Assembly: GCF_039539965.1 (NCBI RefSeq)
Contig: NZ_BAABED010000001.1
Span: forward strand, 248,001-312,000
DNA length: 64,000 bases
Direction of reading: 5' to 3'
From: Arthrobacter methylotrophus
GTDB lineage: Bacteria; Actinomycetota; Actinomycetes; Actinomycetales; Micrococcaceae
Shown: piece by piece, positions 1-64,000 of the stretch
Position numbering within the stretch: position 1 is the stretch's first letter
How the letters are laid out: each line of letters starts with the position of its first letter
The notes under the pieces: generated by a model
What the model was told of the DNA's origin: nothing
The model's input: the letters and a program-made list of their open reading frames with translations, nothing else
Database searches by the model: none
Program-made: the position numbers and the translations under genes

Positions 1-1069
1 CTTCCTGGCCGCTGGCTATACCGAGGAGGCCGCCGCATGGCGCCATTGGCTCCTGCGCGCTGTGGCAGGCGACCCGGCCGACCTCCAGATCATGTACAGC
101 CTGCATGGCCACCGGAGATTGCCGGAGGCGGAGTTGGCGTGGCTTTCGGGATACCAGGGTTCTACGCCGGTACGAACCGGGAATGCGGCAGCCGAGCAGC
201 TCCAGCTGGACGTCTGGGGAGAGGTCCTGGACTGCCTGTCCCTGACCCGCGCATCGCTGTTGACCATCGGCGATGATTCCTGGGATGTCCAGACTGCTTT
301 GATGCGCCACCTTGAGCGCATCTGGAACCAGCCCGACAACGGGCTCTGGGAAGTGCGGGGCCCGCGGCGCCACTTCGTGCACTCCAAGGTGATGGCATGG
401 GTCGCGGCCGACCGCATGGTCCGTGGCATCCGTGAATCGGGGATGCCCGGACCGTTGGATCGCTGGGAGGCTTTGCGGGACACCATCCACAACCAAGTCA
501 TGACCAAGGGATTCGACACCGAACGCAACACTTTCGTCCAGTCCTACGGGAGCAAGGAGCTGGATGCGAGTCTTCTCCTGATTCCCAAGGTGGGCTTCCT
601 GCCGCACGATGATCCACGCGTTATCGGGACCATTGATGCCATCCAGCGCGAGCTGACTGAGGACGGCTTCGTGCTGCGCTACCGTCCGGCAGACAGCGAC
701 GACGGACTGCCGGGCCGCGAGGGCGTCTTCCTTGCGTGTTCCTTCTGGATGGTGGACGCGCTTCTAGGCGCAGGGCGCCATGCGGAGGCGACGGCGCTTT
801 TCGAGAGGCTCCTCGGCTTGAGCAATGATGTGGGGCTGCTGAGCGAAGAATGGGATGCAAATGCCGGACGGCAACTGGGCAACATGCCCCAGGCCTTCAG
901 CCACTTCGGCCTGGTTCTGAGTGCCTTGCAGCTGCACCACGGCAAAGTCCATCACAGCAACGCCCCGATTGGCGGGGTACCGCCGTCGGACTCAACGGCA
1001 GCATCGACGGAAGCGAGGGCGGCAACGAGGCCGGCGTCGTCTGCGACCTCAGGCCCGGCGTCGAACTGA
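1..1069 (+). CDS. Glycoside hydrolase family 15 protein, C-terminal part (5' end outside window)
   Basis: The frame is open from base 2, so the first in-frame GTG (62) is internal and the gene begins left of the window. About 355 residues are visible. GH15 (glucoamylase/trehalase, alpha/alpha toroid) motifs are clear: SLHGHRRLPEAEL, GNAAAEQLQLDVWGE, GLWEVRG containing the probable general-acid Glu, and GNMPQAFSHFGL near the C-terminus. The family hydrolyses alpha-glucosidic bonds; many actinobacterial members without a signal peptide act on trehalose, but the substrate cannot be read here. The tail after about residue 320 is Ala/Ser/Thr-rich. The 3' end overlaps the convergent mprF-like gene by 21 bp. 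Confidence 0.85.
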   Translation, partial: FLAAGYTEEAAAWRHWLLRAVAGDPADLQIMYSLHGHRRLPEAELAWLSGYQGSTPVRTGNAAAEQLQLDVWGEVLDCLSLTRASLLTIGDDSWDVQTALMRHLERIWNQPDNGLWEVRGPRRHFVHSKVMAWVAADRMVRGIRESGMPGPLDRWEALRDTIHNQVMTKGFDTERNTFVQSYGSKELDASLLLIPKVGFLPHDDPRVIGTIDAIQRELTEDGFVLRYRPADSDDGLPGREGVFLACSFWMVDALLGAGRHAEATALFERLLGLSNDVGLLSEEWDANAGRQLGNMPQAFSHFGLVLSALQLHHGKVHHSNAPIGGVPPSDSTAASTEARAATRPASSATSGPASN

Positions 1070-3658
1070 CGTCCGGGAGCGTTGGGGCCAGCGGAAGATC
1101 CGGCCCAGCAACGCCAGCCCGGCCCCGAGGTTGAGCATTGGGAGGTACGCCCTTGCCACCGCAGTTCCGACGGCGGGTAAGGAAGCGGCATCCGGGTAAA
1201 GCATGTAGAGGGGCTCGTACCGGGGCCGGAATTTTGCTTTGAAGGCCAGGAGGGACCTGAACCCGTACACCGGCTCCAAGGTCGCCCCCAACCAGTCGAG
1301 CAAGCGGTCGAGGTTGCCGGGAGGCCGGGATCGTGGTCTTGGCCTGGGGTTTTCGGAAGGATCCTCCTCGGCCCGCGCCAGGGGTGCTCCGGAAAGGCTC
1401 AGGAATTCGCATCCTTCGTCCTTGAGGCTGAGAGCTGCGGAAGCGATGAGGAATTCGATGCTGGCGCGGAAGCCATTGCTGCGGCGCCGCATGAAATCGA
1501 GGGTCCAGCCGACGATGTGCCCGTTGCGGTACACGGGCAACCACGACGTGACAGCGTGGACGGTATGGCGCTGGTCAATGGCGAGCAAGCAGCGGACCTC
1601 GGGATCGTCGAGCTCGTCCAGGCTGCCGAGGGTAAACCCCATCTCCGGCATGTTCTTGTCGGCCACCCATTCTTCGGAGATTTCCTCGATCTGGACCTGG
1701 ACGGAGAACGGAGCCGAGGCGTAACTCGTCCATTCGTAGCGGATGCCTGCCTTCGCAGCATTGTTCAGGGCTGTACGGATGTCCTGGAACTTCTTTCCCT
1801 TGAAGGAAACCGAGTGCAGTGGCAGGACCGTCTCTTGGGCCACTTGTGCCGAACTCCAGCCGGAGGAGTCCGCGTGGTCGCGCAAACCCTGGGGTACGGA
1901 ATAGAAACACGGTGTCCACCCGTTGCCCCTGCAATAGCGGGCAAATTCCGCGAAGGTGGCATTCATCTCGGATTTGGGTCCCACCGGGGCGCCGAGCGTG
2001 AGCGCAATCCCCGTGCTGACCCGATACGCGACAAAGGACTTTCCTGAAGCGGAGAACCAGTACATGTTTCCTGGCCACGTGGTCATCCAGGATAGCGAGC
2101 TGCCTTCCCCGGTCCTGATGACCTTCCGGGCGCGCTCCGTGCTGGCATCGGGCCGGGTATGCGCATGGCGGAGGAATGTCCGGAATATCAGGAAACCTGC
2201 AACGGCCCAAAAGACAACTCCGACGCCCTCGTACACGAGGACGGCGGCCGTGCCAATGGGGAAGAAAGCCGGGGGCACGTCCAGTACGAAGCCCAGTGGC
2301 AGGAAACGGTCAGGGACATCCGCGAGGAGGTCCGGCCATCCTGGCACAGGAGAGAAGTCCCGGGCCAAGACGAGAGCTGAACCGACGTACACCACACTGA
2401 GGGCAGCCGCGATGGCAAGAACCTGGAAAAGGAGGCGCCGGTAGCTCCCTTTCGGCGCCTTGACGTGAAAGAGGCGCCGGGTCGTCAAAAGAACGATGGT
2501 CAGGGCAACGGGCAGCAGCAATGGCAGGGCGAGGGTGAGCGGCTGGGAGGAGGCGGATCCCTCGATTGCGGCGATCCCTTCGCTCGCCCCGGTATCCGAA
2601 GTAGTCGGTTGCAGGACTCCGGCAATGGCAATTCCCGCCAGGACGGAAAGGCCCACCTGGATCAGCAGGACTCCCACCCAAGCGAAACGCCGTCCGCGAC
2701 GTAGGCCCTCCGCGAGCAACAGCAGGAGGAACGAGGGGAGTATGGCCATAAAGAGCCCGCCGGCCCCGGCGCGCAACTGCAGTTGTGCGACGGCACAGTC
2801 CTTCGTTTGTGCCGGATCCGAGCAAAGATTCTGGAGCGTTTGGGGATCCACGGGCTGGATGTTGGTAAACAGGAACCGCAGGATCGACAACGGTCCCACC
2901 GCATGCGGGATAAGTCCGGCAACCACCGGGCCGATCGCTGACGCGGCGATGAGCAGCGATAGCAGCACGCGTGCTTCATGCCGGGAACTGAGCAGGCGCC
3001 CGAATCGCGGCCGGCGGCCCATCAGCAGTGGACCTAAGGCCACGCCTACCGCTGCGGCCCCGAGCCTCACGAGATCCGCAAACCCTCCGCTGTAGAGCGC
3101 CAGGAGCACCAACAGTGCGAAGGCGGCCAGCCTGATACGGCGCCTCCACAGGGTTGCCATGGACGCTGTTCCTGCCATGGCCGTGCCGATGATGAACGCA
3201 CTCGGACCGATAAAGAGATGGCTGCCCATCTCGGTGGTCCAACTGCCCAACAAGCCTTGGGCCAAGGCCAGGAATCCAAGGGAAACACCGACGCCCAGAA
3301 CCTGGCTGGAAACGGCGGCGAGGGCAAATGCCCGCCGTCCCATTCGACGTTCCAAGGGCACCCCGAGCAGCAGCACCATCAAGGTTCCCAGCACATAGCC
3401 CGCCAGGTCCTTTGCCCACAGCGCCGAAGCCATGACGGTCCACCAGTGATCGGTTACCGAACGGGGCGTCAACTCGACGTTGAGCCGCCATGGGGCGTCC
3501 GGTCCAGCAGCAAGGCTCGAGGTGAGGGCACCCAAACCCCAAAAGACGACGATAAAACCCAGGGTGAGCTGCGCCGAACGCAGTCTTCCGGTCCACGATC
3601 GTCGCGATCGGACGTCGGGGACAGGAGGGGTTCCCGGCTCGGGCGCCGGTGCGTGCAC
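1049..3658 (-). CDS. mprF: Rhomboid-like membrane domain fused to MprF-type aminoacyl-phosphatidylglycerol synthase domain (DUF2156)
   Basis: 869 residues from a GTG start, preceded on the minus strand by an AAAGGA ribosome site. The N-terminal ~235 residues have a rhomboid layout: GYVLGTLMVLLLGVPLERRMG resembles the TM2 region, and GPSAFIIG sits where the catalytic GxS of TM4 would be. The His expected in TM6 is not seen (VRLGAAAVGVALG), so protease activity is doubtful. More membrane helices follow to about residue 520. The rest is a DUF2156/GNAT-like MprF synthase domain (SLSWMTTWPGNMYWF, CRGNGWTPCFYSV, MGFTLGSLDELDDPEV). The family moves Lys or Ala from tRNA to phosphatidylglycerol, lowering surface charge. 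The amino acid used is unknown. Confidence 0.8.
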   Translation of the reverse strand: MHAPAPEPGTPPVPDVRSRRSWTGRLRSAQLTLGFIVVFWGLGALTSSLAAGPDAPWRLNVELTPRSVTDHWWTVMASALWAKDLAGYVLGTLMVLLLGVPLERRMGRRAFALAAVSSQVLGVGVSLGFLALAQGLLGSWTTEMGSHLFIGPSAFIIGTAMAGTASMATLWRRRIRLAAFALLVLLALYSGGFADLVRLGAAAVGVALGPLLMGRRPRFGRLLSSRHEARVLLSLLIAASAIGPVVAGLIPHAVGPLSILRFLFTNIQPVDPQTLQNLCSDPAQTKDCAVAQLQLRAGAGGLFMAILPSFLLLLLAEGLRRGRRFAWVGVLLIQVGLSVLAGIAIAGVLQPTTSDTGASEGIAAIEGSASSQPLTLALPLLLPVALTIVLLTTRRLFHVKAPKGSYRRLLFQVLAIAAALSVVYVGSALVLARDFSPVPGWPDLLADVPDRFLPLGFVLDVPPAFFPIGTAAVLVYEGVGVVFWAVAGFLIFRTFLRHAHTRPDASTERARKVIRTGEGSSLSWMTTWPGNMYWFSASGKSFVAYRVSTGIALTLGAPVGPKSEMNATFAEFARYCRGNGWTPCFYSVPQGLRDHADSSGWSSAQVAQETVLPLHSVSFKGKKFQDIRTALNNAAKAGIRYEWTSYASAPFSVQVQIEEISEEWVADKNMPEMGFTLGSLDELDDPEVRCLLAIDQRHTVHAVTSWLPVYRNGHIVGWTLDFMRRRSNGFRASIEFLIASAALSLKDEGCEFLSLSGAPLARAEEDPSENPRPRPRSRPPGNLDRLLDWLGATLEPVYGFRSLLAFKAKFRPRYEPLYMLYPDAASLPAVGTAVARAYLPMLNLGAGLALLGRIFRWPQRSRTSVRRRA

Positions 3659-3895
3659 GGGGTTCCTTTCTGGGCGTTGGAAGGAAGGGATCCGAAATGA
3701 AATTCTTCCATACCGGCCGTCCTACGAGGATAGTTCCCCCCTCGTTGTGACGAGCCTTGCCCAGATCCAATAGACTCCGACTTAGCAGGTTCTCCGGTCG
3801 ATTTTCTCGCTCGCAAATGGGCAGGACAGCCGCATTTGCACGTTGAGCCACAATTCCACGTTGAGACCTAGAGAAAGCAAGCCCGGGACAGGACG

Positions 3896-4735
3896 ATGCA
3901 TAAACCCCGCACATTCCATTTCGCTGCAGCCGTGATCGCCGCCGGTTTGGTGTTGGCGGGCTGCGCACAGACGCCCGCCACGTCCTCCGACGGGCCGCAG
4001 ACGGCGGCGCCCGTAGCGCCCTCCGGAAGCCCGGCGGCAGCGGCCCAAACTCCCAAGAAGCCCGTCACTGGGCAGGATCCGCTCAAGCTTCCGGTGGGGT
4101 CCTTATACAAGAATCCGAGCAACAACCGGAACGAAATCATCCTCGCTGACGTTCGGCACACCGCCGTCCTTATTGGCGACTCGCAGTCGCAGCCTGAGGG
4201 ATCCTGGCCGCGGGCGGCACTGGGCTCCATCGGTTACAAGGTGTACACCGTGGGCCGTGGCGGAACAGGCTTCGTGGCGGCAACGGCCACCACCGGCAAT
4301 TACATCGATGCGCTGCAACGCGGAGACTGGGTGCTGCCTTTTGGGACGCCACCATTGATCGTGATCCAAGGCGGAGGCAACGACGCCGCCCACAACGTGA
4401 GCGATGAGCAGATCACGGCCAATGCCAACAGGCTTATCGCGGCGCTCAGGAAGAGGTATCCGCCGGCCAAGATCGCGATGATCGGAACTCTCGCCAAGGG
4501 CGCCAACGACGGCGGAGGCCGCCGCACCCAAGTTGACGCACTGCTGGGCAACATCGCGGCGAAAGCCGGGGCGACGTTCTTCAGCGTCGGCGACTGGGTC
4601 ACCAAATATCACGTCGGAGGGGATCTCGTGGACGGCGTGCACCTGAACGCTGCCGGGCATGCCAAGCTCAGCGGTATATTGGCGGCAGATATGGCCGCAG
4701 CGGGGCTTCGCCTGCAGCCGGACCCTGCGGGCTGA
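3896..4735 (+). CDS. SGNH/GDSL-type hydrolase, lipoprotein
   Basis: 279 residues. The N-terminus is a lipoprotein signal with lipobox LAGC (residues ~20-23), so it should be lipidated and anchored outside the membrane. A low-complexity Ala/Pro/Ser linker follows. The catalytic domain has the SGNH blocks: IGDSQS with the nucleophile Ser, a Gly in GRGGTGF, Asn in QGGGNDAA, and the DGVHLNAAGH block with the Asp-His pair. Such enzymes are esterases or acyltransferases of glycans or lipids; the substrate is unknown. It is transcribed away from the mprF-like gene and followed 65 bp later by an epimerase gene. Confidence 0.85.
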   Translation: MHKPRTFHFAAAVIAAGLVLAGCAQTPATSSDGPQTAAPVAPSGSPAAAAQTPKKPVTGQDPLKLPVGSLYKNPSNNRNEIILADVRHTAVLIGDSQSQPEGSWPRAALGSIGYKVYTVGRGGTGFVAATATTGNYIDALQRGDWVLPFGTPPLIVIQGGGNDAAHNVSDEQITANANRLIAALRKRYPPAKIAMIGTLAKGANDGGGRRTQVDALLGNIAAKAGATFFSVGDWVTKYHVGGDLVDGVHLNAAGHAKLSGILAADMAAAGLRLQPDPAG

Positions 4736-4800
4736 GCCGCCCCCGCCATTTCGCGCCATCAGGACGATCTAGCCATCAGGACGAACTAGAGGAGTGTTTC

Positions 4801-5673
4801 GTGAGAATCGCGGTAACCGGAGGAAGCGGAAAACTGGGCAAGAGCGTGGTCCGCAGGCTGAGCGCCGACGGGCACGAGGTCATGAACTTGGACCGCGCGG
4901 GCGGGAGGGAGCGCGGCACAGTCACAGTGGACCTCCGCAACTACGGCCAGGTTGTGGACGTGCTCCTTGGATTGGACGATCGTCATGACGGGTTCGACGC
5001 GATCGTCCACCTCGGCGCAATCCCGGCTCCAGGGCTGCTTCCGGACGTCGCAACCTTCGAAAACAACATGCTCTCCACCTACAACGTCTTCCAGGCCGCC
5101 AGACGGGCGGGAATCAAGAAAGTTGTCTACGCCTCCAGCGAGACAGTGCTGGGGCTGCCGTTCGACGTCGATCCTCCTTATATCCCGGTGGACGAGGCAT
5201 ATCCGGCGCGACCGGAAAGCACCTATTCCCTGGTGAAGCACCTGGAAGAACAGATGGCCATCGAACTTACGCGCTGGGATCCCCAACTGAGCATCGTGGC
5301 CTTGAGGTTCTCCAACGTGATGGACCCGGAGGACTACGAAGCCTTCCCGTCCTTTGATGCCGACGCGAAACTTCGCAAGTGGAACCTTTGGGCCTACATC
5401 GACGGACGAGACGGTGCACAAGCAGTGGCGCGTGCTTTGGAGACCGCCACACCGGGTTTCGACGCGTTCATCATCGCGGCGGCGGACTCGGTCATGGGCC
5501 GCTCAAGCGCCAGCCTCGCCGCCGAAGTCTTCCCTGGGGTCAGCGTGACCAAGGAATTGGAAGAACACGAAACCATGCTGTCCATCGATAAGGCCAGACG
5601 CGTCCTGGGGTTCTCCCCGGAACACAGTTGGCGGGACTACCACTCGAACCGGACCACACCCACCGAAGACTAA
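4801..5673 (+). CDS. NAD(P)-dependent epimerase/dehydratase (extended SDR)
   Basis: 290 residues, GTG start with AGAGGAG about 7 nt upstream. Rossmann motif TGGSGKLG at residues 6-13, and the catalytic Tyr-Lys pair in YSLVKH (about residues 142-147) after a Ser in YASSETVLG. This is the extended-SDR sugar nucleotide epimerase/dehydratase pattern, soluble and cytoplasmic. The substrate is not identifiable; members of this subfamily include uronate dehydrogenase-like proteins. It probably forms its own transcript or follows the SGNH gene. Confidence 0.85.
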   Translation: MRIAVTGGSGKLGKSVVRRLSADGHEVMNLDRAGGRERGTVTVDLRNYGQVVDVLLGLDDRHDGFDAIVHLGAIPAPGLLPDVATFENNMLSTYNVFQAARRAGIKKVVYASSETVLGLPFDVDPPYIPVDEAYPARPESTYSLVKHLEEQMAIELTRWDPQLSIVALRFSNVMDPEDYEAFPSFDADAKLRKWNLWAYIDGRDGAQAVARALETATPGFDAFIIAAADSVMGRSSASLAAEVFPGVSVTKELEEHETMLSIDKARRVLGFSPEHSWRDYHSNRTTPTED

Positions 5674-5787
5674 GCCCACCGAAGGCTGAGGCGCCCGACG
5701 GCGGTACGTGCCTTGCGCCGTCGGGCCCTGCTGTCCGAACCAGACTCAGGTCTGGCAGAACTCCCCGCGCCGGGGAACAATTGATTC

Positions 5788-6033
5788 ATGGTCAGCTACT
5801 CAGCGCTTGAAGCAGCGTCCAGCAAGAATCCGCATGACTGGGGCCGGGCGATGGCAACGGCAATGACGAAGCTCCTGGATGCGGCCCGCATTGATGGACG
5901 GCATTTTGAACATGAGTTCCTCTACGGCGAGGAACTGTGCATGAGGATCGACGAAAACAACGACGGAGCCACGGTCAAGCTTACGTGGACCCCCACGGAC
6001 CCGGAGCCCAAAGAGGAGGAACCTGCGCAGTAG
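5788..6033 (+). CDS. Small acidic hypothetical protein
   Basis: 81 residues, ATG start with GGGGAA upstream. No family recognised. It is hydrophilic with an acidic, Pro/Glu-rich C-terminus (DPEPKEEEPAQ) and no signal peptide or membrane segment. The 3' end faces the convergent serine-hydrolase-like gene 16 bp away. Typical GC3 and a plausible ribosome site favour a real gene, but the function is unknown. Confidence 0.6.
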   Translation: MVSYSALEAASSKNPHDWGRAMATAMTKLLDAARIDGRHFEHEFLYGEELCMRIDENNDGATVKLTWTPTDPEPKEEEPAQ

Positions 6034-6049
6034 CCGCCATGGATATTAC

Positions 6050-7270
6050 TCAGCAGAGGCCGTTCATGGCAGCGACGGCGACGTCCAGGAGCTGCTGGAA
6101 CTCCGGCTGGCTGCTACCGTCCAGGGATTCAAGGTGCTTGGTCGTGTCAGACGGGTAGGCGAAGCTCACGGCGATCTGGCGTGTCCCGTCGCTGGTGGAG
6201 AAGGCGATGCTGGCAAACCATGTGCTGCCGCCGTGGCCGTAGTAGAAACCGTTGGTGCATTCGTCATTCCAACGCTGCAGTCCGAGTCCGTAGTTCTCTT
6301 CCCACATGGTTTGCATTTCCCGGAGGGTGTTCGCACTGAGTAGCCGGCCCTCCATGAGCGCAGCGTAGAAGGTGTTGATATCGCCGACCGTGGTGATGAC
6401 TCCCTCTGCGGGAGAACCCAGGAGAAACCCCGGCTGAGAGGCGTTGACGCGCTCGCCGTCGATGAATTCGTAGCTCTGGATCATGTCGCGCGCATCCAGG
6501 ACCGGCTCGGCGGACAGTGATGTGTGGTTCATTCCGAGCGGAACGAAGATGTCCGAAGCCAAGACGTCGCCAATCGGCTGGCCACGGAGCTTTTCGACGA
6601 GCGCGGCCAAGGCGTAGTAGTTGGCGCCCGAGTAGCGGAAGGGCTGGAAGTGCGCGGACCCCCATGGCACGGTTCCGGCCATCCGAAGGTAATCCTCGAT
6701 GCCGAACCTCGTGTTCATGGCCTGCTTGGGCGTCATGGCCTTCAAGATGGCTTCCGGCGCGTCGGGCAGCCCGGAGCTGTGGTTCAGCAGGGAACGGACC
6801 GTCACTGGTCCCGGCGGGTGGACGAGTTGTTCGAATTCCGGCAAGTACTCCGTGATGGCGTCGTCGAGCCCTACCTTGCCCTCCTCCACCAGTTTGAGCA
6901 CTGAAACTGCCACCATGGACTGGGTGATGCCGCCAGCCTGGATCAGGTCGTTGACGGCGGCAGGCTCCCCGGTTTCGACGTCCTGGCTGCCGTAGGCCTG
7001 GGACCATTCGCGTCCCCGGACTTTGATCCGGACGACGACCGCCGGTGCGCCCCGGCTGAGCATTTCATGGGCGAAGAAATCCACGGCGGGGGATTCGGGC
7101 AGTGCTGTTGGCGATGCGGACGCTGAGGTACTTGGCGGGGATTCAGGTGTCAGGGGGTAGGTGCACGCGGCGGAAGACAAGGTGAGGACAACACTGGCGG
7201 CCACCAGGAGCCTTGCAAGCGAAGGGGTAGCTCTCGACCGGGAAGTCGGGGCTACCCGCGCAGCCTGCAT
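6050..7270 (-). CDS. Beta-lactamase/D-Ala-D-Ala-carboxypeptidase-fold lipoprotein lacking the SxxK nucleophile
   Basis: 406 residues, ATG with GGAGG 5 nt upstream. The signal peptide ends in a lipobox-like LSSAAC. The rest fits the class C beta-lactamase/serine hydrolase family (PF00144): YLPEFEQLV, LLNHSSGLPD, YSGANYYALAALVEKL, and a C-terminal YGHGGS block. Where the family has SxxK before the TAaavLqLveeGkL helix, this protein reads GGITQS. Both the nucleophilic Ser and the general-base Lys are therefore replaced (G and Q). The YxN motif also reads YSG. The fold seems intact but normal acyl-enzyme chemistry should be impossible; a binding or regulatory role is more likely. Confidence 0.8.
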   Translation of the reverse strand: MQAARVAPTSRSRATPSLARLLVAASVVLTLSSAACTYPLTPESPPSTSASASPTALPESPAVDFFAHEMLSRGAPAVVVRIKVRGREWSQAYGSQDVETGEPAAVNDLIQAGGITQSMVAVSVLKLVEEGKVGLDDAITEYLPEFEQLVHPPGPVTVRSLLNHSSGLPDAPEAILKAMTPKQAMNTRFGIEDYLRMAGTVPWGSAHFQPFRYSGANYYALAALVEKLRGQPIGDVLASDIFVPLGMNHTSLSAEPVLDARDMIQSYEFIDGERVNASQPGFLLGSPAEGVITTVGDINTFYAALMEGRLLSANTLREMQTMWEENYGLGLQRWNDECTNGFYYGHGGSTWFASIAFSTSDGTRQIAVSFAYPSDTTKHLESLDGSSQPEFQQLLDVAVAAMNGLC

Positions 7271-7383
7271 GACTGCCTCCTGAAGCTATCCCGGGGCAAC
7301 GGCTAGGCGCCAGTGCCCCCGTAGTTTCGATCGTCCTCTTCGGAAGCGAGGGGGTCAACGCTGAAGACACGGGTGCGTCCCCG

Positions 7384-7449
7384 CCCAACTAGCTCGCAGT
7401 AGTTGTCGTTATGAGCGCTCAAAACGACAACTACTGCGAGTCAGTTGGG
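7384..7449. repeat. Family A palindromic repeat, copy 1
   Basis: A 66-bp imperfect palindrome, CCCAACT...AGTTGGG at the ends with CTCGCAGTAGTTGTCGTT arms around a short centre. It lies between the serine-hydrolase-like gene and allE. Six such copies and one divergent relative occur in the window, all at gene ends. Confidence 0.9.
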
Positions 7450-7463
7450 TAGTCGGGGGAGGA

Positions 7464-8279
7464 CTAGGTCAGCTTGATCTGCCGGTTGACGTCCTTGTAC
7501 AGCAAGTACCGGAACGGACCCGGGCCGCCGGCGTAGCAAGCCTGCGGGCAGAAAGCGCGCAGCCACATGAAGTCGCCTGCCTCGACTTCCACCCAGTCGT
7601 TGTTGAGCAGGTACATGCCCTTGCCCTCCAGGACGTACAGGCCGTGTTCCATGACGTGGGTTTCCGGGAAGGGTATGACCCCGCCGGGCTGGAAGGTCAC
7701 GATGTTGACGTGCATGTCGTGGGCCAGGTCATTGGGGTCCGCGAAGCGGGTGGTTGCCCAGACGCCATTGACGTCCGGCATTTCGCCGGCCTCGACTTCA
7801 GCATCACTCGTGACAAAGGACTTGGCTTCGTAGCCCTCAAGGCGCTCGTAGGCCTTGCGGATCCAGTGGAAGGAGACGATGTCATCCGAGATGTTTTCCA
7901 GGCCCCACGTGGAACCGGCAGCCAGGTAGGCGTAGCCACCCTCCTCGAGCTGGTACAGTTCCCCGTCAAGGGTCAGGTTGACCTTGCCCTTGGTGACGAA
8001 GACGACGCCTTCAACGCCTGCCTCGAACTCGGCCTTGGGAGCGCCGCCACCCGGACCGATCTCAACGATCAGCTGGGAGAAAGTGGTGGCGAATCCCGAG
8101 ATCGGGCGGGCAATGATCCAGGAACGCGTGTTGGAGAAGCCAGGCAGGTTGCTGGTCACGATATCGGTCAGCACGCCCTTGGGGATGACCGTGTAGGCCT
8201 CCGTGACGATCGCGCGTTCCGTAGTCAGGTGGGTCTGCGGCGGCAGGCCGCCTTGGGGATAGTAGTACTTGCCCATCAT
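7464..8279 (-). CDS. allE: (S)-ureidoglycine aminohydrolase, bicupin
   Basis: 271 residues. Two cupin repeats: the N-terminal half around GVEGVVFVTKGKVNLTLDG, and the C-terminal half with THVMEHGLYVLEGKGMYLL, whose His/Glu residues would bind Mn. The protein matches AllE/UGlyAH, which releases ammonia from (S)-ureidoglycine to give (S)-ureidoglycolate in allantoin degradation. It is the last gene of the leftward operon malic enzyme - malate synthase - DUF6986 - allE, 7 bp after the DUF6986 gene. Two consecutive ATGs (8279 and 8276) could start it. Confidence 0.9.
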   Translation of the reverse strand: MMGKYYYPQGGLPPQTHLTTERAIVTEAYTVIPKGVLTDIVTSNLPGFSNTRSWIIARPISGFATTFSQLIVEIGPGGGAPKAEFEAGVEGVVFVTKGKVNLTLDGELYQLEEGGYAYLAAGSTWGLENISDDIVSFHWIRKAYERLEGYEAKSFVTSDAEVEAGEMPDVNGVWATTRFADPNDLAHDMHVNIVTFQPGGVIPFPETHVMEHGLYVLEGKGMYLLNNDWVEVEAGDFMWLRAFCPQACYAGGPGPFRYLLYKDVNRQIKLT

Positions 8280-8286
8280 TGGATCC

Positions 8287-9567
8287 TTACTTGGAGGTGG
8301 TGTGTGCGAGCCGGGGATGCGCCAGTGCGGTCAGCCGGGAGAGTTCGACGCCGGCAAGCGCCAGCACTTCTTCGGAACCCACCGCTCCGCACTGGACGCC
8401 GCGCAGGACGAACGCGGCCAGGGCACGGGCGGTTGCGGGTTCGTCCATGATGCCGCCTTCGGTACGCTCCATGTAATTGCGGAGGCGGGCCGCGGCGGCA
8501 GGCAGGCCCTCGCGGTAGAAGGCATACGTTGCCGCGAAACGGCTCGGCAACTGGGCGGCATGCAAGTCCCAGCCCTGATAGTAGCCACGTTCAAGGGATC
8601 GCCGCACCAAACGGCCGTGCAGCTTCCACGCGTTCTCCACGTTGTCGCCCACCGGGATGATATTGGTGGAGCCGTCGGAGAGTCGGATGCCCGTTCCCGC
8701 AACGGCCAATTGCATGACTTCCTTGGCGAAGTCCGCCACGGGGTGCTCCATGGACTGGTACTCGGCCGAGATCTGCAACGAGGCCGAGTAGTCGTAGGTG
8801 CCGTAATGCAGTGCGCTGATGCGGCCCGGAACTGCGTGCGGGAGCTGAGCCACGGGGGAGGTTCCCTCCGGGCCCAGGATGAGCTGTGGCGTCTCGACCT
8901 GGACTTCGAAGCGGAGCCGGCCTGCCGGAAGGGAGTGGATCTCTTCCAAACGCGAGACCGCGAAGTCCATTGCCTGCACCTGGGCCACCGTGGTGACCTT
9001 CGGCAGCGTCAGGATGAGGCCCTCCGGGAGCTCTCCTGCGGATGCCAAGGTGGAGACGAACAGGTCCAAGGTCTTCAAGCCACGTGCCCGGGTGGGGGCC
9101 TCGAAGCACTTGAACCTGATCCCGATGAACGGCGGGGCCGAGCCCGCGGCAACGGCTTCGCTGACAGCCTGGGCCGCTGCGACCGCTGCGACGTCTTCCG
9201 TTTCGTCGCCGCGATCGCCGTAGCCGTCTTCGAAGTCGAGGCGCACGTCCTCGATCGGTTCGCTGCGGAGCTTGGCAGCCACACGGGTGGCGACGGCGGC
9301 AGCCAGCTCGGGCTCCTGGCCCAGCAACGTGCCGAGCCTTTCGAGACCGCCGTGGGCCTCCGCCGTCGTGATCGCCTGGGCGCCCCATTCAGCGGAGAGC
9401 GACGGCGTGAAACGGTCCGCCGGGACGTATACCGTGTGCACGGGCTGGCGGGTGCCATCGTCACCGGGGTAATTGCGCTCCAGGAGCTGGTCGGTGGCGG
9501 CCAGCTGGGAGTCGATCGCGGCGAGATCTGCCGGAGTCAAGGACGCAAAAAAAGAGGAAGCGGCCAT
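8287..9567 (-). CDS. DUF6986 family protein (HpcH/HpaI aldolase / citrate lyase-like)
   Basis: 426 residues, two bases after the malate synthase stop codon, so translationally coupled. It has a TIM-barrel PEP-mutase/citrate-lyase look: DVRLDFEDGYGDRG (metal-binding acid residues), LTLPKVTT, RFEVQVETPQLIL (Glu/Gln strand) and HYGTYDYSASL. These match the metal site and substrate strands of HpcH/HpaI and malyl-CoA/citrate lyase enzymes. The reaction is not established; lying between malate synthase and allE, it probably acts on a C2/C4 product of allantoin breakdown such as glyoxylate. Confidence 0.75.
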   Translation of the reverse strand: MAASSFFASLTPADLAAIDSQLAATDQLLERNYPGDDGTRQPVHTVYVPADRFTPSLSAEWGAQAITTAEAHGGLERLGTLLGQEPELAAAVATRVAAKLRSEPIEDVRLDFEDGYGDRGDETEDVAAVAAAQAVSEAVAAGSAPPFIGIRFKCFEAPTRARGLKTLDLFVSTLASAGELPEGLILTLPKVTTVAQVQAMDFAVSRLEEIHSLPAGRLRFEVQVETPQLILGPEGTSPVAQLPHAVPGRISALHYGTYDYSASLQISAEYQSMEHPVADFAKEVMQLAVAGTGIRLSDGSTNIIPVGDNVENAWKLHGRLVRRSLERGYYQGWDLHAAQLPSRFAATYAFYREGLPAAAARLRNYMERTEGGIMDEPATARALAAFVLRGVQCGAVGSEEVLALAGVELSRLTALAHPRLAHTTSK

Positions 9568-9569
9568 CC

Positions 9570-11165
9570 CTACACCAGCTCGTAAGCGGGAGTGGTGAGG
9601 AAGTCCGTGTAGTCCTCGGAGAGACAGATGTCCGCGATCAGGCGGCTTGCTGGCACGTAGAACTTCTCGAAGGTCTCGGCGTCAACCTCGCTCCGCAGGC
9701 GATCGGTCTCCTCGCCGAGGATCCGGGTGACCAGTTCGCGGGTCACCGTGTTGCCGGTGTCGGCAAGGACGGACTTGTTGCGGATCTGCTGCCAGACCTG
9801 GGAACGGGAGATTTCCGCGGTGGCGGCGTCTTCCATGAGATTGTGGATGGCAACGGCGCCGCTGCCGGAGAGCCATACGGCGGTGTATGCAACGGCGACG
9901 TAGAGGTTCAGGCGAAGCCCGGCCTCGGTCACGTGGCCACCGGCGGAGGAAATGTCCAGCAGCTGCTCGGCGGTCACGGAGACCTCGGGGCGCTGCTTGT
10001 CCAGCTGGTTGGGCCTATCACCCAGAACCGCGTCGAAGACCTCGCGGCAGGTGGAGACCAGGTCCGGGTGGGCCACCCAGGAACCGTCGAAACCGTCGTT
10101 GGCTTCGCGGGTCTTGTCGGCCCGGACCTTCTCGAAGGCCTGTGCCGTGACTTCGGGTTCGCGGCGGTTCGGGATGACCGCTGCCATGCCGCCCATCGCG
10201 AAGGCGCCGCGCTTGTGGCAGGTCTTGACCAGCAGTTCCGTGTAAGCGCGCATGAACGGGGCCGTCATGACCACAGACGCGCGGTCCGGCAGGATGAAGG
10301 ACTCGCCGGCGTCGCGGAAGTACTTCACGATGCTGAACAGGTAGTCCCAGCGGCCTGCGTTGAGGCCGGAAGCGTGGTCGCGCAGCTCGTAGAGGAACTC
10401 GTCCATTTCGAACGCGGCCGGGATGGTCTCGATCAGCATGGTGGCGCGGACGCTGCCCTGCGGGATGCCGAGGTAGTCCTGGGCGAAGACGAAGATCTCG
10501 TTCCACAGGCGGGCCTCTAGGTGGCTTTCCATCTTAGGCAGGTAGTAGTACGGGCCCTGGCCGTTGAGCAGGAGCTGCTTGGCCACGTGGAAGAAGTGCA
10601 GGCCGAAGTCCACCAGCGCGCCCACGGTGGGTTCGCCGTCGATCAGCAGGTGCCGCTCGTCCATGTGCCAGCCACGGGGGCGCGCGACGACGACGGCGAG
10701 CGGCGCGTCCGTGCGGAGCCGGTATTCCTTGCCCTCCGGTGAGGTGTAGCTCAGGGTGCCCTGGGCTGCGTCGCGGAGGTTGAGGATGGCGTCGACGACG
10801 TTGGCCCACGTCGGAGTGCTGGCATCCTCGAGGTCGGCGAGCCACACCTTGGCGCCCGAGTTCAGGGCGTTGATGGCCATTTTGGCAGGAGAGGCCGGAC
10901 CGGTCATTTCGACGCGGCGATCCTGCAGGGCCGCAGGTGCCTCCGCAACTTTCCAGTCGCCGTCGCGGATGTCCTGCGTTTCCGGGAGGAAATCGAGCCG
11001 GCCGGTGCTGGCCACTTCTTCGCGCTTGGCGGCGCGGGCCGCCAGGAGCTCGCTGCGGGTGCCGGCGAAGCGGCGGTGCAGTTCCTCCACGAAGGCCAGC
11101 GCTTTGGGAGTCAGGATTTCCTCGGCTCGTTCGATCGGCCGGGGGTCTGTGACTGTGAGAGCCAT
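9570..11165 (-). CDS. aceB: Malate synthase A
   Basis: 531 residues, the usual length for the A isoform. It condenses glyoxylate with acetyl-CoA to malate. Signature block YLPKMESHLEARLWNEIF followed by GSVRATMLIETIPA, and GRWDYLFSIVKYFRD. Ribosome site AAGGA before ATG 11165. Being placed with allE rather than with isocitrate lyase suggests it consumes glyoxylate released from ureidoglycolate. Second gene of the operon, 15 bp after the malic enzyme gene. Confidence 0.95.
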   Translation of the reverse strand: MALTVTDPRPIERAEEILTPKALAFVEELHRRFAGTRSELLAARAAKREEVASTGRLDFLPETQDIRDGDWKVAEAPAALQDRRVEMTGPASPAKMAINALNSGAKVWLADLEDASTPTWANVVDAILNLRDAAQGTLSYTSPEGKEYRLRTDAPLAVVVARPRGWHMDERHLLIDGEPTVGALVDFGLHFFHVAKQLLLNGQGPYYYLPKMESHLEARLWNEIFVFAQDYLGIPQGSVRATMLIETIPAAFEMDEFLYELRDHASGLNAGRWDYLFSIVKYFRDAGESFILPDRASVVMTAPFMRAYTELLVKTCHKRGAFAMGGMAAVIPNRREPEVTAQAFEKVRADKTREANDGFDGSWVAHPDLVSTCREVFDAVLGDRPNQLDKQRPEVSVTAEQLLDISSAGGHVTEAGLRLNLYVAVAYTAVWLSGSGAVAIHNLMEDAATAEISRSQVWQQIRNKSVLADTGNTVTRELVTRILGEETDRLRSEVDAETFEKFYVPASRLIADICLSEDYTDFLTTPAYELV

Positions 11166-11180
11166 GGGGGTGGTCCTTTC

Positions 11181-12599
11181 CTAGAGAGCGCTAGCGGCGG
11201 TGGCAGATGCTGCAGCTGCCGCTTGTGCTACCGCACTGGCGACGTCGGCGGCAACGTGGGGGTCGAAGACGCTGGGGATAATGTAGCTCGCATTCAGTTC
11301 ATCATCCGCAACCCGGTTGGCGATAGCCTCTGCGGCAGCCACCAGCATCTCCGGGATGATGTCCGATGCTCCGGCGTCGAGCAGTCCGCGGAAGAAGCCC
11401 GGGAAAGCCAGTACGTTGTTGATCTGGTTCGGGAAGTCACTCCGGCCGGTGGCGACCACCGCGGCGTGCTTGGACGCAATCACCGGGTCGATTTCCGGGG
11501 TGGGGTTGGCCATGGCGAAAACGATCGCCTTCTCGGCCATCGAGGCGACCTGCTCTTCGCCGATCACGTGTGGAGCGCTGACGCCGATGAACACGTCGGC
11601 ACCCTTGAGGGCTTCGTGCAGCGTGCCGGAGAAGCCTGCCTCGTTGGTGTTCGCGGCGATCCAGGTGCGGTGCTCGTCGTCGTACTTTTCGCCCGAGTGG
11701 ATGGCGCCGGAACGGCCTGCGGCGACGATGTGCTGCGCGCCTTGGGCCTTGAGGAGCTGGATGATGGCCGAGCCCGCAGCGCCGACGCCGGAGACCACGA
11801 TCTTGACCTCGGAGAGCTTCTTGTCCACTACGCGCAACGCGTTGACGAGGGCCGCAAGGGTGACGATTGCCGTACCGTGCTGGTCGTCGTGGAAGACGGG
11901 GATGTCGAGCTCGTCGCGGAGGCGCCTTTCGATTTCGAAGCAGCGCGGCGCAGCGATGTCCTCGAGGTTGACGCCTCCATAGACCGGGGCCAGGGCCTTG
12001 ACGATCTTGATGATGTCCTCGGTGTCCTGGGTGTCCTGGGTGTCCAGGCAGACCGGCCAGGCATCGACGTTGGCAAACTGCTTGAACAGTGCGGCCTTGC
12101 CTTCCATGACCGGTAGGGCGGCGGCCGGGCCGATGTTGCCCAGGCCGAGTACCGCGGAACCGTCAGTGACGACGGCGATGGTGTTCCGTTTGACCGTGAG
12201 GTTGCGGGCAGCAGCCGGGTCTTCGGCGATGGCGAGGCAGACGCGTGCGACGCCGGGAGTGTAGGCGCGCGAGAGATCGTCGCGGTTGCGCAGGGCCACC
12301 TTGGGGACGACCTCGAGCTTGCCGCCCAGGTGCATGAGGAAGGTGCGGTCCGAGACGTGCTGGACGGTGACGCCGTCGAGCGCGTTGAGGGCGTCTTTGA
12401 CGCGGTTGGCGTGGTCTTCGTCTGTTGTGTTGCACGTGACGTCGACAACCAGGGTCTCGTGGTGGGACTCGGTCACGTCCAGTGCGGTGACGGCTGCGCC
12501 TGCGGCAGCGACGGCCGCTGCGAGCTCGCTGGTGGCGGTGAAGCTCGACGGCGCGGCGACGCGCAGGGTGATCGAATTTCCGGGGCTCGGGTTCGCCAT
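11181..12599 (-). CDS. NAD(P)-dependent malic enzyme with N-terminal ACT-like domain
   Basis: 472 residues. Residues ~10-95 form an ACT-like domain (TLRVAAPSSF...VDVTCNTTDEDHANRVKDAL), probably allosteric. Then the malic enzyme core: YTPGVARVCLAIAEDP, GLGNIGPAAALPVMEGKAAL, and FHDDQHGTAIVTLAAL with the metal/substrate Asp residues, and VVSGVGAAGSAI for NAD(P) binding. It decarboxylates malate to pyruvate, so with malate synthase it moves glyoxylate carbon to pyruvate. GAGGAGG ribosome site 6-7 nt before ATG. First gene of the leftward operon, with a tandem operator-like pair 52 bp upstream. Confidence 0.92.
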   Translation of the reverse strand: MANPSPGNSITLRVAAPSSFTATSELAAAVAAAGAAVTALDVTESHHETLVVDVTCNTTDEDHANRVKDALNALDGVTVQHVSDRTFLMHLGGKLEVVPKVALRNRDDLSRAYTPGVARVCLAIAEDPAAARNLTVKRNTIAVVTDGSAVLGLGNIGPAAALPVMEGKAALFKQFANVDAWPVCLDTQDTQDTEDIIKIVKALAPVYGGVNLEDIAAPRCFEIERRLRDELDIPVFHDDQHGTAIVTLAALVNALRVVDKKLSEVKIVVSGVGAAGSAIIQLLKAQGAQHIVAAGRSGAIHSGEKYDDEHRTWIAANTNEAGFSGTLHEALKGADVFIGVSAPHVIGEEQVASMAEKAIVFAMANPTPEIDPVIASKHAAVVATGRSDFPNQINNVLAFPGFFRGLLDAGASDIIPEMLVAAAEAIANRVADDELNASYIIPSVFDPHVAADVASAVAQAAAAASATAASAL

Positions 12600-12651
12600 T
12601 GAATTTCCTCCTCGTGCAGGCCCGTAGCGGGCCTTCGCTCAAATCGAATGT

Positions 12652-12687
12652 TTTCGTATTATGGATATTATTATCTGCAAAGTGGAA
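12652..12687 (-). promoter_or_regulatory. Tandem TTCCA-type operator pair upstream of the malic enzyme operon
   Basis: Read on the minus strand, TTCCACTTTGCAGAT (12687-12673) and ATCCATAATACGAAA (12666-12652) start exactly 21 bp apart. The second matches the site before the NCS1 permease at 12 of 15 and the site before dctA at 13 of 15. It lies between the malic enzyme operon and the divergent IclR gene, fitting a shared, autoregulated operator. The assignment to IclR is inference. Confidence 0.55.
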
Positions 12688-12810
12688 ATACAAGCCCTCG
12701 TTGTAGAGGTAAGCATTCCGGCGTCGCGTGCTGTATCTTGAGTGTTCTAAGCAATTCTTTTCACGATGTGGATAAGAGTTGTCGGATTCCGAGCCATAGG
12801 AGACAACGGA

Positions 12811-13566
12811 ATGGCTGAAAAGCCCTCGGGAGGCGTGCAGTCCGTCGAGCGCGTCTTCGAACTGCTGGAACTCATCACCGACGCGGGCGGAGACGTGACG
12901 TTGAGCGAGCTGTCGTCGTCAACAGACCTGCCGCTCCCCACCATCCACCGCTTGCTGCGCACCTTGGTGTCCCTCGGCTATATCCGGCAACTTGCCAATC
13001 GTCGCTACGCCCTGGGACCCCGGCTCATTCGGCTGGGAGAGGGGGCCAGTAAGCAGCTCGGAGCCTTGGCGCGTCCCCAGCTGAAGTCACTCGTGGACCG
13101 GCTCGGCGAGACGTCCAACATGGCCGTGCTGGATTCCGACATGGTCATCTACGTGGCCCAGGTTCCGTCCCTGCACTCAATGCGCATGTTCACCGAGGTG
13201 GGCCGTCGCGCCCATACGCACGACACCGGCGTCGGCAAGGCCATCCTGGCCCAGCTGGATGACGAGGTGGTCCGCGGCATCGTGGCCCGCACGGGCATGC
13301 CCACTCCCACGGCAAAGAGCATCGGGGACATCGATTCCCTCCTTGCTGACTTGAACCGGATCCGCGAACGTGGCTATTCGATCGACGAGGAAGAGCAGGA
13401 GGTCGGCGTCCGTTGCTTCGCGATGGCCGTCCCCAACGCGCCCACGCCGACGGCTATCTCCGTTTCCGGACCGGTGTCCCGTGTAGACCAGCACTTTGCC
13501 GACCGCGCCGTTCCTCTCCTTCGCGAAGCAGCGCAGGCGATCTCCGACGAGCTGAACCAGAACTAG
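12811..13566 (+). CDS. IclR family transcriptional regulator (likely purine/allantoin/glyoxylate-responsive)
   Basis: 251 residues from ATG 12811, which has AGGAGA 7 nt upstream; an in-frame ATG at 12766 lacks one. N-terminal winged helix (SVERVFELLELI, DLPLPTIHRLLRTLVSLGYI), then the IclR effector domain (HDTGVGKAILAQL, RGYSIDEEEQEVGVRCFA). The family includes AllR, which represses allantoin genes and responds to glyoxylate or allantoin. Divergence from the malate synthase/allE operon and five shared operator-like pairs point to the same role here; the ligand is not shown by the sequence. Confidence 0.88.
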   Translation: MAEKPSGGVQSVERVFELLELITDAGGDVTLSELSSSTDLPLPTIHRLLRTLVSLGYIRQLANRRYALGPRLIRLGEGASKQLGALARPQLKSLVDRLGETSNMAVLDSDMVIYVAQVPSLHSMRMFTEVGRRAHTHDTGVGKAILAQLDDEVVRGIVARTGMPTPTAKSIGDIDSLLADLNRIRERGYSIDEEEQEVGVRCFAMAVPNAPTPTAISVSGPVSRVDQHFADRAVPLLREAAQAISDELNQN

Positions 13567-13579
13567 CCTTCTCTTCGTC

Positions 13580-13642
13580 GCGCGAACTGGCAGTTGTTGC
13601 CCCTTTTCTTGCGAAGTAGGGTCATTAGCTGCCAGCTCGCGC
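13580..13642. repeat. Divergent family A palindrome
   Basis: GCGCGA-ctggcag... / ...ctgccag-TCGCGC, 63 bp. It shares CTGGCAGTTGTTG with copy 6 (56.1 kb) but has other outer arms and centre. It lies between the convergent IclR and permease genes. Confidence 0.6.
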
Positions 13643-13660
13643 GGAAACGCCGACGCAAAT

Positions 13661-13688
13661 GCCGCCCGACACGCGTGTGTCGGGCGGC
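13661..13688. terminator. Hairpin between convergent genes
   Basis: Perfect 12-bp stem GCCGCCCGACAC / GTGTCGGGCGGC with loop GCGT. It has no clear T-run, so it may be a weak bidirectional terminator for the IclR and permease genes. Confidence 0.5.
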
Positions 13689-13706
13689 GTTCGCGATTAA
13701 GAGCCG

Positions 13707-15206
13707 TCAGTGATCGACGGCGGTGGTTGAGGTCGTTGACTTGAGCGGCACTTCCTTGCCTTCCGCGTCGATCAGTTTGCCGTTCTCGAATCGGTCGCCG
13801 TGCGCAAGGCAGGCAATGTCCGCTTCGCTGACCACGCGCTCCGTTCCTGCCACGAACACCGACTGGTTGTCCGAGTTGCCGGCCTTGAAGTGGTTGAACA
13901 GGACATTGAGAAGGATTGCCATGAGGGCGGCCGAGCTGATGCCCGAGTGGAAGATCGTGCTAAACCACGCAGGGAACTGGTCGTAGAATTTCGGGGCCGC
14001 GATCGGGATCATGCCGAAGCCGATTGATGCAGCCACGATGATCAGGTTCATGTTGTTGTGGTACTCCACCTTGGAGAGCGTCCGGATACCGCTGGCGGCT
14101 ACGGTTCCAAAGAGTACGACGCCGGCGCCGCCCAGGACGGGCGTCGGAACCGCTGCGACGACTCGGCCCAGGACGGGCAGCACACCGAGCACCACCAGGA
14201 TGAGTCCGCCGGCGCTCACCACGAAGCGGCTCTTGATGCCGGTGATTGCCACGAGGCCGACGTTCTGGGCGAAGGCGCTCTGGGTGAAGGAATTGAAGAT
14301 TGGCGAGACGGCACTGGAGAGCATGTCCGCACGCAGGCCGTTCCCGATGCGCTTGGAGTCGACTTTGGTTCCCACGATTTCGCCGACGGCGATGATGTCC
14401 GCCGAGGTCTCGGTCAGGGTGACCAGGATGACGATCAGCATGGAGACGATTGAGGCGATCTCGAAGGTGGGGGCGCCGAAGGCGAAGGGGGTGGGGAAGG
14501 CCACCACCGGACCCTGGCCGACCTTGGAGAAATCAGCCATTCCCGTGGCGAGGGCGACGATGGTTCCGATCACCATGGCAAGGAGGATGGACAAGCGCGA
14601 GATTGCCGCATTGCCGATCTTGCTCAGAAGCAGGACGATTCCCATCGTGGCCGCGGCGAGGCCGATATTCGCCACGCTGCCGTAGTTGGGCGCGGTGCTG
14701 TTGCCACCCATGGCCCAGCTGGCTGCGACCGGCATGAGGGTTAGCCCGATAGTGGTGATGACTGTACCGGTGACCACAGGCGGGAAGAATTTGATGATCT
14801 TGGAGAAGAGGGGTGTGATGACCAGTCCGATCAAGGAGGCCACCATCACCGAGCCGAACACCGCTTGGATCCCGCCGCCGCCGTTGACGATCGCCACCAT
14901 GGTGGAAACGCCGGCGAAGGACACTCCCTGGACCAGCGGCAGCTGCGATCCGAAGAAGGGGATGCCGATGGTCTGCAGGATGGTGGCGACGCCGCCGACG
15001 AAGAGGCAGGCCGCGATCAGGAGGCCGATATCCTGCGAGGACATGCCTGCGGCCGCTCCAATGATGAGCGGCGGAGCGATGATTCCGCCGTACATGGTCA
15101 AAACGTGCTGGAAGCCGTAGGCGAATGTGCTCCCGATCGAGAGGCGCTTGTCCTCGGGCCGGCCCGGCACGGGCTCTGCGGGAGGGGTTTTCTTCTTGGT
15201 GTTCAT
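13707..15206 (-). CDS. NCS2 family nucleobase permease (urate/xanthine type)
   Basis: 499 residues with about 12-14 hydrophobic segments. NCS2 signatures: PLVQGVSFAGVSTM near TM3, the TETSADIIAVGEIVG region, and SFTQSAFAQNVGLVAITG, where Q and N face the substrate in UraA/UacT/XanQ relatives. The AFAQNVGLV form favours oxidised purines (urate or xanthine) over uracil. It lies downstream of uricase on the same strand (about 170 bp, with a family A repeat between), so uptake of the uricase substrate is the natural role. The C-terminal ~60 residues are cytoplasmic and hydrophilic. Confidence 0.88.
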   Translation of the reverse strand: MNTKKKTPPAEPVPGRPEDKRLSIGSTFAYGFQHVLTMYGGIIAPPLIIGAAAGMSSQDIGLLIAACLFVGGVATILQTIGIPFFGSQLPLVQGVSFAGVSTMVAIVNGGGGIQAVFGSVMVASLIGLVITPLFSKIIKFFPPVVTGTVITTIGLTLMPVAASWAMGGNSTAPNYGSVANIGLAAATMGIVLLLSKIGNAAISRLSILLAMVIGTIVALATGMADFSKVGQGPVVAFPTPFAFGAPTFEIASIVSMLIVILVTLTETSADIIAVGEIVGTKVDSKRIGNGLRADMLSSAVSPIFNSFTQSAFAQNVGLVAITGIKSRFVVSAGGLILVVLGVLPVLGRVVAAVPTPVLGGAGVVLFGTVAASGIRTLSKVEYHNNMNLIIVAASIGFGMIPIAAPKFYDQFPAWFSTIFHSGISSAALMAILLNVLFNHFKAGNSDNQSVFVAGTERVVSEADIACLAHGDRFENGKLIDAEGKEVPLKSTTSTTAVDH

Positions 15207-15289
15207 GGCAGACTCTCTTGGTTCATGGCAGACGTCTTTGTCTGGCTAACAATGTCTGGCTAACGAATGTTGAGTTTTGGGTACGGCCG

Positions 15290-15355
15290 CCCAACTGACT
15301 CGCATTTGATGTCGTTTTGACGCTCCAAAACGACACTTACTGCGAGTTAGTTGGG
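15290..15355. repeat. Family A palindromic repeat, copy 2
   Basis: 66 bp, CCCAACTGACTCGCATTTGA ... CTGCGAGTTAGTTGGG, between uricase and the NCS2 permease of the same orientation. It could act as an mRNA-stabilising or attenuating hairpin between the two genes. Confidence 0.9.
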
Positions 15356-15377
15356 CGGGTACCCGGGGGCTGGGGGC

Positions 15378-16292
15378 TTAGCAGAACCCGGCGATACCGC
15401 TCCAGGCGATGGGGGCAGGCGTCGTGTCGTCGCGCTGGACCGTGGCTTCGATCAAGCCATACGGGCGGTCAGCGGCGAAGAAGACCTCGTTGGGGTTGTC
15501 GAGGCCGAACGGGCTAAGGTCCACCAGGAAGTGGTGCTTGTTGGGCATGGAGAACTTGATCTCGTCCACTTCGCTGTGGGCTTCGAGGACCTTCTTGCCC
15601 ATGTCGAACAGGGTCTGCTGCAGGGCGTGGGAGTAGTTCTCCGTGAAACCCTCCAGGAGCAGGGCTTTGATGTCCTCGTAGCTCTTGTTGAAGTCCGTCC
15701 CGGCAAGATCCAGGCCGGTGCTGTAGCGCCAGCGGGCCGAAACGTCGGTGGCGAGGATGCGGTCCGTGGTTTCGGGCAGCGTGGTGTACCGGTCGCGGGG
15801 ATAACCCACGAAGCCGGACTGCGTGGTCTTGAGGACGGTCAGGTCCTTGAGGCCGGAAATGACGTGCGTGGTGTTGCCTTCGCGGACCACGACGGCGGTG
15901 CGGACTTCCTGCCCCTTGCGGACAAAGCTGTGGTCGTGTTCGGAGCCGTGGGCTTGGATGCGGTCCCAGGTGTAGGCCTCGGCTTCCCACCGGCCGCCGG
16001 TGACCCACTCGAAGCCCGAGGTGAAGTGTTCGCTCAGGCGCAGGAGGAAGGCCTCGGGGGAGCCGATGCCGTCACGGGCAAAGGCGTAGATGGTGTTCTT
16101 CTGGGTGTCCGTGGCGACGATGTGTGCGTTGTCGCCTTGGAGGTGCGCAGCCTGGAAGTCGCCACGCAATTGCGACGTGACGTTAAGGTCTTCGATCTGG
16201 TGGCGGTCGGTATCGCGGGTGACTTTGACGACGCGGACTTCTGCCTTGCCGTACTGGTTGTCTCCGAGGACGATGTTGTTGCTCATGGTCAT
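15378..16292 (-). CDS. Urate oxidase (cofactor-free uricase)
   Basis: 304 residues if started at ATG 16292; ATG 16286 (MSNNIVLGDNQYG) is an alternative, and the longer frame to 16319 has no ribosome site. Two T-fold domains. The uricase blocks are present: NQYGKAEVRVVKV, the ATDTQKNTIYAFA region with the catalytic Thr, SGFVGYPRDRYTTLPET in the second half, and NKHHFLVDLSPFG near the end. It oxidises urate with O2 to 5-hydroxyisourate. HIU hydrolase and OHCU decarboxylase, which normally follow, are not in the window. Confidence 0.95.
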   Translation of the reverse strand: MTMSNNIVLGDNQYGKAEVRVVKVTRDTDRHQIEDLNVTSQLRGDFQAAHLQGDNAHIVATDTQKNTIYAFARDGIGSPEAFLLRLSEHFTSGFEWVTGGRWEAEAYTWDRIQAHGSEHDHSFVRKGQEVRTAVVVREGNTTHVISGLKDLTVLKTTQSGFVGYPRDRYTTLPETTDRILATDVSARWRYSTGLDLAGTDFNKSYEDIKALLLEGFTENYSHALQQTLFDMGKKVLEAHSEVDEIKFSMPNKHHFLVDLSPFGLDNPNEVFFAADRPYGLIEATVQRDDTTPAPIAWSGIAGFC

Positions 16293-16381
16293 ATCCCAAC
16301 TTCTATGAGGTGGAAACACTAAGGTCCACCAATGAAATTAAGCGCGTGTTTCATACGCGTTTCTGGTGGAGCCGACCCAAC

Positions 16382-16413
16382 AAAAAAGAGCCGGCATCCG
16401 TTGATGCCAGCTC
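16382..16413 (-). terminator. Intrinsic terminator inside the uricase 5' leader
   Basis: On the minus strand GAGCTGGCATC-AACG-GATGCCGGCTC forms an 11-bp stem (one G-U) followed by TTTTTT. It sits about 90 bp upstream of the uricase start in the same orientation with no gene ending there, so it would stop transcripts before uricase. Confidence 0.75.
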
Positions 16414-16560
16414 ATTACGACCCTGCCTGCTGCTCCCAGGTTACGTGACCTGCGCCACGAATTGAAGAAAGCGTAGCCCATGTTTGCTAGTGGTGTACAT
16501 CACCCCTGGAGAATCGTTATCTACTTTCCGAATGTGACCGCCACTGTCCGACGGCGGGAG
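16414..16560 (-). ncRNA. Putative structured leader upstream of uricase (riboswitch/attenuator candidate)
   Basis: No gene is seen on the minus strand between this point and the next promoter region. The sequence just before the terminator holds a CAGGT-CACGTA-ACCTG hairpin (16437-16452) and a purine-rich GGGAGCAGCAGGCAGGG stretch. I could not match it to a known riboswitch or to the SRP RNA. The call rests on position and structure only. Confidence 0.3.
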
Positions 16561-16610
16561 CGCGGTCCGGCGGGCGCCTCTTGACGCGATTTCGGGAGGG
16601 CTTTAGTATT

Positions 16611-16646
16611 TTCCATATAACAAAAAAACTTTTCCAAGATGCGGAA
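16611..16646. promoter_or_regulatory. Tandem TTCCA-type operator pair between uricase and a small ORF
   Basis: TTCCATATAACAAAA (16611-16625) and TTCCAAGATGCGGAA (16632-16646), offset 21 bp. The end of the pair is 72 bp before the 58-codon ORF at 16719, nearly the spacing seen before the NCS1 permease and dctA. It could also serve the leftward uricase transcript. Confidence 0.5.
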
Positions 16647-16718
16647 TGACTCTCTCATGTCTGAGAGTCTGGGTTCGCATCACCACGGATAACTTGAACG
16701 TATGAACGAGGAGGGCAG

Positions 16719-16895
16719 ATGGACTCGCAGGATAAGAACAACGTGGTCGAATTCCCGGCGCCCGGCCAAGAACTGTACCTGCCGTTCGGCGCTACGGATC
16801 CTGACTTTTACATTCCGGCCGACTGTGACCGCAAGCCCGGGACATTCTCGCGATGGCTGCGTGCAATTCCGGCCTTCGGCCAACAGCGTTCCTAG
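16719..16895 (+). CDS. Small hypothetical protein in the purine region
   Basis: 58 residues (MDSQDKNNVVEFPAPG start, FGQQRS end), ATG with GAGGAGGG 4-5 nt upstream. It is soluble, Pro/Phe-rich, with one Cys. No family recognised. The strong ribosome site and the operator pair 72 bp upstream argue it is a real first gene of a short transcript. A perfect 7-bp inverted repeat (GACTCTC/GAGAGTC, 16648-16669) lies in its leader. Confidence 0.55.
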   Translation: MDSQDKNNVVEFPAPGQELYLPFGATDPDFYIPADCDRKPGTFSRWLRAIPAFGQQRS

Positions 16896-17017
16896 GGCGC
16901 CTGCCCCTGGGGATGAATGACTCTGCGCAACAGCGTCAAGGTGGGCGGCACTGACCCCTCGCAGGGTGGTGCCGCCCGCCGCTTTGCGTTCCGTGACAGA
17001 ACGTCAGCCGGGGGAAT

Positions 17018-17761
17018 CTACATAGTCATGGCCCTGGCGATGGTCGAAGCAATCATGCTCACTTTGACGGCCACCAGGATGAAGCCCACAGCAAACAGGC
17101 CAATCAGTGCCCAAACCGGCGCGAGTCCGCGCTGTGGGGCGACCTTGTGGACGATCACGGAGCGGCCCACCACGTAGACGCCCGCGCCGAGGAAAGCCCA
17201 TGCCCAGTGGAAGGGGCGGACCACCCCATCCCTTTGCAGCTTTTGCCAGTCGAGGTAAGACAAGAGAACGCTGACCCCGTAGATGAGCCAACCAGTGGCG
17301 ATGAGCAGGAAGTATGGAACGCTGAACGAGCCGGGATCGAGGACCGGAACACGTCTGGCGCCCGCATACCGCAGATGAAAGACCGGGTTCCAGATAAGCA
17401 GGATGATCAGAGTGATCACCGGCAGTAGGGTGACGAGCCAGATGAATGGGTTGTAGACCGGGGTCTGCTTGCCGATTTCCGGGCGCGGCGTGGGCTGGAA
17501 CGGTCCCGCGTATTGCCAACGGCCGGCGAACTGCCCAGGGCCGGCGAACTGGCCAGGGCCCCCGTATTGTCCTGGCCGCGCGGCCGAGGGCCACGCTGCG
17601 CCGGGCTGACCTGCCCCCGCCTGGGCGGCCGCGGCTTGTCCCGGTGAATTCCACGCGGTTCCGGTCCAGGCGTTGCCGTCCCACCACCGTAGTTGCCCTG
17701 AGCCTGAGGGGTCCGGGTACCAGCCTGGAGGGGTCGGCGTGTTGTGCTGGGGGACGGTCAT
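17018..17761 (-). CDS. DUF2510 domain membrane protein
   Basis: 247 residues, ATG with AGGAGG 6 nt upstream. Residues ~8-38 are a DUF2510 motif (PPGWYPDPSGSGQLRWWDG). A Gly/Ala/Pro/Gln-rich linker follows to about residue 95, then four hydrophobic helices (for example PFIWLVTLLPVITLIILLIW). DUF2510 is common at the N-terminus of actinobacterial membrane proteins; function unknown. It appears to be a bystander in the purine region. Confidence 0.8.
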   Translation of the reverse strand: MTVPQHNTPTPPGWYPDPSGSGQLRWWDGNAWTGTAWNSPGQAAAAQAGAGQPGAAWPSAARPGQYGGPGQFAGPGQFAGRWQYAGPFQPTPRPEIGKQTPVYNPFIWLVTLLPVITLIILLIWNPVFHLRYAGARRVPVLDPGSFSVPYFLLIATGWLIYGVSVLLSYLDWQKLQRDGVVRPFHWAWAFLGAGVYVVGRSVIVHKVAPQRGLAPVWALIGLFAVGFILVAVKVSMIASTIARAMTM

Positions 17762-17795
17762 AATATGCCTCCTGATCTACGACCTAATCGAGAGG

Positions 17796-19199
17796 CTACT
17801 CCAAACCTCTGATGATTTTCTGTGCGGCGGCTGAATGTTTGGCAATAAGTTCCGGGATGTCCAGATCCGGAACCCGGCCGTCCACGACGCGCCACTTGCC
17901 TCCCACCATGACACGGTCGGCGCGGTCCGCCGCACAGAGCAACAATGCCGCGATGGGATCGTGGCTGCCGGAGAATCGCAGCCCGTCCAGCGTGAACATG
18001 GCAAGGTCTGCCTGCATTCCGGGGGCGATCTGGCCAATGTCCGTCCTGCCCAGGGCTGCGGCGGATCCCCGCGTCGCCCAGCCGAGGGCTCTCTCCACGG
18101 GGACGTCCGCGCCATAGCGGAGCCGCTGGAGGTACAGCGCTTGCCGCGCTTCGAGGATCATGTTGGAAGCATCGTTCGACGCCGAGCCATCCACTCCCAG
18201 CCCCACCGGAACCCCGGCCGCCTCGAGTTCCAACACCCTTGCGGTGCCGGACGCGAGCCGCATGTTCGACGTCGGGCAGTGCGCGACGGCGGTGCCCGCG
18301 GCACCCAGCCGGGCGATCTCGTCGTCGTCGAAATGGATGCCGTGGCCAAGCCAGGTTCGTTTGCCAAGCCAGCCGACACTGTCCAGGTAGTCCACGGTGC
18401 GCAGCCCGAACATCTCGCGGCAAAAATCTTCCTCGTCGACGGTTTCGGCGAGGTGCGTGTGGAGCCGGACATCCAGCCGCTCGGCCATGGCGGCGCTCTC
18501 GGCCATGATCTCCCTGGTCACCGAGAACGGCGAACAAGGGGCCAAGGCAATTTGGATGACCGCCCCGTCCCCGCGTTCGTGGTACTTCCCGATCAGCCTT
18601 TCGCTGTCGGCCAGGATCACCTCCGGGCGCTGCACGGTGGACCGCGGCGGCAGGCCGCCGTCGTCCTCGCCCAGCGTCATGGACCCGCGGGTGAGCATGG
18701 CGCGCATGCCGAGTTCACGCACGACGCCGGCCTCAACATCGATCGCGTCCTCGAGTCCCGCGGGGAAGAGGTAGTGGTGGTCGGCTGCGGTGGTACAGCC
18801 GGAGAGCAGCAGTTCCGCGAGGGCCACTTTGACGGCAAGCTCCAGGCTGTCCGGGGTGAGGCGGGCCCAGACGGGATAGAGGTTCTGTAGCCAAGGGAAC
18901 AGCGGCGCGTTGGCCACCGGGCCCCAGGCACGCGTGAGCGTTTGGTAGAAGTGGTGGTGCGTGTTGATGAGCCCGGGCAGCAGGACATGGCGGCCGGCGT
19001 CGAAGCTTTCATCGCAGGGTGCGGAAGGTTGCTTTCCGGCGGGGACGAGCTCGGCGATTTTCCCGCCACTGACAACGATGCCGCCATCGGCGTCGAGTCC
19101 GTTGGCGGTGAAGACTGCGAGGGGATTCTTGATCCAGAGCCGGGAAGGGCTTGGATCCGTTGCTGGGGCCGCTGGCTGGAAATCGGATTTCGGGGACAT
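17796..19199 (-). CDS. 8-oxoguanine deaminase (amidohydrolase family)
   Basis: 467 residues from ATG 19199 (MSPKSDFQ), preceded by AAGGA; the longer frame to 19340 has no ribosome site. Metal-dependent amidohydrolase: HxH in NTHHHFYQTLTRAWG, TTAADHHYLFP, LHTHLAETVDEEDF, and GLGVDGSASNDASNM with the final Asp. The HHHFYQ form with the SNDASNM loop fits 8-oxoguanine deaminase/atrazine-chlorohydrolase-like enzymes, which give urate from 8-oxoguanine, consistent with the uricase neighbour. A related purine or pterin deaminase cannot be excluded. Confidence 0.8.
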   Translation of the reverse strand: MSPKSDFQPAAPATDPSPSRLWIKNPLAVFTANGLDADGGIVVSGGKIAELVPAGKQPSAPCDESFDAGRHVLLPGLINTHHHFYQTLTRAWGPVANAPLFPWLQNLYPVWARLTPDSLELAVKVALAELLLSGCTTAADHHYLFPAGLEDAIDVEAGVVRELGMRAMLTRGSMTLGEDDGGLPPRSTVQRPEVILADSERLIGKYHERGDGAVIQIALAPCSPFSVTREIMAESAAMAERLDVRLHTHLAETVDEEDFCREMFGLRTVDYLDSVGWLGKRTWLGHGIHFDDDEIARLGAAGTAVAHCPTSNMRLASGTARVLELEAAGVPVGLGVDGSASNDASNMILEARQALYLQRLRYGADVPVERALGWATRGSAAALGRTDIGQIAPGMQADLAMFTLDGLRFSGSHDPIAALLLCAADRADRVMVGGKWRVVDGRVPDLDIPELIAKHSAAAQKIIRGLE

Positions 19200-19371
19200 G
19201 GGAATCCTTGTCTGGTCGGCGTAGTTGCGTTCCAGCTCAGTGGTTCCCGTCTGCTGATCCAGGTTCCGGCGGTCAACCCTGCCGGTGGCACCCAGCGTAG
19301 GTGGCTCCCCGAAATGCGTCAATGTGACCGGCGTAGGCACTCTGCACTCTGCACCCGGCCGTAGACGTAAA

Positions 19372-19407
19372 TTTCACATGTCGAAACTTTTTTTCCAGAA
19401 ACTATGG
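19372..19407 (+). promoter_or_regulatory. Tandem operator-like pair upstream of guanine deaminase
   Basis: TTTCACATGTCGAAA (19372-19386) and TTCCAGAAACTATGG (19393-19407), again offset exactly 21 bp. Individual matches are weaker than at the other promoters. It lies between divergent 8-oxoguanine deaminase and guanine deaminase genes. Confidence 0.4.
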
Positions 19408-19429
19408 CGCGGCTCACATCTCCGGTGCT

Positions 19430-19588
19430 AATCTCATTTTGCCAAAGGCGGGCACCCGGACTCCGGGAAGCTATCTACCAGGCGAAACCTTCACAAGCAC
19501 ATGCTGAAGCCTGGTAATCGCAGCACTGGTCTGTCATGTTCAGATGCCTCCCTGGTTACAGGCTTCCTCAGCACTAAGGAAGTCGCAC
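19430..19588 (+). promoter_or_regulatory. Structured leader of guanine deaminase with sequestered ribosome site
   Basis: A CCCGG/CCGGG hairpin is followed by a long stem TACCAGG / CCTGGTA enclosing CTTCA/TGAAG. Just before the gene CTTCCT / AGGAAG pairs, and its 3' arm contains the AAGGA ribosome site of the ATG at 19589. This arrangement could control translation. No known riboswitch class was recognised. Confidence 0.35.
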
Positions 19589-20083
19589 ATGAGTACCACC
19601 GTCACGGCCGAACATTTCCTGGCCACCTCCATTGGGCTGGCAACAGCCAATGTCCTCAACAGCGGCGGGCCGTTCGGTGCCGTCATTGTCACCGCGGATG
19701 GCCGCGCCTTCGAAGGCGTCAACCGGGTCACCGCTACCAACGACCCCACGGCGCACGCCGAGGTCACCGCCATTCGCAGTGCCTGCCGCGAGCTCGGCAC
19801 CTTCGATCTCAGCGGAGCCACCCTCTATACGAGCTGCGAGCCATGCCCCATGTGCTTGGCCTCGGCCCTCTGGGCACGCGTCGGCAACGTGGTTTTCGCG
19901 GCAGACCGGCACGACGCCGCCTCCGTCGGCTTCGACGACGCCGTCTTCTACGAATACTTCGAGAACGCGGACCGGGACAAGCTCATGCCGGTCACCAAGC
20001 TGGAGCTGGGCGGCCCCCAGGCGCCGGCCATCCTGGAACCGTTCATCACTTGGAACACGCTCGATTCCAGGATTGACTACTAG
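19589..20083 (+). CDS. guaD: Guanine deaminase (cytidine deaminase fold)
   Basis: 164 residues from ATG 19589 with AAGGA 8 nt upstream. Zinc site HAE (in PTAHAEVTAI) and PCxxC (in SCEPCPMCLASALWARV) as in B. subtilis-type GuaD. It converts guanine to xanthine, the substrate of the xanthine dehydrogenase encoded downstream. A purine permease gene follows 6 bp after its stop, so the two are one operon. Confidence 0.92.
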   Translation: MSTTVTAEHFLATSIGLATANVLNSGGPFGAVIVTADGRAFEGVNRVTATNDPTAHAEVTAIRSACRELGTFDLSGATLYTSCEPCPMCLASALWARVGNVVFAADRHDAASVGFDDAVFYEYFENADRDKLMPVTKLELGGPQAPAILEPFITWNTLDSRIDY

Positions 20084-20089
20084 GGCCCG

Positions 20090-21670
20090 GTGGCTGAAAT
20101 GACAATCCTGGACCCCGCAGAAATGCGAACGGCAACTGAAAAGCAGGCTGCGCCCTTGGACGCAGGGCAGACAGAGGCACGCGAAAAGCACACGGCAACG
20201 GGACTGGCGACGCGGGGCAACGCCCCCAAGCCCCCGGCGTCGAACTCTTTCCTGGACGGTTTCTTCCAGATCACCAAGCGTGGCTCCACGCTGGCCCGCG
20301 AATTCCGCGGCGGCATTGTCACGTTCTTCACGATGGCGTACATCGTCATCCTCAACCCCCTGATTCTGGGCGGATTCTCGGCCCAGAACGCACCCACGGA
20401 CGTGGCCGGCGGATGGCTATCGGCGGCGCAGGTCGGGGCCGTCACAGGCTTGACGGCCGGCGTCATGACGGTCCTCTTCGGCCTCATCGCGAACCTGCCG
20501 TTCGGGCTCGCCGCGGGCTTGGGCATCAACTCGTTCCTGGCAGTCGCCGTCATCCATGAAGTCACGTGGCCGGAAGCCATGGGCCTGGTGGTCATCAACG
20601 GCATCCTGATTGTCCTGTTCGGCGTCACGGGTGCCCGGACTGCGATCTTCAAGGCTGTCCCCAAGAAGCTCAAGGCCGCCATCACCGTTGGCATCGGCCT
20701 GTTCATCGCCTTCATCGGCTTCGTCGACTCCGGCTTCGTCCGCCCCACCAAAGGCGGACCCCCGGTTCAGCTCGGCACGGATGGTTCCATCACCTCCATC
20801 CCCACTCTCGTTTTCATCGTCGGTCTGTTGGTCATGGGTATCCTCGTGGCCCGCAAGATCCAAGGCGGACTCCTGATCGGAATCGTCGCCACCACGGTCC
20901 TCGCCGCCGTCGTCGAGGCCGTCATGCACATCGGGCCTGGCAGCGCCGCCAATCCCGGTGGCTGGCACCTCAATACTCCGGTACTGTCCGGCCAGCTGGT
21001 CTCCGCCCCGGACTTCAGCCTGGTGGGCCACTTCGACCTTTTCGGCTCGTTCACCCGGATCGGCGGCCTGGCGGCCACGATGCTGGTGTTCACGCTCGTG
21101 TTCACCAACTTCTTCGACGCCATGGGCACCATGACCGGCCTCGCCAAGAGCGCCGGCGTGGCTTACAAAGACGGCACGTTCCCCAAACTGAAGTCGGCCT
21201 TCATCGTCGAAGGCCTGGGCGCGGTAGCCGGCGGCGCGACGTCGGGCTCGTCAAACACCGTGTACATCGACTCCGCTGCCGGCATTGGCGAAGGTGCCCG
21301 CACCGGCCTGGCTTCCGTGGTCACGGGCCTGTTGTTCCTGGGCTCGATGTTCCTGACCCCGCTCACCAGCGTGGTTCCGCTCGAGGTCGCAGCCGCAGCC
21401 TTGGTGGTAGTGGGAGCCATGATGATGGCACAGATCCGCGAGATCAAATTCTCCAAGTTCTCGGTGGCTCTGCCGGCCTTCCTGACCATCGTCACCATGC
21501 CCCTGACGTACTCAATCGCCAACGGCATCGGCGTCGGGTTCATCTCCTGGTCCGTGATCCACGCGGCATCGGGCAACGGCAAGAAGGTCCATCCGCTCAT
21601 GTGGGTGGTGACCCTGGGCTTCCTGATCTACTTTGCCCGCGGGCCGATCAGCACCCTCTTGGGATCGTGA
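20090..21670 (+). CDS. NCS2 purine permease, AzgA-like (guanine/hypoxanthine)
   Basis: 526 residues, GTG 20090 (or ATG 20099). The first ~70 residues are hydrophilic. Then 12 or more hydrophobic segments with AzgA-subfamily marks: TFFTMAYIVILNPLI, GLAAGLGINSFLA and TNFFDAMGTMTGLAKSAGV. AzgA/GhxP carriers import guanine, hypoxanthine or adenine with protons. Its coupling to guanine deaminase suggests guanine uptake. Confidence 0.9.
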   Translation: MAEMTILDPAEMRTATEKQAAPLDAGQTEAREKHTATGLATRGNAPKPPASNSFLDGFFQITKRGSTLAREFRGGIVTFFTMAYIVILNPLILGGFSAQNAPTDVAGGWLSAAQVGAVTGLTAGVMTVLFGLIANLPFGLAAGLGINSFLAVAVIHEVTWPEAMGLVVINGILIVLFGVTGARTAIFKAVPKKLKAAITVGIGLFIAFIGFVDSGFVRPTKGGPPVQLGTDGSITSIPTLVFIVGLLVMGILVARKIQGGLLIGIVATTVLAAVVEAVMHIGPGSAANPGGWHLNTPVLSGQLVSAPDFSLVGHFDLFGSFTRIGGLAATMLVFTLVFTNFFDAMGTMTGLAKSAGVAYKDGTFPKLKSAFIVEGLGAVAGGATSGSSNTVYIDSAAGIGEGARTGLASVVTGLLFLGSMFLTPLTSVVPLEVAAAALVVVGAMMMAQIREIKFSKFSVALPAFLTIVTMPLTYSIANGIGVGFISWSVIHAASGNGKKVHPLMWVVTLGFLIYFARGPISTLLGS

Positions 21671-21971
21671 CCTAGGATAGCGGGCCATTGAGACGGCGGT
21701 CCGGCCGCGCTTCACCGCAATGAATAGGCGTCCTCCGATCGCTCTCCAACCGCACAGGACGGACGACGACGGCGGACGGCGGCAAAGCGTGGCCGCGCCG
21801 CCCAGGACCGGGGTGGGAAATGAGAGGCCCGCCCCGGTCCTCTTCACCCAACGGGCTGTTTGTTTACCCGAAGCCCTCCTGTACAGACGCAAGGAATGAG
21901 AATATGAGTCAAGATCGCACACTGCCCCGGGCGGGCCTCCGGCCCGGGACCGCGGTAAAGGAAGTGGCGCC
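21671..21971. other. Intergenic region before the xanthine dehydrogenase genes
   Basis: No gene is convincing. It holds a GGACCGGGG / CCCCGGTCC hairpin (21805-21840) that may end the guanine operon, and a GC-rich CCGGGC/GCCCGG hairpin near 21920-21950. I found no clear 21-bp-spaced operator pair here, unlike the other purine promoters. Confidence 0.4.
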
Positions 21972-23192
21972 ATGCTGGATTTGATGCCTTCTCTGAGCAC
22001 ATGGCGGCCTGCGGTCTCTGGCCAGCGCTGCGCCGTCGCCACGATCGTGGCCGCGGAAGGCTCCGTGCCCAGGCCCCTCGGCACTTCCATGCTGGTCTCC
22101 GAATCCGGCGATGTCCTCGGCAGCCTCTCCGGAGGGTGCGTGGAAGGCGCCGTGGTGGACGCCGCCCTTGAAGCAATTCGCGACGGCGGCAGCCGCCTTG
22201 AGTGGTTCGGCTACAGCGCCGAGGACGCATTCGCCGTCGGGCTCAGCTGTGGCGGCGAGCTGGAAGTACACATCCAGCCAATCCAATCAACCAGCGCCGC
22301 GGGCCTGGACTTGGCTTTGCTGGGTGCCGTGAGCGGCCGGCCGTCTTCCCTGGCACTCATCCGCAGGCTCGACGCCGCGGGAAGCGCCGTGGTGGTCCTT
22401 GATCCGGCGCACTTTTCCGCCGAAGGTTCACCGGAACTCTCAGCGCTGCTTGGTGGGGATGCCGCCGTGATCCGTGCGGCAGCGCAGCTCGAACCGCTTC
22501 TGCATGGTGGCCGTGCCGGCCTGGTTCGGCTCGCCCCGGCCGAGGGCTGCGGGGGCTCCGTGTCGGAAGCCGAACCCCTCACCCTCCTCGTGGAAAGCCG
22601 CTTGCCCGCATCCCGCATGCTCATCTTTGGTGCCAACGACTTCGCCGCGGCACTGCTCCCCGCCGGAAAACTGCTGGGCTACGACGTCACCCTCTGCGAT
22701 GCCCGGCCCGCATTTTCGGGCCAGGACCGGTTCCTTGCAGCCGATCAAATCGTCAACGATTGGCCGCACCGCTACCTGGCCGCAGAAGCAGCCGCCGGCC
22801 GCATCGATTCCCGCACCGTGGCGTGCGTGCTCACCCACGATCCCAAATTCGATATTCCGCTGCTGGAAACCGCCCTGGGCCTGGGCCTGGTGTATGTGGG
22901 AGCCATGGGTTCGCGGCGCAGCCACCGGCAGCGGATCGATGCGCTTGCCGCTCGCGGAGCCACGGTCGAGGCCCTGGAACGCCTGCATTCGCCGATCGGA
23001 CTGGACCTCGGTGCCGTCACTCCCGCCGAAGTGGCGGTCTCCATCACCGCCGAGATCCTCGTTTCCCGTGCTCCGCGAGCGCCCCGAGCTGCTTCCGGCT
23101 GGGGTTCCCTCAAGGACGGCGCAGGCTCGATCCACCAACGCACCCCCGCGAACCGCACTGTGGAAGACAGCAAGGTGAACCCATGGACATGA
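21972..23192 (+). CDS. xdhC: XdhC/CoxI family xanthine dehydrogenase maturation protein
   Basis: 406 residues. N-terminal XdhC/CoxI domain (CAVATIVAAEGSVPRPLGTSM, SGGCVEGAVV, GLSCGGELEVHIQP) and C-terminal Rossmann domain (VCVLTHDPKFDIPLLETAL, YVGAMGSRRSHRQR). XdhC binds the molybdenum cofactor, helps its sulfuration and inserts it into xanthine dehydrogenase. Its 3' end overlaps the next gene by 10 bp, so the three xdh genes are coupled. Confidence 0.9.
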   Translation: MLDLMPSLSTWRPAVSGQRCAVATIVAAEGSVPRPLGTSMLVSESGDVLGSLSGGCVEGAVVDAALEAIRDGGSRLEWFGYSAEDAFAVGLSCGGELEVHIQPIQSTSAAGLDLALLGAVSGRPSSLALIRRLDAAGSAVVVLDPAHFSAEGSPELSALLGGDAAVIRAAAQLEPLLHGGRAGLVRLAPAEGCGGSVSEAEPLTLLVESRLPASRMLIFGANDFAAALLPAGKLLGYDVTLCDARPAFSGQDRFLAADQIVNDWPHRYLAAEAAAGRIDSRTVACVLTHDPKFDIPLLETALGLGLVYVGAMGSRRSHRQRIDALAARGATVEALERLHSPIGLDLGAVTPAEVAVSITAEILVSRAPRAPRAASGWGSLKDGAGSIHQRTPANRTVEDSKVNPWT

Positions 23193-24139
23193 ACACCATT
23201 GAAGCCGTGGTTGCCACCACCGATCCGGGCCAATGGCGCGAGGGCGACGCCTGGCTTGCCGGCGGCACAGTCCTGTTCTCCTACGGCAGCCCTGTGTCCA
23301 CCGAAGAACCACTGAAGCGGTTGCTGGACCTCGGTCATGCCGGGTGGCCCGCCGTGACCGTGAGCGACGCCGGCATCGAGCTGGCTGCCACCTGCACCGT
23401 CGCGGAGCTGTACGCGCTCCCGGTGTCGGACGCCGTGGCGGGACGCGACTGGCCAGGACTGGACATGTTCCGTCCGTGTTGTGATTCGTTCGTCGCTTCC
23501 TTCAAGGTGTGGAACATGTCCACCGTTGGCGGCAATCTGTGCACTTCGCTCCCGGCGGGTCCCATGATTTCGCTGTGCGCCGGCTTGGATGCCACGGCCA
23601 CCATCCTTGGCCGGCACGGCAGCAGCCGCACTGTTCCGGTGGCTGAATTCGTGACCGGGGACGGAAAGAACTGCCTGGCACCCGGCGAACTCCTGCGCAG
23701 CATCCAGCTGCCGGCGTCGTCCGTTTCCGCTCGGGTCGCTTTCCGCCGGCTCTCGCTCAGCAACCTCGGCCGATCTGGCGTGCTGCTGATCGGAAGGCGC
23801 GACGCCGATGGCAGCCTGGTCCTCACCGTCACCGCTGCCACCAAGCGGCCCGTGCAGCTGCGGTTCGCCGCAGCGGAGCTGCCGGACGCCGGCCAGCTGG
23901 CCGCCGCCGTCGAACGCTCCATCCCCGCGGGGCTGTACCACGACGACATCCACGGGCTCCCGGAATGGCGCCGCGACATGACCCTTCGGCTTGCCGAGGA
24001 GATCCGTGCGGAACTGTGTGGCCCAGAAGAGCCGGGCGGACCGCTCACCGTCTCGGGCGATTTCTGGCCGCCGCACGCCACCTCGCCGCAACCGTCCACC
24101 CAAGCAGCATTCAACCCCGAGCAGCAGAAGGAGGCCTGA
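23183..24139 (+). CDS. Xanthine dehydrogenase FAD-binding subunit
   Basis: 318 residues from ATG 23183 with AAGGTGA upstream. FAD-binding PCMH-type domain: WLAGGTVLFSYGSP at the start, NMSTVGGNLCTSLPAGPM for FAD phosphate binding, and a C-terminal CO-dehydrogenase flavoprotein domain. It passes electrons from the 2Fe-2S clusters to NAD+ or another acceptor. It is the middle gene of xdhC - FAD subunit - Fe-S/Mo subunit, with 2 bp to the next start. Confidence 0.88.
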   Translation: MDMNTIEAVVATTDPGQWREGDAWLAGGTVLFSYGSPVSTEEPLKRLLDLGHAGWPAVTVSDAGIELAATCTVAELYALPVSDAVAGRDWPGLDMFRPCCDSFVASFKVWNMSTVGGNLCTSLPAGPMISLCAGLDATATILGRHGSSRTVPVAEFVTGDGKNCLAPGELLRSIQLPASSVSARVAFRRLSLSNLGRSGVLLIGRRDADGSLVLTVTAATKRPVQLRFAAAELPDAGQLAAAVERSIPAGLYHDDIHGLPEWRRDMTLRLAEEIRAELCGPEEPGGPLTVSGDFWPPHATSPQPSTQAAFNPEQQKEA

Positions 24140-24141
24140 GC

Positions 24142-26976
24142 ATGGCAATCGAGATCAACGGAACAGCCACCGAGGCCGCACCCCGCCCGGGCCAGTGCCT
24201 CCGGACGTTCCTGCGCGAACAGGGCAACTTCGGCGTCAAGAAAGGGTGCGACGGCGGCGACTGCGGCGCGTGCACCGTCCACGTGGACGGTAAACCCGTG
24301 CACAGTTGCATCTACCCGGCCGTCCGCGCCGAAGGGCACACGGTCACCACCATCGAGGGGTTGTCCGGTGCGGGAGTGTCCGGTGGGGAAGAGCTGCATC
24401 CCGTGCAGCAGCAGTTCCTGGAGAACCAGGGCTTCCAGTGCGGCTTCTGCACAGCAGGCATGATGATGACTGCCGCCACTTTCGACGAGGAACAAAAGGC
24501 CAACCTGCCGCGCAGCCTCAAGGGAAACCTGTGCCGCTGCACAGGCTACCGCTCCATTGCCGACGCTGTGTGCGGCGTCGCCCGCAACGGGCAAGACACC
24601 TCCGACGGCGGTACGGCAGCTCTGGCCTCCTCCGGCCAGCTCGGCGACGACGTCCCCGCCCCGGCAGGCCACGCCGTCGTCACGGGCACAGCCCGCTACA
24701 CCCTCGACGTGCCGGTGGAGCATCTCCCGGGAATGCTCCACCTCAAACTGCTGCGCTCACCCCACGCGCACGCCCGGATTGTCTCGATCGATACGACGGC
24801 GGCCCTCCAAGTACCCGGCGTCGTCGCCGTGTTCACCCACGAGGACGCGCCGGACCGGTTGTTCTCCACGGCCCAGCACGAGCTTTACACCGATGATCCC
24901 GATGACACCCGCGTCCTCGACAACGTCGTGCGCTTCATCGGCCAGCGGGTTGCCGCCGTCGTCGCCGAATCCGTGGGCGCAGCGGAATCCGGGGCCCGGG
25001 CTATCAAGGTGCAGTACGAACTCCTCGACGCCGTCTTCTCGCCGCAGGACGCGTTGCTGCCCGGCGCGCCCGCGATCCACGGCGAGAAAGACGCGGAAAC
25101 GGCCCGGATCTCCCGCCCGCACCACAACGTCGTGGCGGAGGTCCATTCCGAGCTCGGGAACGGCGAAGCCGGATTCGCCGAGGCCGACTTCATTCATGAG
25201 AACACATACCAAACCCAGCGCGTACAGCACGTCGCAATGGAAACGCATGCCTCCATCGCGTGGATGGAAGCTACGGAGGTCCCGGGGGAGGACCGGCTCG
25301 TGGTGCGTTCCTCCAGCCAAGTGCCGTTCCTGGTCCGGCGCACCCTGGCCCGCGTGTTCGATCTCCCCGAGGCCCGCGTCCGCGTGGTGGCCGGCAGGGT
25401 AGGCGGTGGCTTCGGCGGCAAGCAGGAAGTGCTCACCGAGGACCTCGTGGCGATGGCGGCCCTTAAGCTGCGCCGCCCCGTACAGGTGGAATTCACCCGC
25501 ACCGAACAATTCACCGCCACCACCACACGTCACCCCTTCACTATCAAAGTCAAGGCCGGAGCCAGCCGCGACGGCCACTTGACAGCGCTGCAGCTGGACG
25601 TCGTCACCAACACGGGGGCGTACGGAAACCACGCGCCCGGAGTCATGTTCCACGGTTGCGGCGAGTCCTTGGCCGTCTACAACTGCGCGAACAAGAAGGT
25701 GGACGCACAGGCTGTCTACACCAACACCGTTCCGGCCGGTGCCTTCCGCGGCTACGGCTTGAGCCAGATGATCTTCGCGATCGAATCCGCCGTGGACGAG
25801 CTCGCCATCGAAATCGGCATGGATCCGCTGGACTTCCGCCTCAAGAACATGGTCCGGCCCGGTGACCACATGCTCTCCACCAACCCTGAACCGGAAGAGG
25901 ACGTCTTTTACGGCAGCTACGGCTTGGACCAGTGCGTGGCGTTGGTTCGTGATGCGCTCGAACGGGGCGAGAAACGCTACCGGGACGCCGGACTGGACAA
26001 CTTCGGCCCGGGGTGGGTCACCGGCGTCGGCTCCGCGCTGTCGATGATCGATACCGTTCCGCCGCGCGGCCACTTCGCCCACACGCGCCTCAGGCTCCTT
26101 CCGGACGGCACGTTCGATGCCGCCGTCGGGACCGCCGAGTTCGGCAATGGCACCACAACGGTCCACGCCCAACTCGCTGCGACGGCCCTTTCCACGGGCG
26201 CTTCGCAGGTGGCCGTGCGCCAGTCCGACACGGACCTCGTGGAACACGATACCGGCGCGTTCGGCTCCGCAGGCACCGTGGTGGCCGGGCAGGCAACCTT
26301 ACTCGCGGCGCAGGAGCTCGCACTCCGGATCCGGGCTGTGGCGGCCGCGCTCGCGGGTGTTGCGGAGGCAGACTGTGTGCTCGAGGAATCTGCTGTGCGC
26401 TGCGGTGAGCGGCTCTTGGCGCTGAAGGAGGTGTACGACGTCGGGCAGCAACAGGGCATGGAACTCGCCACGGAGGGCCGTTGGGGAGGCACCCCACGTT
26501 CGGTCGCGTTCAACGTCCACGGGTTCCGGGTGGCCGTGAACACCGGCACGGGGGAGCTCCGGATCCTGCAAAGCGTTCAGGCCGCAGATGCCGGCGTCGT
26601 GGTCAATCCGCGGCAATGCCGTGGTCAGATTGAAGGCGGGATCGCCCAGGCGCTGGGTGTCGCCCTGTACGAGGAAGTCCGCGTGAACGACGCAGGCAAG
26701 GTCACCACCGACATCCTGCGGCAGTACCACATTCCTTCTTTCGCGGACGTGCCACGCAGCGAGGTCTACTTCGCGAAAACGAACGACCAGATGGGTCCGC
26801 TCGGTGCGAAGTCCATGAGCGAGAGCCCGTTCAACCCCGTGGCGCCCGCGCTGGCCAATGCCATCCGGAACGCCACCGGGGTGAGGTTTGCCTCTCTCCC
26901 CATCGCCCGGGACAAGATCTATCTGGCGCTCAAGGACGCCGCCGCTGCCGCCCCCACCCAACTAACTCGCATTTAA
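24142..26976 (+). CDS. Xanthine dehydrogenase, fused 2Fe-2S and molybdopterin subunit
   Basis: 944 residues from ATG 24142 with AGGAGG upstream. Residues ~1-155 are the 2Fe-2S part: CDGGDCGAC, CGFCTAG and CRCTGYR cysteine motifs. After a linker the molybdopterin domain starts near residue 180 (AVVTGTARYTLDVPVE). Motifs VGGGFGGKQEV, PAGAFRGYGLSQM and LGAKSMSESPFNPV line the Mo site, the last with the catalytic Glu. Fe-S and Mo domains are fused but the FAD domain is separate, an unusual order compared with XdhA/XdhB of proteobacteria. The last residues (PTQLTRI) and stop codon lie in a family A repeat. Confidence 0.92.
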   Translation: MAIEINGTATEAAPRPGQCLRTFLREQGNFGVKKGCDGGDCGACTVHVDGKPVHSCIYPAVRAEGHTVTTIEGLSGAGVSGGEELHPVQQQFLENQGFQCGFCTAGMMMTAATFDEEQKANLPRSLKGNLCRCTGYRSIADAVCGVARNGQDTSDGGTAALASSGQLGDDVPAPAGHAVVTGTARYTLDVPVEHLPGMLHLKLLRSPHAHARIVSIDTTAALQVPGVVAVFTHEDAPDRLFSTAQHELYTDDPDDTRVLDNVVRFIGQRVAAVVAESVGAAESGARAIKVQYELLDAVFSPQDALLPGAPAIHGEKDAETARISRPHHNVVAEVHSELGNGEAGFAEADFIHENTYQTQRVQHVAMETHASIAWMEATEVPGEDRLVVRSSSQVPFLVRRTLARVFDLPEARVRVVAGRVGGGFGGKQEVLTEDLVAMAALKLRRPVQVEFTRTEQFTATTTRHPFTIKVKAGASRDGHLTALQLDVVTNTGAYGNHAPGVMFHGCGESLAVYNCANKKVDAQAVYTNTVPAGAFRGYGLSQMIFAIESAVDELAIEIGMDPLDFRLKNMVRPGDHMLSTNPEPEEDVFYGSYGLDQCVALVRDALERGEKRYRDAGLDNFGPGWVTGVGSALSMIDTVPPRGHFAHTRLRLLPDGTFDAAVGTAEFGNGTTTVHAQLAATALSTGASQVAVRQSDTDLVEHDTGAFGSAGTVVAGQATLLAAQELALRIRAVAAALAGVAEADCVLEESAVRCGERLLALKEVYDVGQQQGMELATEGRWGGTPRSVAFNVHGFRVAVNTGTGELRILQSVQAADAGVVVNPRQCRGQIEGGIAQALGVALYEEVRVNDAGKVTTDILRQYHIPSFADVPRSEVYFAKTNDQMGPLGAKSMSESPFNPVAPALANAIRNATGVRFASLPIARDKIYLALKDAAAAAPTQLTRI

Positions 26977-27022
26977 CGTCGTTTTGAGGCGTTTTAGCGA
27001 CAACAACTGCTAGTTAGTTGGG
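26957..27022. repeat. Family A palindromic repeat, copy 3
   Basis: 66 bp. Its left arm encodes the last residues and TAA of the xanthine dehydrogenase gene, and its right arm encodes the last residues (ending QPPN) and stop of the convergent nucleotidyltransferase gene. Confidence 0.9.
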
Positions 27023-27655
27023 TGGCTGGTCGCTGAGGAGGCGCAGCTGGTCCTTCGTATCCACGTCGGCTCCGTCGGCGAGGTCGCTGCAGTCGACGAC
27101 GTCCACGAGCCCGGGGTGGGCTTTGAGGAAACGGCGGGCTCCGGCGTCGCCGGCGGCGGACTCGGCGACCTCGGCGCGAAGGGCGGCGTCGATGATCAAG
27201 GGATGGCCGCGCCGGAGCTTTATTGTGCTGCTGCCGTCGTAGACAGTGTCCGGGTATCCCGCTGCTGTCACGCGGCCGGGTAAGTGCGCGGCCAGCAGCC
27301 GGGCGACGACGGCGGGGGTCACCCCGGGCTGGTCCACCAACGCCACCAGGACGTTGTGGCCGTCCGCCGCAGCGGCAAGACCTGTCCGGAACGAGCCGGC
27401 CATGCCGGACGCCCACTCCGGGTTGTCCACCACGAGGTACTTCTCCAAGTCCGTGGCGCGACGGACTTCCTCTGCTCCGGCTCCAAGCACCACCACTACG
27501 TCATGGCAACCGCCGTCGAGCAAGGTCTTGGCAAGTACCTCGACCAAGGTGTGGCCGCGGTACGGCAGCAAGGCCTTGGGACCCAGGCCCAAGCGTGTCC
27601 CTGCGCCCCCGGCCAACAGCACACCCGTCGTGGAGCTGGGGCTGGTAACGTTCAT
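27014..27655 (-). CDS. MobA/MocA-like nucleotidyltransferase (molybdenum cofactor cytidylyltransferase type)
   Basis: 213 residues. NTP-transferase motif LLAGGAGTRLGLGPKALLPY at residues ~13-32 and the metal Asp in VALVDQPGVTP. MocA-type enzymes add CMP to molybdopterin for xanthine dehydrogenase-family enzymes; the convergent xdh operon next door supports this. A GMP-adding MobA is less likely by context. The C-terminus is supplied by repeat DNA. Confidence 0.82.
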   Translation of the reverse strand: MNVTSPSSTTGVLLAGGAGTRLGLGPKALLPYRGHTLVEVLAKTLLDGGCHDVVVVLGAGAEEVRRATDLEKYLVVDNPEWASGMAGSFRTGLAAAADGHNVLVALVDQPGVTPAVVARLLAAHLPGRVTAAGYPDTVYDGSSTIKLRRGHPLIIDAALRAEVAESAAGDAGARRFLKAHPGLVDVVDCSDLADGADVDTKDQLRLLSDQPPN

Positions 27656-27844
27656 GGGTTCACCCTATCGATGCTCTCTAGCCTTACTTTTCTTTCCGAG
27701 ATACGTCTACCGAAAAAGGTTGAATATTACCCGTGGGTAGGCCTTCTGAGAGACCCCCATGCCGGATATTCTCTTAGGGGCTTCACGAGAGTCAGTGGTC
27801 ATCGGAAGGGATGCAATGAGGCATCCGCGGTGGAAAGAGGGTTT

Positions 27845-28039
27845 ATGTCTGGCATTTTCGAAATCTTGGCAACAGGGGAGCAATCCTTTCGATTCCGGCT
27901 CAAAGCCGATGATGGAACCATCGTGGCGGTGTCGCCCAAGTTCCCGGATATCGCGGCCCTCGTGGCCGGAATCCATGCAGTCAGGGAGAATGCCGCCACA
28001 GGATTCGTGGTGGATCACCGCTCGCTCGGAGCGCAATAA
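27845..28039 (+). CDS. YegP/DUF1508-like small protein
   Basis: 64 residues, ATG 27845 with GAGGG upstream. One DUF1508 repeat pattern (FRFRLKADDGTIVAVSPKFPD, followed by HAVRENA). Such proteins are short, soluble and of unknown function. A strong terminator follows directly. Confidence 0.7.
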   Translation: MSGIFEILATGEQSFRFRLKADDGTIVAVSPKFPDIAALVAGIHAVRENAATGFVVDHRSLGAQ

Positions 28040-28041
28040 CA

Positions 28042-28086
28042 AAATCGGCGGTGGCGCTCATAGGGCGCCACCGCCGATTTTTTATT
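28042..28086 (+). terminator. Strong intrinsic terminator
   Basis: 16-bp perfect stem AAATCGGCGGTGGCGC / GCGCCACCGCCGATTT with a 7-nt loop, then TTTATTT. The A-rich other side lets it also end the convergent aceE transcript. Confidence 0.9.
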
Positions 28087-28093
28087 TCGACAC

Positions 28094-30874
28094 TTAGGAC
28101 TCGCCGCCTGCACCACCGGTCATGCCGGCGGTGACGTCCAGCAACTTGTACCGGTCAATGGCGTACGACGGCGCACTCGGGTCGACCTCGCCCCTGGCCG
28201 CGAGGAGTTGGAGGGTTTTGGTGACGATGGAGTGGGTGTCGTTTTTGAAGTAGCGGCGGGCGGCTTGGCGGGTGTCGGAGAAGCCGAAGCCGTCGGCGCC
28301 GAGGGAGGCGAATTCGTTGGGGATGAATTGGCGGATTTGGTCGGGGACGGCTTTCATGTAGTCGGTGACGGCGATGACGGGTCCGGTGGCGTTGGCGAGT
28401 TGCTGGGCTACGAAGGGGGTGCGGGGTTCGTCGCCGGGGTTCAGGAAGGCGTGTTCTTCGGCGGCGAGTCCGTCGCGTCGGAGTTCGTTCCAGGAGGTCA
28501 CGGACCAGACGTCGGCTGAGACTGCCCAGTCGGTGGCGAGGATGTGTTGGGCTTCGATGGCCCAGGGGACCGAGACGCCCGAGGCCAGGATGTGTGCGGG
28601 GGGCCGGTTGGTGTGTTGGTCTGCTGGTTCCGCGGGGGAGAGGAGGTAGATGCCTTTGAGGAGGCCTTCGGTGTCGAGGTTTTCCGGTTCCGCGGGTTGG
28701 CTGATGGGCTCGTTGTACACGGTGAGGTAGTACATTACGTTTCTATCGGATGCGGCTTCGGTTCCTTCGCCGCTTGCGGCGGGTCCGTACATGGTTTCGA
28801 GTCCGTGGCGGATGATGTGGCCGATTTCGTAGCCGTAGGCGGGGTCGTAGGTGCGGACGGCGGGGTTGGTGGAGGCCAGGATGGGGGAGTGGCCGTCGGC
28901 GTGTTGGAGTCCTTCGCCGGTGAGGGTGGTCCGTCCTGCGGTGGCGCCGATGATGAAGCCGCGGGTCATTTGGTCCGCGGCGGCCCAGAAGGCGTCGCCG
29001 GTGCGTTGGAAGCCGAACATGGAGTAGAACACGTAGATCGGGACGAGGGGTTCGCCGTGGGTGGCGTAGGCGGTGCCGGCGGCGGTGAACGCGGCGACGG
29101 CGCCGGCTTCGTTGATGCCGGGGTGGATGAGTTGTCCCATGGGGGATTCCTTGTAGGCCAGGACGAGGTCCCGGTCCACGGAGAGGTAGTTCTGGCCCTT
29201 GGGGTTGTAGATTTTCGCGGTGGGGAAGAACGCGTCCATGCCGAAGGTGCGTGATTCGTCCGGGACGACCGGGACGAAGCGTTTCCCGAAGTTCTTGTCC
29301 CGCATGAGGTCTTTCAGGAGCCTCACGAAGGCCATGGTGGTGGCGGCTTGTTGTTTGCCGGAGCCGCGTTTGGCGACGTCGTAGGATGTGGCCTCGGGCA
29401 GGGTGACCGGGGTGTGGGTGTGGCGGCGTTCGGGCACGGGCCCGCCCAGGGCCGCGCGGCGTTCCATCATGTACCGGATTTCCGGGGCGTCGGGGCCGGG
29501 GTGGTAGTACGGGGGCCGGTAGAGGTCGGTGTCGAGTTGTTCGTCGGTGATGGGGATGCGCAGGTGGTCCCGGAAGGCTTTGAGGTCTTCCATGGTGAGT
29601 TTCTTCATCTGGTGGGTCGCGTTGCGGCCTTCGAAGTGGGGTCCGAGTCCGTAGCCCTTGACGGTCTTGGCCAGGATCACGGTGGGTTTGCCCTTGAACT
29701 CGGTTGCGGCCTTGTACGCGGCGTAGACCTTGCGGTAGTCGTGGCCGCCGCGTTTGAGGTTCCAGATCTGTTCGTCGTCCAGGTCCGCGACCATGTCCTT
29801 GGTGGCCGGGGTTTTCCCGAAGAAGTGTTCGCGGACGAACCCGCCGGACTCGGCCTTGTAGGTCTGGTAGTCCCCGTCGACGGTTTCGTTCATGATCTTC
29901 ACCAGGGACCCGTCGGTGTCTTTGGCCAGGAGGGCATCCCATTCCCGGCCCCAGACGACCTTGATCACGTTCCAGCCCGCGCCGCGGAAGAATGCTTCCA
30001 GTTCCTGCATGATCTTCCCGTTGCCCCGGACCGGTCCGTCCAGGCGCTGGAGGTTGCAGTTGATCACGAAGTTCAGGTTGTCCAGGTTCTCGTTCGCGGC
30101 GAGCTGGAGCAGGCCGCGGGACTCGGGCTCGTCCATTTCCCCGTCGCCCAGGAACGCCCAGACCTGCTGGTCACTGGTGTCTTTCAGGCCGCGGTCGTGC
30201 AGGTAGCGGTTGGACTGGGCCTGGTAGATCGCGTTCATCGGGCCGATGCCCATGGACACGGTGGGGAATTCCCAGAACGCGGGCATCAGGCGCGGGTGCG
30301 GGTAAGAGGAAAGGGCGTGGCCTTGTTTGGACTTTTCCTGCCGGAACCCGTTCAGGTCCTCTTCCGTGAGCCGGCCTTCCATGAACGCCCGGGCGTACAT
30401 GCCCGGGGACGCGTGTCCCTGGAAGAAGACCTGGTCTCCGCCGCCGGGGTGGTCCTTGCCGCGGAAGAAATGATTGAAACCGACCTCGTACAAGGTCGCG
30501 GCACCGGCATAGGTCGAGATATGCCCGCCGACCCCGATATCGGCCCGCTGCGCCCGGTGCACCATCACGGCCGCGTTCCAGCGCATGTATGCCCGGTACC
30601 GTCGCTCGAATTCCTCGTTGCCCGGGAACGGCGCTTCCTGGTCCGCCGGGATCGTGTTCACGTAATCAGTCGTCGTGACCATCGGTACCCCGACCGACTG
30701 CGAACCCGCCCGCTGAAGCAGGCTACGCATGATGAACTGCGCCCGCTCCGTGCCCTGCTCCCTGATCAACGCATCCAAAGACTCAACCCACTCGGCAGTC
30801 TCTTCCGGATCACGATCAGGCAGCTGGGAAGTCAACCCGCTAAGGATGTGTGAGGTCTCTTCTCCTGCAGCCAC
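28094..30874 (-). CDS. aceE: Pyruvate dehydrogenase E1 component, homodimeric type
   Basis: 926 residues from GTG 30874, which has GAGAGG 6 nt upstream; the TTG at 30880 does not. Thiamine diphosphate motif [10 protein letters not shown]...[13 protein letters not shown] (GDG-x-NN type), [16 protein letters not shown] at the N-terminus and [20 protein letters not shown]. It decarboxylates pyruvate and passes acetyl to the E2 lipoyl groups. It is a central-metabolism gene lodged in the purine region; its substrate is the product of the malic enzyme encoded upstream. Confidence 0.97.
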
Positions 30875-31216
30875 GTCCAACCTCTCTTCATTGAATGTCT
30901 GGGCGCTTGCACTGTAGTGCTCGCTGAAACGACATGGAAATTTCGTAATGTGAGAATAAAATTCTGTATTTTGAGATTAGCCACGAGCCCGCTCAGCGTC
31001 AATCTGTCGTTACGGAGACGAGTGCCCGCAAGGCCTTTCGGCGTCAGGCTGCCGTTTGTGACCGCCGTCGGGCGCGCAGCCCTTGACCAATGGTGACGTA
31101 GCTCATACAGTTATTCCACTATTCAATAACTAGATTCCACGATACGAAAAGCCTTATTCCCTCTCGCAGTGTCTCGGAAGCCTAGTTGCAGCACCACAAA
31201 GAAGTGGAGATCCACG
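30875..31216. promoter_or_regulatory. Divergent promoter region aceE / NCS1 permease
   Basis: About 340 bp with no gene. The aceE side holds two related 15-mers on the minus strand, TCTCACATTACGAAA (30955-30941) and TCTCAAAATACAGAA (30976-30962), also 21 bp apart; they resemble but do not equal the purine pairs. The permease side holds the TTCCA pair at 31114-31149. Confidence 0.45.
31114..31149 (+). promoter_or_regulatory. Tandem TTCCA-type operator pair upstream of the NCS1 permease
   Basis: TTCCACTATTCAATA (31114-31128) and TTCCACGATACGAAA (31135-31149), offset 21 bp, ending 67 bp before the permease start. Confidence 0.6.
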
Positions 31217-32785
31217 ATGCAAGCGACTCCCCCAGTCGGCGTCACCACGGCCCCGGAGCAGACCGCGCTGCCAGGCAGCTCCGTCCATCCCTCAGTAGGA
31301 AATGAAACACTTTGCGAGGTAGCCTCCGTCGCAGCAGGCCGGACCATCAGCTCCAGCCTCTACAACCTCGACCTCGCGCCCACGAAGAAGGAGGGGAGGC
31401 GCTGGACCAGCTACAGCATCTTCACCCTCTGGGCCAATGACGTCCACAGCCTTGGCAACTATGCGTTCGCCATCGGCCTCTTCTCCCTTGGCCTGGGTGG
31501 ATGGCAAATCCTCGTTGCCCTCGGCATCGGTGCGGTTTTGCTGTTCACACTCCTGACCTTCTCCGGATTCATGGGCCAGAAAACCGGAGTCCCCTTCCCC
31601 GTGATGAGCCGGATCAGCTTCGGTATCCGCGGCGCGCAGCTGGCCAGTCTGGTCCGCGGCGCCGTAGCCATCGCATGGTTCGGAATTCAGACCTATCTCG
31701 CCTCCGTAGTACTCCGTGTCATGCTCGTCGCCATGTTCCCCGGACTGAAGAACATGGATGCCAACTCGATCCTGGGATTGTCCACCCTCGGTTGGATCGC
31801 CTTCGTGTCGCTCTGGATTGTCCAATTGGTCATTGTCAGCTTCGGTATGGAAATGATCCGCAAGTATGAAGCCTTTGCCGGGCCCATCATCCTTGCCACG
31901 ATGCTGGCCATTGCCATCTGGGTGTTCGCGGAGGCCGGGGGCGCCATCCAATGGTCCGGCATCAAAGGCCTCGAGGGCGGCGAGATGTGGCGCACGATCT
32001 TTGCCGGCGGCGCTCTCTGGGTCTCCATTTACGGAACTTTCGTCCTGAACTTCTGCGACTTCACCCGTTCTTCGGTATCCAGGAAGTCGATTGTCCGCGG
32101 CAACTTCTGGGGCATTCCCATCAACATGCTCCTGTTCGGCGCAATCGTCGTGATCATGGCCGGCGGGCAGTACAAGATCAACGGCAAGATCATCGAAAGC
32201 CCCTCGGACATTGTGCAGAGCATCCCCAATACGCTCTTCCTGGTCCTGGCCTGTCTTGCCTTGTTGATCCTGACGATCGCGGTGAACCTCATGGCCAATT
32301 TCGTGGCGCCCGTCTACGCCCTGACCAACCTCCTCCCCAAGCACCTCAACTTCCGCAAGGCAGCTTGGGTCAGTGGAACTATCGGCCTGATCATCCTGCC
32401 GTGGAACCTCTACAACAACCCGCTGGTCATCGTGTACTTTCTGGGCGGACTCGGCGCGCTGCTCGGCCCGCTGTTCGGCGTCGTCATGGCCGATTACTGG
32501 CTCCTGCGTCGGGGCAAGGTCAACATCCTCGACCTCTACACGGACCATCCCTCCGGGACCTACTTCTACAAGCGGGGCGTCAACCCCCGGGCGATCGCCG
32601 CCATGGTTCCGGCCGCCGTCGTCGCAGTCCTTATCGCTTTCCTTCCCGCGCTGGAGGCCGCAGCGCCGTTCGCTTGGTTCTTCGGCGCCGGCATCGGGGC
32701 GTTGTGCTACTACCTGCTCGCAGACAAGAACCAGAGGCACAGCGACGTGTCCGGCGAGCCGATCGCCGTCGTCAGCAACCACTAG
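31217..32785 (+). CDS. NCS1 family permease (allantoin/hydantoin/purine type)
   Basis: 522 residues from ATG 31217 with GGAG upstream; the longer frame from 31169 has no ribosome site. NCS1 marks: YNLDLAPTKKEGRRWTSYSIF then TLWANDVHSLGNYAFA near TM1, GVPFPVMSRISFGIRGA and FCDFTRS. About 12 hydrophobic segments. Relatives PucI and Mhp1 carry allantoin and hydantoins, which fits the racemase gene that follows. Substrate not proven. Confidence 0.88.
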   Translation: MQATPPVGVTTAPEQTALPGSSVHPSVGNETLCEVASVAAGRTISSSLYNLDLAPTKKEGRRWTSYSIFTLWANDVHSLGNYAFAIGLFSLGLGGWQILVALGIGAVLLFTLLTFSGFMGQKTGVPFPVMSRISFGIRGAQLASLVRGAVAIAWFGIQTYLASVVLRVMLVAMFPGLKNMDANSILGLSTLGWIAFVSLWIVQLVIVSFGMEMIRKYEAFAGPIILATMLAIAIWVFAEAGGAIQWSGIKGLEGGEMWRTIFAGGALWVSIYGTFVLNFCDFTRSSVSRKSIVRGNFWGIPINMLLFGAIVVIMAGGQYKINGKIIESPSDIVQSIPNTLFLVLACLALLILTIAVNLMANFVAPVYALTNLLPKHLNFRKAAWVSGTIGLIILPWNLYNNPLVIVYFLGGLGALLGPLFGVVMADYWLLRRGKVNILDLYTDHPSGTYFYKRGVNPRAIAAMVPAAVVAVLIAFLPALEAAAPFAWFFGAGIGALCYYLLADKNQRHSDVSGEPIAVVSNH

Positions 32786-32787
32786 CA

Positions 32788-32853
32788 CCCAACTGACTCG
32801 CAGTTAACGTCGTTTTGAGCCCTCAGAACGACAATAACTGCGAGTCAGTTGGG
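32788..32853. repeat. Family A palindromic repeat, copy 4
   Basis: 66 bp, 3 bp after the permease stop codon. It is followed by a short triplicated GGGCCACCCC-like run (32850-32880). Confidence 0.9.
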
Positions 32854-32907
32854 CCACCCCGGGCCACCCCGGGCCACCAATCCAGGCCCGCAATCCAGGA
32901 GCAAGCC

Positions 32908-33666
32908 ATGCGCATCCTCGTCGCAAACGTCAACACCACCCAATCCATGACCGACTCCATCGCAGGCCAGGCGCGGACCATCGCGGCTCCCGGGACCGAG
33001 ATCATCGGCCTCACGCCGCGATTCGGCGCTGATTCATGCGAGGGGAACTTTGAAAGCTACCTCGCTGCCATCGCCGTGATGGACCGCGTGGTCAACTACC
33101 CCGAACCGTTCGACGCCGTCATCCAGGCCGGCTACGGAGAGCACGGCCGCGAAGGACTCCAGGAGCTCCTCGACGTTCCAGTGGTCGACATCACCGAGGC
33201 GGCGGCCAGCACCGCGATGTTCCTCGGCCACAAATACTCCGTCGTCACCACGCTGGACCGGGCGGTTCCGCTCATCGAGGACCGTCTCAAGCTCGCCGGG
33301 CTGGATGCCCGCTGCGCATCCGTCCGTGCGAGCGGCATGGCCGTCCTGGAACTCGAGGAATACCCGGACCGCGCAGTCGAAGCCATTGTGGAACAGGCCG
33401 AACGCGCCGTGCGTGACGACAAGGCAGAGGTCATCGTCCTCGGCTGCGGCGGCATGGCGGGCCTTGACGAGCAGATCCGCCAACGCTGCGGAGTGCCGGT
33501 GGTGGATGGAGTGGCCGCCTCGGTGACTATCGCCGAGTCGCTCGTCCGTCTGGGGCTGTCCACGTCCAAGGTCCGAACGTATGCCACGCCGCGCCCCAAG
33601 ACCGTCATAGGCTGGCCACTGACCGTCACAACCACGACGACGGCGGATGCTCCCGCCGCGCACTAG
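32908..33666 (+). CDS. Aspartate/glutamate/hydantoin racemase family protein (allantoin racemase-like)
   Basis: 252 residues from ATG 32908 with AGGAG upstream. Fold and motifs of the hydantoin racemase family: RILVANVNTTQSMT, SCEGNFESYLAAIA, VVDITEAAA and IVLGCGGMAG with the second catalytic Cys. Where family members have Cys in a CFGDPG-type loop, this protein reads AGYGEHG, so the first catalytic Cys is Gly. It probably acts on allantoin or another hydantoin in the purine pathway, but racemase activity by the two-Cys mechanism is doubtful. Confidence 0.75.
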   Translation: MRILVANVNTTQSMTDSIAGQARTIAAPGTEIIGLTPRFGADSCEGNFESYLAAIAVMDRVVNYPEPFDAVIQAGYGEHGREGLQELLDVPVVDITEAAASTAMFLGHKYSVVTTLDRAVPLIEDRLKLAGLDARCASVRASGMAVLELEEYPDRAVEAIVEQAERAVRDDKAEVIVLGCGGMAGLDEQIRQRCGVPVVDGVAASVTIAESLVRLGLSTSKVRTYATPRPKTVIGWPLTVTTTTTADAPAAH

Positions 33667-33687
33667 CTCAACAAACAGGAGAACCGC

Positions 33688-34452
33688 GTGAGCGAAACCA
33701 TCCCCACCCGGCCCCGCGTCGCCGTCGTCACCGGAGCCGGCTCCGGGATCGGGCGGGCAGTCGCCCGGCTTTTATTGGCCGAAGGCTACAGGGTTGCCCT
33801 CGCCGGACGGCGGGAAGCGCAGCTTCTCGAGACGGCCGAAGGCCACACCGAGGCGCTCGTGGTGCCATGCGACGTAACAGTGCCCGACGACGTCGCGCGC
33901 CTTTTCGCCGCCACCCGCCAACGCTGGGGGAGGGTCGACGTCCTGTTCAACAACGCGGGCATCTTCGGCCCTTCCGGGGCAGTGGACGAGATCAGCGTGG
34001 ACGAATGGAATACCACGTTGGCCGTGAATGTCACCGGCTCCATGCTGTGCGCGGCCGAGGCAGTCCGGATCATGAAGTCGCAGGAACCGCAAGGTGGCCG
34101 CATCATCAACAACGGCTCCATCGCGGCACATTCTCCGCGGCCATTGTCCGTGGCGTATACCGTGAGCAAACACGCCATGAGCGGCCTGACCAAGAGCATT
34201 GAGCTGGACGGGCGTCCATATGGCATCAGCTGCGGGCAGATCGATATCGGCAACACCCGCACCGAAATCATGGACACCATCGGCGTGGGTTCGGGGGCGC
34301 TCCAGGCCGACGGCAGCAGGCGCGTGGAGCCGATGTTCCCTGTGGAGGACGCGGCCCGCGCGGTGCTGATGATGGCAAACATGCCGGCGTCGGCCAACGT
34401 TGGATCCGTAGTGGTGACCGCCGCCGGGATGCCGTTCGTGGGCCGCGGTTAG
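33688..34452 (+). CDS. SDR family oxidoreductase
   Basis: 254 residues, GTG start with AGGAGA upstream, 21 bp after the racemase-like gene and so likely co-transcribed. Classical SDR: VTGAGSGIGRAVA, FNNAGIFG, and YTVSKH (Tyr/Lys). It would oxidise or reduce a small alcohol/carbonyl with NAD(P). A role in hydantoin or ureide side reactions is only suggested by position. Confidence 0.85.
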   Translation: MSETIPTRPRVAVVTGAGSGIGRAVARLLLAEGYRVALAGRREAQLLETAEGHTEALVVPCDVTVPDDVARLFAATRQRWGRVDVLFNNAGIFGPSGAVDEISVDEWNTTLAVNVTGSMLCAAEAVRIMKSQEPQGGRIINNGSIAAHSPRPLSVAYTVSKHAMSGLTKSIELDGRPYGISCGQIDIGNTRTEIMDTIGVGSGALQADGSRRVEPMFPVEDAARAVLMMANMPASANVGSVVVTAAGMPFVGRG

Positions 34453-34465
34453 CTCGCTGGGGCTT

Positions 34466-34525
34466 GAAGCGCGGCGTCATGAAGCCCGGCGTCATGAAGC
34501 CCGGCGTCTTGAAGCCCAGCGTCAC
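34466..34525 (+). repeat. Four 15-bp tandem repeats
   Basis: Four units of GAAGCCCGGCGTCAT with few changes, just downstream of the SDR gene. A short open frame crosses them (MKPGV repeats) but it lacks a ribosome site and is not called as a gene. The rest of 34453-34814 holds only the dctA promoter region. Confidence 0.85.
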
Positions 34526-34707
34526 GCGAGGCAGGTTTTTAGCGCCTTCGGGATGGCTGTGGGCTGGAAATACGCGGGCGCGGCCGCGTCCGCCTGCCAA
34601 TAACCTGCTCGGTGTGACGCATCTCTTCGCGTTTCCCCCCGGATACCCCCTCAGTCCTAACTGTGGGGGTATTTCGCGTCTCCAGGGAGGAGCGTCAGAC
34701 CGATTAA

Positions 34708-34743
34708 TTCCATAATATGAAAATTAGATTCCCTCTTGTGGAA
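34708..34743 (+). promoter_or_regulatory. Tandem TTCCA-type operator pair upstream of dctA
   Basis: TTCCATAATATGAAA (34708-34722) and TTCCCTCTTGTGGAA (34729-34743), offset 21 bp, ending 71 bp before the dctA start. This links dicarboxylate uptake to the purine promoters. Confidence 0.6.
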
Positions 34744-34814
34744 CGGTGTGAGCGGGATTACATTGAATTCATCCCCGAAATCGGGGGGTTTTCCAAACTG
34801 ATTGGTTCAGATCA

Positions 34815-36308
34815 ATGAAGTTTCCAGACTCTGCGGCGCTGAAGGCGAGTTCGGCTCCGCGGAAGAAGAAGCCACTGTACAAGTCGCTCTTCTTCCAAAT
34901 TCTGATCGCCGTCGTCGCAGGTGTGCTCATCGGCCATTTCTGGCCGAACATCGGGTCCACCCTCCGGCCACTGGGCGATGGTTTCATTCAACTCATCAAG
35001 ATGATCATCGCTCCGCTGATCTTTCTCGTGATCGTCACTGGAATCTCGGCAGTGGGCGACGTCAAGGCGGTCGGAAGGGTCGGAGTCAAAGCCCTCCTGT
35101 ACTTCACCGGCGCCACGCTTTTTGCCCTGGTCTTCGGTCTGATCGTGGGAAACCTCGTTCAGCCCGGTGCCGGACTGCACATTGATCCGAGTACCCTGTC
35201 GCAGGATGCGCTGAAGGCCCAGACCGGCAATGCGGCGCCGCCCAAGGATGCCGCGTCCTTCATCCTGGACGTGATCCCCACCAGCGTCATTGGGGCTTTC
35301 GCGAACAATAGCCTGCTCCAGGTCCTCTTTTTCTCGGTCTTCTTCGGCGCGGCAATCGTCGTTATCGGACGCGAGCGCTGCCTCCCCGTCATCAGCCTCA
35401 TGGAAACCGTCCTGGAACTGATCTTCAAGATCATGTCCTGGATCATGAAGGTGGCCCCCCTCGGCGCTTTCGGTGCCATGGCGTACATCATCGGCCAGTA
35501 CGGACTCGACACGCTTGGCACGTACGCGCTGCTGATCGCCTCCTGTTATGGAGCGGCCATCGTGTTCATCGCCTTGCTGTTCCTCGTCGCCTGGAGCTTC
35601 GCGAGGGTGCCGCTGTGGCAATTCTTGAAATACACCCGGGAAGAGTTCCTCCTGGCACTCGGCACGGCGTCCACGGAGTCCGTGCTCCCGCGCATCATGA
35701 CCAAGCTGACCAACGCAGGCTGCTCGCGGGCCACCACCGGCTTGGTGGTCCCCACGGGCTACTCGTTCAACCTCGACGGCGCCGCGATCTACCTTTCGAT
35801 CTCCCTGCTGTTTCTGGCCCAAGCCTTCGGCCACCACCTCGATCTCGGCCAGCAGCTGGCAGCCCTGGGTGTCCTGCTGCTGACGTCCAAGGGCATGGCA
35901 GGCGTACCGGGATCGTCGTTCCTGGCGCTTTCCGCCACGGCAGCGGCCCTCGGCATCTTCCCGGTTGCCGGCGTCGCCCTGCTCCTGGGCGCCGACCGCC
36001 TCATGGACTCCATGCGCGTCGTCGTGAACCTCATGGGTAACTGCGTAGCCACATTTGTGGTGGCGAAATGGGAGGGGCAGTTCGACCGCGACGTCATGGT
36101 CCGCGCCTTCCGCGGCGAAATCACCAACGAGGATTCCGCCATCATGCTCGGAGCCGAGGCCGTTTTTGAGGAACAGGAAATCGAGCGCCTCAGCGAAGGA
36201 CGCGAGCCTTCGCCGAAGTTCCGGGGCGGCCCCAGCTCGGATGAGATCCCGCAATTCGAAATGATCAAACCGGGCCAGCACCAGAGCCCTACCGTCAGTC
36301 CAGACTAG
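34815..36308 (+). CDS. dctA: C4-dicarboxylate:cation symporter
   Basis: 497 residues. DAACS (glutamate/dicarboxylate symporter) family: LIKMIIAPLIFLVIVTGI near the start, the Ser-rich GTASTESVLPRIM hairpin, PTGYSFNLDGAAIYLS and TSKGMAGVPGSSFLAL. It imports malate, succinate or fumarate with protons or sodium. The TTCCA pair upstream suggests control together with malate synthase and malic enzyme. The ~60-residue C-terminal tail is cytoplasmic. Confidence 0.93.
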   Translation: MKFPDSAALKASSAPRKKKPLYKSLFFQILIAVVAGVLIGHFWPNIGSTLRPLGDGFIQLIKMIIAPLIFLVIVTGISAVGDVKAVGRVGVKALLYFTGATLFALVFGLIVGNLVQPGAGLHIDPSTLSQDALKAQTGNAAPPKDAASFILDVIPTSVIGAFANNSLLQVLFFSVFFGAAIVVIGRERCLPVISLMETVLELIFKIMSWIMKVAPLGAFGAMAYIIGQYGLDTLGTYALLIASCYGAAIVFIALLFLVAWSFARVPLWQFLKYTREEFLLALGTASTESVLPRIMTKLTNAGCSRATTGLVVPTGYSFNLDGAAIYLSISLLFLAQAFGHHLDLGQQLAALGVLLLTSKGMAGVPGSSFLALSATAAALGIFPVAGVALLLGADRLMDSMRVVVNLMGNCVATFVVAKWEGQFDRDVMVRAFRGEITNEDSAIMLGAEAVFEEQEIERLSEGREPSPKFRGGPSSDEIPQFEMIKPGQHQSPTVSPD

Positions 36309-36321
36309 GCCCCAGGCTCCA

Positions 36322-36358
36322 GTTGAGCGCCCCACGAGACCGTCGCAGGGCGCTCAAC
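36322..36358. terminator. Hairpin between convergent dctA and SCP2-like genes
   Basis: Perfect 11-bp stem GTTGAGCGCCC / GGGCGCTCAAC with a 15-nt loop and no clear T-run. Probably a bidirectional terminator. Confidence 0.55.
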
Positions 36359-36369
36359 CGCGAAAAGGC

Positions 36370-36756
36370 TCACGGAAGCGGGAGCAGCTCCGACAAATCC
36401 GCGCGCAGACCCGAAGCGGCTACCCGGCCGGCGTCGACGGCGGCGGACCACGCCAAGCGTCCGGTCACCAATTCGAGCCAGGTGGCGGCGTCGCATTCAA
36501 TGACATTAGGTGGGGTACCGCGCGTATGCCGGGGGCCCTCCACGCACTGGGTGACTCCGAACGGGGGCACCCGGACCTCAACCGAGTTCCCGGGGGCACG
36601 GGCGGTGAGTTCCTCCAGCGAGTAGCGGACCGCAGTCGCCAGCACCGTGCGCGACGGCGGTGTCCCGGGTGCTGTTTCTTGCCCGACGGCGGCCTGCCAT
36701 GCCGCCAGTGCCGCTCGACCCTCCGCAAGGTCGATCCGGCGTCGTGCGATTGCCAT
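36370..36756 (-). CDS. Sterol carrier (SCP2-like) family protein
   Basis: 128 residues from ATG 36756 with GGAGG 8 nt upstream; the TTG at 36771 would overlap the ribosome site. The pattern TVLATAVRYSLEELTARAPGNSVEVRVPPFGVTQC and WLELVTGRLAW resembles the small actinobacterial sterol-carrier-family proteins. Cytoplasmic, function unknown. It follows the asparaginase gene on the same strand 15 bp away. Confidence 0.7.
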   Translation of the reverse strand: MAIARRRIDLAEGRAALAAWQAAVGQETAPGTPPSRTVLATAVRYSLEELTARAPGNSVEVRVPPFGVTQCVEGPRHTRGTPPNVIECDAATWLELVTGRLAWSAAVDAGRVAASGLRADLSELLPLP

Positions 36757-36771
36757 CTTCCGGGCCTCCAA

Positions 36772-37788
36772 TCAGTCCAGCAGCGCCGAGACCGCGTGGC
36801 CCAGACGGATCCGGCCGACCGAGTGGCCACCGCCGAGGACGGGCTCCACGACCTTTTCGAGCACGCTCGAGACACCGGGAATATCCACGGCGCCAGCAAC
36901 AGCGAGAAGCGTCAGCCCAACAAGGGTGGCTGCGCGGGGGTTCCCATCGAGGATTTTCACTGCAACGGAGGCACCAGTGGGCGTCGACATCACCAGGACT
37001 CCTTCCGCCCCGCCTTTGGCAAGCACGTCGAGTTCGTCCATGACGATCGTGTTCGCCTCGCCTCGGCCCTGTACTGCCCACGGGTAGTCCAACATGGACG
37101 TGGCGATGGTTGCTGCACGGGCATTGGAGCTCTGATCCTGTGGGGCCTGTGCGAGGCGCGAATACGCCCGAGCCAAGCCGGTGAGGGAAAGTGCGGCCAC
37201 CGGCGCCCCGCAGCCATCGATGCCCAAGTGTGCAATCTTCTCGCCGCTGTATTCCTCGATCACGGACCGCACACGCTGCTGCAAGGGGTGGTTGGGTTCG
37301 AGGTAACTGTGTGTGTCCCAGCCGTTCTCGGTGCAGGCCCAGAGGAACGCTGCGTGCTTGCCTGAACAATTGAAGGCCAGCTTGGACTTACCGTGCTCGG
37401 AACGGATCAGCCAATTGCGGGCGACTTCGTCCTGCGGCCACGCCGAAGGGCATTGCAGCTGTTCTTCCCGGACACCGGCGGCTTTGAGCATGCCTTCCAC
37501 CACGTCCATGTGGTCCAGCGAGCCCACATGGCTGGCGCAGGCCAAAGCCACCTGGGCGCCGCGCAGTGGCACGCCCGCCTGCATCGACGCGAGGGCCTGG
37601 AAAGGCTTGAGCGCGGAGCGGGCGTAGATGGGGGTGGTGATGTCGCCGAGCTGTGTCACTACGGAGCCGTCACCCGAAAGGACGACGGCGGAACCGATGT
37701 GGCGTGATTCGATGAAGCCGCTGCGTTCAATCACTGCCAGTTCGACGGCGGAATCAACACTGAAGGTTTCATGCGAGCTCAAGGGCAT
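36772..37788 (-). CDS. L-asparaginase (R. etli / type II-like family)
   Basis: 338 residues. Fits the asparaginase II family (PF06089): YARSALKPFQALA with the Ser-Lys pair, CASHVGSLDHMDVVEGML, FNCSGKHAAFLWACT and GIDGCGAPVAALSL. It hydrolyses asparagine to aspartate and ammonia. No signal peptide, so cytoplasmic. It forms a short operon with the SCP2-like gene. Confidence 0.88.
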   Translation of the reverse strand: MPLSSHETFSVDSAVELAVIERSGFIESRHIGSAVVLSGDGSVVTQLGDITTPIYARSALKPFQALASMQAGVPLRGAQVALACASHVGSLDHMDVVEGMLKAAGVREEQLQCPSAWPQDEVARNWLIRSEHGKSKLAFNCSGKHAAFLWACTENGWDTHSYLEPNHPLQQRVRSVIEEYSGEKIAHLGIDGCGAPVAALSLTGLARAYSRLAQAPQDQSSNARAATIATSMLDYPWAVQGRGEANTIVMDELDVLAKGGAEGVLVMSTPTGASVAVKILDGNPRAATLVGLTLLAVAGAVDIPGVSSVLEKVVEPVLGGGHSVGRIRLGHAVSALLD

Positions 37789-37824
37789 GAGGCAAGTCTA
37801 GGGTGCAGGAACTGTCTTCCCGAG

Positions 37825-39402
37825 TTACTCCACGGTCACCATAACGGACTGCCACCCGGAGGCGCCGTCCGGTACAGGGTCCGCACGCGTTTCGGTCTGC
37901 AGTTCGCCCGTTCCGTCGGTGGCCCGGACCTTGATGTAGTGAGGCCCAGGTGTGGCGTCCCAAGTGTAGGACCACTGCCGCCACGTGACCACGGATGCCT
38001 CGGCCGCAAGGGTGGCTTCGGTCCATACGCCGTTGTCTATCTGGACTTCGACCTTGGTGATGCCGCGCGTCTGGGCCCAGGCGGTGCCACCCAATGCGAC
38101 CTTGCCAGCGGGCACCTTGGCGAAGGACTTTGGCACTTCGAGGCGGGCCATGGTCTTGATGGGACCGCGCTCTGACCATCCGCGGTTGGTCCAATAGCCT
38201 TTGTTGTCTGCGAATCGGGTGACTTCCAGGTCCACCACCCACTTGGTCGCGGAGACGAAGCCATAGAGCCCGGGAACCACCATGCGAACGGGGTAGCCGT
38301 GTTCCAGCGGCAACGGCTCGCCGTTCATGCCGATTGCGAGGATGGCGTCCCTGCCGTCCTGGAGCACTTCCAGCGGAGTGGAAGCGCTGAAGCCATCGAC
38401 CGAGGTGGAGAGGACCATGTCCGCTCCGGCTTGGGGGCGGGCCCGTTTGAGTAGCTCGCGGATGGGCATGCCCAGCCATTTGGCGTTCCCGGCCAGGTTC
38501 CCGCCCACGGGATTGGACACACAGGCGAGCGACACGTATGTCTCGATCAATTCGGCGTCGAGCAGGTCCTGGAACGTCAACCGGACCTCCTGCTCCACCA
38601 GCCCGTGGACCCGCAGCTCCCAGTCCTGGGCGCTGATCTCAGGAACGCTGAGCGCAGTGTCGATCCGGTAGAAGTCCTTCGATGGGGTGAGCCACGGGGT
38701 GACTCCCGGCGTCGGGGACTGGACATCCGCCGGGACGGGAGCCGCCGCCCGGGCCGGAGTCGGGAGCTTCAGCGAATCCCGGGCCTGGGCCACATTGCTG
38801 CGGGCGGCGCTCAGGAACCGCCCTCCGCCAGCTGCGATGGCCGCGGCCACAGCCGTGATGCCAGTAGCGGCGAAGAAAGTTCGGCGCGTGGTAGTGGGGC
38901 GTTCGATGCCTTTGGCCGCGGTGTCGGCGGGGGCGTCGGGGAAGGCATGCAGCCGCCACAATCGGGTCACCAGGAGACGGAGGACAAAGAGTCCGGCCAG
39001 CGTGCCGATCACGCTCGGTATGGCATCCACCGGTTTCACACTGGCTCGGGTCACCACGGCTGCCACGATCACCGCTCCCATAGCCAGAACGCCCACCACA
39101 CCCAACCCCCAATTGCGGAAGGCCACGACGCCTAGAACGCAGGCCAACACGAAAATAGTCAGGCCCATGCCGACAAACAGGGCGGCCTTGTCATTGGTGC
39201 CGAACGTGGTCACGGCGAAGTCCTTCATCCACGGCGGTGTGAAGTCGATGAACGTGGACCCCAGCGCAATCACGGGAGTAGCCCGGGCCGTGAAGAAGGC
39301 GCCGATCAGTTCCGCAACGGCAAGTACGACGCCGGCAGCGACCACCCCGGCCAAGGCAGCCAACGCGGTGGGTCCCCTGAGCGAGTTCCTGAGCTTCTTC
39401 AT
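37825..39402 (-). CDS. Membrane-anchored sulfite oxidase-like molybdopterin oxidoreductase
   Basis: 525 residues from ATG 39402; a longer frame to 39504 runs into repeat DNA, and no strong ribosome site marks the start. Residues ~1-170 hold five hydrophobic helices. A twin-lysine/Arg-poor linker follows, then the sulfite-oxidase Mo domain (SLACVSNPVGGNLAGNAKW with the Cys ligand of Mo) and a C-terminal Mo-co dimerisation domain ending near GWQSVMVTVE. It faces outside the membrane. The electron donor is unknown. It depends on molybdopterin, as does the xanthine dehydrogenase. Confidence 0.88.
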   Translation of the reverse strand: MKKLRNSLRGPTALAALAGVVAAGVVLAVAELIGAFFTARATPVIALGSTFIDFTPPWMKDFAVTTFGTNDKAALFVGMGLTIFVLACVLGVVAFRNWGLGVVGVLAMGAVIVAAVVTRASVKPVDAIPSVIGTLAGLFVLRLLVTRLWRLHAFPDAPADTAAKGIERPTTTRRTFFAATGITAVAAAIAAGGGRFLSAARSNVAQARDSLKLPTPARAAAPVPADVQSPTPGVTPWLTPSKDFYRIDTALSVPEISAQDWELRVHGLVEQEVRLTFQDLLDAELIETYVSLACVSNPVGGNLAGNAKWLGMPIRELLKRARPQAGADMVLSTSVDGFSASTPLEVLQDGRDAILAIGMNGEPLPLEHGYPVRMVVPGLYGFVSATKWVVDLEVTRFADNKGYWTNRGWSERGPIKTMARLEVPKSFAKVPAGKVALGGTAWAQTRGITKVEVQIDNGVWTEATLAAEASVVTWRQWSYTWDATPGPHYIKVRATDGTGELQTETRADPVPDGASGWQSVMVTVE

Positions 39403-39436
39403 GCAGGTTGTTCGTAGCGGGAGCATTCCGGGATGG

Positions 39437-39788
39437 GTGTTGACATGCGCTGCTTTGGTGCTGGTTTGTGGACATGCGCTGTGCTGGTGCTGGGATTTGG
39501 ACATGCGCTGCGTTGGTGGTCAGGAATGGGCATGTTGCTGGAATGTCCATTGCTTGTGGCCAAGGGTGGGCATGTCCCTTCGTGGAGCGCGGGGCAGGGG
39601 TGGACATGTGCTGCGTTGGTGGTCAGGAATGGGCATGTTGCTGGAATGTCCATTGCTTGTGGCCAAGGGTGGGCATGTCCCTTCGTGGAGCGCGGGGCAG
39701 GGGTGGACATGTGCTGCGTTGGTGGTCAGGAATGGGCATGTTGCTGGAATGTCCATCGCTTGTGGCCAAGGGTGAGCATGTCCAGCGG
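39437..39788. repeat. Family B tandem array (29-bp and 103-bp units)
   Basis: First about three 29-bp units built on GACATGCGCTG (39442-39500), then about 2.5 units of 103 bp; GGGCATGTTGCTGG recurs at 39528, 39631 and 39734. Each long unit contains an inverted GGGCATGTT...ATGTCC motif shared with the family B elements at 48.2 and 55.5 kb. It separates the divergent molybdoenzyme and purD genes. Confidence 0.92.
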
Positions 39789-39837
39789 GGGAAACAGCTT
39801 AGGAGTCCGGCGCCCGCACAAAGTACCCTTGAGGACT

Positions 39838-41148
39838 GTGAAGGTACTCGTCATTGGCCCCGGGGGCCGCGAACACGCCATTGTCCGCTCATTGCTCAAA
39901 GATCCCAATGTTTCCGAGGTCCACGCGGCCCCGGGAAATGCGGGTATCGCCAAGCTGGTCCCCACGTACGCGATCGACGGCAACGATCCCGCCGCCGTCG
40001 CCGCGCTTGCGACGAAACTTGCCGTTGACCTGGTTGTCGTTGGCCCCGAAGCCCCGCTCGCGGCAGGCGTTTCAGACGCTGTCCGCGACGCAGGCATTCC
40101 GGTCTTTGGCCCCAGCAAGGCCGCTGCCCAGCTCGAAGCCTCCAAAGCGTTCGCCAAGGAAGTCATGGCAGAGGCAGGTGTTCCTACCGCTATGGCCCGC
40201 GTGGCAACAAACGCCGCAGAGGCCGCCGACGCGCTGGACACCTTCGGCGCTCCGCATGTGGTCAAGGATGACGGTTTGGCAGCTGGCAAGGGCGTCGTGG
40301 TCACCAATGACCGCGAGGAAGCGCTCGCCCACGCCCAGAGCTGTTTCGACGCTGGTGGAACCGTGGTGATCGAGGAGTTCCTGGACGGACCTGAGGTCTC
40401 CCTGTTCGTGCTGTGCGACGGCCGGACCACGGTGCCGTTGTCCCCGGCACAGGACTTCAAACGAATTTTCGACAATGATGAGGGGCCCAACACCGGCGGC
40501 ATGGGTGCCTATACTCCTCTCGACTGGGCGCCTGCAGGCCTTGTCCAGGAAGTCATCGACCGCGTGGCACAGCCCACCGTAGACGAGATGGCAAGCCGAG
40601 GCACGCCGTTTGTCGGGGTCCTCTACTGCGGCCTTGCGCTGACATCGCGCGGCACCCGCGTCATCGAGTTCAACGTCCGTTTCGGCGATCCCGAAACCCA
40701 GGCGGTCCTTGCCCGGCTCAAGACTCCGCTCGGCGCCCTGCTGCTGGCAGCCGCCAAGGGCGAACTGGACCGGGCCGAAGAGCTGCGCTGGTCCAGGGAG
40801 TCGGCAGTCGCCGTCGTCGTTGCCGCCGAAAACTATCCGGACACGCCCCGCACGGGGGATCGTATTCGCGGTCTTAATAAAGTGGACGCGCTCGAAGGCG
40901 TCCATGTCATCCACGCAGGCACCAAACGGGACGAAGAGGGCTGGGTTGTTTCCGCCGGCGGGCGGGTGCTGGCCGTTGTGGCGCTGGGCACTGACCTAGT
41001 GGAGGCCCGGGAGCGGGCTTACGACGGCGTGGAGCTGGTCCAGCTCGACGGCGGACAGTTCCGTACCGATATCGCCGGCAAGGCGGCTCGCGGCGAAATC
41101 CACGTGGTCTCTCCTGCCACCGGCTCCATTCCGAATGTAAAGGCCTGA
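39838..41148 (+). CDS. purD: Phosphoribosylamine-glycine ligase
   Basis: 436 residues from GTG 39838 (MKVLVIGPGGREHAI). ATP-grasp: VKDDGLAAGKGVVVTND, VVIEEFLDGPEVSLF, FKRIFDNDEGPNTGGMG, FNVRFGDPETQAVLARL. It makes GAR in step 2 of IMP synthesis. The much longer open frame upstream crosses repeat DNA and is not coding. purC follows 3 bp after. Confidence 0.96.
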   Translation: MKVLVIGPGGREHAIVRSLLKDPNVSEVHAAPGNAGIAKLVPTYAIDGNDPAAVAALATKLAVDLVVVGPEAPLAAGVSDAVRDAGIPVFGPSKAAAQLEASKAFAKEVMAEAGVPTAMARVATNAAEAADALDTFGAPHVVKDDGLAAGKGVVVTNDREEALAHAQSCFDAGGTVVIEEFLDGPEVSLFVLCDGRTTVPLSPAQDFKRIFDNDEGPNTGGMGAYTPLDWAPAGLVQEVIDRVAQPTVDEMASRGTPFVGVLYCGLALTSRGTRVIEFNVRFGDPETQAVLARLKTPLGALLLAAAKGELDRAEELRWSRESAVAVVVAAENYPDTPRTGDRIRGLNKVDALEGVHVIHAGTKRDEEGWVVSAGGRVLAVVALGTDLVEARERAYDGVELVQLDGGQFRTDIAGKAARGEIHVVSPATGSIPNVKA

Positions 41149-41151
41149 ACC

Positions 41152-42087
41152 ATGCCGGACAACAACGCCAACGGACTACAGACTGAGACCCCCGACCTCC
41201 CGGGGTGGAAGCACGTCTACTCCGGCAAAGTCCGGGACCTCTACGTTCCGGCAGATGATCTCGGCGGGGCCGAATCAGGCCAGGACCGCATCTTGGTGGT
41301 GGCCAGCGACCGTATCAGTGCCTACGACCACGTCTTGACCAGCGAGATCCCGGACAAGGGCCGTGTCCTCACGCAGCTGAGCTTGTGGTGGTTCGAGCAG
41401 CTTGGCGTGGAGCACCACGTTCTGGCGTCCACGGCGGCCGAGGGAGTGCCCGCGGAAGTCGAGGGACGCGCGATGATCTGCAAGCGACTGGAGATGTTCC
41501 CCGTGGAGTGCATCGCACGCGGATACCTGACGGGTTCGGGCCTGGTGGAGTACCGCCACTCGGGGACCGTCTGCGACATCCCCCTACCGGAGGGCCTGGT
41601 TGACGGCTCGCGCCTTAAGCACGCCATCTTCACCCCTTCTGCCAAGGCTGAAGTCGGCGAACACGACGAGAACATCACTTATGACGACGTCGTAGCGATG
41701 GTCGGCGACGATATCGCCGCACGCTTGAGCGAGCTCACGTTAAAGATCTATACCCGCGCTGAAGAGATCGCCCGCGGTCGTGGCATCATCCTGGCCGACA
41801 CCAAGGTGGAGTTCGGCATCGACGTCACCACTGGTGTCATCACCTTGGGCGATGAGGTCCTGACGCCGGACTCCTCCCGGTTCTGGGACGCTTCCACCTA
41901 CGAGCCGGGCAAGGCACAGCCGTCGTACGACAAGCAGTTCGTGCGTGACTGGCTGACCTCGGCGGAGTCTGGCTGGGACCGCGCGAGTGACGTCCCACCG
42001 CCCGCGCTGCCGGCCGACGTCGTCGAGAAGACGCGCGCCCGCTACGTGGAAGCGTACGAAAAGCTGACCGGCAGGACCTTCGCCTAA
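41152..42087 (+). CDS. purC: SAICAR synthase
   Basis: 311 residues. HVYSGKVRDLYVP at the start, SDRISAYDHVL, VECIARGYLTGSGLVEY and DTKVEFGID. It joins CAIR and aspartate in purine synthesis. Forms an operon with purD. The TAA stop codon (42085-42087) is the first part of a truncated family A repeat. Confidence 0.96.
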   Translation: MPDNNANGLQTETPDLPGWKHVYSGKVRDLYVPADDLGGAESGQDRILVVASDRISAYDHVLTSEIPDKGRVLTQLSLWWFEQLGVEHHVLASTAAEGVPAEVEGRAMICKRLEMFPVECIARGYLTGSGLVEYRHSGTVCDIPLPEGLVDGSRLKHAIFTPSAKAEVGEHDENITYDDVVAMVGDDIAARLSELTLKIYTRAEEIARGRGIILADTKVEFGIDVTTGVITLGDEVLTPDSSRFWDASTYEPGKAQPSYDKQFVRDWLTSAESGWDRASDVPPPALPADVVEKTRARYVEAYEKLTGRTFA

Positions 42088-42144
42088 CTCGCAGTTGTTG
42101 TCGTTTAGTCGATGCTAAACGACAACAACTGCGAGTCAGTTGGG
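42085..42144. repeat. Family A palindromic repeat, copy 5 (left end truncated)
   Basis: About 60 bp; TAACTCGCAGTTGTTGTCG ... AACTGCGAGTCAGTTGGG. The outermost CCCAAC of the left arm is missing where the purC coding region ends. Confidence 0.85.
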
Positions 42145-42173
42145 TTCGCTCAGGCAGCTCTAAGCCGCGTTGC

Positions 42174-43460
42174 TCAACTTGCGCGGGACGAATGAGCGCT
42201 TCCACCATGGCTTGCGGCCGCCCGACGTTCCGCCAGCCGGATTTCCAGCACCGAGTCCAAGGCCTGCTGAACCCGGTCTGCCGCGCCTGCAGCAGTGAAA
42301 TCACGCTGCGCTTCTTCGAGATGGACCAAGGCTTCCGTGTTTTCACCGGCCGCCTTGAGTGCCTTGCCGAGAAGGAAAGTGACTTCGCCCGCGGTATGCC
42401 GGGCCAGGACATCGCGGTCTGCGTGGATTTCGCGCAACTTGGTGATCGCGGCAGGGATGTCGCCGGTCAGGTAGAGCCAGCGGGCTCGGATGAACGCGAC
42501 TTCCAACTGGTCCGTCTTGTTTCCGCCCACAATAGATAGGGCGAGTTCAGCCCGTTCGATGGCGGAGAGTGTTTCTGGTTCCACAATGCCGGAGGAGAGC
42601 CGAACAGCCGCCGATGCTTTGTTGAAGCGCGCCCATAGGTCTATGTCATTGGCGGGGGAGAGCAGCTTGGCGGCTCGCTCGTGGTGCTTGATGCCTTCCA
42701 CATAGTCGTGCCGCATGAAAGCTACGTTTCCGACCACCCAGGCAACCTCGCCCGCGAGCTGCGACATCGAGTGGTCGTCCATCTGGCTATTCATGGCCTG
42801 GCAATACCCCCAGGCTTCGTCCAACCTGCCGCTCTCGGCCAGGGCTCCGATCAACGCACGGTGCGCGCCGATGATCAACGTTGAGCCCTTCGGCAGTTGC
42901 GCGGAAAGCCTCACGGCTTCCATGGCGTGCTCGACGGCGGTGGCCAGCTGACCTTGTCCGTGGCAGACAGCGGCAAGCATCTGCCGGGCGCGGACCCCCA
43001 GACCTGCAGACTCCGTGGCCATGGGATGTTCCAGTAGATGCTGGATGATCTGTTGGCATTCCTTCAGCTGCCCCTGTTTCATGAGGCACTCGGCTTGCAT
43101 GTAGGTCATGTTCCACCAGGCGCTGGTGTTTCTTGCCTCAAGCGCGATTTGCGCGGCAGCCGCTGCGTGGCTTGCGGCAAGCGGGTAGTCCCTCAGGTCC
43201 CAGGCTTGCCGTGCATATAGCCCGGCAAGCACGTACTCGGCGTCACTGACGGATACCGGCTGGCTCCAGGCTTCCAGGGCTTTCGGCGCGAGCTCCAGGC
43301 GCCGCGCGAGTTCTTCAATGACCTCGGCTGTAGGCTCCCGGCGTCCGGTTTCAAGAAGCGAAATGTAGCTGGGTGAGTAAAGATCCCTACCTAATTCAGC
43401 CTGGGTCAGCCCGCGTTCGAGCCGTTCGGCACGGAGCTTTTCTCCGAATCCGTTCCCCAC
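42174..43460 (-). CDS. XRE-family regulator with C-terminal TPR domain (RRNPP-like)
   Basis: 428 residues, GTG with AGGAGG 6 nt upstream. Residues ~6-62 are an XRE helix-turn-helix (LRAERLERGLTQAELGRDLY, YISLLETGRREP). The remaining ~350 residues are helical TPR-like repeats (AASHAAAAAQIALEA, ALAESGRLDEAWGYC, VGNVAFMRHDYVEGI, ALKAAGENTEALVHL). This HTH-TPR plan is that of RRNPP regulators, whose TPR groove binds an imported signal peptide. It diverges from a repeat-peptide gene 138 bp away. Peptide binding is inferred from context. Confidence 0.85.
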   Translation of the reverse strand: MGNGFGEKLRAERLERGLTQAELGRDLYSPSYISLLETGRREPTAEVIEELARRLELAPKALEAWSQPVSVSDAEYVLAGLYARQAWDLRDYPLAASHAAAAAQIALEARNTSAWWNMTYMQAECLMKQGQLKECQQIIQHLLEHPMATESAGLGVRARQMLAAVCHGQGQLATAVEHAMEAVRLSAQLPKGSTLIIGAHRALIGALAESGRLDEAWGYCQAMNSQMDDHSMSQLAGEVAWVVGNVAFMRHDYVEGIKHHERAAKLLSPANDIDLWARFNKASAAVRLSSGIVEPETLSAIERAELALSIVGGNKTDQLEVAFIRARWLYLTGDIPAAITKLREIHADRDVLARHTAGEVTFLLGKALKAAGENTEALVHLEEAQRDFTAAGAADRVQQALDSVLEIRLAERRAAASHGGSAHSSRAS

Positions 43461-43507
43461 AGGTTCCTCCTAGAGGCTTGTCTTTGCACTGTCTTTTCGC
43501 CTAAGCC

Positions 43508-43544
43508 TTGACAGTCGCTGTGGAAAACATTTTACAATGAATGT
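43508..43544 (+). promoter_or_regulatory. Candidate promoter/operator of the repeat-peptide gene
   Basis: TTGACA (43508-43513) and TACAAT (43533-43538), with a long 19-nt spacer. ACATT-TTACAATG-AATGT (43527-43544) is an inverted repeat centred on the -10 box, and TTGACA ... TGTCAA forms a wider one. The long spacer and overlapping palindrome suit an activator or repressor site for the divergent regulator. Confidence 0.5.
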
Positions 43545-43598
43545 CAACAGGGACCGCGTAATTTCCGTAACGAATCCGACTCGCATTGAGGAAAAATT

Positions 43599-43859
43599 AT
43601 GTTGAAGAAGATTGCTGCAGCAGTGGCCTTGGCCGGCGCTCTTGCATTCTCCGCCGCGGCGCCAGCCGTGGTTTCCGCAGCCCCTGTGGCAGACACCGTC
43701 AACACGGTGCTCAGCATTGGTAACTGGCCCGATCCGATGAGGCTCACGCAGGCGATCGGCAACTGGCCGGATCCCATGCTTGTTTCGCAGGCAATTGGCA
43801 ACTGGCCTGACCCCATGAGCGTCGCGCAGGCGATCGGCAATTGGCCAGACCCAGTGTAA
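43599..43859 (+). CDS. Secreted repeat-peptide precursor (four GNWPDP units)
   Basis: 86 residues, ATG with GAGG about 9 nt upstream. Residues 1-28 are a Sec signal peptide (MLKKIAAAVALAGALAF..., AxA-type sites around residues 22-28). After a 10-residue spacer come four copies of a 13-residue unit: IGNWPDPM-RLTQ-A, IGNWPDPM-LVSQ-A, IGNWPDPM-SVAQ-A, IGNWPDPV-stop (residues 39-86). The core is invariant while its codons differ; the Pro before Asp is CCC, CCG, CCT and CCA in turn. Cutting at the variable linkers would release four near-identical peptides. Most likely a signal-peptide precursor for the divergent TPR regulator; an antimicrobial or surface role is possible. Confidence 0.85.
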   Translation: MLKKIAAAVALAGALAFSAAAPAVVSAAPVADTVNTVLSIGNWPDPMRLTQAIGNWPDPMLVSQAIGNWPDPMSVAQAIGNWPDPV

Positions 43860-43922
43860 GTGAGACCCGAGAGTGGCGTCCGGGGACCCGGGTAGCCACC
43901 TAATTATTCAAATGAAGTGAAG

Positions 43923-43965
43923 AATCCCCGAGGCGTCCGAAATCGACACTCCGGGGATTTCTTTT
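43923..43965 (+). terminator. Terminator after the repeat-peptide gene
   Basis: AATCCCCG / CGGGGATT stem with a 21-nt loop and a TTTCTTTT run. A second GTGGC/GCCAC hairpin lies just before it (43873-43898). The stretch 43966-44104 shows nothing else. Confidence 0.75.
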
Positions 43966-44104
43966 GCGCTCTGATCCACCGGCCCGTGGTATAGCCCGAA
44001 CCATTGCAGGGGGTTGTTAACAACACTTGTCTCTAAACCTCGGGCGGGTGGGAAAACCGGTCGCGGGAATGTTCTTTGAGATTTCTGGGCTGGCCAAAAA
44101 ACTC

Positions 44105-44148
44105 GTTAAATAAAGTTAGAAGGCCTTCCGAGTGGAAGCCCTTCTAAC
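44105..44148 (-). terminator. Terminator after tRNA-Pro
   Basis: On the minus strand GTTAGAAGG-GCTTCC...GGAAGG-CCTTCTAAC forms a long stem, followed by TTTATTT. It lies 4 nt beyond the tRNA CCA end. Confidence 0.85.
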
Positions 44149-44151
44149 AAT

Positions 44152-44228
<77 letters not shown>

Positions 44229-44313
44229 ATCCGCTGCGAAAGCAACTGTTCAAGAATAGCCGATCCCTCCCCGGATGCGAAATCGAACGGAACCCCCCAA
44301 CGGAACACCACGC

Positions 44314-46131
44314 TCAGACCAGCGAGTCCTTCCAGGCACCGTGCAAACGGGCGAAGCGCCCTCCGCCGCCGATGAGCTCGGCAGGCGAGCCGTCTTCCAC
44401 GATGCGTCCCTCGTGTACCACGAGCACCCGGTCAGCTGTCTCTACCGTCGAGAGCCGGTGGGCGATAATGATGGCCGTGCGCTCGGAATCCGTGCCAGAC
44501 AACAGCTTGCTGAGCCCAGCCTGAACCAGCCGCTCGGAAGGAATGTCAAGGGATGATGTGGCTTCGTCCAGGATGAGCACTGCCGGGGCGGCAATGAATG
44601 CCCGGGCGAAGCCGATCAACTGCCGTTGTCCGGCGGAGACGCGCCCGCCCCGCTTGTTAACGTCCGTGTCGTAGCCGTCAGGCAACCCGGAGATGAAGTC
44701 ATGTGCCCCTACCGCCCGGGCAGCTTCTTCAATCTCCGCGCGGGTAGCTTCGGGCCGTCCCAGGGCGATGTTGTCCGCCACCGAGCCGCTAAAGAGGAAG
44801 GCTTCCTGGGTGACCATGACGACGGCGCGGCGCAGGTCCGCCGTCGAGAGCTCCCGGAGGTCGACCCCGTCGAGGGTCAAAGACCCTGCGGTGACGTCGT
44901 AGAAGCGGGCGATCAGCTTGGCGAAGGTCGATTTGCCAGCGCCGGTCTGTCCGACGAGCGCTATGGTCTGCCCGGCGGGAATGTGCAGATTCAGCTCGGG
45001 GACCACTACCTTGCCGTTGCCGTAGCCGAACTCCACGCCGCGGAAGTCGATTTCGCCGCGGGCATGAGGCAGGGGGACCGGGTTCTTGGGAGGCCGGACG
45101 GTGGGAACTTCTTCGAGCAGGCCGGACACCTTCTCCAGCGCGGCTTGGGCGCTCTGGAAGGAGTTGTAGAACATGGCCATCTGGTCCACAGGCTGGAAGA
45201 AGCGTTTGGTGGAAAGGATCAGCGCCAAGAGCACGCCTACTGCCAGGTCTCCGGAGAGCACCCGGAAGCCGCCGAACAGCAGGACCACGGCCACGCACAC
45301 ATTGCCGACCAGGACCAGGCCCGGTTGGAAGATGCCGTTCAAGTTGATGGAGCGAACCGTGACTTTGCGGTAGTCCTCGGACAGTTCGGCGTAGCGTCTG
45401 GCGTTCTCCGGTTCCTTCCGGAATGCCTTGATGGCCCGGATACCGGTCATGGTCTCCACGAAGTGCACAATCAGTCGGGCGGAAACCACACGGGACTCGC
45501 GGAAAGCGATCTGTGAATGCTTCTGGTACCAGCGGGCCAGAAAGTATGCGGGTACGCCCGTGGCGAGCATGATGAGTCCGCTGCGCCAGTCGAGGGCAAA
45601 GACGGTACATGCCGTGAAGAGCATGAACAGGATCCCCGAGGCCAAGGAACTGACGCCGGAATCGAGGAGTTCGCGCAACGCTTCGAGGTCCGAGGTCTGG
45701 CGGGCGATGATCCGGCCTGAAGTGTACTTCTCGTGGAACTCCAGGCTGAGCCGCTGGGTGTGTCGGAAGACCCTTAGCCGCAGGTCAAGCAGCATCGATT
45801 GGCTCAGCCTCGCCGTCGAGGTGACGTAGAGGGCCGTCAACACCGCCGTTGCGATGGCTGCCGCCAGATACAGGGCGCCGGCCAGGACCAGCGGCACGTT
45901 GTTTCCTGCGAGCAGCGATGGCAGGGCGTGGTCGATGCCGAAAGCAATGATCGCCGGCCCGGCCACCCGAGTGGCCTGCGAGAGCACCACCATCCCCAGC
46001 GTGAGCCAGAACCGCAACCGTACCGGGCGGATGAGCGATCCCAGCAAGGCAACCGACCGCCGTCGTACTGCTTTGCTGTCGCTACGGCTCAGGTGGGCGT
46101 TGTCTTCATTGGCGGTTCCGAACGTGCTCAT
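44314..46131 (-). CDS. ABC exporter half-transporter (canonical ATPase site partner)
   Basis: 605 residues: six-helix membrane domain then an ABC domain. Walker [10 protein letters not shown], Walker [12 protein letters not shown] with catalytic Glu, but a degenerate signature [10 protein letters not shown]. Starts in a 4-bp ATGA overlap with the upstream ABC gene, so the two make a heterodimer. Type IV exporters carry lipids, drugs or peptides; substrate unknown. Confidence 0.92.
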
Positions 46132-47957
46132 CGGCGGCCTTCCCCGGCTTGGTTCATGTGCTGTTCCGCATCGAGCTCGTGCTCGAGTTCGTCGAGTTCG
46201 AGGTCGAGATCCTTCGGACCCGCATCGAGGCTCGCGATCACGTAGCGGTAGTGCGCGTTGTTGGCCAAGAGCTCCGTATGGGTCCCGACGGCGGTGATGC
46301 TTCCTTTTTCGAGCAGCGCCACCCTGTCGGCCAGGGCAACAGTCGAGGGCCGGTGCGCCACGATCAGCGTGGTGGTGTCCCGGAGGACCTCGCGGAGACG
46401 GGCCTCGACGAGTTCTTCTGTGTTCACGTCCAGGGCCGAGAGCGGATCATCCAGCACGAGGACCTTGGGCTTGGCTGCGATGGCGCGGGCGAGGGCGATC
46501 CGCTGCCGCTGGCCTCCGGAAAGGCTGAGACCTTCTTCTCCGATAAGGGTCTCGACGCCGTCGGGCAGCGAATACGCGAAGTGCGCCTGCGCGACGTCGA
46601 GCGCTTCTTCGAGTGCCTCCTCGGAAGTATCGGGCGCGCCAAGCAGCACGTTGTCCCGGACCGAGCTCGAGAACAGAGTGGTGTCCTCGAAGGCGACGGC
46701 GACCACCGTCCGCAGCTGCTCTACGCTGAAATCCCGAATATCAACGCCGTCGATGCTCACGGATCCTTCGCTCACGTCATAGAGCCGGGGGACCAGCTGG
46801 AGGAGGGCGCTCTTTCCGCTGCCGGTAATGCCCACGAGGGCCATGGTTTCGCCCGGCCGGATGTCCAAGGTGATGTCGTGCAGGAGCCGGGCGCCGTCGT
46901 CGAAACCGAAAGCGGCGCCTTTGAAGCTCAAGGCCCCACGCAGTTTCTTGGGTGTTCTGGGGTTCGCCGGGCTGGTGATCGTGTTGGGCGTGTCCATGAC
47001 CTCGAAGTGGCGGTCGAGGGCCGTCTTGGCGGTCAAAGCCATGGCAAGGAGCGTCCCCGAGAATTCCACCGGTGCGGCCACCACCGCCGCGGTGCCAAAG
47101 AACGCAACCAGGGAACCAATGCTGAGTTCGCCTGCGGAGACAAGCAGGACGCCCGCTACGAGCCCGACGCCGAGTGCCAGCTCGGGCAGGAGGGTCACCA
47201 CGAGCGTGAAGGTGGCTTGGTGCTTGGCCTTGGCGATCTCGGTCTGCCTCAGCTCTTCGGCCTGCTCGTTGAAGTTCTCCAGTGCCTCGCGACTGCGACC
47301 GAACGCCTTCAGCACGCGGATGCCGTGAACGGACTCCTCAACAGTGGTGGCGAGGTCGCCGGCCTGGTCCTGGCTGAGGCGGGTGACCAAGCTGAAGCGG
47401 CGGCGGAAGCGGAACGAATAGACCATGATGGGCACAGCGGCGGCCAGGAAGATCAAAGCCAGTTGCCAGCTCATCGCGAACATCACGACGACGCCAATCA
47501 CCACGGTCAGCGTGGTCACCACCAGCATGATCGCGCCGAACGCCATCCAACGCCGCAGGAAGTTCAAGTCGGTCATCGCGCGCGACAGCAATTGCCCTGA
47601 GCCCCAACGGTCGTGGAAGGAAACTGTGAGGTCCTGCAGGTGGCCGTAGAGGGACACCCGCATCCTGGATTCCACGGTGGTTGCGGGATTGATGACGAAC
47701 TGGCGCCGCAGAGCCACTAGCCCGGCTTCTGCGATACCGAGTGCCAGAACCACCGCGGCGGCAATCCAGACAGCGTTGCTGGGGCCGCCCGGGTGGAGGG
47801 AGCCGTTGATCAGGACCCGCAGCACTTGCGGGATGGCAAGCGCCATGATGCTGGCCAGCAATGCGCTGAGCAGCCCCATGAAAAGCCGGGGGAGGATCGG
47901 TTTCACATGCGGATAGAGACGTTTGATGGAGGTGAAAAATGAAGTCTGTTTGGCCAT
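46128..47957 (-). CDS. ABC exporter half-transporter (degenerate Walker B partner)
   Basis: 609 residues with the same layout. Walker [12 protein letters not shown], canonical signature [11 protein letters not shown], but Walker [12 protein letters not shown] has Asp in place of the catalytic Glu. Paired with its neighbour, one composite ATP site is canonical and the other degenerate, as in TM287/288-type exporters. First gene of the pair, reading leftward. Confidence 0.92.
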
Positions 47958-48190
47958 GCCCGCTTCTCAACAGCTGTGCTCCGGTGCTCTGCGCCTTCCC
48001 GGCACGACACTCGGAGGTAGTTTCCTGTAGCAACTACCCTATGCCATCGCGTCACGGGATTGACAGCACCATTGCGCTACGTGATGCGAGGTATTGGCGC
48101 TGGGGGAAGGGGAGTCGTGGGTGAGGTACCAGAAGTGATGGGGACCTCGTTTCCTGCTGGACGTGGTTCGCCGCGGCCCTCTTCCCCTGA

Positions 48191-48325
48191 TGGACATGCT
48201 CAACCCTGGCAGCTAAGGATGGACATATTGCTGTTATGTCCATCCTTGGTGTTGGACGAGGGGCATGCTCAGCGGGGTGGGTTTGTTATGTCCATCCTTG
48301 GTTTGACAGGATGGGCATGCTCAGT
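48191..48325. repeat. Family B repeat, copy 2
   Basis: GGACATGCTCA..., then GGACATATTGCTGTTATGTCC (inverted repeat) and two GGGCATGCTCAG half elements with partner TTATGTCCATCCTTGG. It fills most of the gap 47958-48336, where no gene is seen. Confidence 0.8.
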
Positions 48326-48336
48326 GGTGGTGCGGG

Positions 48337-49299
48337 CTACTGACGCGCCGTCAGCGTCAGCAGAACCGCTTCAGGCTTACACGCGATCCGGACTGGGGCG
48401 AAGCGTGAGGTGCCGATGCCGCCGGAGACGTTGACCGGCGTCGTGCGTCCGTTGTTTTCCCAATCGTGCAGTCCCTTGGCGCGCCAGGTGGGCAGGTCGC
48501 AATTGGCCACCAGAGCGCCGTAGCCGGGGATGCAGATCTGGCCGCCGTGGGTATGTCCGGCCAGGATCAGGTCCGCGGAGTCGTTCGTGAAATGGTCCAA
48601 GACCCGTTGGTAGGGGGCATGGATCACCGCTACGCGTAGATGAGGACGGGAGTCCTGTCCGGCGGTGCCGCGGGGCCAGCCAACGTAACGCTCCCGATTC
48701 AGATGCGGGTCATCCACCCCGGAGAAGTCGAAGCGGATCCCGTTGATGGGCAGGGACTGGTGCCTGTTGGTGAGGTCAATCCAGCCGGACATCCCGAAAC
48801 CTGAACGGAGGCGCGGCCAATCGAGCTCATGGGGATTGTTCTTGACCCGCGATGGGCCGCGGAGATAGGCGGCGGGGTTCTTGAACCGCGGGGCGTAGTA
48901 GTCATTGGAGCCCGGGACGAAGACGCCCGGGAACTTCAACAGAGGCCGCAGCGCATCAAGCAGAGGAACCACAGCATGGGGGTGGCTGAGATTGTCACCC
49001 GTGTTCACCACAAGGTCGGGTTGGAGCGCCGCAAGCGAACGCAGCCACTCCGCTTTCTTTCGTTGGCTAGGGACGAAATGGATGTCGCTCAAGTGCAGCA
49101 CCCGGAGGGGAGCCGAGCCTTCGGGCAGGATGGGGACGGTTTCTTCGCGGAGCACGAACTGGTTCTTTTCCCAGAGGCCGTACGCGAAGCCCGCGACGCC
49201 GGCGGTTGCGCCCGCACCCGCAGCGACGGCAAAGCCGCGTCCGATGCTTCGGACGCGGCCTGCGAGCGATTCAATGGTGGGCTTGGAGCCGTTAGCCAT
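48337..49299 (-). CDS. Metallophosphoesterase, membrane-anchored (YkuE/YaeI-like)
   Basis: 320 residues from ATG 49299 (MANGSKPTIESLAG); longer frames would overlap the penicillin-binding protein gene. An N-terminal hydrophobic segment (GFAVAAGAGATAGVAGFAYG) anchors it. Calcineurin-like metal motifs: HLSDIHF, VVNTGDNLSH, PGSNDY (GNHD variant) and LAGHTHGGQICIPG. The 8-bp overlap with the PBP gene suggests co-transcription and a cell-envelope role. Related proteins hydrolyse lipid-linked pyrophosphates. Confidence 0.88.
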   Translation of the reverse strand: MANGSKPTIESLAGRVRSIGRGFAVAAGAGATAGVAGFAYGLWEKNQFVLREETVPILPEGSAPLRVLHLSDIHFVPSQRKKAEWLRSLAALQPDLVVNTGDNLSHPHAVVPLLDALRPLLKFPGVFVPGSNDYYAPRFKNPAAYLRGPSRVKNNPHELDWPRLRSGFGMSGWIDLTNRHQSLPINGIRFDFSGVDDPHLNRERYVGWPRGTAGQDSRPHLRVAVIHAPYQRVLDHFTNDSADLILAGHTHGGQICIPGYGALVANCDLPTWRAKGLHDWENNGRTTPVNVSGGIGTSRFAPVRIACKPEAVLLTLTARQ

Positions 49300-51592
49300 T
49301 TTTGTTTCCGTTGCCATTTCCATTGCCGTTCCCGTTACCGTTGCTGCTGGGCTGGGTGTTCGGCTGCGTGTTCTGGGAATTGTTGTTGTTCGGAGTTGAC
49401 GTCCGATAGCCCGGCAGATCGAGCAGGTTCGACGGCGGGGCCGGGAACGGGTTCGTGCCGTAAGCAGGGGCAATCTGGGACATGTAGTTGGAGAACTGCG
49501 GCCCGGCGATCATGTAGCCGTCGATGCCCGGATAGAACTTGCCGTTGACGGTGATATTACGACCAAAACGGGTTTGGCCGCCCAAGGGATCGCCGAACCA
49601 GCTTGCAGTTGCAAGGCCCGAAGTGTAGCCAACAACCCACGTGGAGCCGTTGCTGTCATTGGTTCCGGTCTTTGCGGCGATGGGGAAAGTGGTCTTCGTG
49701 GAGATCCGAGGACGGATGAGGGAACCGGAACCCTGGTTGAGAACCTCTTGCATCGCGTAGACGACACCGTGGGCAACTTCCGGCGTCACGGCGTCACGGC
49801 AATTGGGGGACTGGGCAGGCAGCTTGGCACCCGTCTGGTCCGTCACGGAAGTAATGGCGATCGGCTCGCAGTACTTGCCGTTGTTGGAGAATGTGGCCAT
49901 GGCACTCGCCATGGTCAAAGGGGCGGTCTGGGTCGAACCGAGCAGGTTACCCAGTGTCGTCATGGAAACCTTCGGATTGGGATCCGTGATCGCCCCGGAC
50001 TGGTCGCGGGCGGGGGTTCCGCCGTGAATGCCGACGGCGTCGACGATCTTCTGAATGCCGCAGAGGTCGAGTTGAGCTGCCGAGGCAAATGTTGCCGTGT
50101 TGATGGAGTTCATCAGGCCATACAGGACCGTCATGGGGTGGTAGTAGCCCGCTTCCGAGTTCTGGAGGTCAAAGCTCCCGGGCACCGAACCGTCATAGAA
50201 GCCGTTAGTGGGGGTAGGACACGTGTTCCGCCAAGGGAAGCCTGGTCTGTAGGTCCGGACGGCGGCGTTGATGGTGGTGTTCATCGACTTGCCTTCATTG
50301 AGCCATTCGGCAAACGTGAAGGGCTTCATGGTGGAGCCGGGCTGGAACCCACCCAAACCGTTAAGGTCGTTGCCCTGTGCGTCGACCACATCCACGTTGA
50401 AGTTCTGTGTTTGATCGAACTTCCCCGCCGCGGGTAGCCACACCGTGTTCTGGGCCATGGAAACGATCTTTCCATTGCCCGGTTGAACCGAGACGATAGT
50501 GGACCCCCACTTGTCCGGGTTGTCGCCGGTGGTGGCATCGACCTGGGCTTGGGCAACGCTTTGGGCCTTCGCATCAAGCGTGGTCTGAATGGTGAGGCCG
50601 CCGCGGGAGATGCGGTTGACGCGCTCGTCCTGGGTGGCGCCATAGGCAGGGTTGTTGTAGAGCAAATGCAAAACGTAGTCACAGAAATACGGTGCCGTAG
50701 CCGCGTACGCACAACCTTGGCGGGGCTTCGTGACCTTGGTGGTGACCGGCGTCGCGATGGCGGCGTCGTAATCCGCCTTCTTGATCTTGCCCTGGTCCAG
50801 CATGAGGCCGAGCACCAGGTCGCGGCGCTGCTTGGCGTGGTCCGGGTTCGCAATGGGGTCGTAGTACGAGGGGCTGTTGACGACGCCCGCCAGCAAGGCG
50901 GCCTGCGGCAAGGTGAGATCCTTGGCGCTGACGCTGAAGAAGAGCTTCGAGGCGGCCTCGATGCCGTAGGCATCCTTGTTGAAGAAGACGATGTTGAGGT
51001 AGCCCTCAAGGATCTGCTGCTTGGAGAACTTTTTCTCCAAGGCGATGGCCAGCTTCATTTCCCGGAGCTTGTCTCCGACGCCCTTGTTGACGCCGTTGAG
51101 CTTCACGTCAGCGGCTTTGTCCTGGGACACGAGAGACTCATTGATGACGTTGTTGACGTACTGCTGGGTGATGGTGGAAGCACCCTGTTTCTGGCCGCGC
51201 GCGGTGCTGACGATGGCACGCATGATGCCCGTGGCGTCGATGCCGCCGTGCTCATAAAAGCGGCTATCCTCGACTGCGACCACCGCGTCCTTGATGAACG
51301 GGCTCATCTGGTCGAGCGTGACCCGCGTGCGGTTCTCGGAGTAGATGGAGGCTATCTGGCTGCCGTCCGCGGCCAGGATAGTAGTCGCCTGGCTGGGCGG
51401 GTTCACCTGAAGCTCCGCCGGAAGCGTGTCGAAGAACTGGATGGATCCACTCGCCGCACTGCCCGAAACGGCGGCCGCCGGGACGAGCAAGCCCGCCACC
51501 AGGACGCCACAAATAGCGCTCACACCGAGGAATCCGAGGATCTTTCCAAGAGTGGTGGCAGTGTCGAATAGAGGGTTCCTACGAGTCACCAT
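49292..51592 (-). CDS. Class A penicillin-binding protein (transglycosylase/transpeptidase)
   Basis: 766 residues from ATG 51592, which has GGAG upstream. One N-terminal membrane helix, GT51 domain (EDSRFYEHGGIDATGIMRAI, GASTITQQYVNNVI), then the transpeptidase domain with SxxK in GSTMKPF, SxN in NSINTATF and KTG in AAKTGTNDS. The C-terminus is a low-complexity GN repeat ending KNG. It polymerises and cross-links peptidoglycan at the outer membrane face. Confidence 0.94.
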   Translation of the reverse strand: MVTRRNPLFDTATTLGKILGFLGVSAICGVLVAGLLVPAAAVSGSAASGSIQFFDTLPAELQVNPPSQATTILAADGSQIASIYSENRTRVTLDQMSPFIKDAVVAVEDSRFYEHGGIDATGIMRAIVSTARGQKQGASTITQQYVNNVINESLVSQDKAADVKLNGVNKGVGDKLREMKLAIALEKKFSKQQILEGYLNIVFFNKDAYGIEAASKLFFSVSAKDLTLPQAALLAGVVNSPSYYDPIANPDHAKQRRDLVLGLMLDQGKIKKADYDAAIATPVTTKVTKPRQGCAYAATAPYFCDYVLHLLYNNPAYGATQDERVNRISRGGLTIQTTLDAKAQSVAQAQVDATTGDNPDKWGSTIVSVQPGNGKIVSMAQNTVWLPAAGKFDQTQNFNVDVVDAQGNDLNGLGGFQPGSTMKPFTFAEWLNEGKSMNTTINAAVRTYRPGFPWRNTCPTPTNGFYDGSVPGSFDLQNSEAGYYHPMTVLYGLMNSINTATFASAAQLDLCGIQKIVDAVGIHGGTPARDQSGAITDPNPKVSMTTLGNLLGSTQTAPLTMASAMATFSNNGKYCEPIAITSVTDQTGAKLPAQSPNCRDAVTPEVAHGVVYAMQEVLNQGSGSLIRPRISTKTTFPIAAKTGTNDSNGSTWVVGYTSGLATASWFGDPLGGQTRFGRNITVNGKFYPGIDGYMIAGPQFSNYMSQIAPAYGTNPFPAPPSNLLDLPGYRTSTPNNNNSQNTQPNTQPSSNGNGNGNGNGNGNKNG

Positions 51593-51629
51593 GTTCTCCA
51601 CTTTACCGGCAAGGGCTAGTCTTTCTTTC

Positions 51630-51785
51630 ATGACCAAATGGGAGTACGCGACGATTCCGCTCATCATTCACGCCACAAAGCAGATTCTGGACCAGTGGGG
51701 AGAGGACGGCTGGGAGCTTGTCCAAGTTGTCCCCGGACCCGATGGAAACGGACTTGTTGCATACTTGAAGAGGGAGAAGCAGTAA
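51630..51785 (+). CDS. DUF4177 domain small protein
   Basis: 51 residues (MTKWEYATIPLII...WGEDGWELVQVVPG). The WEYxxxP and GWELV pattern is typical of DUF4177. Function unknown. Divergent from the PBP gene; the ridA gene starts 3 bp after it. Confidence 0.85.
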   Translation: MTKWEYATIPLIIHATKQILDQWGEDGWELVQVVPGPDGNGLVAYLKREKQ

Positions 51786-51787
51786 CC

Positions 51788-52324
51788 ATGACAACCCCCG
51801 CAGAAGCCACTGTTGGCGCGGATTCCGCAGCTCCGGCATCCGCCGTCGAGCAGCGCCTTGCCGAACTCGGTTTGACCCTGCCGGCCGTTGCCGCTCCGGT
51901 GGCCGCGTACGTTCCGGCCGTCGTCTCAGGCAACCACGTATACACCTCGGGCCAGCTGCCCTTTATTAACGGCAAACTAGAAGCTACGGGCAAGGTTTCC
52001 AGCGGCGAAGAGGGCCTGTCCGACGAGCCGACAGTATCTCCGGAAGACGCCCAGATGTATGCGGCCGTCTGCGCTGTCAACGCGTTGGCAGCCGTCAAGA
52101 GCGTCATTGGCGACCTCGACCGCATCACACGCATCGTCAAGGTCGTGGGCTTCGTGGCCTCGGATACCTCCTTCACCGGCCAGCCCGGCGTGATCAATGG
52201 CGCGTCCGAGCTTCTTGGGCGTGTCTTCGGCGACAAAGGGCAGCACGCGCGTTCCGCCGTCGGAGTTGCAGTCCTTCCGCTCGACTCTCCCGTTGAGGTC
52301 GAGCTGATCGCTGAATTCAGCTAA
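51788..52324 (+). CDS. RidA/YjgF family protein
   Basis: 178 residues, longer than the usual ~130 because of an Ala-rich N-terminus and an insert. TSGQLPF, INGASELLGRVFGDKGQHARSAVGVAVLP with the conserved Arg. RidA relatives hydrolyse reactive enamine/imine intermediates; this longer actinobacterial form may differ. Cytoplasmic. Confidence 0.88.
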   Translation: MTTPAEATVGADSAAPASAVEQRLAELGLTLPAVAAPVAAYVPAVVSGNHVYTSGQLPFINGKLEATGKVSSGEEGLSDEPTVSPEDAQMYAAVCAVNALAAVKSVIGDLDRITRIVKVVGFVASDTSFTGQPGVINGASELLGRVFGDKGQHARSAVGVAVLPLDSPVEVELIAEFS

Positions 52325-52341
52325 GGAACCGGTTCATTCAA

Positions 52342-53253
52342 TTGCCACAGCTAGCCCGACGCCTGTTTGCTTTACCCCCCGAACTCGAAGGGGCGGCACG
52401 GAACTGGCTTGAGCTCGGCGAACGGACTCCCCGCGCCGCGCGTCTTGCATCATCTGTTGTTTTGCTCCGCGATTCGCCTACCGGCCTGGAAACGTGGATG
52501 GGTTACCGTCCCGGTTCCTCGCCGTTGGGGGTCGTTGCGTTTCCCGGCGGATCGCTGCAACCCACCGACGACGACGCCCTCGGCTGGCTTGGCCCCTCGC
52601 CTCAGCATTGGGCTGAGGCGCTAGGGACCGCCGACGTCGGACTTGCCCGCCGCCATGTGGTGGGCGCGATCCGCGAACTGTTCGAGGAAACCGGTGTGTT
52701 GCTGGCCGGCCCTGACCTGTCCTCTACAGTGGAGGCAACGTCCACCCCGGAGTGGATGAAAGCCCGCGAGGCCGTAGCCGCCCAGGACAAGTCGTTCACC
52801 GATGTCCTGGCCAAGCGTGGCTTATCGCTGCGGACGGACCTGCTCAAGCCGCTCGTCAACTGGCTCAGCCCGGACTTTGCACACCGGCGCTTCAACACCC
52901 GCTACTTCGCGGCTACCCTTCCGGTTAACCAGCAGCCCTCCCTGCTGGCGAGCAAGGGTGTCTGGGGCCGTTGGGTGTGCGTTTCCAAGCTCATGGCCGA
53001 GCGCGGGACAACCGCTCTCGGCGACGAGATCGGCCAAGAAAACACAGTTGGACTGTCGCTAGGCCAATTGCTGGTGCCGGGCTCGGAGATCATTCTCGAG
53101 AAGATGGCCGCTGCCCAAGGCTGTATTGCTTACCTCAGCTACAAACGAAAGCCGCACATGTACAAGCCGCGGCTCGTCGACGAGGACGGCACGCTCATGC
53201 TCGAAGTTGAAGCCGCCCGGACGGTTTCAGGAGAGCCGCAGCGGGAACGCTAA
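52342..53253 (+). CDS. NUDIX hydrolase
   Basis: 303 residues from TTG 52342 (the AAGGA upstream is rather far, so the start is uncertain). The NUDIX box is stretched: FPGGSLQPTD, a 45-residue insert, then GAIRELFEETGVLL with the metal Glu residues. Long NUDIX proteins of this type resemble eukaryotic NUDT19/acyl-CoA diphosphatases. Substrate unknown. Confidence 0.85.
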   Translation: MPQLARRLFALPPELEGAARNWLELGERTPRAARLASSVVLLRDSPTGLETWMGYRPGSSPLGVVAFPGGSLQPTDDDALGWLGPSPQHWAEALGTADVGLARRHVVGAIRELFEETGVLLAGPDLSSTVEATSTPEWMKAREAVAAQDKSFTDVLAKRGLSLRTDLLKPLVNWLSPDFAHRRFNTRYFAATLPVNQQPSLLASKGVWGRWVCVSKLMAERGTTALGDEIGQENTVGLSLGQLLVPGSEIILEKMAAAQGCIAYLSYKRKPHMYKPRLVDEDGTLMLEVEAARTVSGEPQRER

Positions 53254-53285
53254 CTACACTCAAATCCACTGATGATAGAAAAAAT

Positions 53286-53325
53286 GCCTGGCGACACCTG
53301 AATTCCGGTGTCGCCAGGCATTTTG
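53286..53325. terminator. Bidirectional intrinsic terminator
   Basis: GCCTGGCGACACC / GGTGTCGCCAGGC 13-bp stem, T-run on the right and A-run on the left, between convergent NUDIX and Crp-like genes. Confidence 0.9.
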
Positions 53326-53339
53326 CGTCTCGCGGGAAA

Positions 53340-54017
53340 CTAGCGGGAGCGCTGGCGGAGGCGCTGCATGTCCAGGATGACAACTGCGCGGGCCTCCAAG
53401 CGGAGCCAGCCACGCTGGACGAACTCGGCGAGGGCCTTGTTGACCGTCTCGCGGGAGGCGCCGACCAGCTGGGCCAGTTCTTCCTGAGTGAGTTCGTGGG
53501 CCACCAGGACGCCATCGGTCGCAGGCCGGCCGAAGCGGTCCGCCAAGTCCAGCAGCGCCTTGGCGACACGACCCGGGACGTCCGAGAAAACGAGGTCGGA
53601 CAAGGAATCGTTGGTACGGCGCAAGCGGCGGGCAAGTGCCTGCAGCAACTGCGCAGATACCTCCGGACGGGTACGCAGCAAGGCGTTGAGGCTTTCGTTC
53701 TTCAAGCCTGCCAAACGGGTCTCCGAAACGGCTGTGGCGGTTGCGGTACGCGGGCTGGGGTCGAACAGGGCCATTTCGCCGAAGAGCTCGCCCGGGCCGA
53801 GGATGGCCAACAGGGATTCGCGGCCATCCGGAGAAGTGCGGCCGAGCTTAACCTTGCCAGACACGATGAAGTAGAGCTGGTCACCCTGATCGCCTTCGCG
53901 GAAAACAGACGCTCCGCGTGAAAGGTCCACCTCTGTGAGTTCGTCCGTCAGCAGACGGAAAGCGTCGTCGTCAAGGGTCGCGAAGAGGGGCGCGCGGCGC
54001 AGTACCTCGATGTCCAT
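53340..54017 (-). CDS. Crp/Fnr family regulator, GlxR-like
   Basis: 225 residues from ATG 54017 with AGGAG upstream (the 54059 start has none). cAMP-binding domain (GDQLYFIVSGKVKLGR, GPGELFGEMALFDPSPRTATATA) and C-terminal winged helix (ELTQEELAQLVGASRETVNKAL). Length and sequence fit the global actinobacterial CRP/GlxR. It may control many genes of carbon metabolism. Confidence 0.9.
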   Translation of the reverse strand: MDIEVLRRAPLFATLDDDAFRLLTDELTEVDLSRGASVFREGDQGDQLYFIVSGKVKLGRTSPDGRESLLAILGPGELFGEMALFDPSPRTATATAVSETRLAGLKNESLNALLRTRPEVSAQLLQALARRLRRTNDSLSDLVFSDVPGRVAKALLDLADRFGRPATDGVLVAHELTQEELAQLVGASRETVNKALAEFVQRGWLRLEARAVVILDMQRLRQRSR

Positions 54018-54264
54018 GAAATCTCCTGAGTAAAAGTTCGGCTGTGGCGCTTCAGCCATTGTTTCAGAATTTTCTCGGCTCTGTGACGTACTTGGCAGCC
54101 GAAACGCCCGAAATCACGCGGAAGAGGCCCGAAACTGCGGCCTAACCGGCCGGGAATGCTCCGCTGGGCGGCGGCTTCGGGATGCGGTTGGCATCTTGCT
54201 TCTGAGGGGAGGCTGTCAGTCTGTGCATCTACAATTGGGGCTTACCCGGCGGTGAGGAGTTTTG

Positions 54265-55449
54265 GTGTTCGGTTTGACCATATTGGATTTGGCGTTGATT
54301 CTGATGCTTCTTTCCTACCTGATCTACGGACTGCGCAACGGCTTCCTCGTGACGCTGGGTGGAATCACAGGCTTCGCTGCAGGGGCCGTAGCTGCCTTCA
54401 TCGCGGTCCCGCTCGTCGGCGACTGGGTGAAGGACAGCGGTTGGAGATTGACGGCCATCATAGGCTCCGCCGTGCTTCTCATCGTCTTGGGACACGGACT
54501 CGGCACCTGGATTGGCCAAAAGGTCCGCAGGGCCGTGCGGATCCAGCCATTGAACGCCTTGGACCGCTTGTTGGGCGGTTTCGTCAGCTTCGTTGTGGCG
54601 GCACTCGTCATGTCCATGTTGGCTTTCAGTATCAGTTCCTTGGGCGTGCCGTTCGTCTCACAGCAACTGGCCGATTCCAAGGTAATCCGCTTCATCGACA
54701 CCATGACACCCACACCGGTCAAAGCAAGCGTGGCGCAATTGCGTTCCACCGTCATGGGCAACGGCATTCCGCACCTCATCGAAGGGATCGGCCCCGTGGC
54801 TCCGGTGCAGATCCCGAACACCAGCACAGACACCCCGGCGCTCAACAATGCCGCCCATTCCGTGCTGAAGATCGCCGGCACGGCCTACCAATGCGGCCAG
54901 AACCAGACGGGTTCCGGCTTCGTGGTCTCTCCTGGCCGCGTGGTGACAAACGCTCACGTGGTGGCCGGCGTGTCCCAGCCTGTTGTCGAAATTCCCGACG
55001 GCGGCGCATTGCCGGGCCGAGTTGTCTACTTTGACAGCCAACGTGACCTCGCCGTCGTCGCTGTCGACGATCTCCCGACGGCGCCGCTGCCGTTGAGCGC
55101 CGATCTTCCAGATGGTTCGCCCGCGGCCTTCGCCGGCTACCCGCACGGTGGCCCTTTCCAGTCCAAACCGGCTGCGGTGGAGGGCATCTCGACCCTGTTG
55201 GTTCCGGACATCTACGGCAACAACCCGTCCCCGGAACAGGTCTACAAGCTTGCCGGCGACGTTCAACCGGGTAACTCGGGCGGCCCGCTCCTGACCACCC
55301 AGGGCCAGGTTGCTGGCGTTGTCTTCGCTAAGACCACATCGGATGTGGCAGTCGGCTATGCCCTGACCATGGAGGAGCTATCACCCGTTGCGGCGCAGGC
55401 GTCATCCCTGAACATGGCAGTGTCCTCGGGCCAGTGCACCAAGAAGTAA
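54265..55449 (+). CDS. marP: MarP-like membrane serine protease (CvpA + trypsin-like)
   Basis: 394 residues from GTG 54265, with GAGGAG 5 nt upstream. Four N-terminal helices of a CvpA/colicin V-type domain (LDLALILMLLSYLIYGLRNG), then an extracytoplasmic chymotrypsin-like protease: His in TNAHVVAG, Asp in SQRDLAVVA, Ser in GNSGGPLL. A disulfide is possible between the Cys in YQCGQN and the C-terminal SGQCTKK. M. tuberculosis MarP is needed for acid tolerance. Confidence 0.9.
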   Translation: MFGLTILDLALILMLLSYLIYGLRNGFLVTLGGITGFAAGAVAAFIAVPLVGDWVKDSGWRLTAIIGSAVLLIVLGHGLGTWIGQKVRRAVRIQPLNALDRLLGGFVSFVVAALVMSMLAFSISSLGVPFVSQQLADSKVIRFIDTMTPTPVKASVAQLRSTVMGNGIPHLIEGIGPVAPVQIPNTSTDTPALNNAAHSVLKIAGTAYQCGQNQTGSGFVVSPGRVVTNAHVVAGVSQPVVEIPDGGALPGRVVYFDSQRDLAVVAVDDLPTAPLPLSADLPDGSPAAFAGYPHGGPFQSKPAAVEGISTLLVPDIYGNNPSPEQVYKLAGDVQPGNSGGPLLTTQGQVAGVVFAKTTSDVAVGYALTMEELSPVAAQASSLNMAVSSGQCTKK

Positions 55450-55462
55450 CCCCGCCCACCTA

Positions 55463-55545
55463 GGGACATGCTCAGCGCTTGATCTGAGCACTGGACATAT
55501 TGCGTTTATGTCCAGTGCAGGGTGTGAAGGCTGGGCATGTCCCCC
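55463..55545. repeat. Family B repeat, copy 3
   Basis: GGGACATGCTCAGC ... GGACATATTGCGTTTATGTCC ... GGGCATGTCCC, between convergent marP and aroQ. Confidence 0.8.
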
Positions 55546-55568
55546 CCGGGAAGAGAGGGACGAGGCTT

Positions 55569-56033
55569 CTAGACTGCGGTGGCGAGGTAGTCGATGGCCA
55601 GCTTGTAGCCCTGCACTCCTGCTCCGACGATCACTGCGGAGCACACCGGGGAAAGATAGGAGTGGTGCCGGAATTCCTCGCGCTGGTGCACATTGGTGAT
55701 GTGGACCTCGACGGCGGGAAGCTGGACCGCTGCGAGGGCGTCCCGGAGTGCCAAGGACGTGTGAGTATATGCGCCCGCGTTGATGACGATCCCGGCGGCG
55801 GTTCCGCGCGCGCCGTGGATCGCGTCAATGAGATCGCCCTCGTGGTTGGACTGGACGCAGTCCACGGTGAAGCCGTTGGCCTCGGCGGCTGCCATGGCGA
55901 GCTGTTCGACGTCGGCCAGTGTGGAAGTGCCGTACTTTTCCGGCTCGCGGGTTCCGAGCAGGTTCAGGTTGGGGCCGTTAAGGACGAGGATGGTGCCGCG
56001 ACCGGCTTCGGTGGCGGTGGGAGCTTCAGTCAT
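55569..56033 (-). CDS. aroQ: 3-dehydroquinate dehydratase, type II
   Basis: 154 residues from ATG 56033. Type II motifs [18 protein letters not shown] with the catalytic Arg/Tyr, [30 protein letters not shown] and [17 protein letters not shown]. It removes water from 3-dehydroquinate in the shikimate pathway. A single gene next to repeats. Confidence 0.94.
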
Positions 56034-56091
56034 ACTTCCCAATCTATAGCTGGGAAGTGCCTGTTCGGCCTTTCTTACGCCGTTGCCGCAG

Positions 56092-56157
56092 CCCAACTAG
56101 CTGGCAGTTGTTGTCGTTTTCAGGGCTTATACCGACAACTACTGCGAGCTAGTTGGG
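56092..56157. repeat. Family A palindromic repeat, copy 6
   Basis: 66 bp, CCCAACTAGCTGGCAGTTG ... TACTGCGAGCTAGTTGGG, between aroQ and the DeoR gene. Confidence 0.9.
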
Positions 56158-56184
56158 AGGGCGGCAGGGAACTTGGGCGGCGCC

Positions 56185-56964
56185 CTAGCGCGCGGCGATC
56201 CGGAGCTTCCCGACGCCCTCGGCGAGGATACGGCGCGCATCCTCGCCGAGTTGCGAGTCCGTCACTAGCACGTCGGCTTCCTCCAGCTGGGCAATCGAGG
56301 CGATGCCTACCGTTCCCCACTTGCTGTGGTCCGCCAAGATCACCACGTTGCGGGCCGCACTGATGAAGGCCCGGTTGGTCTCGGCTTCCTGCAGGTTCGG
56401 CGTGGTGAATCCGGCGTCCGCATCCATGCCGTGGACGCCAAGGAACAGGGTGTCGAGGTGCAGCTGCTTCAGCGCGGCCGTAGCGATGGGACCCACTAAG
56501 GCGTCCGACGGCGTGCGCTCGCCTCCCGTGACGATCACCGGGAAGCCGTGGCGCGAACCGGAGGCATTGTGGAAGAGATCCGCGATCCTGATGGAGTTCG
56601 TCACCACCGTGATCCGCGGACCCTTCAAGAGTTCCTTGGCAAGCTCGTAAGTGGTAGTTCCAGCACTCAGGCCCACGGCCATGCCTTCGTGAACCAGTGC
56701 GGCGGCTTCGACGGCGATTGCGTGCTTTTCCGCGATCAGCTGGGTCGATTTCAATTCGAAGCCAGGCTCGTGGGTCCGCGCATCGCCGGGGATCTTGGCG
56801 CCGCCGTGGATACGCTCCACGAGGCCTGATTCCTCAAGCGATTCAATATCCCGCCGGACGGTCATGGCGGAGACGCCCAGCAGTTGCGCGAGGTCCGAGA
56901 CGCGGACAACCCGTTCGCGCCGGACGGCGTCGACTATGGCGGTGTGGCGCGCTGCCTGGAGCAT
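56185..56964 (-). CDS. DeoR/GlpR family transcriptional regulator
   Basis: 259 residues. N-terminal HTH (RVVRVSDLAQLLGVSAMTVRRDIESLEESGL) and sugar-phosphate-binding DeoR C-domain (GLSAGTTTYELAKEL, DTLFLGVHGMDADAGFTTPN, LADHSKWG). It follows the GH42 gene in the same direction by 30 bp and probably controls it in response to a phosphosugar. Confidence 0.92.
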   Translation of the reverse strand: MLQAARHTAIVDAVRRERVVRVSDLAQLLGVSAMTVRRDIESLEESGLVERIHGGAKIPGDARTHEPGFELKSTQLIAEKHAIAVEAAALVHEGMAVGLSAGTTTYELAKELLKGPRITVVTNSIRIADLFHNASGSRHGFPVIVTGGERTPSDALVGPIATAALKQLHLDTLFLGVHGMDADAGFTTPNLQEAETNRAFISAARNVVILADHSKWGTVGIASIAQLEEADVLVTDSQLGEDARRILAEGVGKLRIAAR

Positions 56965-56994
56965 CGGGGCCTTTCGGGACGGACGGCAGGGTGG

Positions 56995-59064
56995 CTAAGC
57001 GGGAGTGGCGACGACGGCGACCCCTCCGGCAGTAAGGTTCAGCGTACCTCCGGTGGGCGTTCCGCTCAGGAGCTCGACGCCGTCGAGCGGCACCTCGACG
57101 CCGTGCGCACTGTGGTTGATCACGAAGGTCCAGTCCTTGGTGCCGTTGCTCCGGCGGACGATTTCCACGTCATCCGGCGGCTGAATGCCCAAGACCGGCT
57201 CCACCCCGGCGTCGGAGCAGAGGAGCTGGAGCAGTTCGGACAGCCCCGCACGGCCCAAACTGGTGGCCACGTAGTAGGCGGCACCCCGGCCGTTCGATGC
57301 TCCCCGGCGGGTCACGGCCGGCGAGCCGCCGACGCCGGATCGCCCGACGCCGGAACCACCACTTCGCGTCCGGCCGTCGAACGTGGCAAGAACCTCCGCC
57401 CCGGTTGCCTTCCCCAGCTCGCTCCAGACCGTCCCGGGGCCGAAGCGGCTCAAGTCCACGGAATCTCCGGAACGCAAGGGGAAGAATTCTTCCATGCTGA
57501 TGCCCAACAGTTCGGAGAAGGCCCCCGGGTAGCCGCCCCCGTTGACGGGGTCCATCCTGATGTGGTCGTTCTCGTCAACGATCCCGGAGAAATAGGTGAT
57601 CACCAGGGTGCCGCCGGCTTCCACATACCGGTGGAGCTTCGCGGCGCCCTCGTCCGTGACCAAGTACAGCATCGGCGCGACTACCAATTTGTAGCTGGCA
57701 AGGTCATCGGTGCTTTGCCGGATGTCCGTGGTGATTCCCGCCCGGAAGAGCGCGTCGTGCCAGCGGCGCGTTTCGGGGATGTTCCGGGCGTCCTCGCTGG
57801 GGTGCGAGTCCAGTTCGGTGCCCCAACGTGCATCGGTGTCGTGGATGATGCAGGCTTCGGCCCGGACCGTGGAGCCTGCCACCTCCGAAATGCTCTCGAG
57901 TACACGGCCCAGCTCCACCACTTCGCGCCAGACTTTGCTGTCGCGGCCAGCGTGGGGGACCAGTCCGGAGTGGTATTTTTCGGCCCCGGCGCGGGAGGCA
58001 CGCCATTGGAAGAACAGCACGCCGTCAGTTCCGCGGGCCACGTGCTGCAGGGAGTTTCGCAGCATTTCGCCCGGTGCTTTGGCAAAGTTGCGGGGCTGCC
58101 AGTTGACTGCAGAGGTGGAGTGTTCCATCAGCAGCCAGGGTTTGCCCTGAGCCCAGCCGCGGGTGAGGTCCGCCGTCATAGCCAGGTCTTGGAAGTTCCG
58201 CTCGTCGGCGGCAATCAAGTAGTGGTCATTGGACACGACGTCCATCTGTCTGGACCAGCGCCAATAATCCACGGGAGCGTTCAAGCCCATGTTGAAGCCC
58301 ATGAAATTGGTGGTCACCGGGTGCTTCGAATGTGCCCTAATGATGTCTGCCTCTGCGTTGAAGCACTCAAGAAGGGCATCGGAGGAGAACCTCGCGAAGT
58401 CCAGTTGCTGCGTGGGGTTCACCCACGTTCCCGACCGGCGCGGCGGCAGGATCTCGGCCCAGTCGTAGTAATGCTGGGACCAGAAAGCCGTGCCCCAGGC
58501 CTCGTTAAGCGCGTCCAGGTTCCCGTATCTGTCCTGGAGCCATTCCTGGAAGCCGCGCTCCGCATGCGGGCCGAAATCCGGTTGGTTGTGGCAGCCGTAC
58601 TCGTTGTGGACATGCCACATCACGACGGCGGGATGCCCCGCGTAGCGCTGCACGATCGCCGTCGTCAGTGCTGCTGCAGCCCGGCGATAGTCCGGCGAGC
58701 ACGCCGCGAAGGCCTGGCGCGAGCCGTAACTTTGCCGGACGCCGTCGGCATTCACCGGTAGTGAATCGGGGTACTTGCGGCTGAACCACGGCGGGGGAGA
58801 AGCACTCGCATTCGCGAGATCCACGCTGATGCCGTTGCTGTGGAGCAGCTTGAGGATTCTGTCCAGCCAGCCGAACTCGTACCGGCCTTCTTCGGGCTCC
58901 AGGAGCGCCCAACTGAAGATGCCGACACTCACCAGGTTCACCCGTGCTTCCTTCATGAGGGCCACGTCGTGTTTCCAGACCTCTTCGGGCCATTGTTCGG
59001 GGTTGTAGTCGCCGCCGAACGCGATCCGTCCGCCCAGCTTGTCGACGATGTAGTCCATGGTCAT
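56995..59064 (-). CDS. Beta-galactosidase, GH42
   Basis: 689 residues from ATG 59064 with AGGAG 8 nt upstream; a longer frame to 59193 is not supported. GH42: GGDYNPEQWPEEVW at the start, acid/base Glu in WHVHNEYGCH and nucleophile Glu in WLLMEHSTSAVNW, then beta-galactosidase trimerisation and C domains. A Gly/Ser/Arg-rich insert (GGSGVGRSGVGGS) near residue 610 is unusual. No signal peptide, so it acts on imported galactosides. Confidence 0.93.
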   Translation of the reverse strand: MTMDYIVDKLGGRIAFGGDYNPEQWPEEVWKHDVALMKEARVNLVSVGIFSWALLEPEEGRYEFGWLDRILKLLHSNGISVDLANASASPPPWFSRKYPDSLPVNADGVRQSYGSRQAFAACSPDYRRAAAALTTAIVQRYAGHPAVVMWHVHNEYGCHNQPDFGPHAERGFQEWLQDRYGNLDALNEAWGTAFWSQHYYDWAEILPPRRSGTWVNPTQQLDFARFSSDALLECFNAEADIIRAHSKHPVTTNFMGFNMGLNAPVDYWRWSRQMDVVSNDHYLIAADERNFQDLAMTADLTRGWAQGKPWLLMEHSTSAVNWQPRNFAKAPGEMLRNSLQHVARGTDGVLFFQWRASRAGAEKYHSGLVPHAGRDSKVWREVVELGRVLESISEVAGSTVRAEACIIHDTDARWGTELDSHPSEDARNIPETRRWHDALFRAGITTDIRQSTDDLASYKLVVAPMLYLVTDEGAAKLHRYVEAGGTLVITYFSGIVDENDHIRMDPVNGGGYPGAFSELLGISMEEFFPLRSGDSVDLSRFGPGTVWSELGKATGAEVLATFDGRTRSGGSGVGRSGVGGSPAVTRRGASNGRGAAYYVATSLGRAGLSELLQLLCSDAGVEPVLGIQPPDDVEIVRRSNGTKDWTFVINHSAHGVEVPLDGVELLSGTPTGGTLNLTAGGVAVVATPA

Positions 59065-59667
59065 ACGTTGTTCTCCTCTATTGGAACTGACGGTGAGGCC
59101 GGCCATGAGCGGAGTGAATCTTCTACATCTGTTATATCGGCCAAGCTGCGATTGGCGGCCCGGGCTTGACCGGTCCGACTGATCGCGTAACACCCAGGCA
59201 AAGCAGCGGACTGTGGCCTTGGGGTAACCCCGGCTTCAGCCTTCAATCTCCACCTGACTTTCCGATGGATTCCGCACATGTCCCTATTCTGCGGCCAGAA
59301 GAGCAGCCTGGGCGTCGAAGCAGTAGAGCTCCAAAATGCCCTTCACGGGCGGGAGAACACCGCTTTCGGGGTGGTGGCCGAGGCCGTCCTTTGCTCAGAG
59401 CGCGACATATGGCCGGCGACTGCAGGAATGGGCGTATGCCCCTCCCAAATTATCCGATTCGACGGCTCGGAGAGGACCCCGCTAACGTCCCCGACGGTCG
59501 GTTGGCAATCCGCTAGCGACAAGCATAAAGACGTTCGAGAGCCTCGCACAGCAGACCTTCTCGACAAACGTCGACTTATCGTTGACGCTCAGAAGACATC
59601 GGATGTTTAGCTGCGCCCGGGCAGTTAGCTCTGGCTTTGCCCTCGAAAGCTTGCTAGCTTCGGGTCT
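59065..59667. other. Gene-poor stretch between beta-galactosidase and daptide genes
   Basis: About 600 bp. One open frame (59278-59610, plus, 110 residues) has no recognisable domain or strong ribosome site. No small ORF with a daptide-like hydrophobic core ending in Thr was seen on either strand, so the precursor peptide is not here. Base use looks more mixed than in the flanking genes. Confidence 0.4.
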
Positions 59668-59966
59668 GTGAATGGGGACACACGGTCAATAGCCGTCAAA
59701 ATAATGTCATGGGCCCGGGGTGCGGATGCGTCAAAAGCATCTGAACTCGTCATGGTCTCGGAAGATTCAGCGCTGATCGGCAAGCTGGCCGACCACGATT
59801 TAAAGGCGCAGGATGTGGTGCTTTTCGCACCGCAAGGGAATAAGCCTCCTCCGACTGTACCTCGATGGCAGCAATTCCATTACTTCGGTGACTTCAAAGA
59901 CCCGGACGCTGACATTCTAATCGGTGAGGACTTTTACGTCCAGCAGCCGACGAGACTCACCTATAG
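59668..59966 (+). pseudogene. Daptide RiPP recognition protein (MpaB-like), 5' fragment
   Basis: GTG 59668 opens about 100 residues (WARGADASKASELVMVSED, DADILIGEDFYVQQPTRLTY) before the insertion sequence. The frame then runs into IS DNA and ends as a junk tail at 60237. It is the N-terminal part of the gene that resumes at 61293. There is no good ribosome site, so a leaderless start is possible. Confidence 0.6.
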
Positions 59967-61292
59967 TGCTCGCGAAACGGGGTGCATGCCTCATTTGGGA
60001 AACGCTCGCGAAATCACGGGCCGCTACGGGCACGGCGGTGACGATGAGGGATGGACCTGTCGATGGCAACGCGTAGGGAAATCACGAAGAAGTACGCAGC
60101 CGATTATGCGAAGGCGTCCAAGAAAGCCAAAGGCGTGGTTCTCGACGAGCTCGTGGCTGTTACGGGATGGTCCCGGGCAAACGCCCGCCGCGCATTGGCC
60201 ACGGCCCGTGCGCGAAAAGGCCGGGCGAAACCGGTAACGCGCAGGCCTCGGGGACGTACGTATGGCTATGACACCCTCAAGGTCCTGATCTGTGTGTGGC
60301 GGCTGGCCGGGATGCCATCGGGCAAATACCTGGCCGCGACCATGGACCTCTGGCTGCCCAAGCTTCAGGCCTTCGGGGAACTGGACGCCAAGCGACTGAC
60401 ACCGGCAGTGGCGGCGCAGCTGATGCAGGTCTCCGGGGCGACGATCGACCGGCTGCTTAAGCCCACGAAGGACGCGGACAGGCCCAAAGGGTTGTCCGCG
60501 ACGAAGGCCGGGCCGTTGCTGCGGAACTCCATCACGGTCCGCAAGGCAGGGGACGAACACGAACAGGCGCCGGGGTTCATCGAAGCGGACATGGTCGTCC
60601 ACTGCGGGCCCACCCTGGCCGGTGAATTCGCCAGGACCCTGACCGCCACGGACGTCTTCACCGGCTGGACCGAGAACGTCGCGGTCCGCAACGGGGCGCA
60701 TAAATGGGTGCTCCCGGCCCTGGACGAAGTCGTGGCCCGGCTGCCCTTCCCCCTGGTCGGTCTGGATACCGATAACGGCGGGGAATTCATCAACTACGCC
60801 CTGATCGCCTGGGCTGGTGACAAAGACATCTACTTCACCCGCTCCCGGCCGTACAAGTCCAACGACAACGCCCACGTCGAGCAGAAAAACGGTGATGTGG
60901 TCCGCCGCCATGCCTTCCACTACCGCTACGACACCACCGCCGAGCTCAAACTCCTCAACGCCCTCTACGACCTCGTCCGGGTCCGGCTGAACCTGTTCAC
61001 CGCCACCATCAAAGCAACCGGCTGGCGCTCAAACAAACACGGCAAGAAAACCCGCATTTACGACAAGCCACGGACCCCGTACCAGCGCGTCGTCGATTCC
61101 GGGATCCTCACCACAGCCAAAGCCGCCGAACTCGCTCAACTAATGGAGATCACGAACCCGGCCGACCTCACCCGGGGCATCACCAAAATCCAGACCCAGC
61201 TGATCGCCCTCGCCGCAGCGAAAACACAGGCCCTGGAGGACTCATCCACGCGAGCACAAATAGATGAGGCACGCACAACACTTTCGCGAGCA
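59967..61292 (+). mobile_element. Insertion sequence with ~28-bp imperfect inverted repeats
   Basis: Left end TGCTCGCGAAACGGGGTGCA... (59967-59994) and right end, reversed, TGCTCGCGAAAGTGTTGTGC... (61292-61264), both continuing to TGCCTCAT. GACTCA (59954) and TGAGTC (61301) may extend them. A GCTCGCGAAA copy also lies at 60004. No clear target duplication was found, so exact borders are uncertain. It interrupts the MpaB-like gene. Confidence 0.8.
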
Positions 61293-61298
61293 TCTTGA
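60051..61298 (+). CDS. Transposase with integrase (DDE/rve) core
   Basis: 415 residues (ATG 60051; ATG 60063 possible). N-terminal HTH (ATRREITKKYAADYAKASKK, VTGWSRANARRAL), then an rve-type core with Asp in FIEADMVVHCG, Asp in GLDTDNGGEF and Glu in NAHVEQKNGDVV. It resembles IS481/ISNCY-type integrase-core transposases; the family is not certain. Its last codons and TGA overlap the right inverted repeat. The frame looks intact, so the element may be active. Confidence 0.88.
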   Translation: MDLSMATRREITKKYAADYAKASKKAKGVVLDELVAVTGWSRANARRALATARARKGRAKPVTRRPRGRTYGYDTLKVLICVWRLAGMPSGKYLAATMDLWLPKLQAFGELDAKRLTPAVAAQLMQVSGATIDRLLKPTKDADRPKGLSATKAGPLLRNSITVRKAGDEHEQAPGFIEADMVVHCGPTLAGEFARTLTATDVFTGWTENVAVRNGAHKWVLPALDEVVARLPFPLVGLDTDNGGEFINYALIAWAGDKDIYFTRSRPYKSNDNAHVEQKNGDVVRRHAFHYRYDTTAELKLLNALYDLVRVRLNLFTATIKATGWRSNKHGKKTRIYDKPRTPYQRVVDSGILTTAKAAELAQLMEITNPADLTRGITKIQTQLIALAAAKTQALEDSSTRAQIDEARTTLSRAS

Positions 61299-62060
61299 CA
61301 TGAGTCGTTACGGCAGCAGTCCTACGCTGTTTCCGAGTTTGTTCCCATTGGTGGTCCGACGATTCTGCGTGCGGACAATGATGTCGATAGATCAGCGTTC
61401 ATCCGTGATGCAGACACAGCACACTCATCCGGGAAGTTCCCGCTCGCATTGTGCCACCCCAAATCCCTTTTGGGTGACATGCCAGCTCTGGGTTTTGTTC
61501 CAGATACCGCGGAGGTCAGTAATGCCTTTATCGCCAGCTCTGGGGAAGTGTTCACCTCGCCTGCGGGCCTCCCGTTAGGGAATCTGGAAGAGCCCAATCC
61601 GAACTGGTCCGAACGCTGGGCGGCTAGGATGACTGAAGTTCGGCAACGGCCGGAGGTCTCCGGCCGGCCTTGGATCAGCCGCTACCTGTCGGCGGCAGAT
61701 GCTCTCCGACATGCCCAGGTCCGGGGCTTTCAGGGGATGCGGGTATCCGGTTTCGGTGGACATCTTGTCGAAGAGCTGGACGGGCTTGGTGACAAACGTC
61801 AGACCTCACGGTTGCTGCTCCTCTTCAACGGGGGCGTGGCTCATTTGCACGACACCGCCTCATCGAGGACGTACAGTCTGGGTTCTGATGCCGCCAAGCT
61901 CGCCGACATAATGCTTACAGTGGGCTCGGATGTATCCGAAACGGCGGCACGAATCCTCGGCTGTTCGGAATCGTTGGCGGCGGCTTCCATACAGCAGATC
62001 GAGGAATCGTTCAGCGACAAAGGCATCCGGGATGGCTTCGTCGAACCTGTGGGGCTCTAA
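61293..62060 (+). pseudogene. Daptide RiPP recognition protein (MpaB-like), 3' fragment with PqqD-like RRE
   Basis: The frame is open from the IS edge (ESLRQQSYAVSEFVPIGGP) to TAA 62060, about 250 residues. The first ATG is at 61479, so a separate short product is unlikely to be complete. The last ~75 residues (LLLLFNGGVAHLHDTASSRT, IQQIEESFSDKGI) look like a PqqD-type RiPP recognition element. The stop overlaps the ATG of the methyltransferase (TAATG). The function would be leader-peptide binding if the gene were whole. Confidence 0.6.
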
Positions 62061-62881
62061 TGGAAGCGCTCCCTGAGGCCATCAACGGCCGTGCCCGCGT
62101 TGCCTTGAAGAACGTTCCCGACGTTATTGTTCACGACATCTATTCTCCCCTCGGGGCAAAGCTTTATGATGCGATCGCACTTCAGGACGCCCATGAGCTT
62201 CGGGAGATGATCGCAATCGCCCGCGAAACTACCGGGCCGATCCTCGAATTGGCCTGCGGGGCCGGACGTTTTACGCTGGCTCTCCTCGCCTTGGGGAGGC
62301 AGGTGACCGCCGTCGACCTCTCTCCGTCGATGCTAGGCATTTTGTCGGACCGGCTGGATTCAAGCCATGCTCATCTGCGGGTCAATCTCACAATGATCGA
62401 AGGTGACATTTGCGACTTCGATGCCGGACGCCGGTTCAACACTGTCATCTTCGGTTGCGTTACCGTGTCGCTCCTTGATTCGACTGCAAGAGGCAGGCTA
62501 TTCCGCCACATGGGATCGGTGTTGTCTGCCGACGGTCGCTTCTTCCTCTCGACCACCGTGGCGGAAGGGGACACCGATCTTGCCACCCCAGGGGCTCCCA
62601 TCGAGAATCTGCAACAGGTCCTCGATTCGGCTGGAACAGCCTACCGCCTCCATGAATACATAGCGGCCGATCGAAGCATCCGTGCGATCACCCTGATCCC
62701 GGAAGTAATCACTCCGGGTGCCCCCGTGGACGTCTTTACCACCGCCGTCCGGGTCCTGCCGCCGGATCAGTTGATGACAGAGCTCCAGGCAAATGAACTG
62801 GAAGTCATCAGAACCCACCCGGTGAAGACACCAGGTGCAGCCCACGAGATCGTCATCCTGGAAGTCGGACACCCTGCCTAG
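62060..62881 (+). CDS. SAM-dependent methyltransferase, daptide type (MpaM-like)
   Basis: 273 residues, start coupled to the preceding stop. Class I methyltransferase: ILELACGAGRFTLALLALG (SAM loop) and VTAVDLSPSMLGIL, with IEGDICDFD. In daptide clusters MpaM dimethylates the C-terminal amine made by the aminotransferase. The assignment rests on the aminotransferase and RRE neighbours. Confidence 0.75.
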   Translation: MEALPEAINGRARVALKNVPDVIVHDIYSPLGAKLYDAIALQDAHELREMIAIARETTGPILELACGAGRFTLALLALGRQVTAVDLSPSMLGILSDRLDSSHAHLRVNLTMIEGDICDFDAGRRFNTVIFGCVTVSLLDSTARGRLFRHMGSVLSADGRFFLSTTVAEGDTDLATPGAPIENLQQVLDSAGTAYRLHEYIAADRSIRAITLIPEVITPGAPVDVFTTAVRVLPPDQLMTELQANELEVIRTHPVKTPGAAHEIVILEVGHPA

Positions 62882-64000
62882 CGCGGTCTGGACTTCGCTT
62901 CAGCCGCTGACGGAAACTAACCTCCCTTCCTCGGGAGTAGTGTCTGCTTTCGGGCACAGGATCCGTTTCGGTAACGGTGACGACGTGCTCTGCGCAACAA
63001 GCGGCCTATGGAACGTAAATCTGGGCTACGGCAACCCTGCGATTGCTGAAGCAGTTCACGGGGCGCTCCTGGAGTGTTCGTACTCGACGTTGTTCAGGCA
63101 ATGGAACGCGCACGCCGAAGAGGCGGCGGCTGCGCTGTTGGATGCTGCAGGCGAGGACCTCTTCTCCCGTGTTATCTACTCAACTTCCGGGAGCGCGGCC
63201 AATGACTTGGTCATGAAACTGGTCAGGCAGACACAGATCCTCCGACAGTTTCCCGAAAAGCAATTGATTGTGGCTTTACGGGGCAGCTATCACGGCCTGA
63301 CTTACGGCAGTTTCTCGCTGACAGGCGAAGATCTTGGGCAACGCGTTTATGGCGTCGACCAAAGACTGATTCGCCACGTCGGATGCGAATCCGGAGATGA
63401 ACTCTCGGAACTGATGGCCTTGCAAGGCAACCGTATCGCGGCGGTCGTTGTCGAGCCTGTCCTGGGGACCGGGGCGTATCCGGTGCCGCCCGATTTCCTC
63501 GATGAGCTGTTCCGTTTCCGGGAAAAGTATGGGTTCATCATCGTTGCGGACGAGGTTGCCACGGGGTTCGGACGAACCGGTCCGATGTTCGCCTCCACAA
63601 GATGGTCCCAGGGACCCGACGTCCTGATCACGTCAAAAGGACTCACAAACGGCTCGTGCGCTGCGGCCGCGGTACTGACGTCTGCGGACATCGCCCAGCT
63701 GTTTGTGGCTTCTGGAAGCGTATTCACCCATGGCGAGACCCAAGCAGGAACACCAGCAACGGCAGCGGCGATCCTCGCGACCTTGTCCGAATTCATGCGT
63801 CTGGACGCTCTCGACAACGGTGTGAAAGTCGCCAGGCAACTCGATTCCGCGCTCAATGCTCTGACTTCCTCAACCAGGTCCGTCACCGCGTATCGGGGCC
63901 AAGGGTGTTTCCGGGCTCTGGACGTGATCGGTGCAGAGGGTGCACCGATCACTGGGAAGGAAACTTCTTCCCTGCTCCAAAGCATCCGGCGGGCCGGGGC
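62835..64000 (+). CDS. Class III PLP aminotransferase, daptide type (MpaD-like), 3' end outside window
   Basis: About 388 residues visible, open to the right edge. GTG 62835 with GGTGAAG upstream is the likely start, overlapping the methyltransferase gene by 47 bp; GTG 62940 is the alternative. SGLWNVNLGYGNPAIAEAV, GSYHGLTYGSFSLTGEDLGQ, VVEPVLGTGAYP, IVADEVATGFGRTGP and SKGLTNGS with the PLP Lys. This form matches the aminotransferase of daptide clusters, which aminates the ketone formed at the peptide C-terminus. Confidence 0.8.
   Translation, partial: MQPTRSSSWKSDTLPSAVWTSLQPLTETNLPSSGVVSAFGHRIRFGNGDDVLCATSGLWNVNLGYGNPAIAEAVHGALLECSYSTLFRQWNAHAEEAAAALLDAAGEDLFSRVIYSTSGSAANDLVMKLVRQTQILRQFPEKQLIVALRGSYHGLTYGSFSLTGEDLGQRVYGVDQRLIRHVGCESGDELSELMALQGNRIAAVVVEPVLGTGAYPVPPDFLDELFRFREKYGFIIVADEVATGFGRTGPMFASTRWSQGPDVLITSKGLTNGSCAAAAVLTSADIAQLFVASGSVFTHGETQAGTPATAAAILATLSEFMRLDALDNGVKVARQLDSALNALTSSTRSVTAYRGQGCFRALDVIGAEGAPITGKETSSLLQSIRRAG

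Follow-up and report, generated by a model that had tools for sequence, protein, structure and literature searches.

What does a regulator gene do that faces, across a short promoter, a small open reading frame (ORF) carrying four repeats of one short motif? The question is raised by a divergent gene pair at positions 42174-43859 of the window, that is, the whole stretch of 64,000 nucleotides analysed here, whose source is a soil-dwelling member of the Arthrobacter group. The preliminary description had proposed a peptide signalling system of the RRNPP type, formed by an XRE-TPR regulator of 428 aa divergent from an 86-aa repeat ORF across an intergenic gap of 138 bp, and the ORF calls in the window and the Pfam matches agree with this layout. 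The regulator comprises the following features.

42174..43460, minus strand: XRE-HTH and 8-TPR regulator, 428 aa, GTG start; candidate intracellular peptide receptor (ORF, Pfam, AlphaFold2)
43263..43451, minus strand: DNA-binding HTH domain of the regulator, residues 4-66 (Pfam HTH_31/HTH_3; helices 4-15 to 59-66 in the model)
42288..43250, minus strand: eight TPR units of the regulator, residues 71-391 (AlphaFold2 model and conservation)

Pfam matches above the cut-offs were HTH_31 (1.6e-11), HTH_3, TPR_12 and TPR_14, and the AlphaFold2 model displays 8 TPRs with a mean pLDDT of 90.9. The most conserved residues include W241, N245, W276, N280 and R287, each of which lies on the first helix of TPR5 or TPR6. 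The module is neighboured by purD, purC, a tRNA-Pro gene (44152-44228) and two ABC transporters. The latter lie beyond tRNA-Pro (44314-47957) and may serve the peptide or be unrelated; a long inverted repeat 3' of purC (42088-42136) was judged by eye to be probably a terminator. The features of the facing ORF are listed below.

43588..43591, plus strand: GAGG, likely ribosome-binding site of the precursor (by eye)
43599..43859, plus strand: candidate secreted propeptide, 86 aa, with four IGNWPDP units (ORF, repeat analysis)
43599..43688, plus strand: presumed Sec signal peptide, approximately residues 1-30 (by eye and a simple hydrophobicity score)
43716..43739, plus strand: peptide unit 1, IGNWPDPM (sequence)
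43755..43778, plus strand: peptide unit 2, IGNWPDPM (sequence)
43794..43817, plus strand: peptide unit 3, IGNWPDPM (sequence)
43833..43856, plus strand: peptide unit 4, IGNWPDPV, at the extreme C-terminus (sequence)
43921..43965, plus strand: possible terminator hairpin 3' of the precursor, loop of about 20 nt (by eye)

The four IGNWPDP cores claimed earlier were located at 43716-43736, 43755-43775, 43794-43814 and 43833-43853, spaced by exactly 39 bp, and their codons do differ among the copies, as described (Pro before Asp is CCC, CCG, CCT or CCA, Gly is GGT or GGC and Asn is AAC or AAT). The reading of the unit as IGNWPDPM holds for units 1-3 but not for the last, in which V follows the core. 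When the last 56 residues of the precursor were shuffled, any 6-mer occurring twice was obtained in 3 of 20000 shuffles. Two Lys residues, a run of hydrophobic residues and A-x-A motifs are the grounds for presuming that the N-terminus is a signal peptide. No sequence-family model (Pfam, NCBIfam) matched the precursor above cut-off, and a terminator scanner with a loop limit of 8 reported none at the 43921..43965 hairpin. A small ORF with a conserved core could also be the precursor of a modified peptide (RiPP). However, its N-terminus is of the Sec type and Pfam analysis of the eight adjoining ORFs in the window identified an asparaginase, a molybdopterin oxidoreductase, PurD, PurC, two ABC transporters, a phosphoesterase and a penicillin-binding protein, with no modifying enzyme among them, and such a role is regarded as very improbable.

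Relatives of both precursor and regulator were present in each of the 150 genus genomes sampled (threshold 1e-3). Precursor positions were listed for 148 of these, and in 148/148 the two genes are divergent neighbours with a gap of 124-146 bp (median 131); G015 and G032 fell outside this listing, the former having the same divergent layout at locus L090. Repeat units were counted in 53 different precursors from 61 loci (some places having been fetched twice) using the rule that at least 4 (or 3) of 6 residues be like GNWPDP, which yielded 161 units: four per precursor in 22 cases, three in 12, two in 18 and one in 1. GNWPDP is exact in 147/161 units, G and W being retained in 161/161, each P in 159/161, N in 158/161 and D in 152/161. 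Between copies of one precursor pS was 0.59 and pN 0.0064 (pN/pS 0.011), and the residues between units are variable. As judged from these comparisons, selection is acting on a peptide of approximately 6-8 residues, since the units are near-invariant, pN is far below pS between copies and the linkers vary. Variable linkers around a short core under selection had been described, and the two checks named in the preliminary description, co-occurrence of the pair in relatives and conservation of the repeats at the protein level, both came out in its favour. The shuffles, the 148/148 layout and the pN/pS ratio leave chance or an assembly artefact a negligible probability.

How the pair might be controlled is indicated by its shared promoter, where two features were assigned.

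43508..43547, no strand: 40-bp dyad TTGACA-N28-TGTCAA, candidate operator over the divergent promoter (intergenic alignment, arm counts, genome search)
43508..43513, plus strand: -35-like TTGACA of the precursor promoter, identical with the left arm of the dyad (sequence)

An inverted repeat over the -10 box had been described previously; the dyad is present and larger than stated, being 40 bp long and covering the -35 as well. It is self-complementary at 26/40 positions, a level reached by 6/20000 shuffles, and spans a -35 that is perfect (TTGACA) together with a -10 that is poor, reading TTTACA at a spacing of 17 bp or TACAAT at one of 19 bp; a strict sigma-70 scan reported no promoter at the dyad. 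Alignment of 71 non-identical intergenic regions, with regulators at least 55% identical, contained a single strongly conserved block, CTTGACA-N5-TGTGGAAA-NN-ATTTTACA-N5-TGTCAA at 43508-43547. Where the regulator shares at least 77% identity, which covers the genus and a few loci of genus g7, the outer arms at a spacing of 28 are perfect in 62/66 intergenic windows. Of 24 others, 12 have perfect arms and a further 6 have one or two mismatches; some windows, such as L015 and L068, were scored as mismatched since an upstream start call had shortened the window. At the 14 promoters that belong to HTH-less receptors, the arms fit at best with 4 or more of 12 positions mismatched. A search of the whole genome with the full form and with the shorter left part of the dyad, allowing up to 3 mismatches, matched the shared promoter only, although weaker sites are possible, and operator search was therefore rejected as a route to a regulon. 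Since the dyad is conserved, unique and placed over the -35 and -10, the HTH-TPR regulator most likely binds there and regulates its own module, and the weak -10 suggests activation as the mode of regulation. A dyad unique to this promoter, hence with the propeptide as the sole visible target, would also suit secreted repeat peptides that are an output (antimicrobial, wall-active or surface peptide) of a regulator sensing something else, and tandem repeats would increase the dose. We consider such an output unlikely in view of the changed cores and the HTH-less receptors found in further pairs.

One such pair lies in the same genome (G000:C1, approximately 3,494,200-3,495,700; L042:6149-7657), where an HTH-less TPR protein, 40% identical to the regulator over regulator residues 76-402, is divergent from a precursor of 93 aa that contains four AIGWWPN units; a GGDEF-EAL gene adjoins on the other strand. 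In the model of P0277, a database copy 99% identical to this protein, eight TPRs begin at residue 10 (pLDDT 94.7). The HTH-less receptor and the AIGWWPN propeptide could form a second channel, which would act via another protein; cross-control of this TPR-only pair by the HTH-TPR regulator was considered and rejected, as the promoters of the TPR-only pair are without the dyad. TPR-only receptors form one clade in the tree (18/18, support 0.545). Under the strict rule, an adjacent precursor was found for 3/3 of them in the genus (second pair included) and 13/16 in the family, which argues against the peptides being mere output, since proteins unable to bind the promoter by an HTH retain the adjacent propeptide. 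The cores of HTH-TPR and TPR-only pairs differ in 7/7 genomes in which both kinds were read, and single-copy precursors beside TPR-only receptors end with the copy in 8/9 cases.

Regulator relatives were detected in 88/197 genomes of the family, in 17/32 genera including its own (threshold 1e-10), and in 26/396 genomes of the order (1e-15), four of these in one other family, f17. Pairs with other cores were found in Micrococcaceae and Arsenicicoccus. The cores beside relatives include GNWPDPM, VGNWPDP, VGNWPDA, TGNWPN, PGNWPD, VGIWPN and VWIWPD, and further VGDWPH (up to 8 copies), VGEWPH (Zafaria), VGNWPDRFYS (5 and 8 copies, Tersicoccus), GDWPN, GSWPN, GLWPY, GIWPY and GGSWPT (Arsenicicoccus), with WIWPD belonging to Specibacter. 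The variation of the cores between receptor classes and clades is a further argument against an output peptide, and these paralogous and distant pairs extend the system beyond what had been claimed. HTH-TPR loci have a precursor in 56/56 cases in the genus, 26/52 in the family outside the genus and 1/6 in f17 under the strict rule, from which eight loci repeating a place were omitted, L094 and L104 were set apart as fragments, and L125, L142 and L148 were counted as being without a precursor though each has a W-P ORF. By the same rule, no precursor was found at secondary g7 paralogs, most g24 loci and the Galactobacter loci. As the first precursor scans required a W-P core, other cores could escape; scans for a signal alone identified no small secreted ORF at most precursor-less loci. 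XRE-TPR relatives with no visible precursor (L092-L093, L095-L100, L107-L108, L113-L121, L123, L127, L129 and L136) could be orphan receptors or have a precursor elsewhere or with another core. Neither receptor was matched among 50,697 phage records (1e-5). No convincing precursor was found at loci L200-L203 of the plasmid collection, the W-P ORF of L201 not being secreted-looking, and plasmid loci L272-L281 have a precursor in 2/10 and none in 8/10. Arthrobacter-like receptor genes recorded under Vibrio cholerae 35D (L178), Sporosarcina beigongshangi (L170) and an Acidobacteria MAG (L152) are likely to reflect contamination or mislabelling.

In the class, the regulator profile identified relatives in 13/394 genomes (1e-30) and a broader profile in 45/197 genomes and 22/90 genera (1e-40). 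Of 57 loci scanned (52 from genomes, one from a MAG contig and four from plasmids; the stretch of L256 stops at the contig end), 29 carry a divergent ORF of approximately 40-56 aa that looks secreted and ends in -CC (for example SPGEFCC, NWPTMCC and GGTWCC). The rest comprise 5 with a W-P ORF (one doubtful), 10 with another ORF and 13 with none, and 228 control stretches of four kinds gave 0 CC and 4 W-P ORFs. The -CC loci span 13 genera in 8 families, in an uneven sample with 10/29 from one genus (g162); an example from Nonomuraea gerenzanensis ends in ...GDAGCC, and the XRE-TPR loci of the -CC type fall within L215 and L229-L269. The terminal pair of Cys residues may form a vicinal disulfide or serve as a site of modification. 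Some peptides bear both marks (NWPKCC, NWPTMCC), linking the W-P and -CC branches. A plasmid of Streptomyces sp. NBC_00158 carries three IDWP units in a stretch annotated as hypothetical protein WP_331719352.1, and the Streptomyces-type loci L210, L212 and L278 have 2-3 copies of I-D/E/G-W-P. Some related plasmid loci adjoin biosynthetic genes, namely an NRPS and a ketosynthase at L279 and an adenylation-domain protein at L275. Many class relatives have just a short tail after the signal, which again fits poorly with an output peptide.

The pair, its conservation, the selection on its core, the conserved dyad and the changed cores in paralogous and distant pairs, all read from sequence, together with the predicted receptor fold, are probably best explained by a self-contained peptide-pheromone module of intracellular receptor and propeptide, working like RRNPP systems. 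The 86-aa propeptide would be secreted and processed to yield several copies of one peptide, 7-9 residues long, around I-G-N-W-P-D-P-(M). An oligopeptide importer would bring this peptide back into the cell, where it would bind in the predicted TPR superhelix groove of the regulator, and the HTH, on the 40-bp dyad, would set transcription of the propeptide and of the regulator itself by peptide load. Ten SBP_bac_5 matches indicate no more than that importers exist in the genome. Alternatively, the TPR protein might sense unsecreted propeptide inside the cell as a gauge of secretion or translation, given that the receptor is presumably cytoplasmic, that its gene is adjacent and that return of the peptide is a step we infer. 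However, variable linkers, a near-invariant core, copy numbers of 1-8 and C-terminal single copies better fit release of a small peptide, and importer genes are present; internal feedback is accordingly held to be improbable. The receptor-propeptide module is real throughout the genus and is most likely RRNPP-like in its working, with descent from RRNPP not implied. It appears to stand for a broader actinobacterial set, the weak points being the absence of a visible regulon and the many relatives without a precursor.

Such cell-to-cell signalling has so far been described mainly in another phylum. RRNPP_detector was run on Firmicutes and viruses, and signals of Actinomycetota are given as typically small molecules in the same source (PMC10075063); an older review names butyrolactones and cyclic or modified peptides (PMC4748050). 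In titles and abstract openings, with preprints and most subscription journals outside the scope, no report of such receptors in Actinomycetota and no paper on GNWPDP was found. With a pair found genus-wide, a clear peptide core that looks unmodified, a candidate operator already mapped and relatives across the class that have other cores, linear-peptide communication in actinobacteria, antibiotic producers included, becomes directly testable with cheap synthetic peptides.

The known systems closest in form are the RRNPP/RRNPPA systems of Bacillota (Rap, Rgg, NprR, PlcR, PrgX, AimR, ComR, AloR), which, like the present pair with its candidate propeptide, combine a TPR receptor, usually with an XRE HTH, with an adjacent secreted propeptide of less than 100 aa and a short peptide. 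The present module differs in its phylum, Actinomycetota, its divergent gene order, its W-P core and its up to 8 copies. Rap has no N-terminal XRE HTH and carries an N-terminal helical bundle, whereas the model of the HTH-less receptor (P0277) begins at the first TPR without such a bundle, and LGN and other eukaryotic TPR proteins score higher than Rap. ComR-XIP of streptococci, with its Trp-rich peptide and a ComR that targets its own promoter, resembles the module in having an XRE-TPR receptor, a Trp-containing peptide and, as a candidate here, its own promoter as target, but differs in phylum, gene order and repeats. Searching the regulator against the PDB using phmmer returned no significant RRNPP receptor match (PlcR E 0.1, ComR E 0.23, both in the HTH part only), and its Pfam and NCBIfam matches are to general HTH and TPR models; kinship to RRNPP by sequence was thus tested and not found. 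In the fold comparison, Rap, NprR, AimR and PlcR were among the top matches; however, MalT and eukaryotic TPR proteins tie with or exceed them, and the fold match is not taken as proof of RRNPP because unrelated TPR proteins score equally high. The label RRNPP-type therefore stands for the architecture and, in part, the predicted fold, but not for a significant sequence match to a receptor. In form, the pair fits the strict rule of RRNPP_detector, a receptor of 250-500 aa beside a secreted ORF of 10-100 aa (PMC10075063): the receptor has 428 aa, 8 TPRs and an N-terminal XRE HTH, and the 86-aa ORF, with a signal presumed from its hydrophobicity, is 138 bp away. Some RRNPP propeptides contain several putative pheromones (PMC11343458). 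AloR-AloP of Paenibacillus also comprises many paralogous HTH-TPR receptor/propeptide pairs and orphan receptors, but its propeptide is of 32-50 aa and directly downstream of the receptor, and a receptor-then-peptide operon is called a hallmark of many RRNPP members (PMC7425212). The NsdA family of Streptomyces TPR regulators (NCBIfam NF053720) gave a weak match to the -CC relative L241 (E 5.5e-7), a lead only at 29.4 bits against a 75-bit cut-off, and is not among the NCBIfam matches of the window regulator at E up to 1; the terms TPR, peptide and ligand do not occur in the main text of a paper on an NsdA (PMC12243394). On balance, we lean towards the view that peptide receptors acting inside the cell, both XRE-TPR and HTH-less TPR proteins, form a large and as yet unnamed set in Actinomycetes. 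Each would face a secreted propeptide of its own with tandem G-x-W-P repeats (Micrococcaceae), I-D/E/G-W-P repeats (Streptomyces-like) or short -CC tails (13 sampled genera, 8 families), and the set would be the actinobacterial counterpart of RRNPP, possibly of separate origin and with NsdA-like Streptomyces regulators as distant kin.
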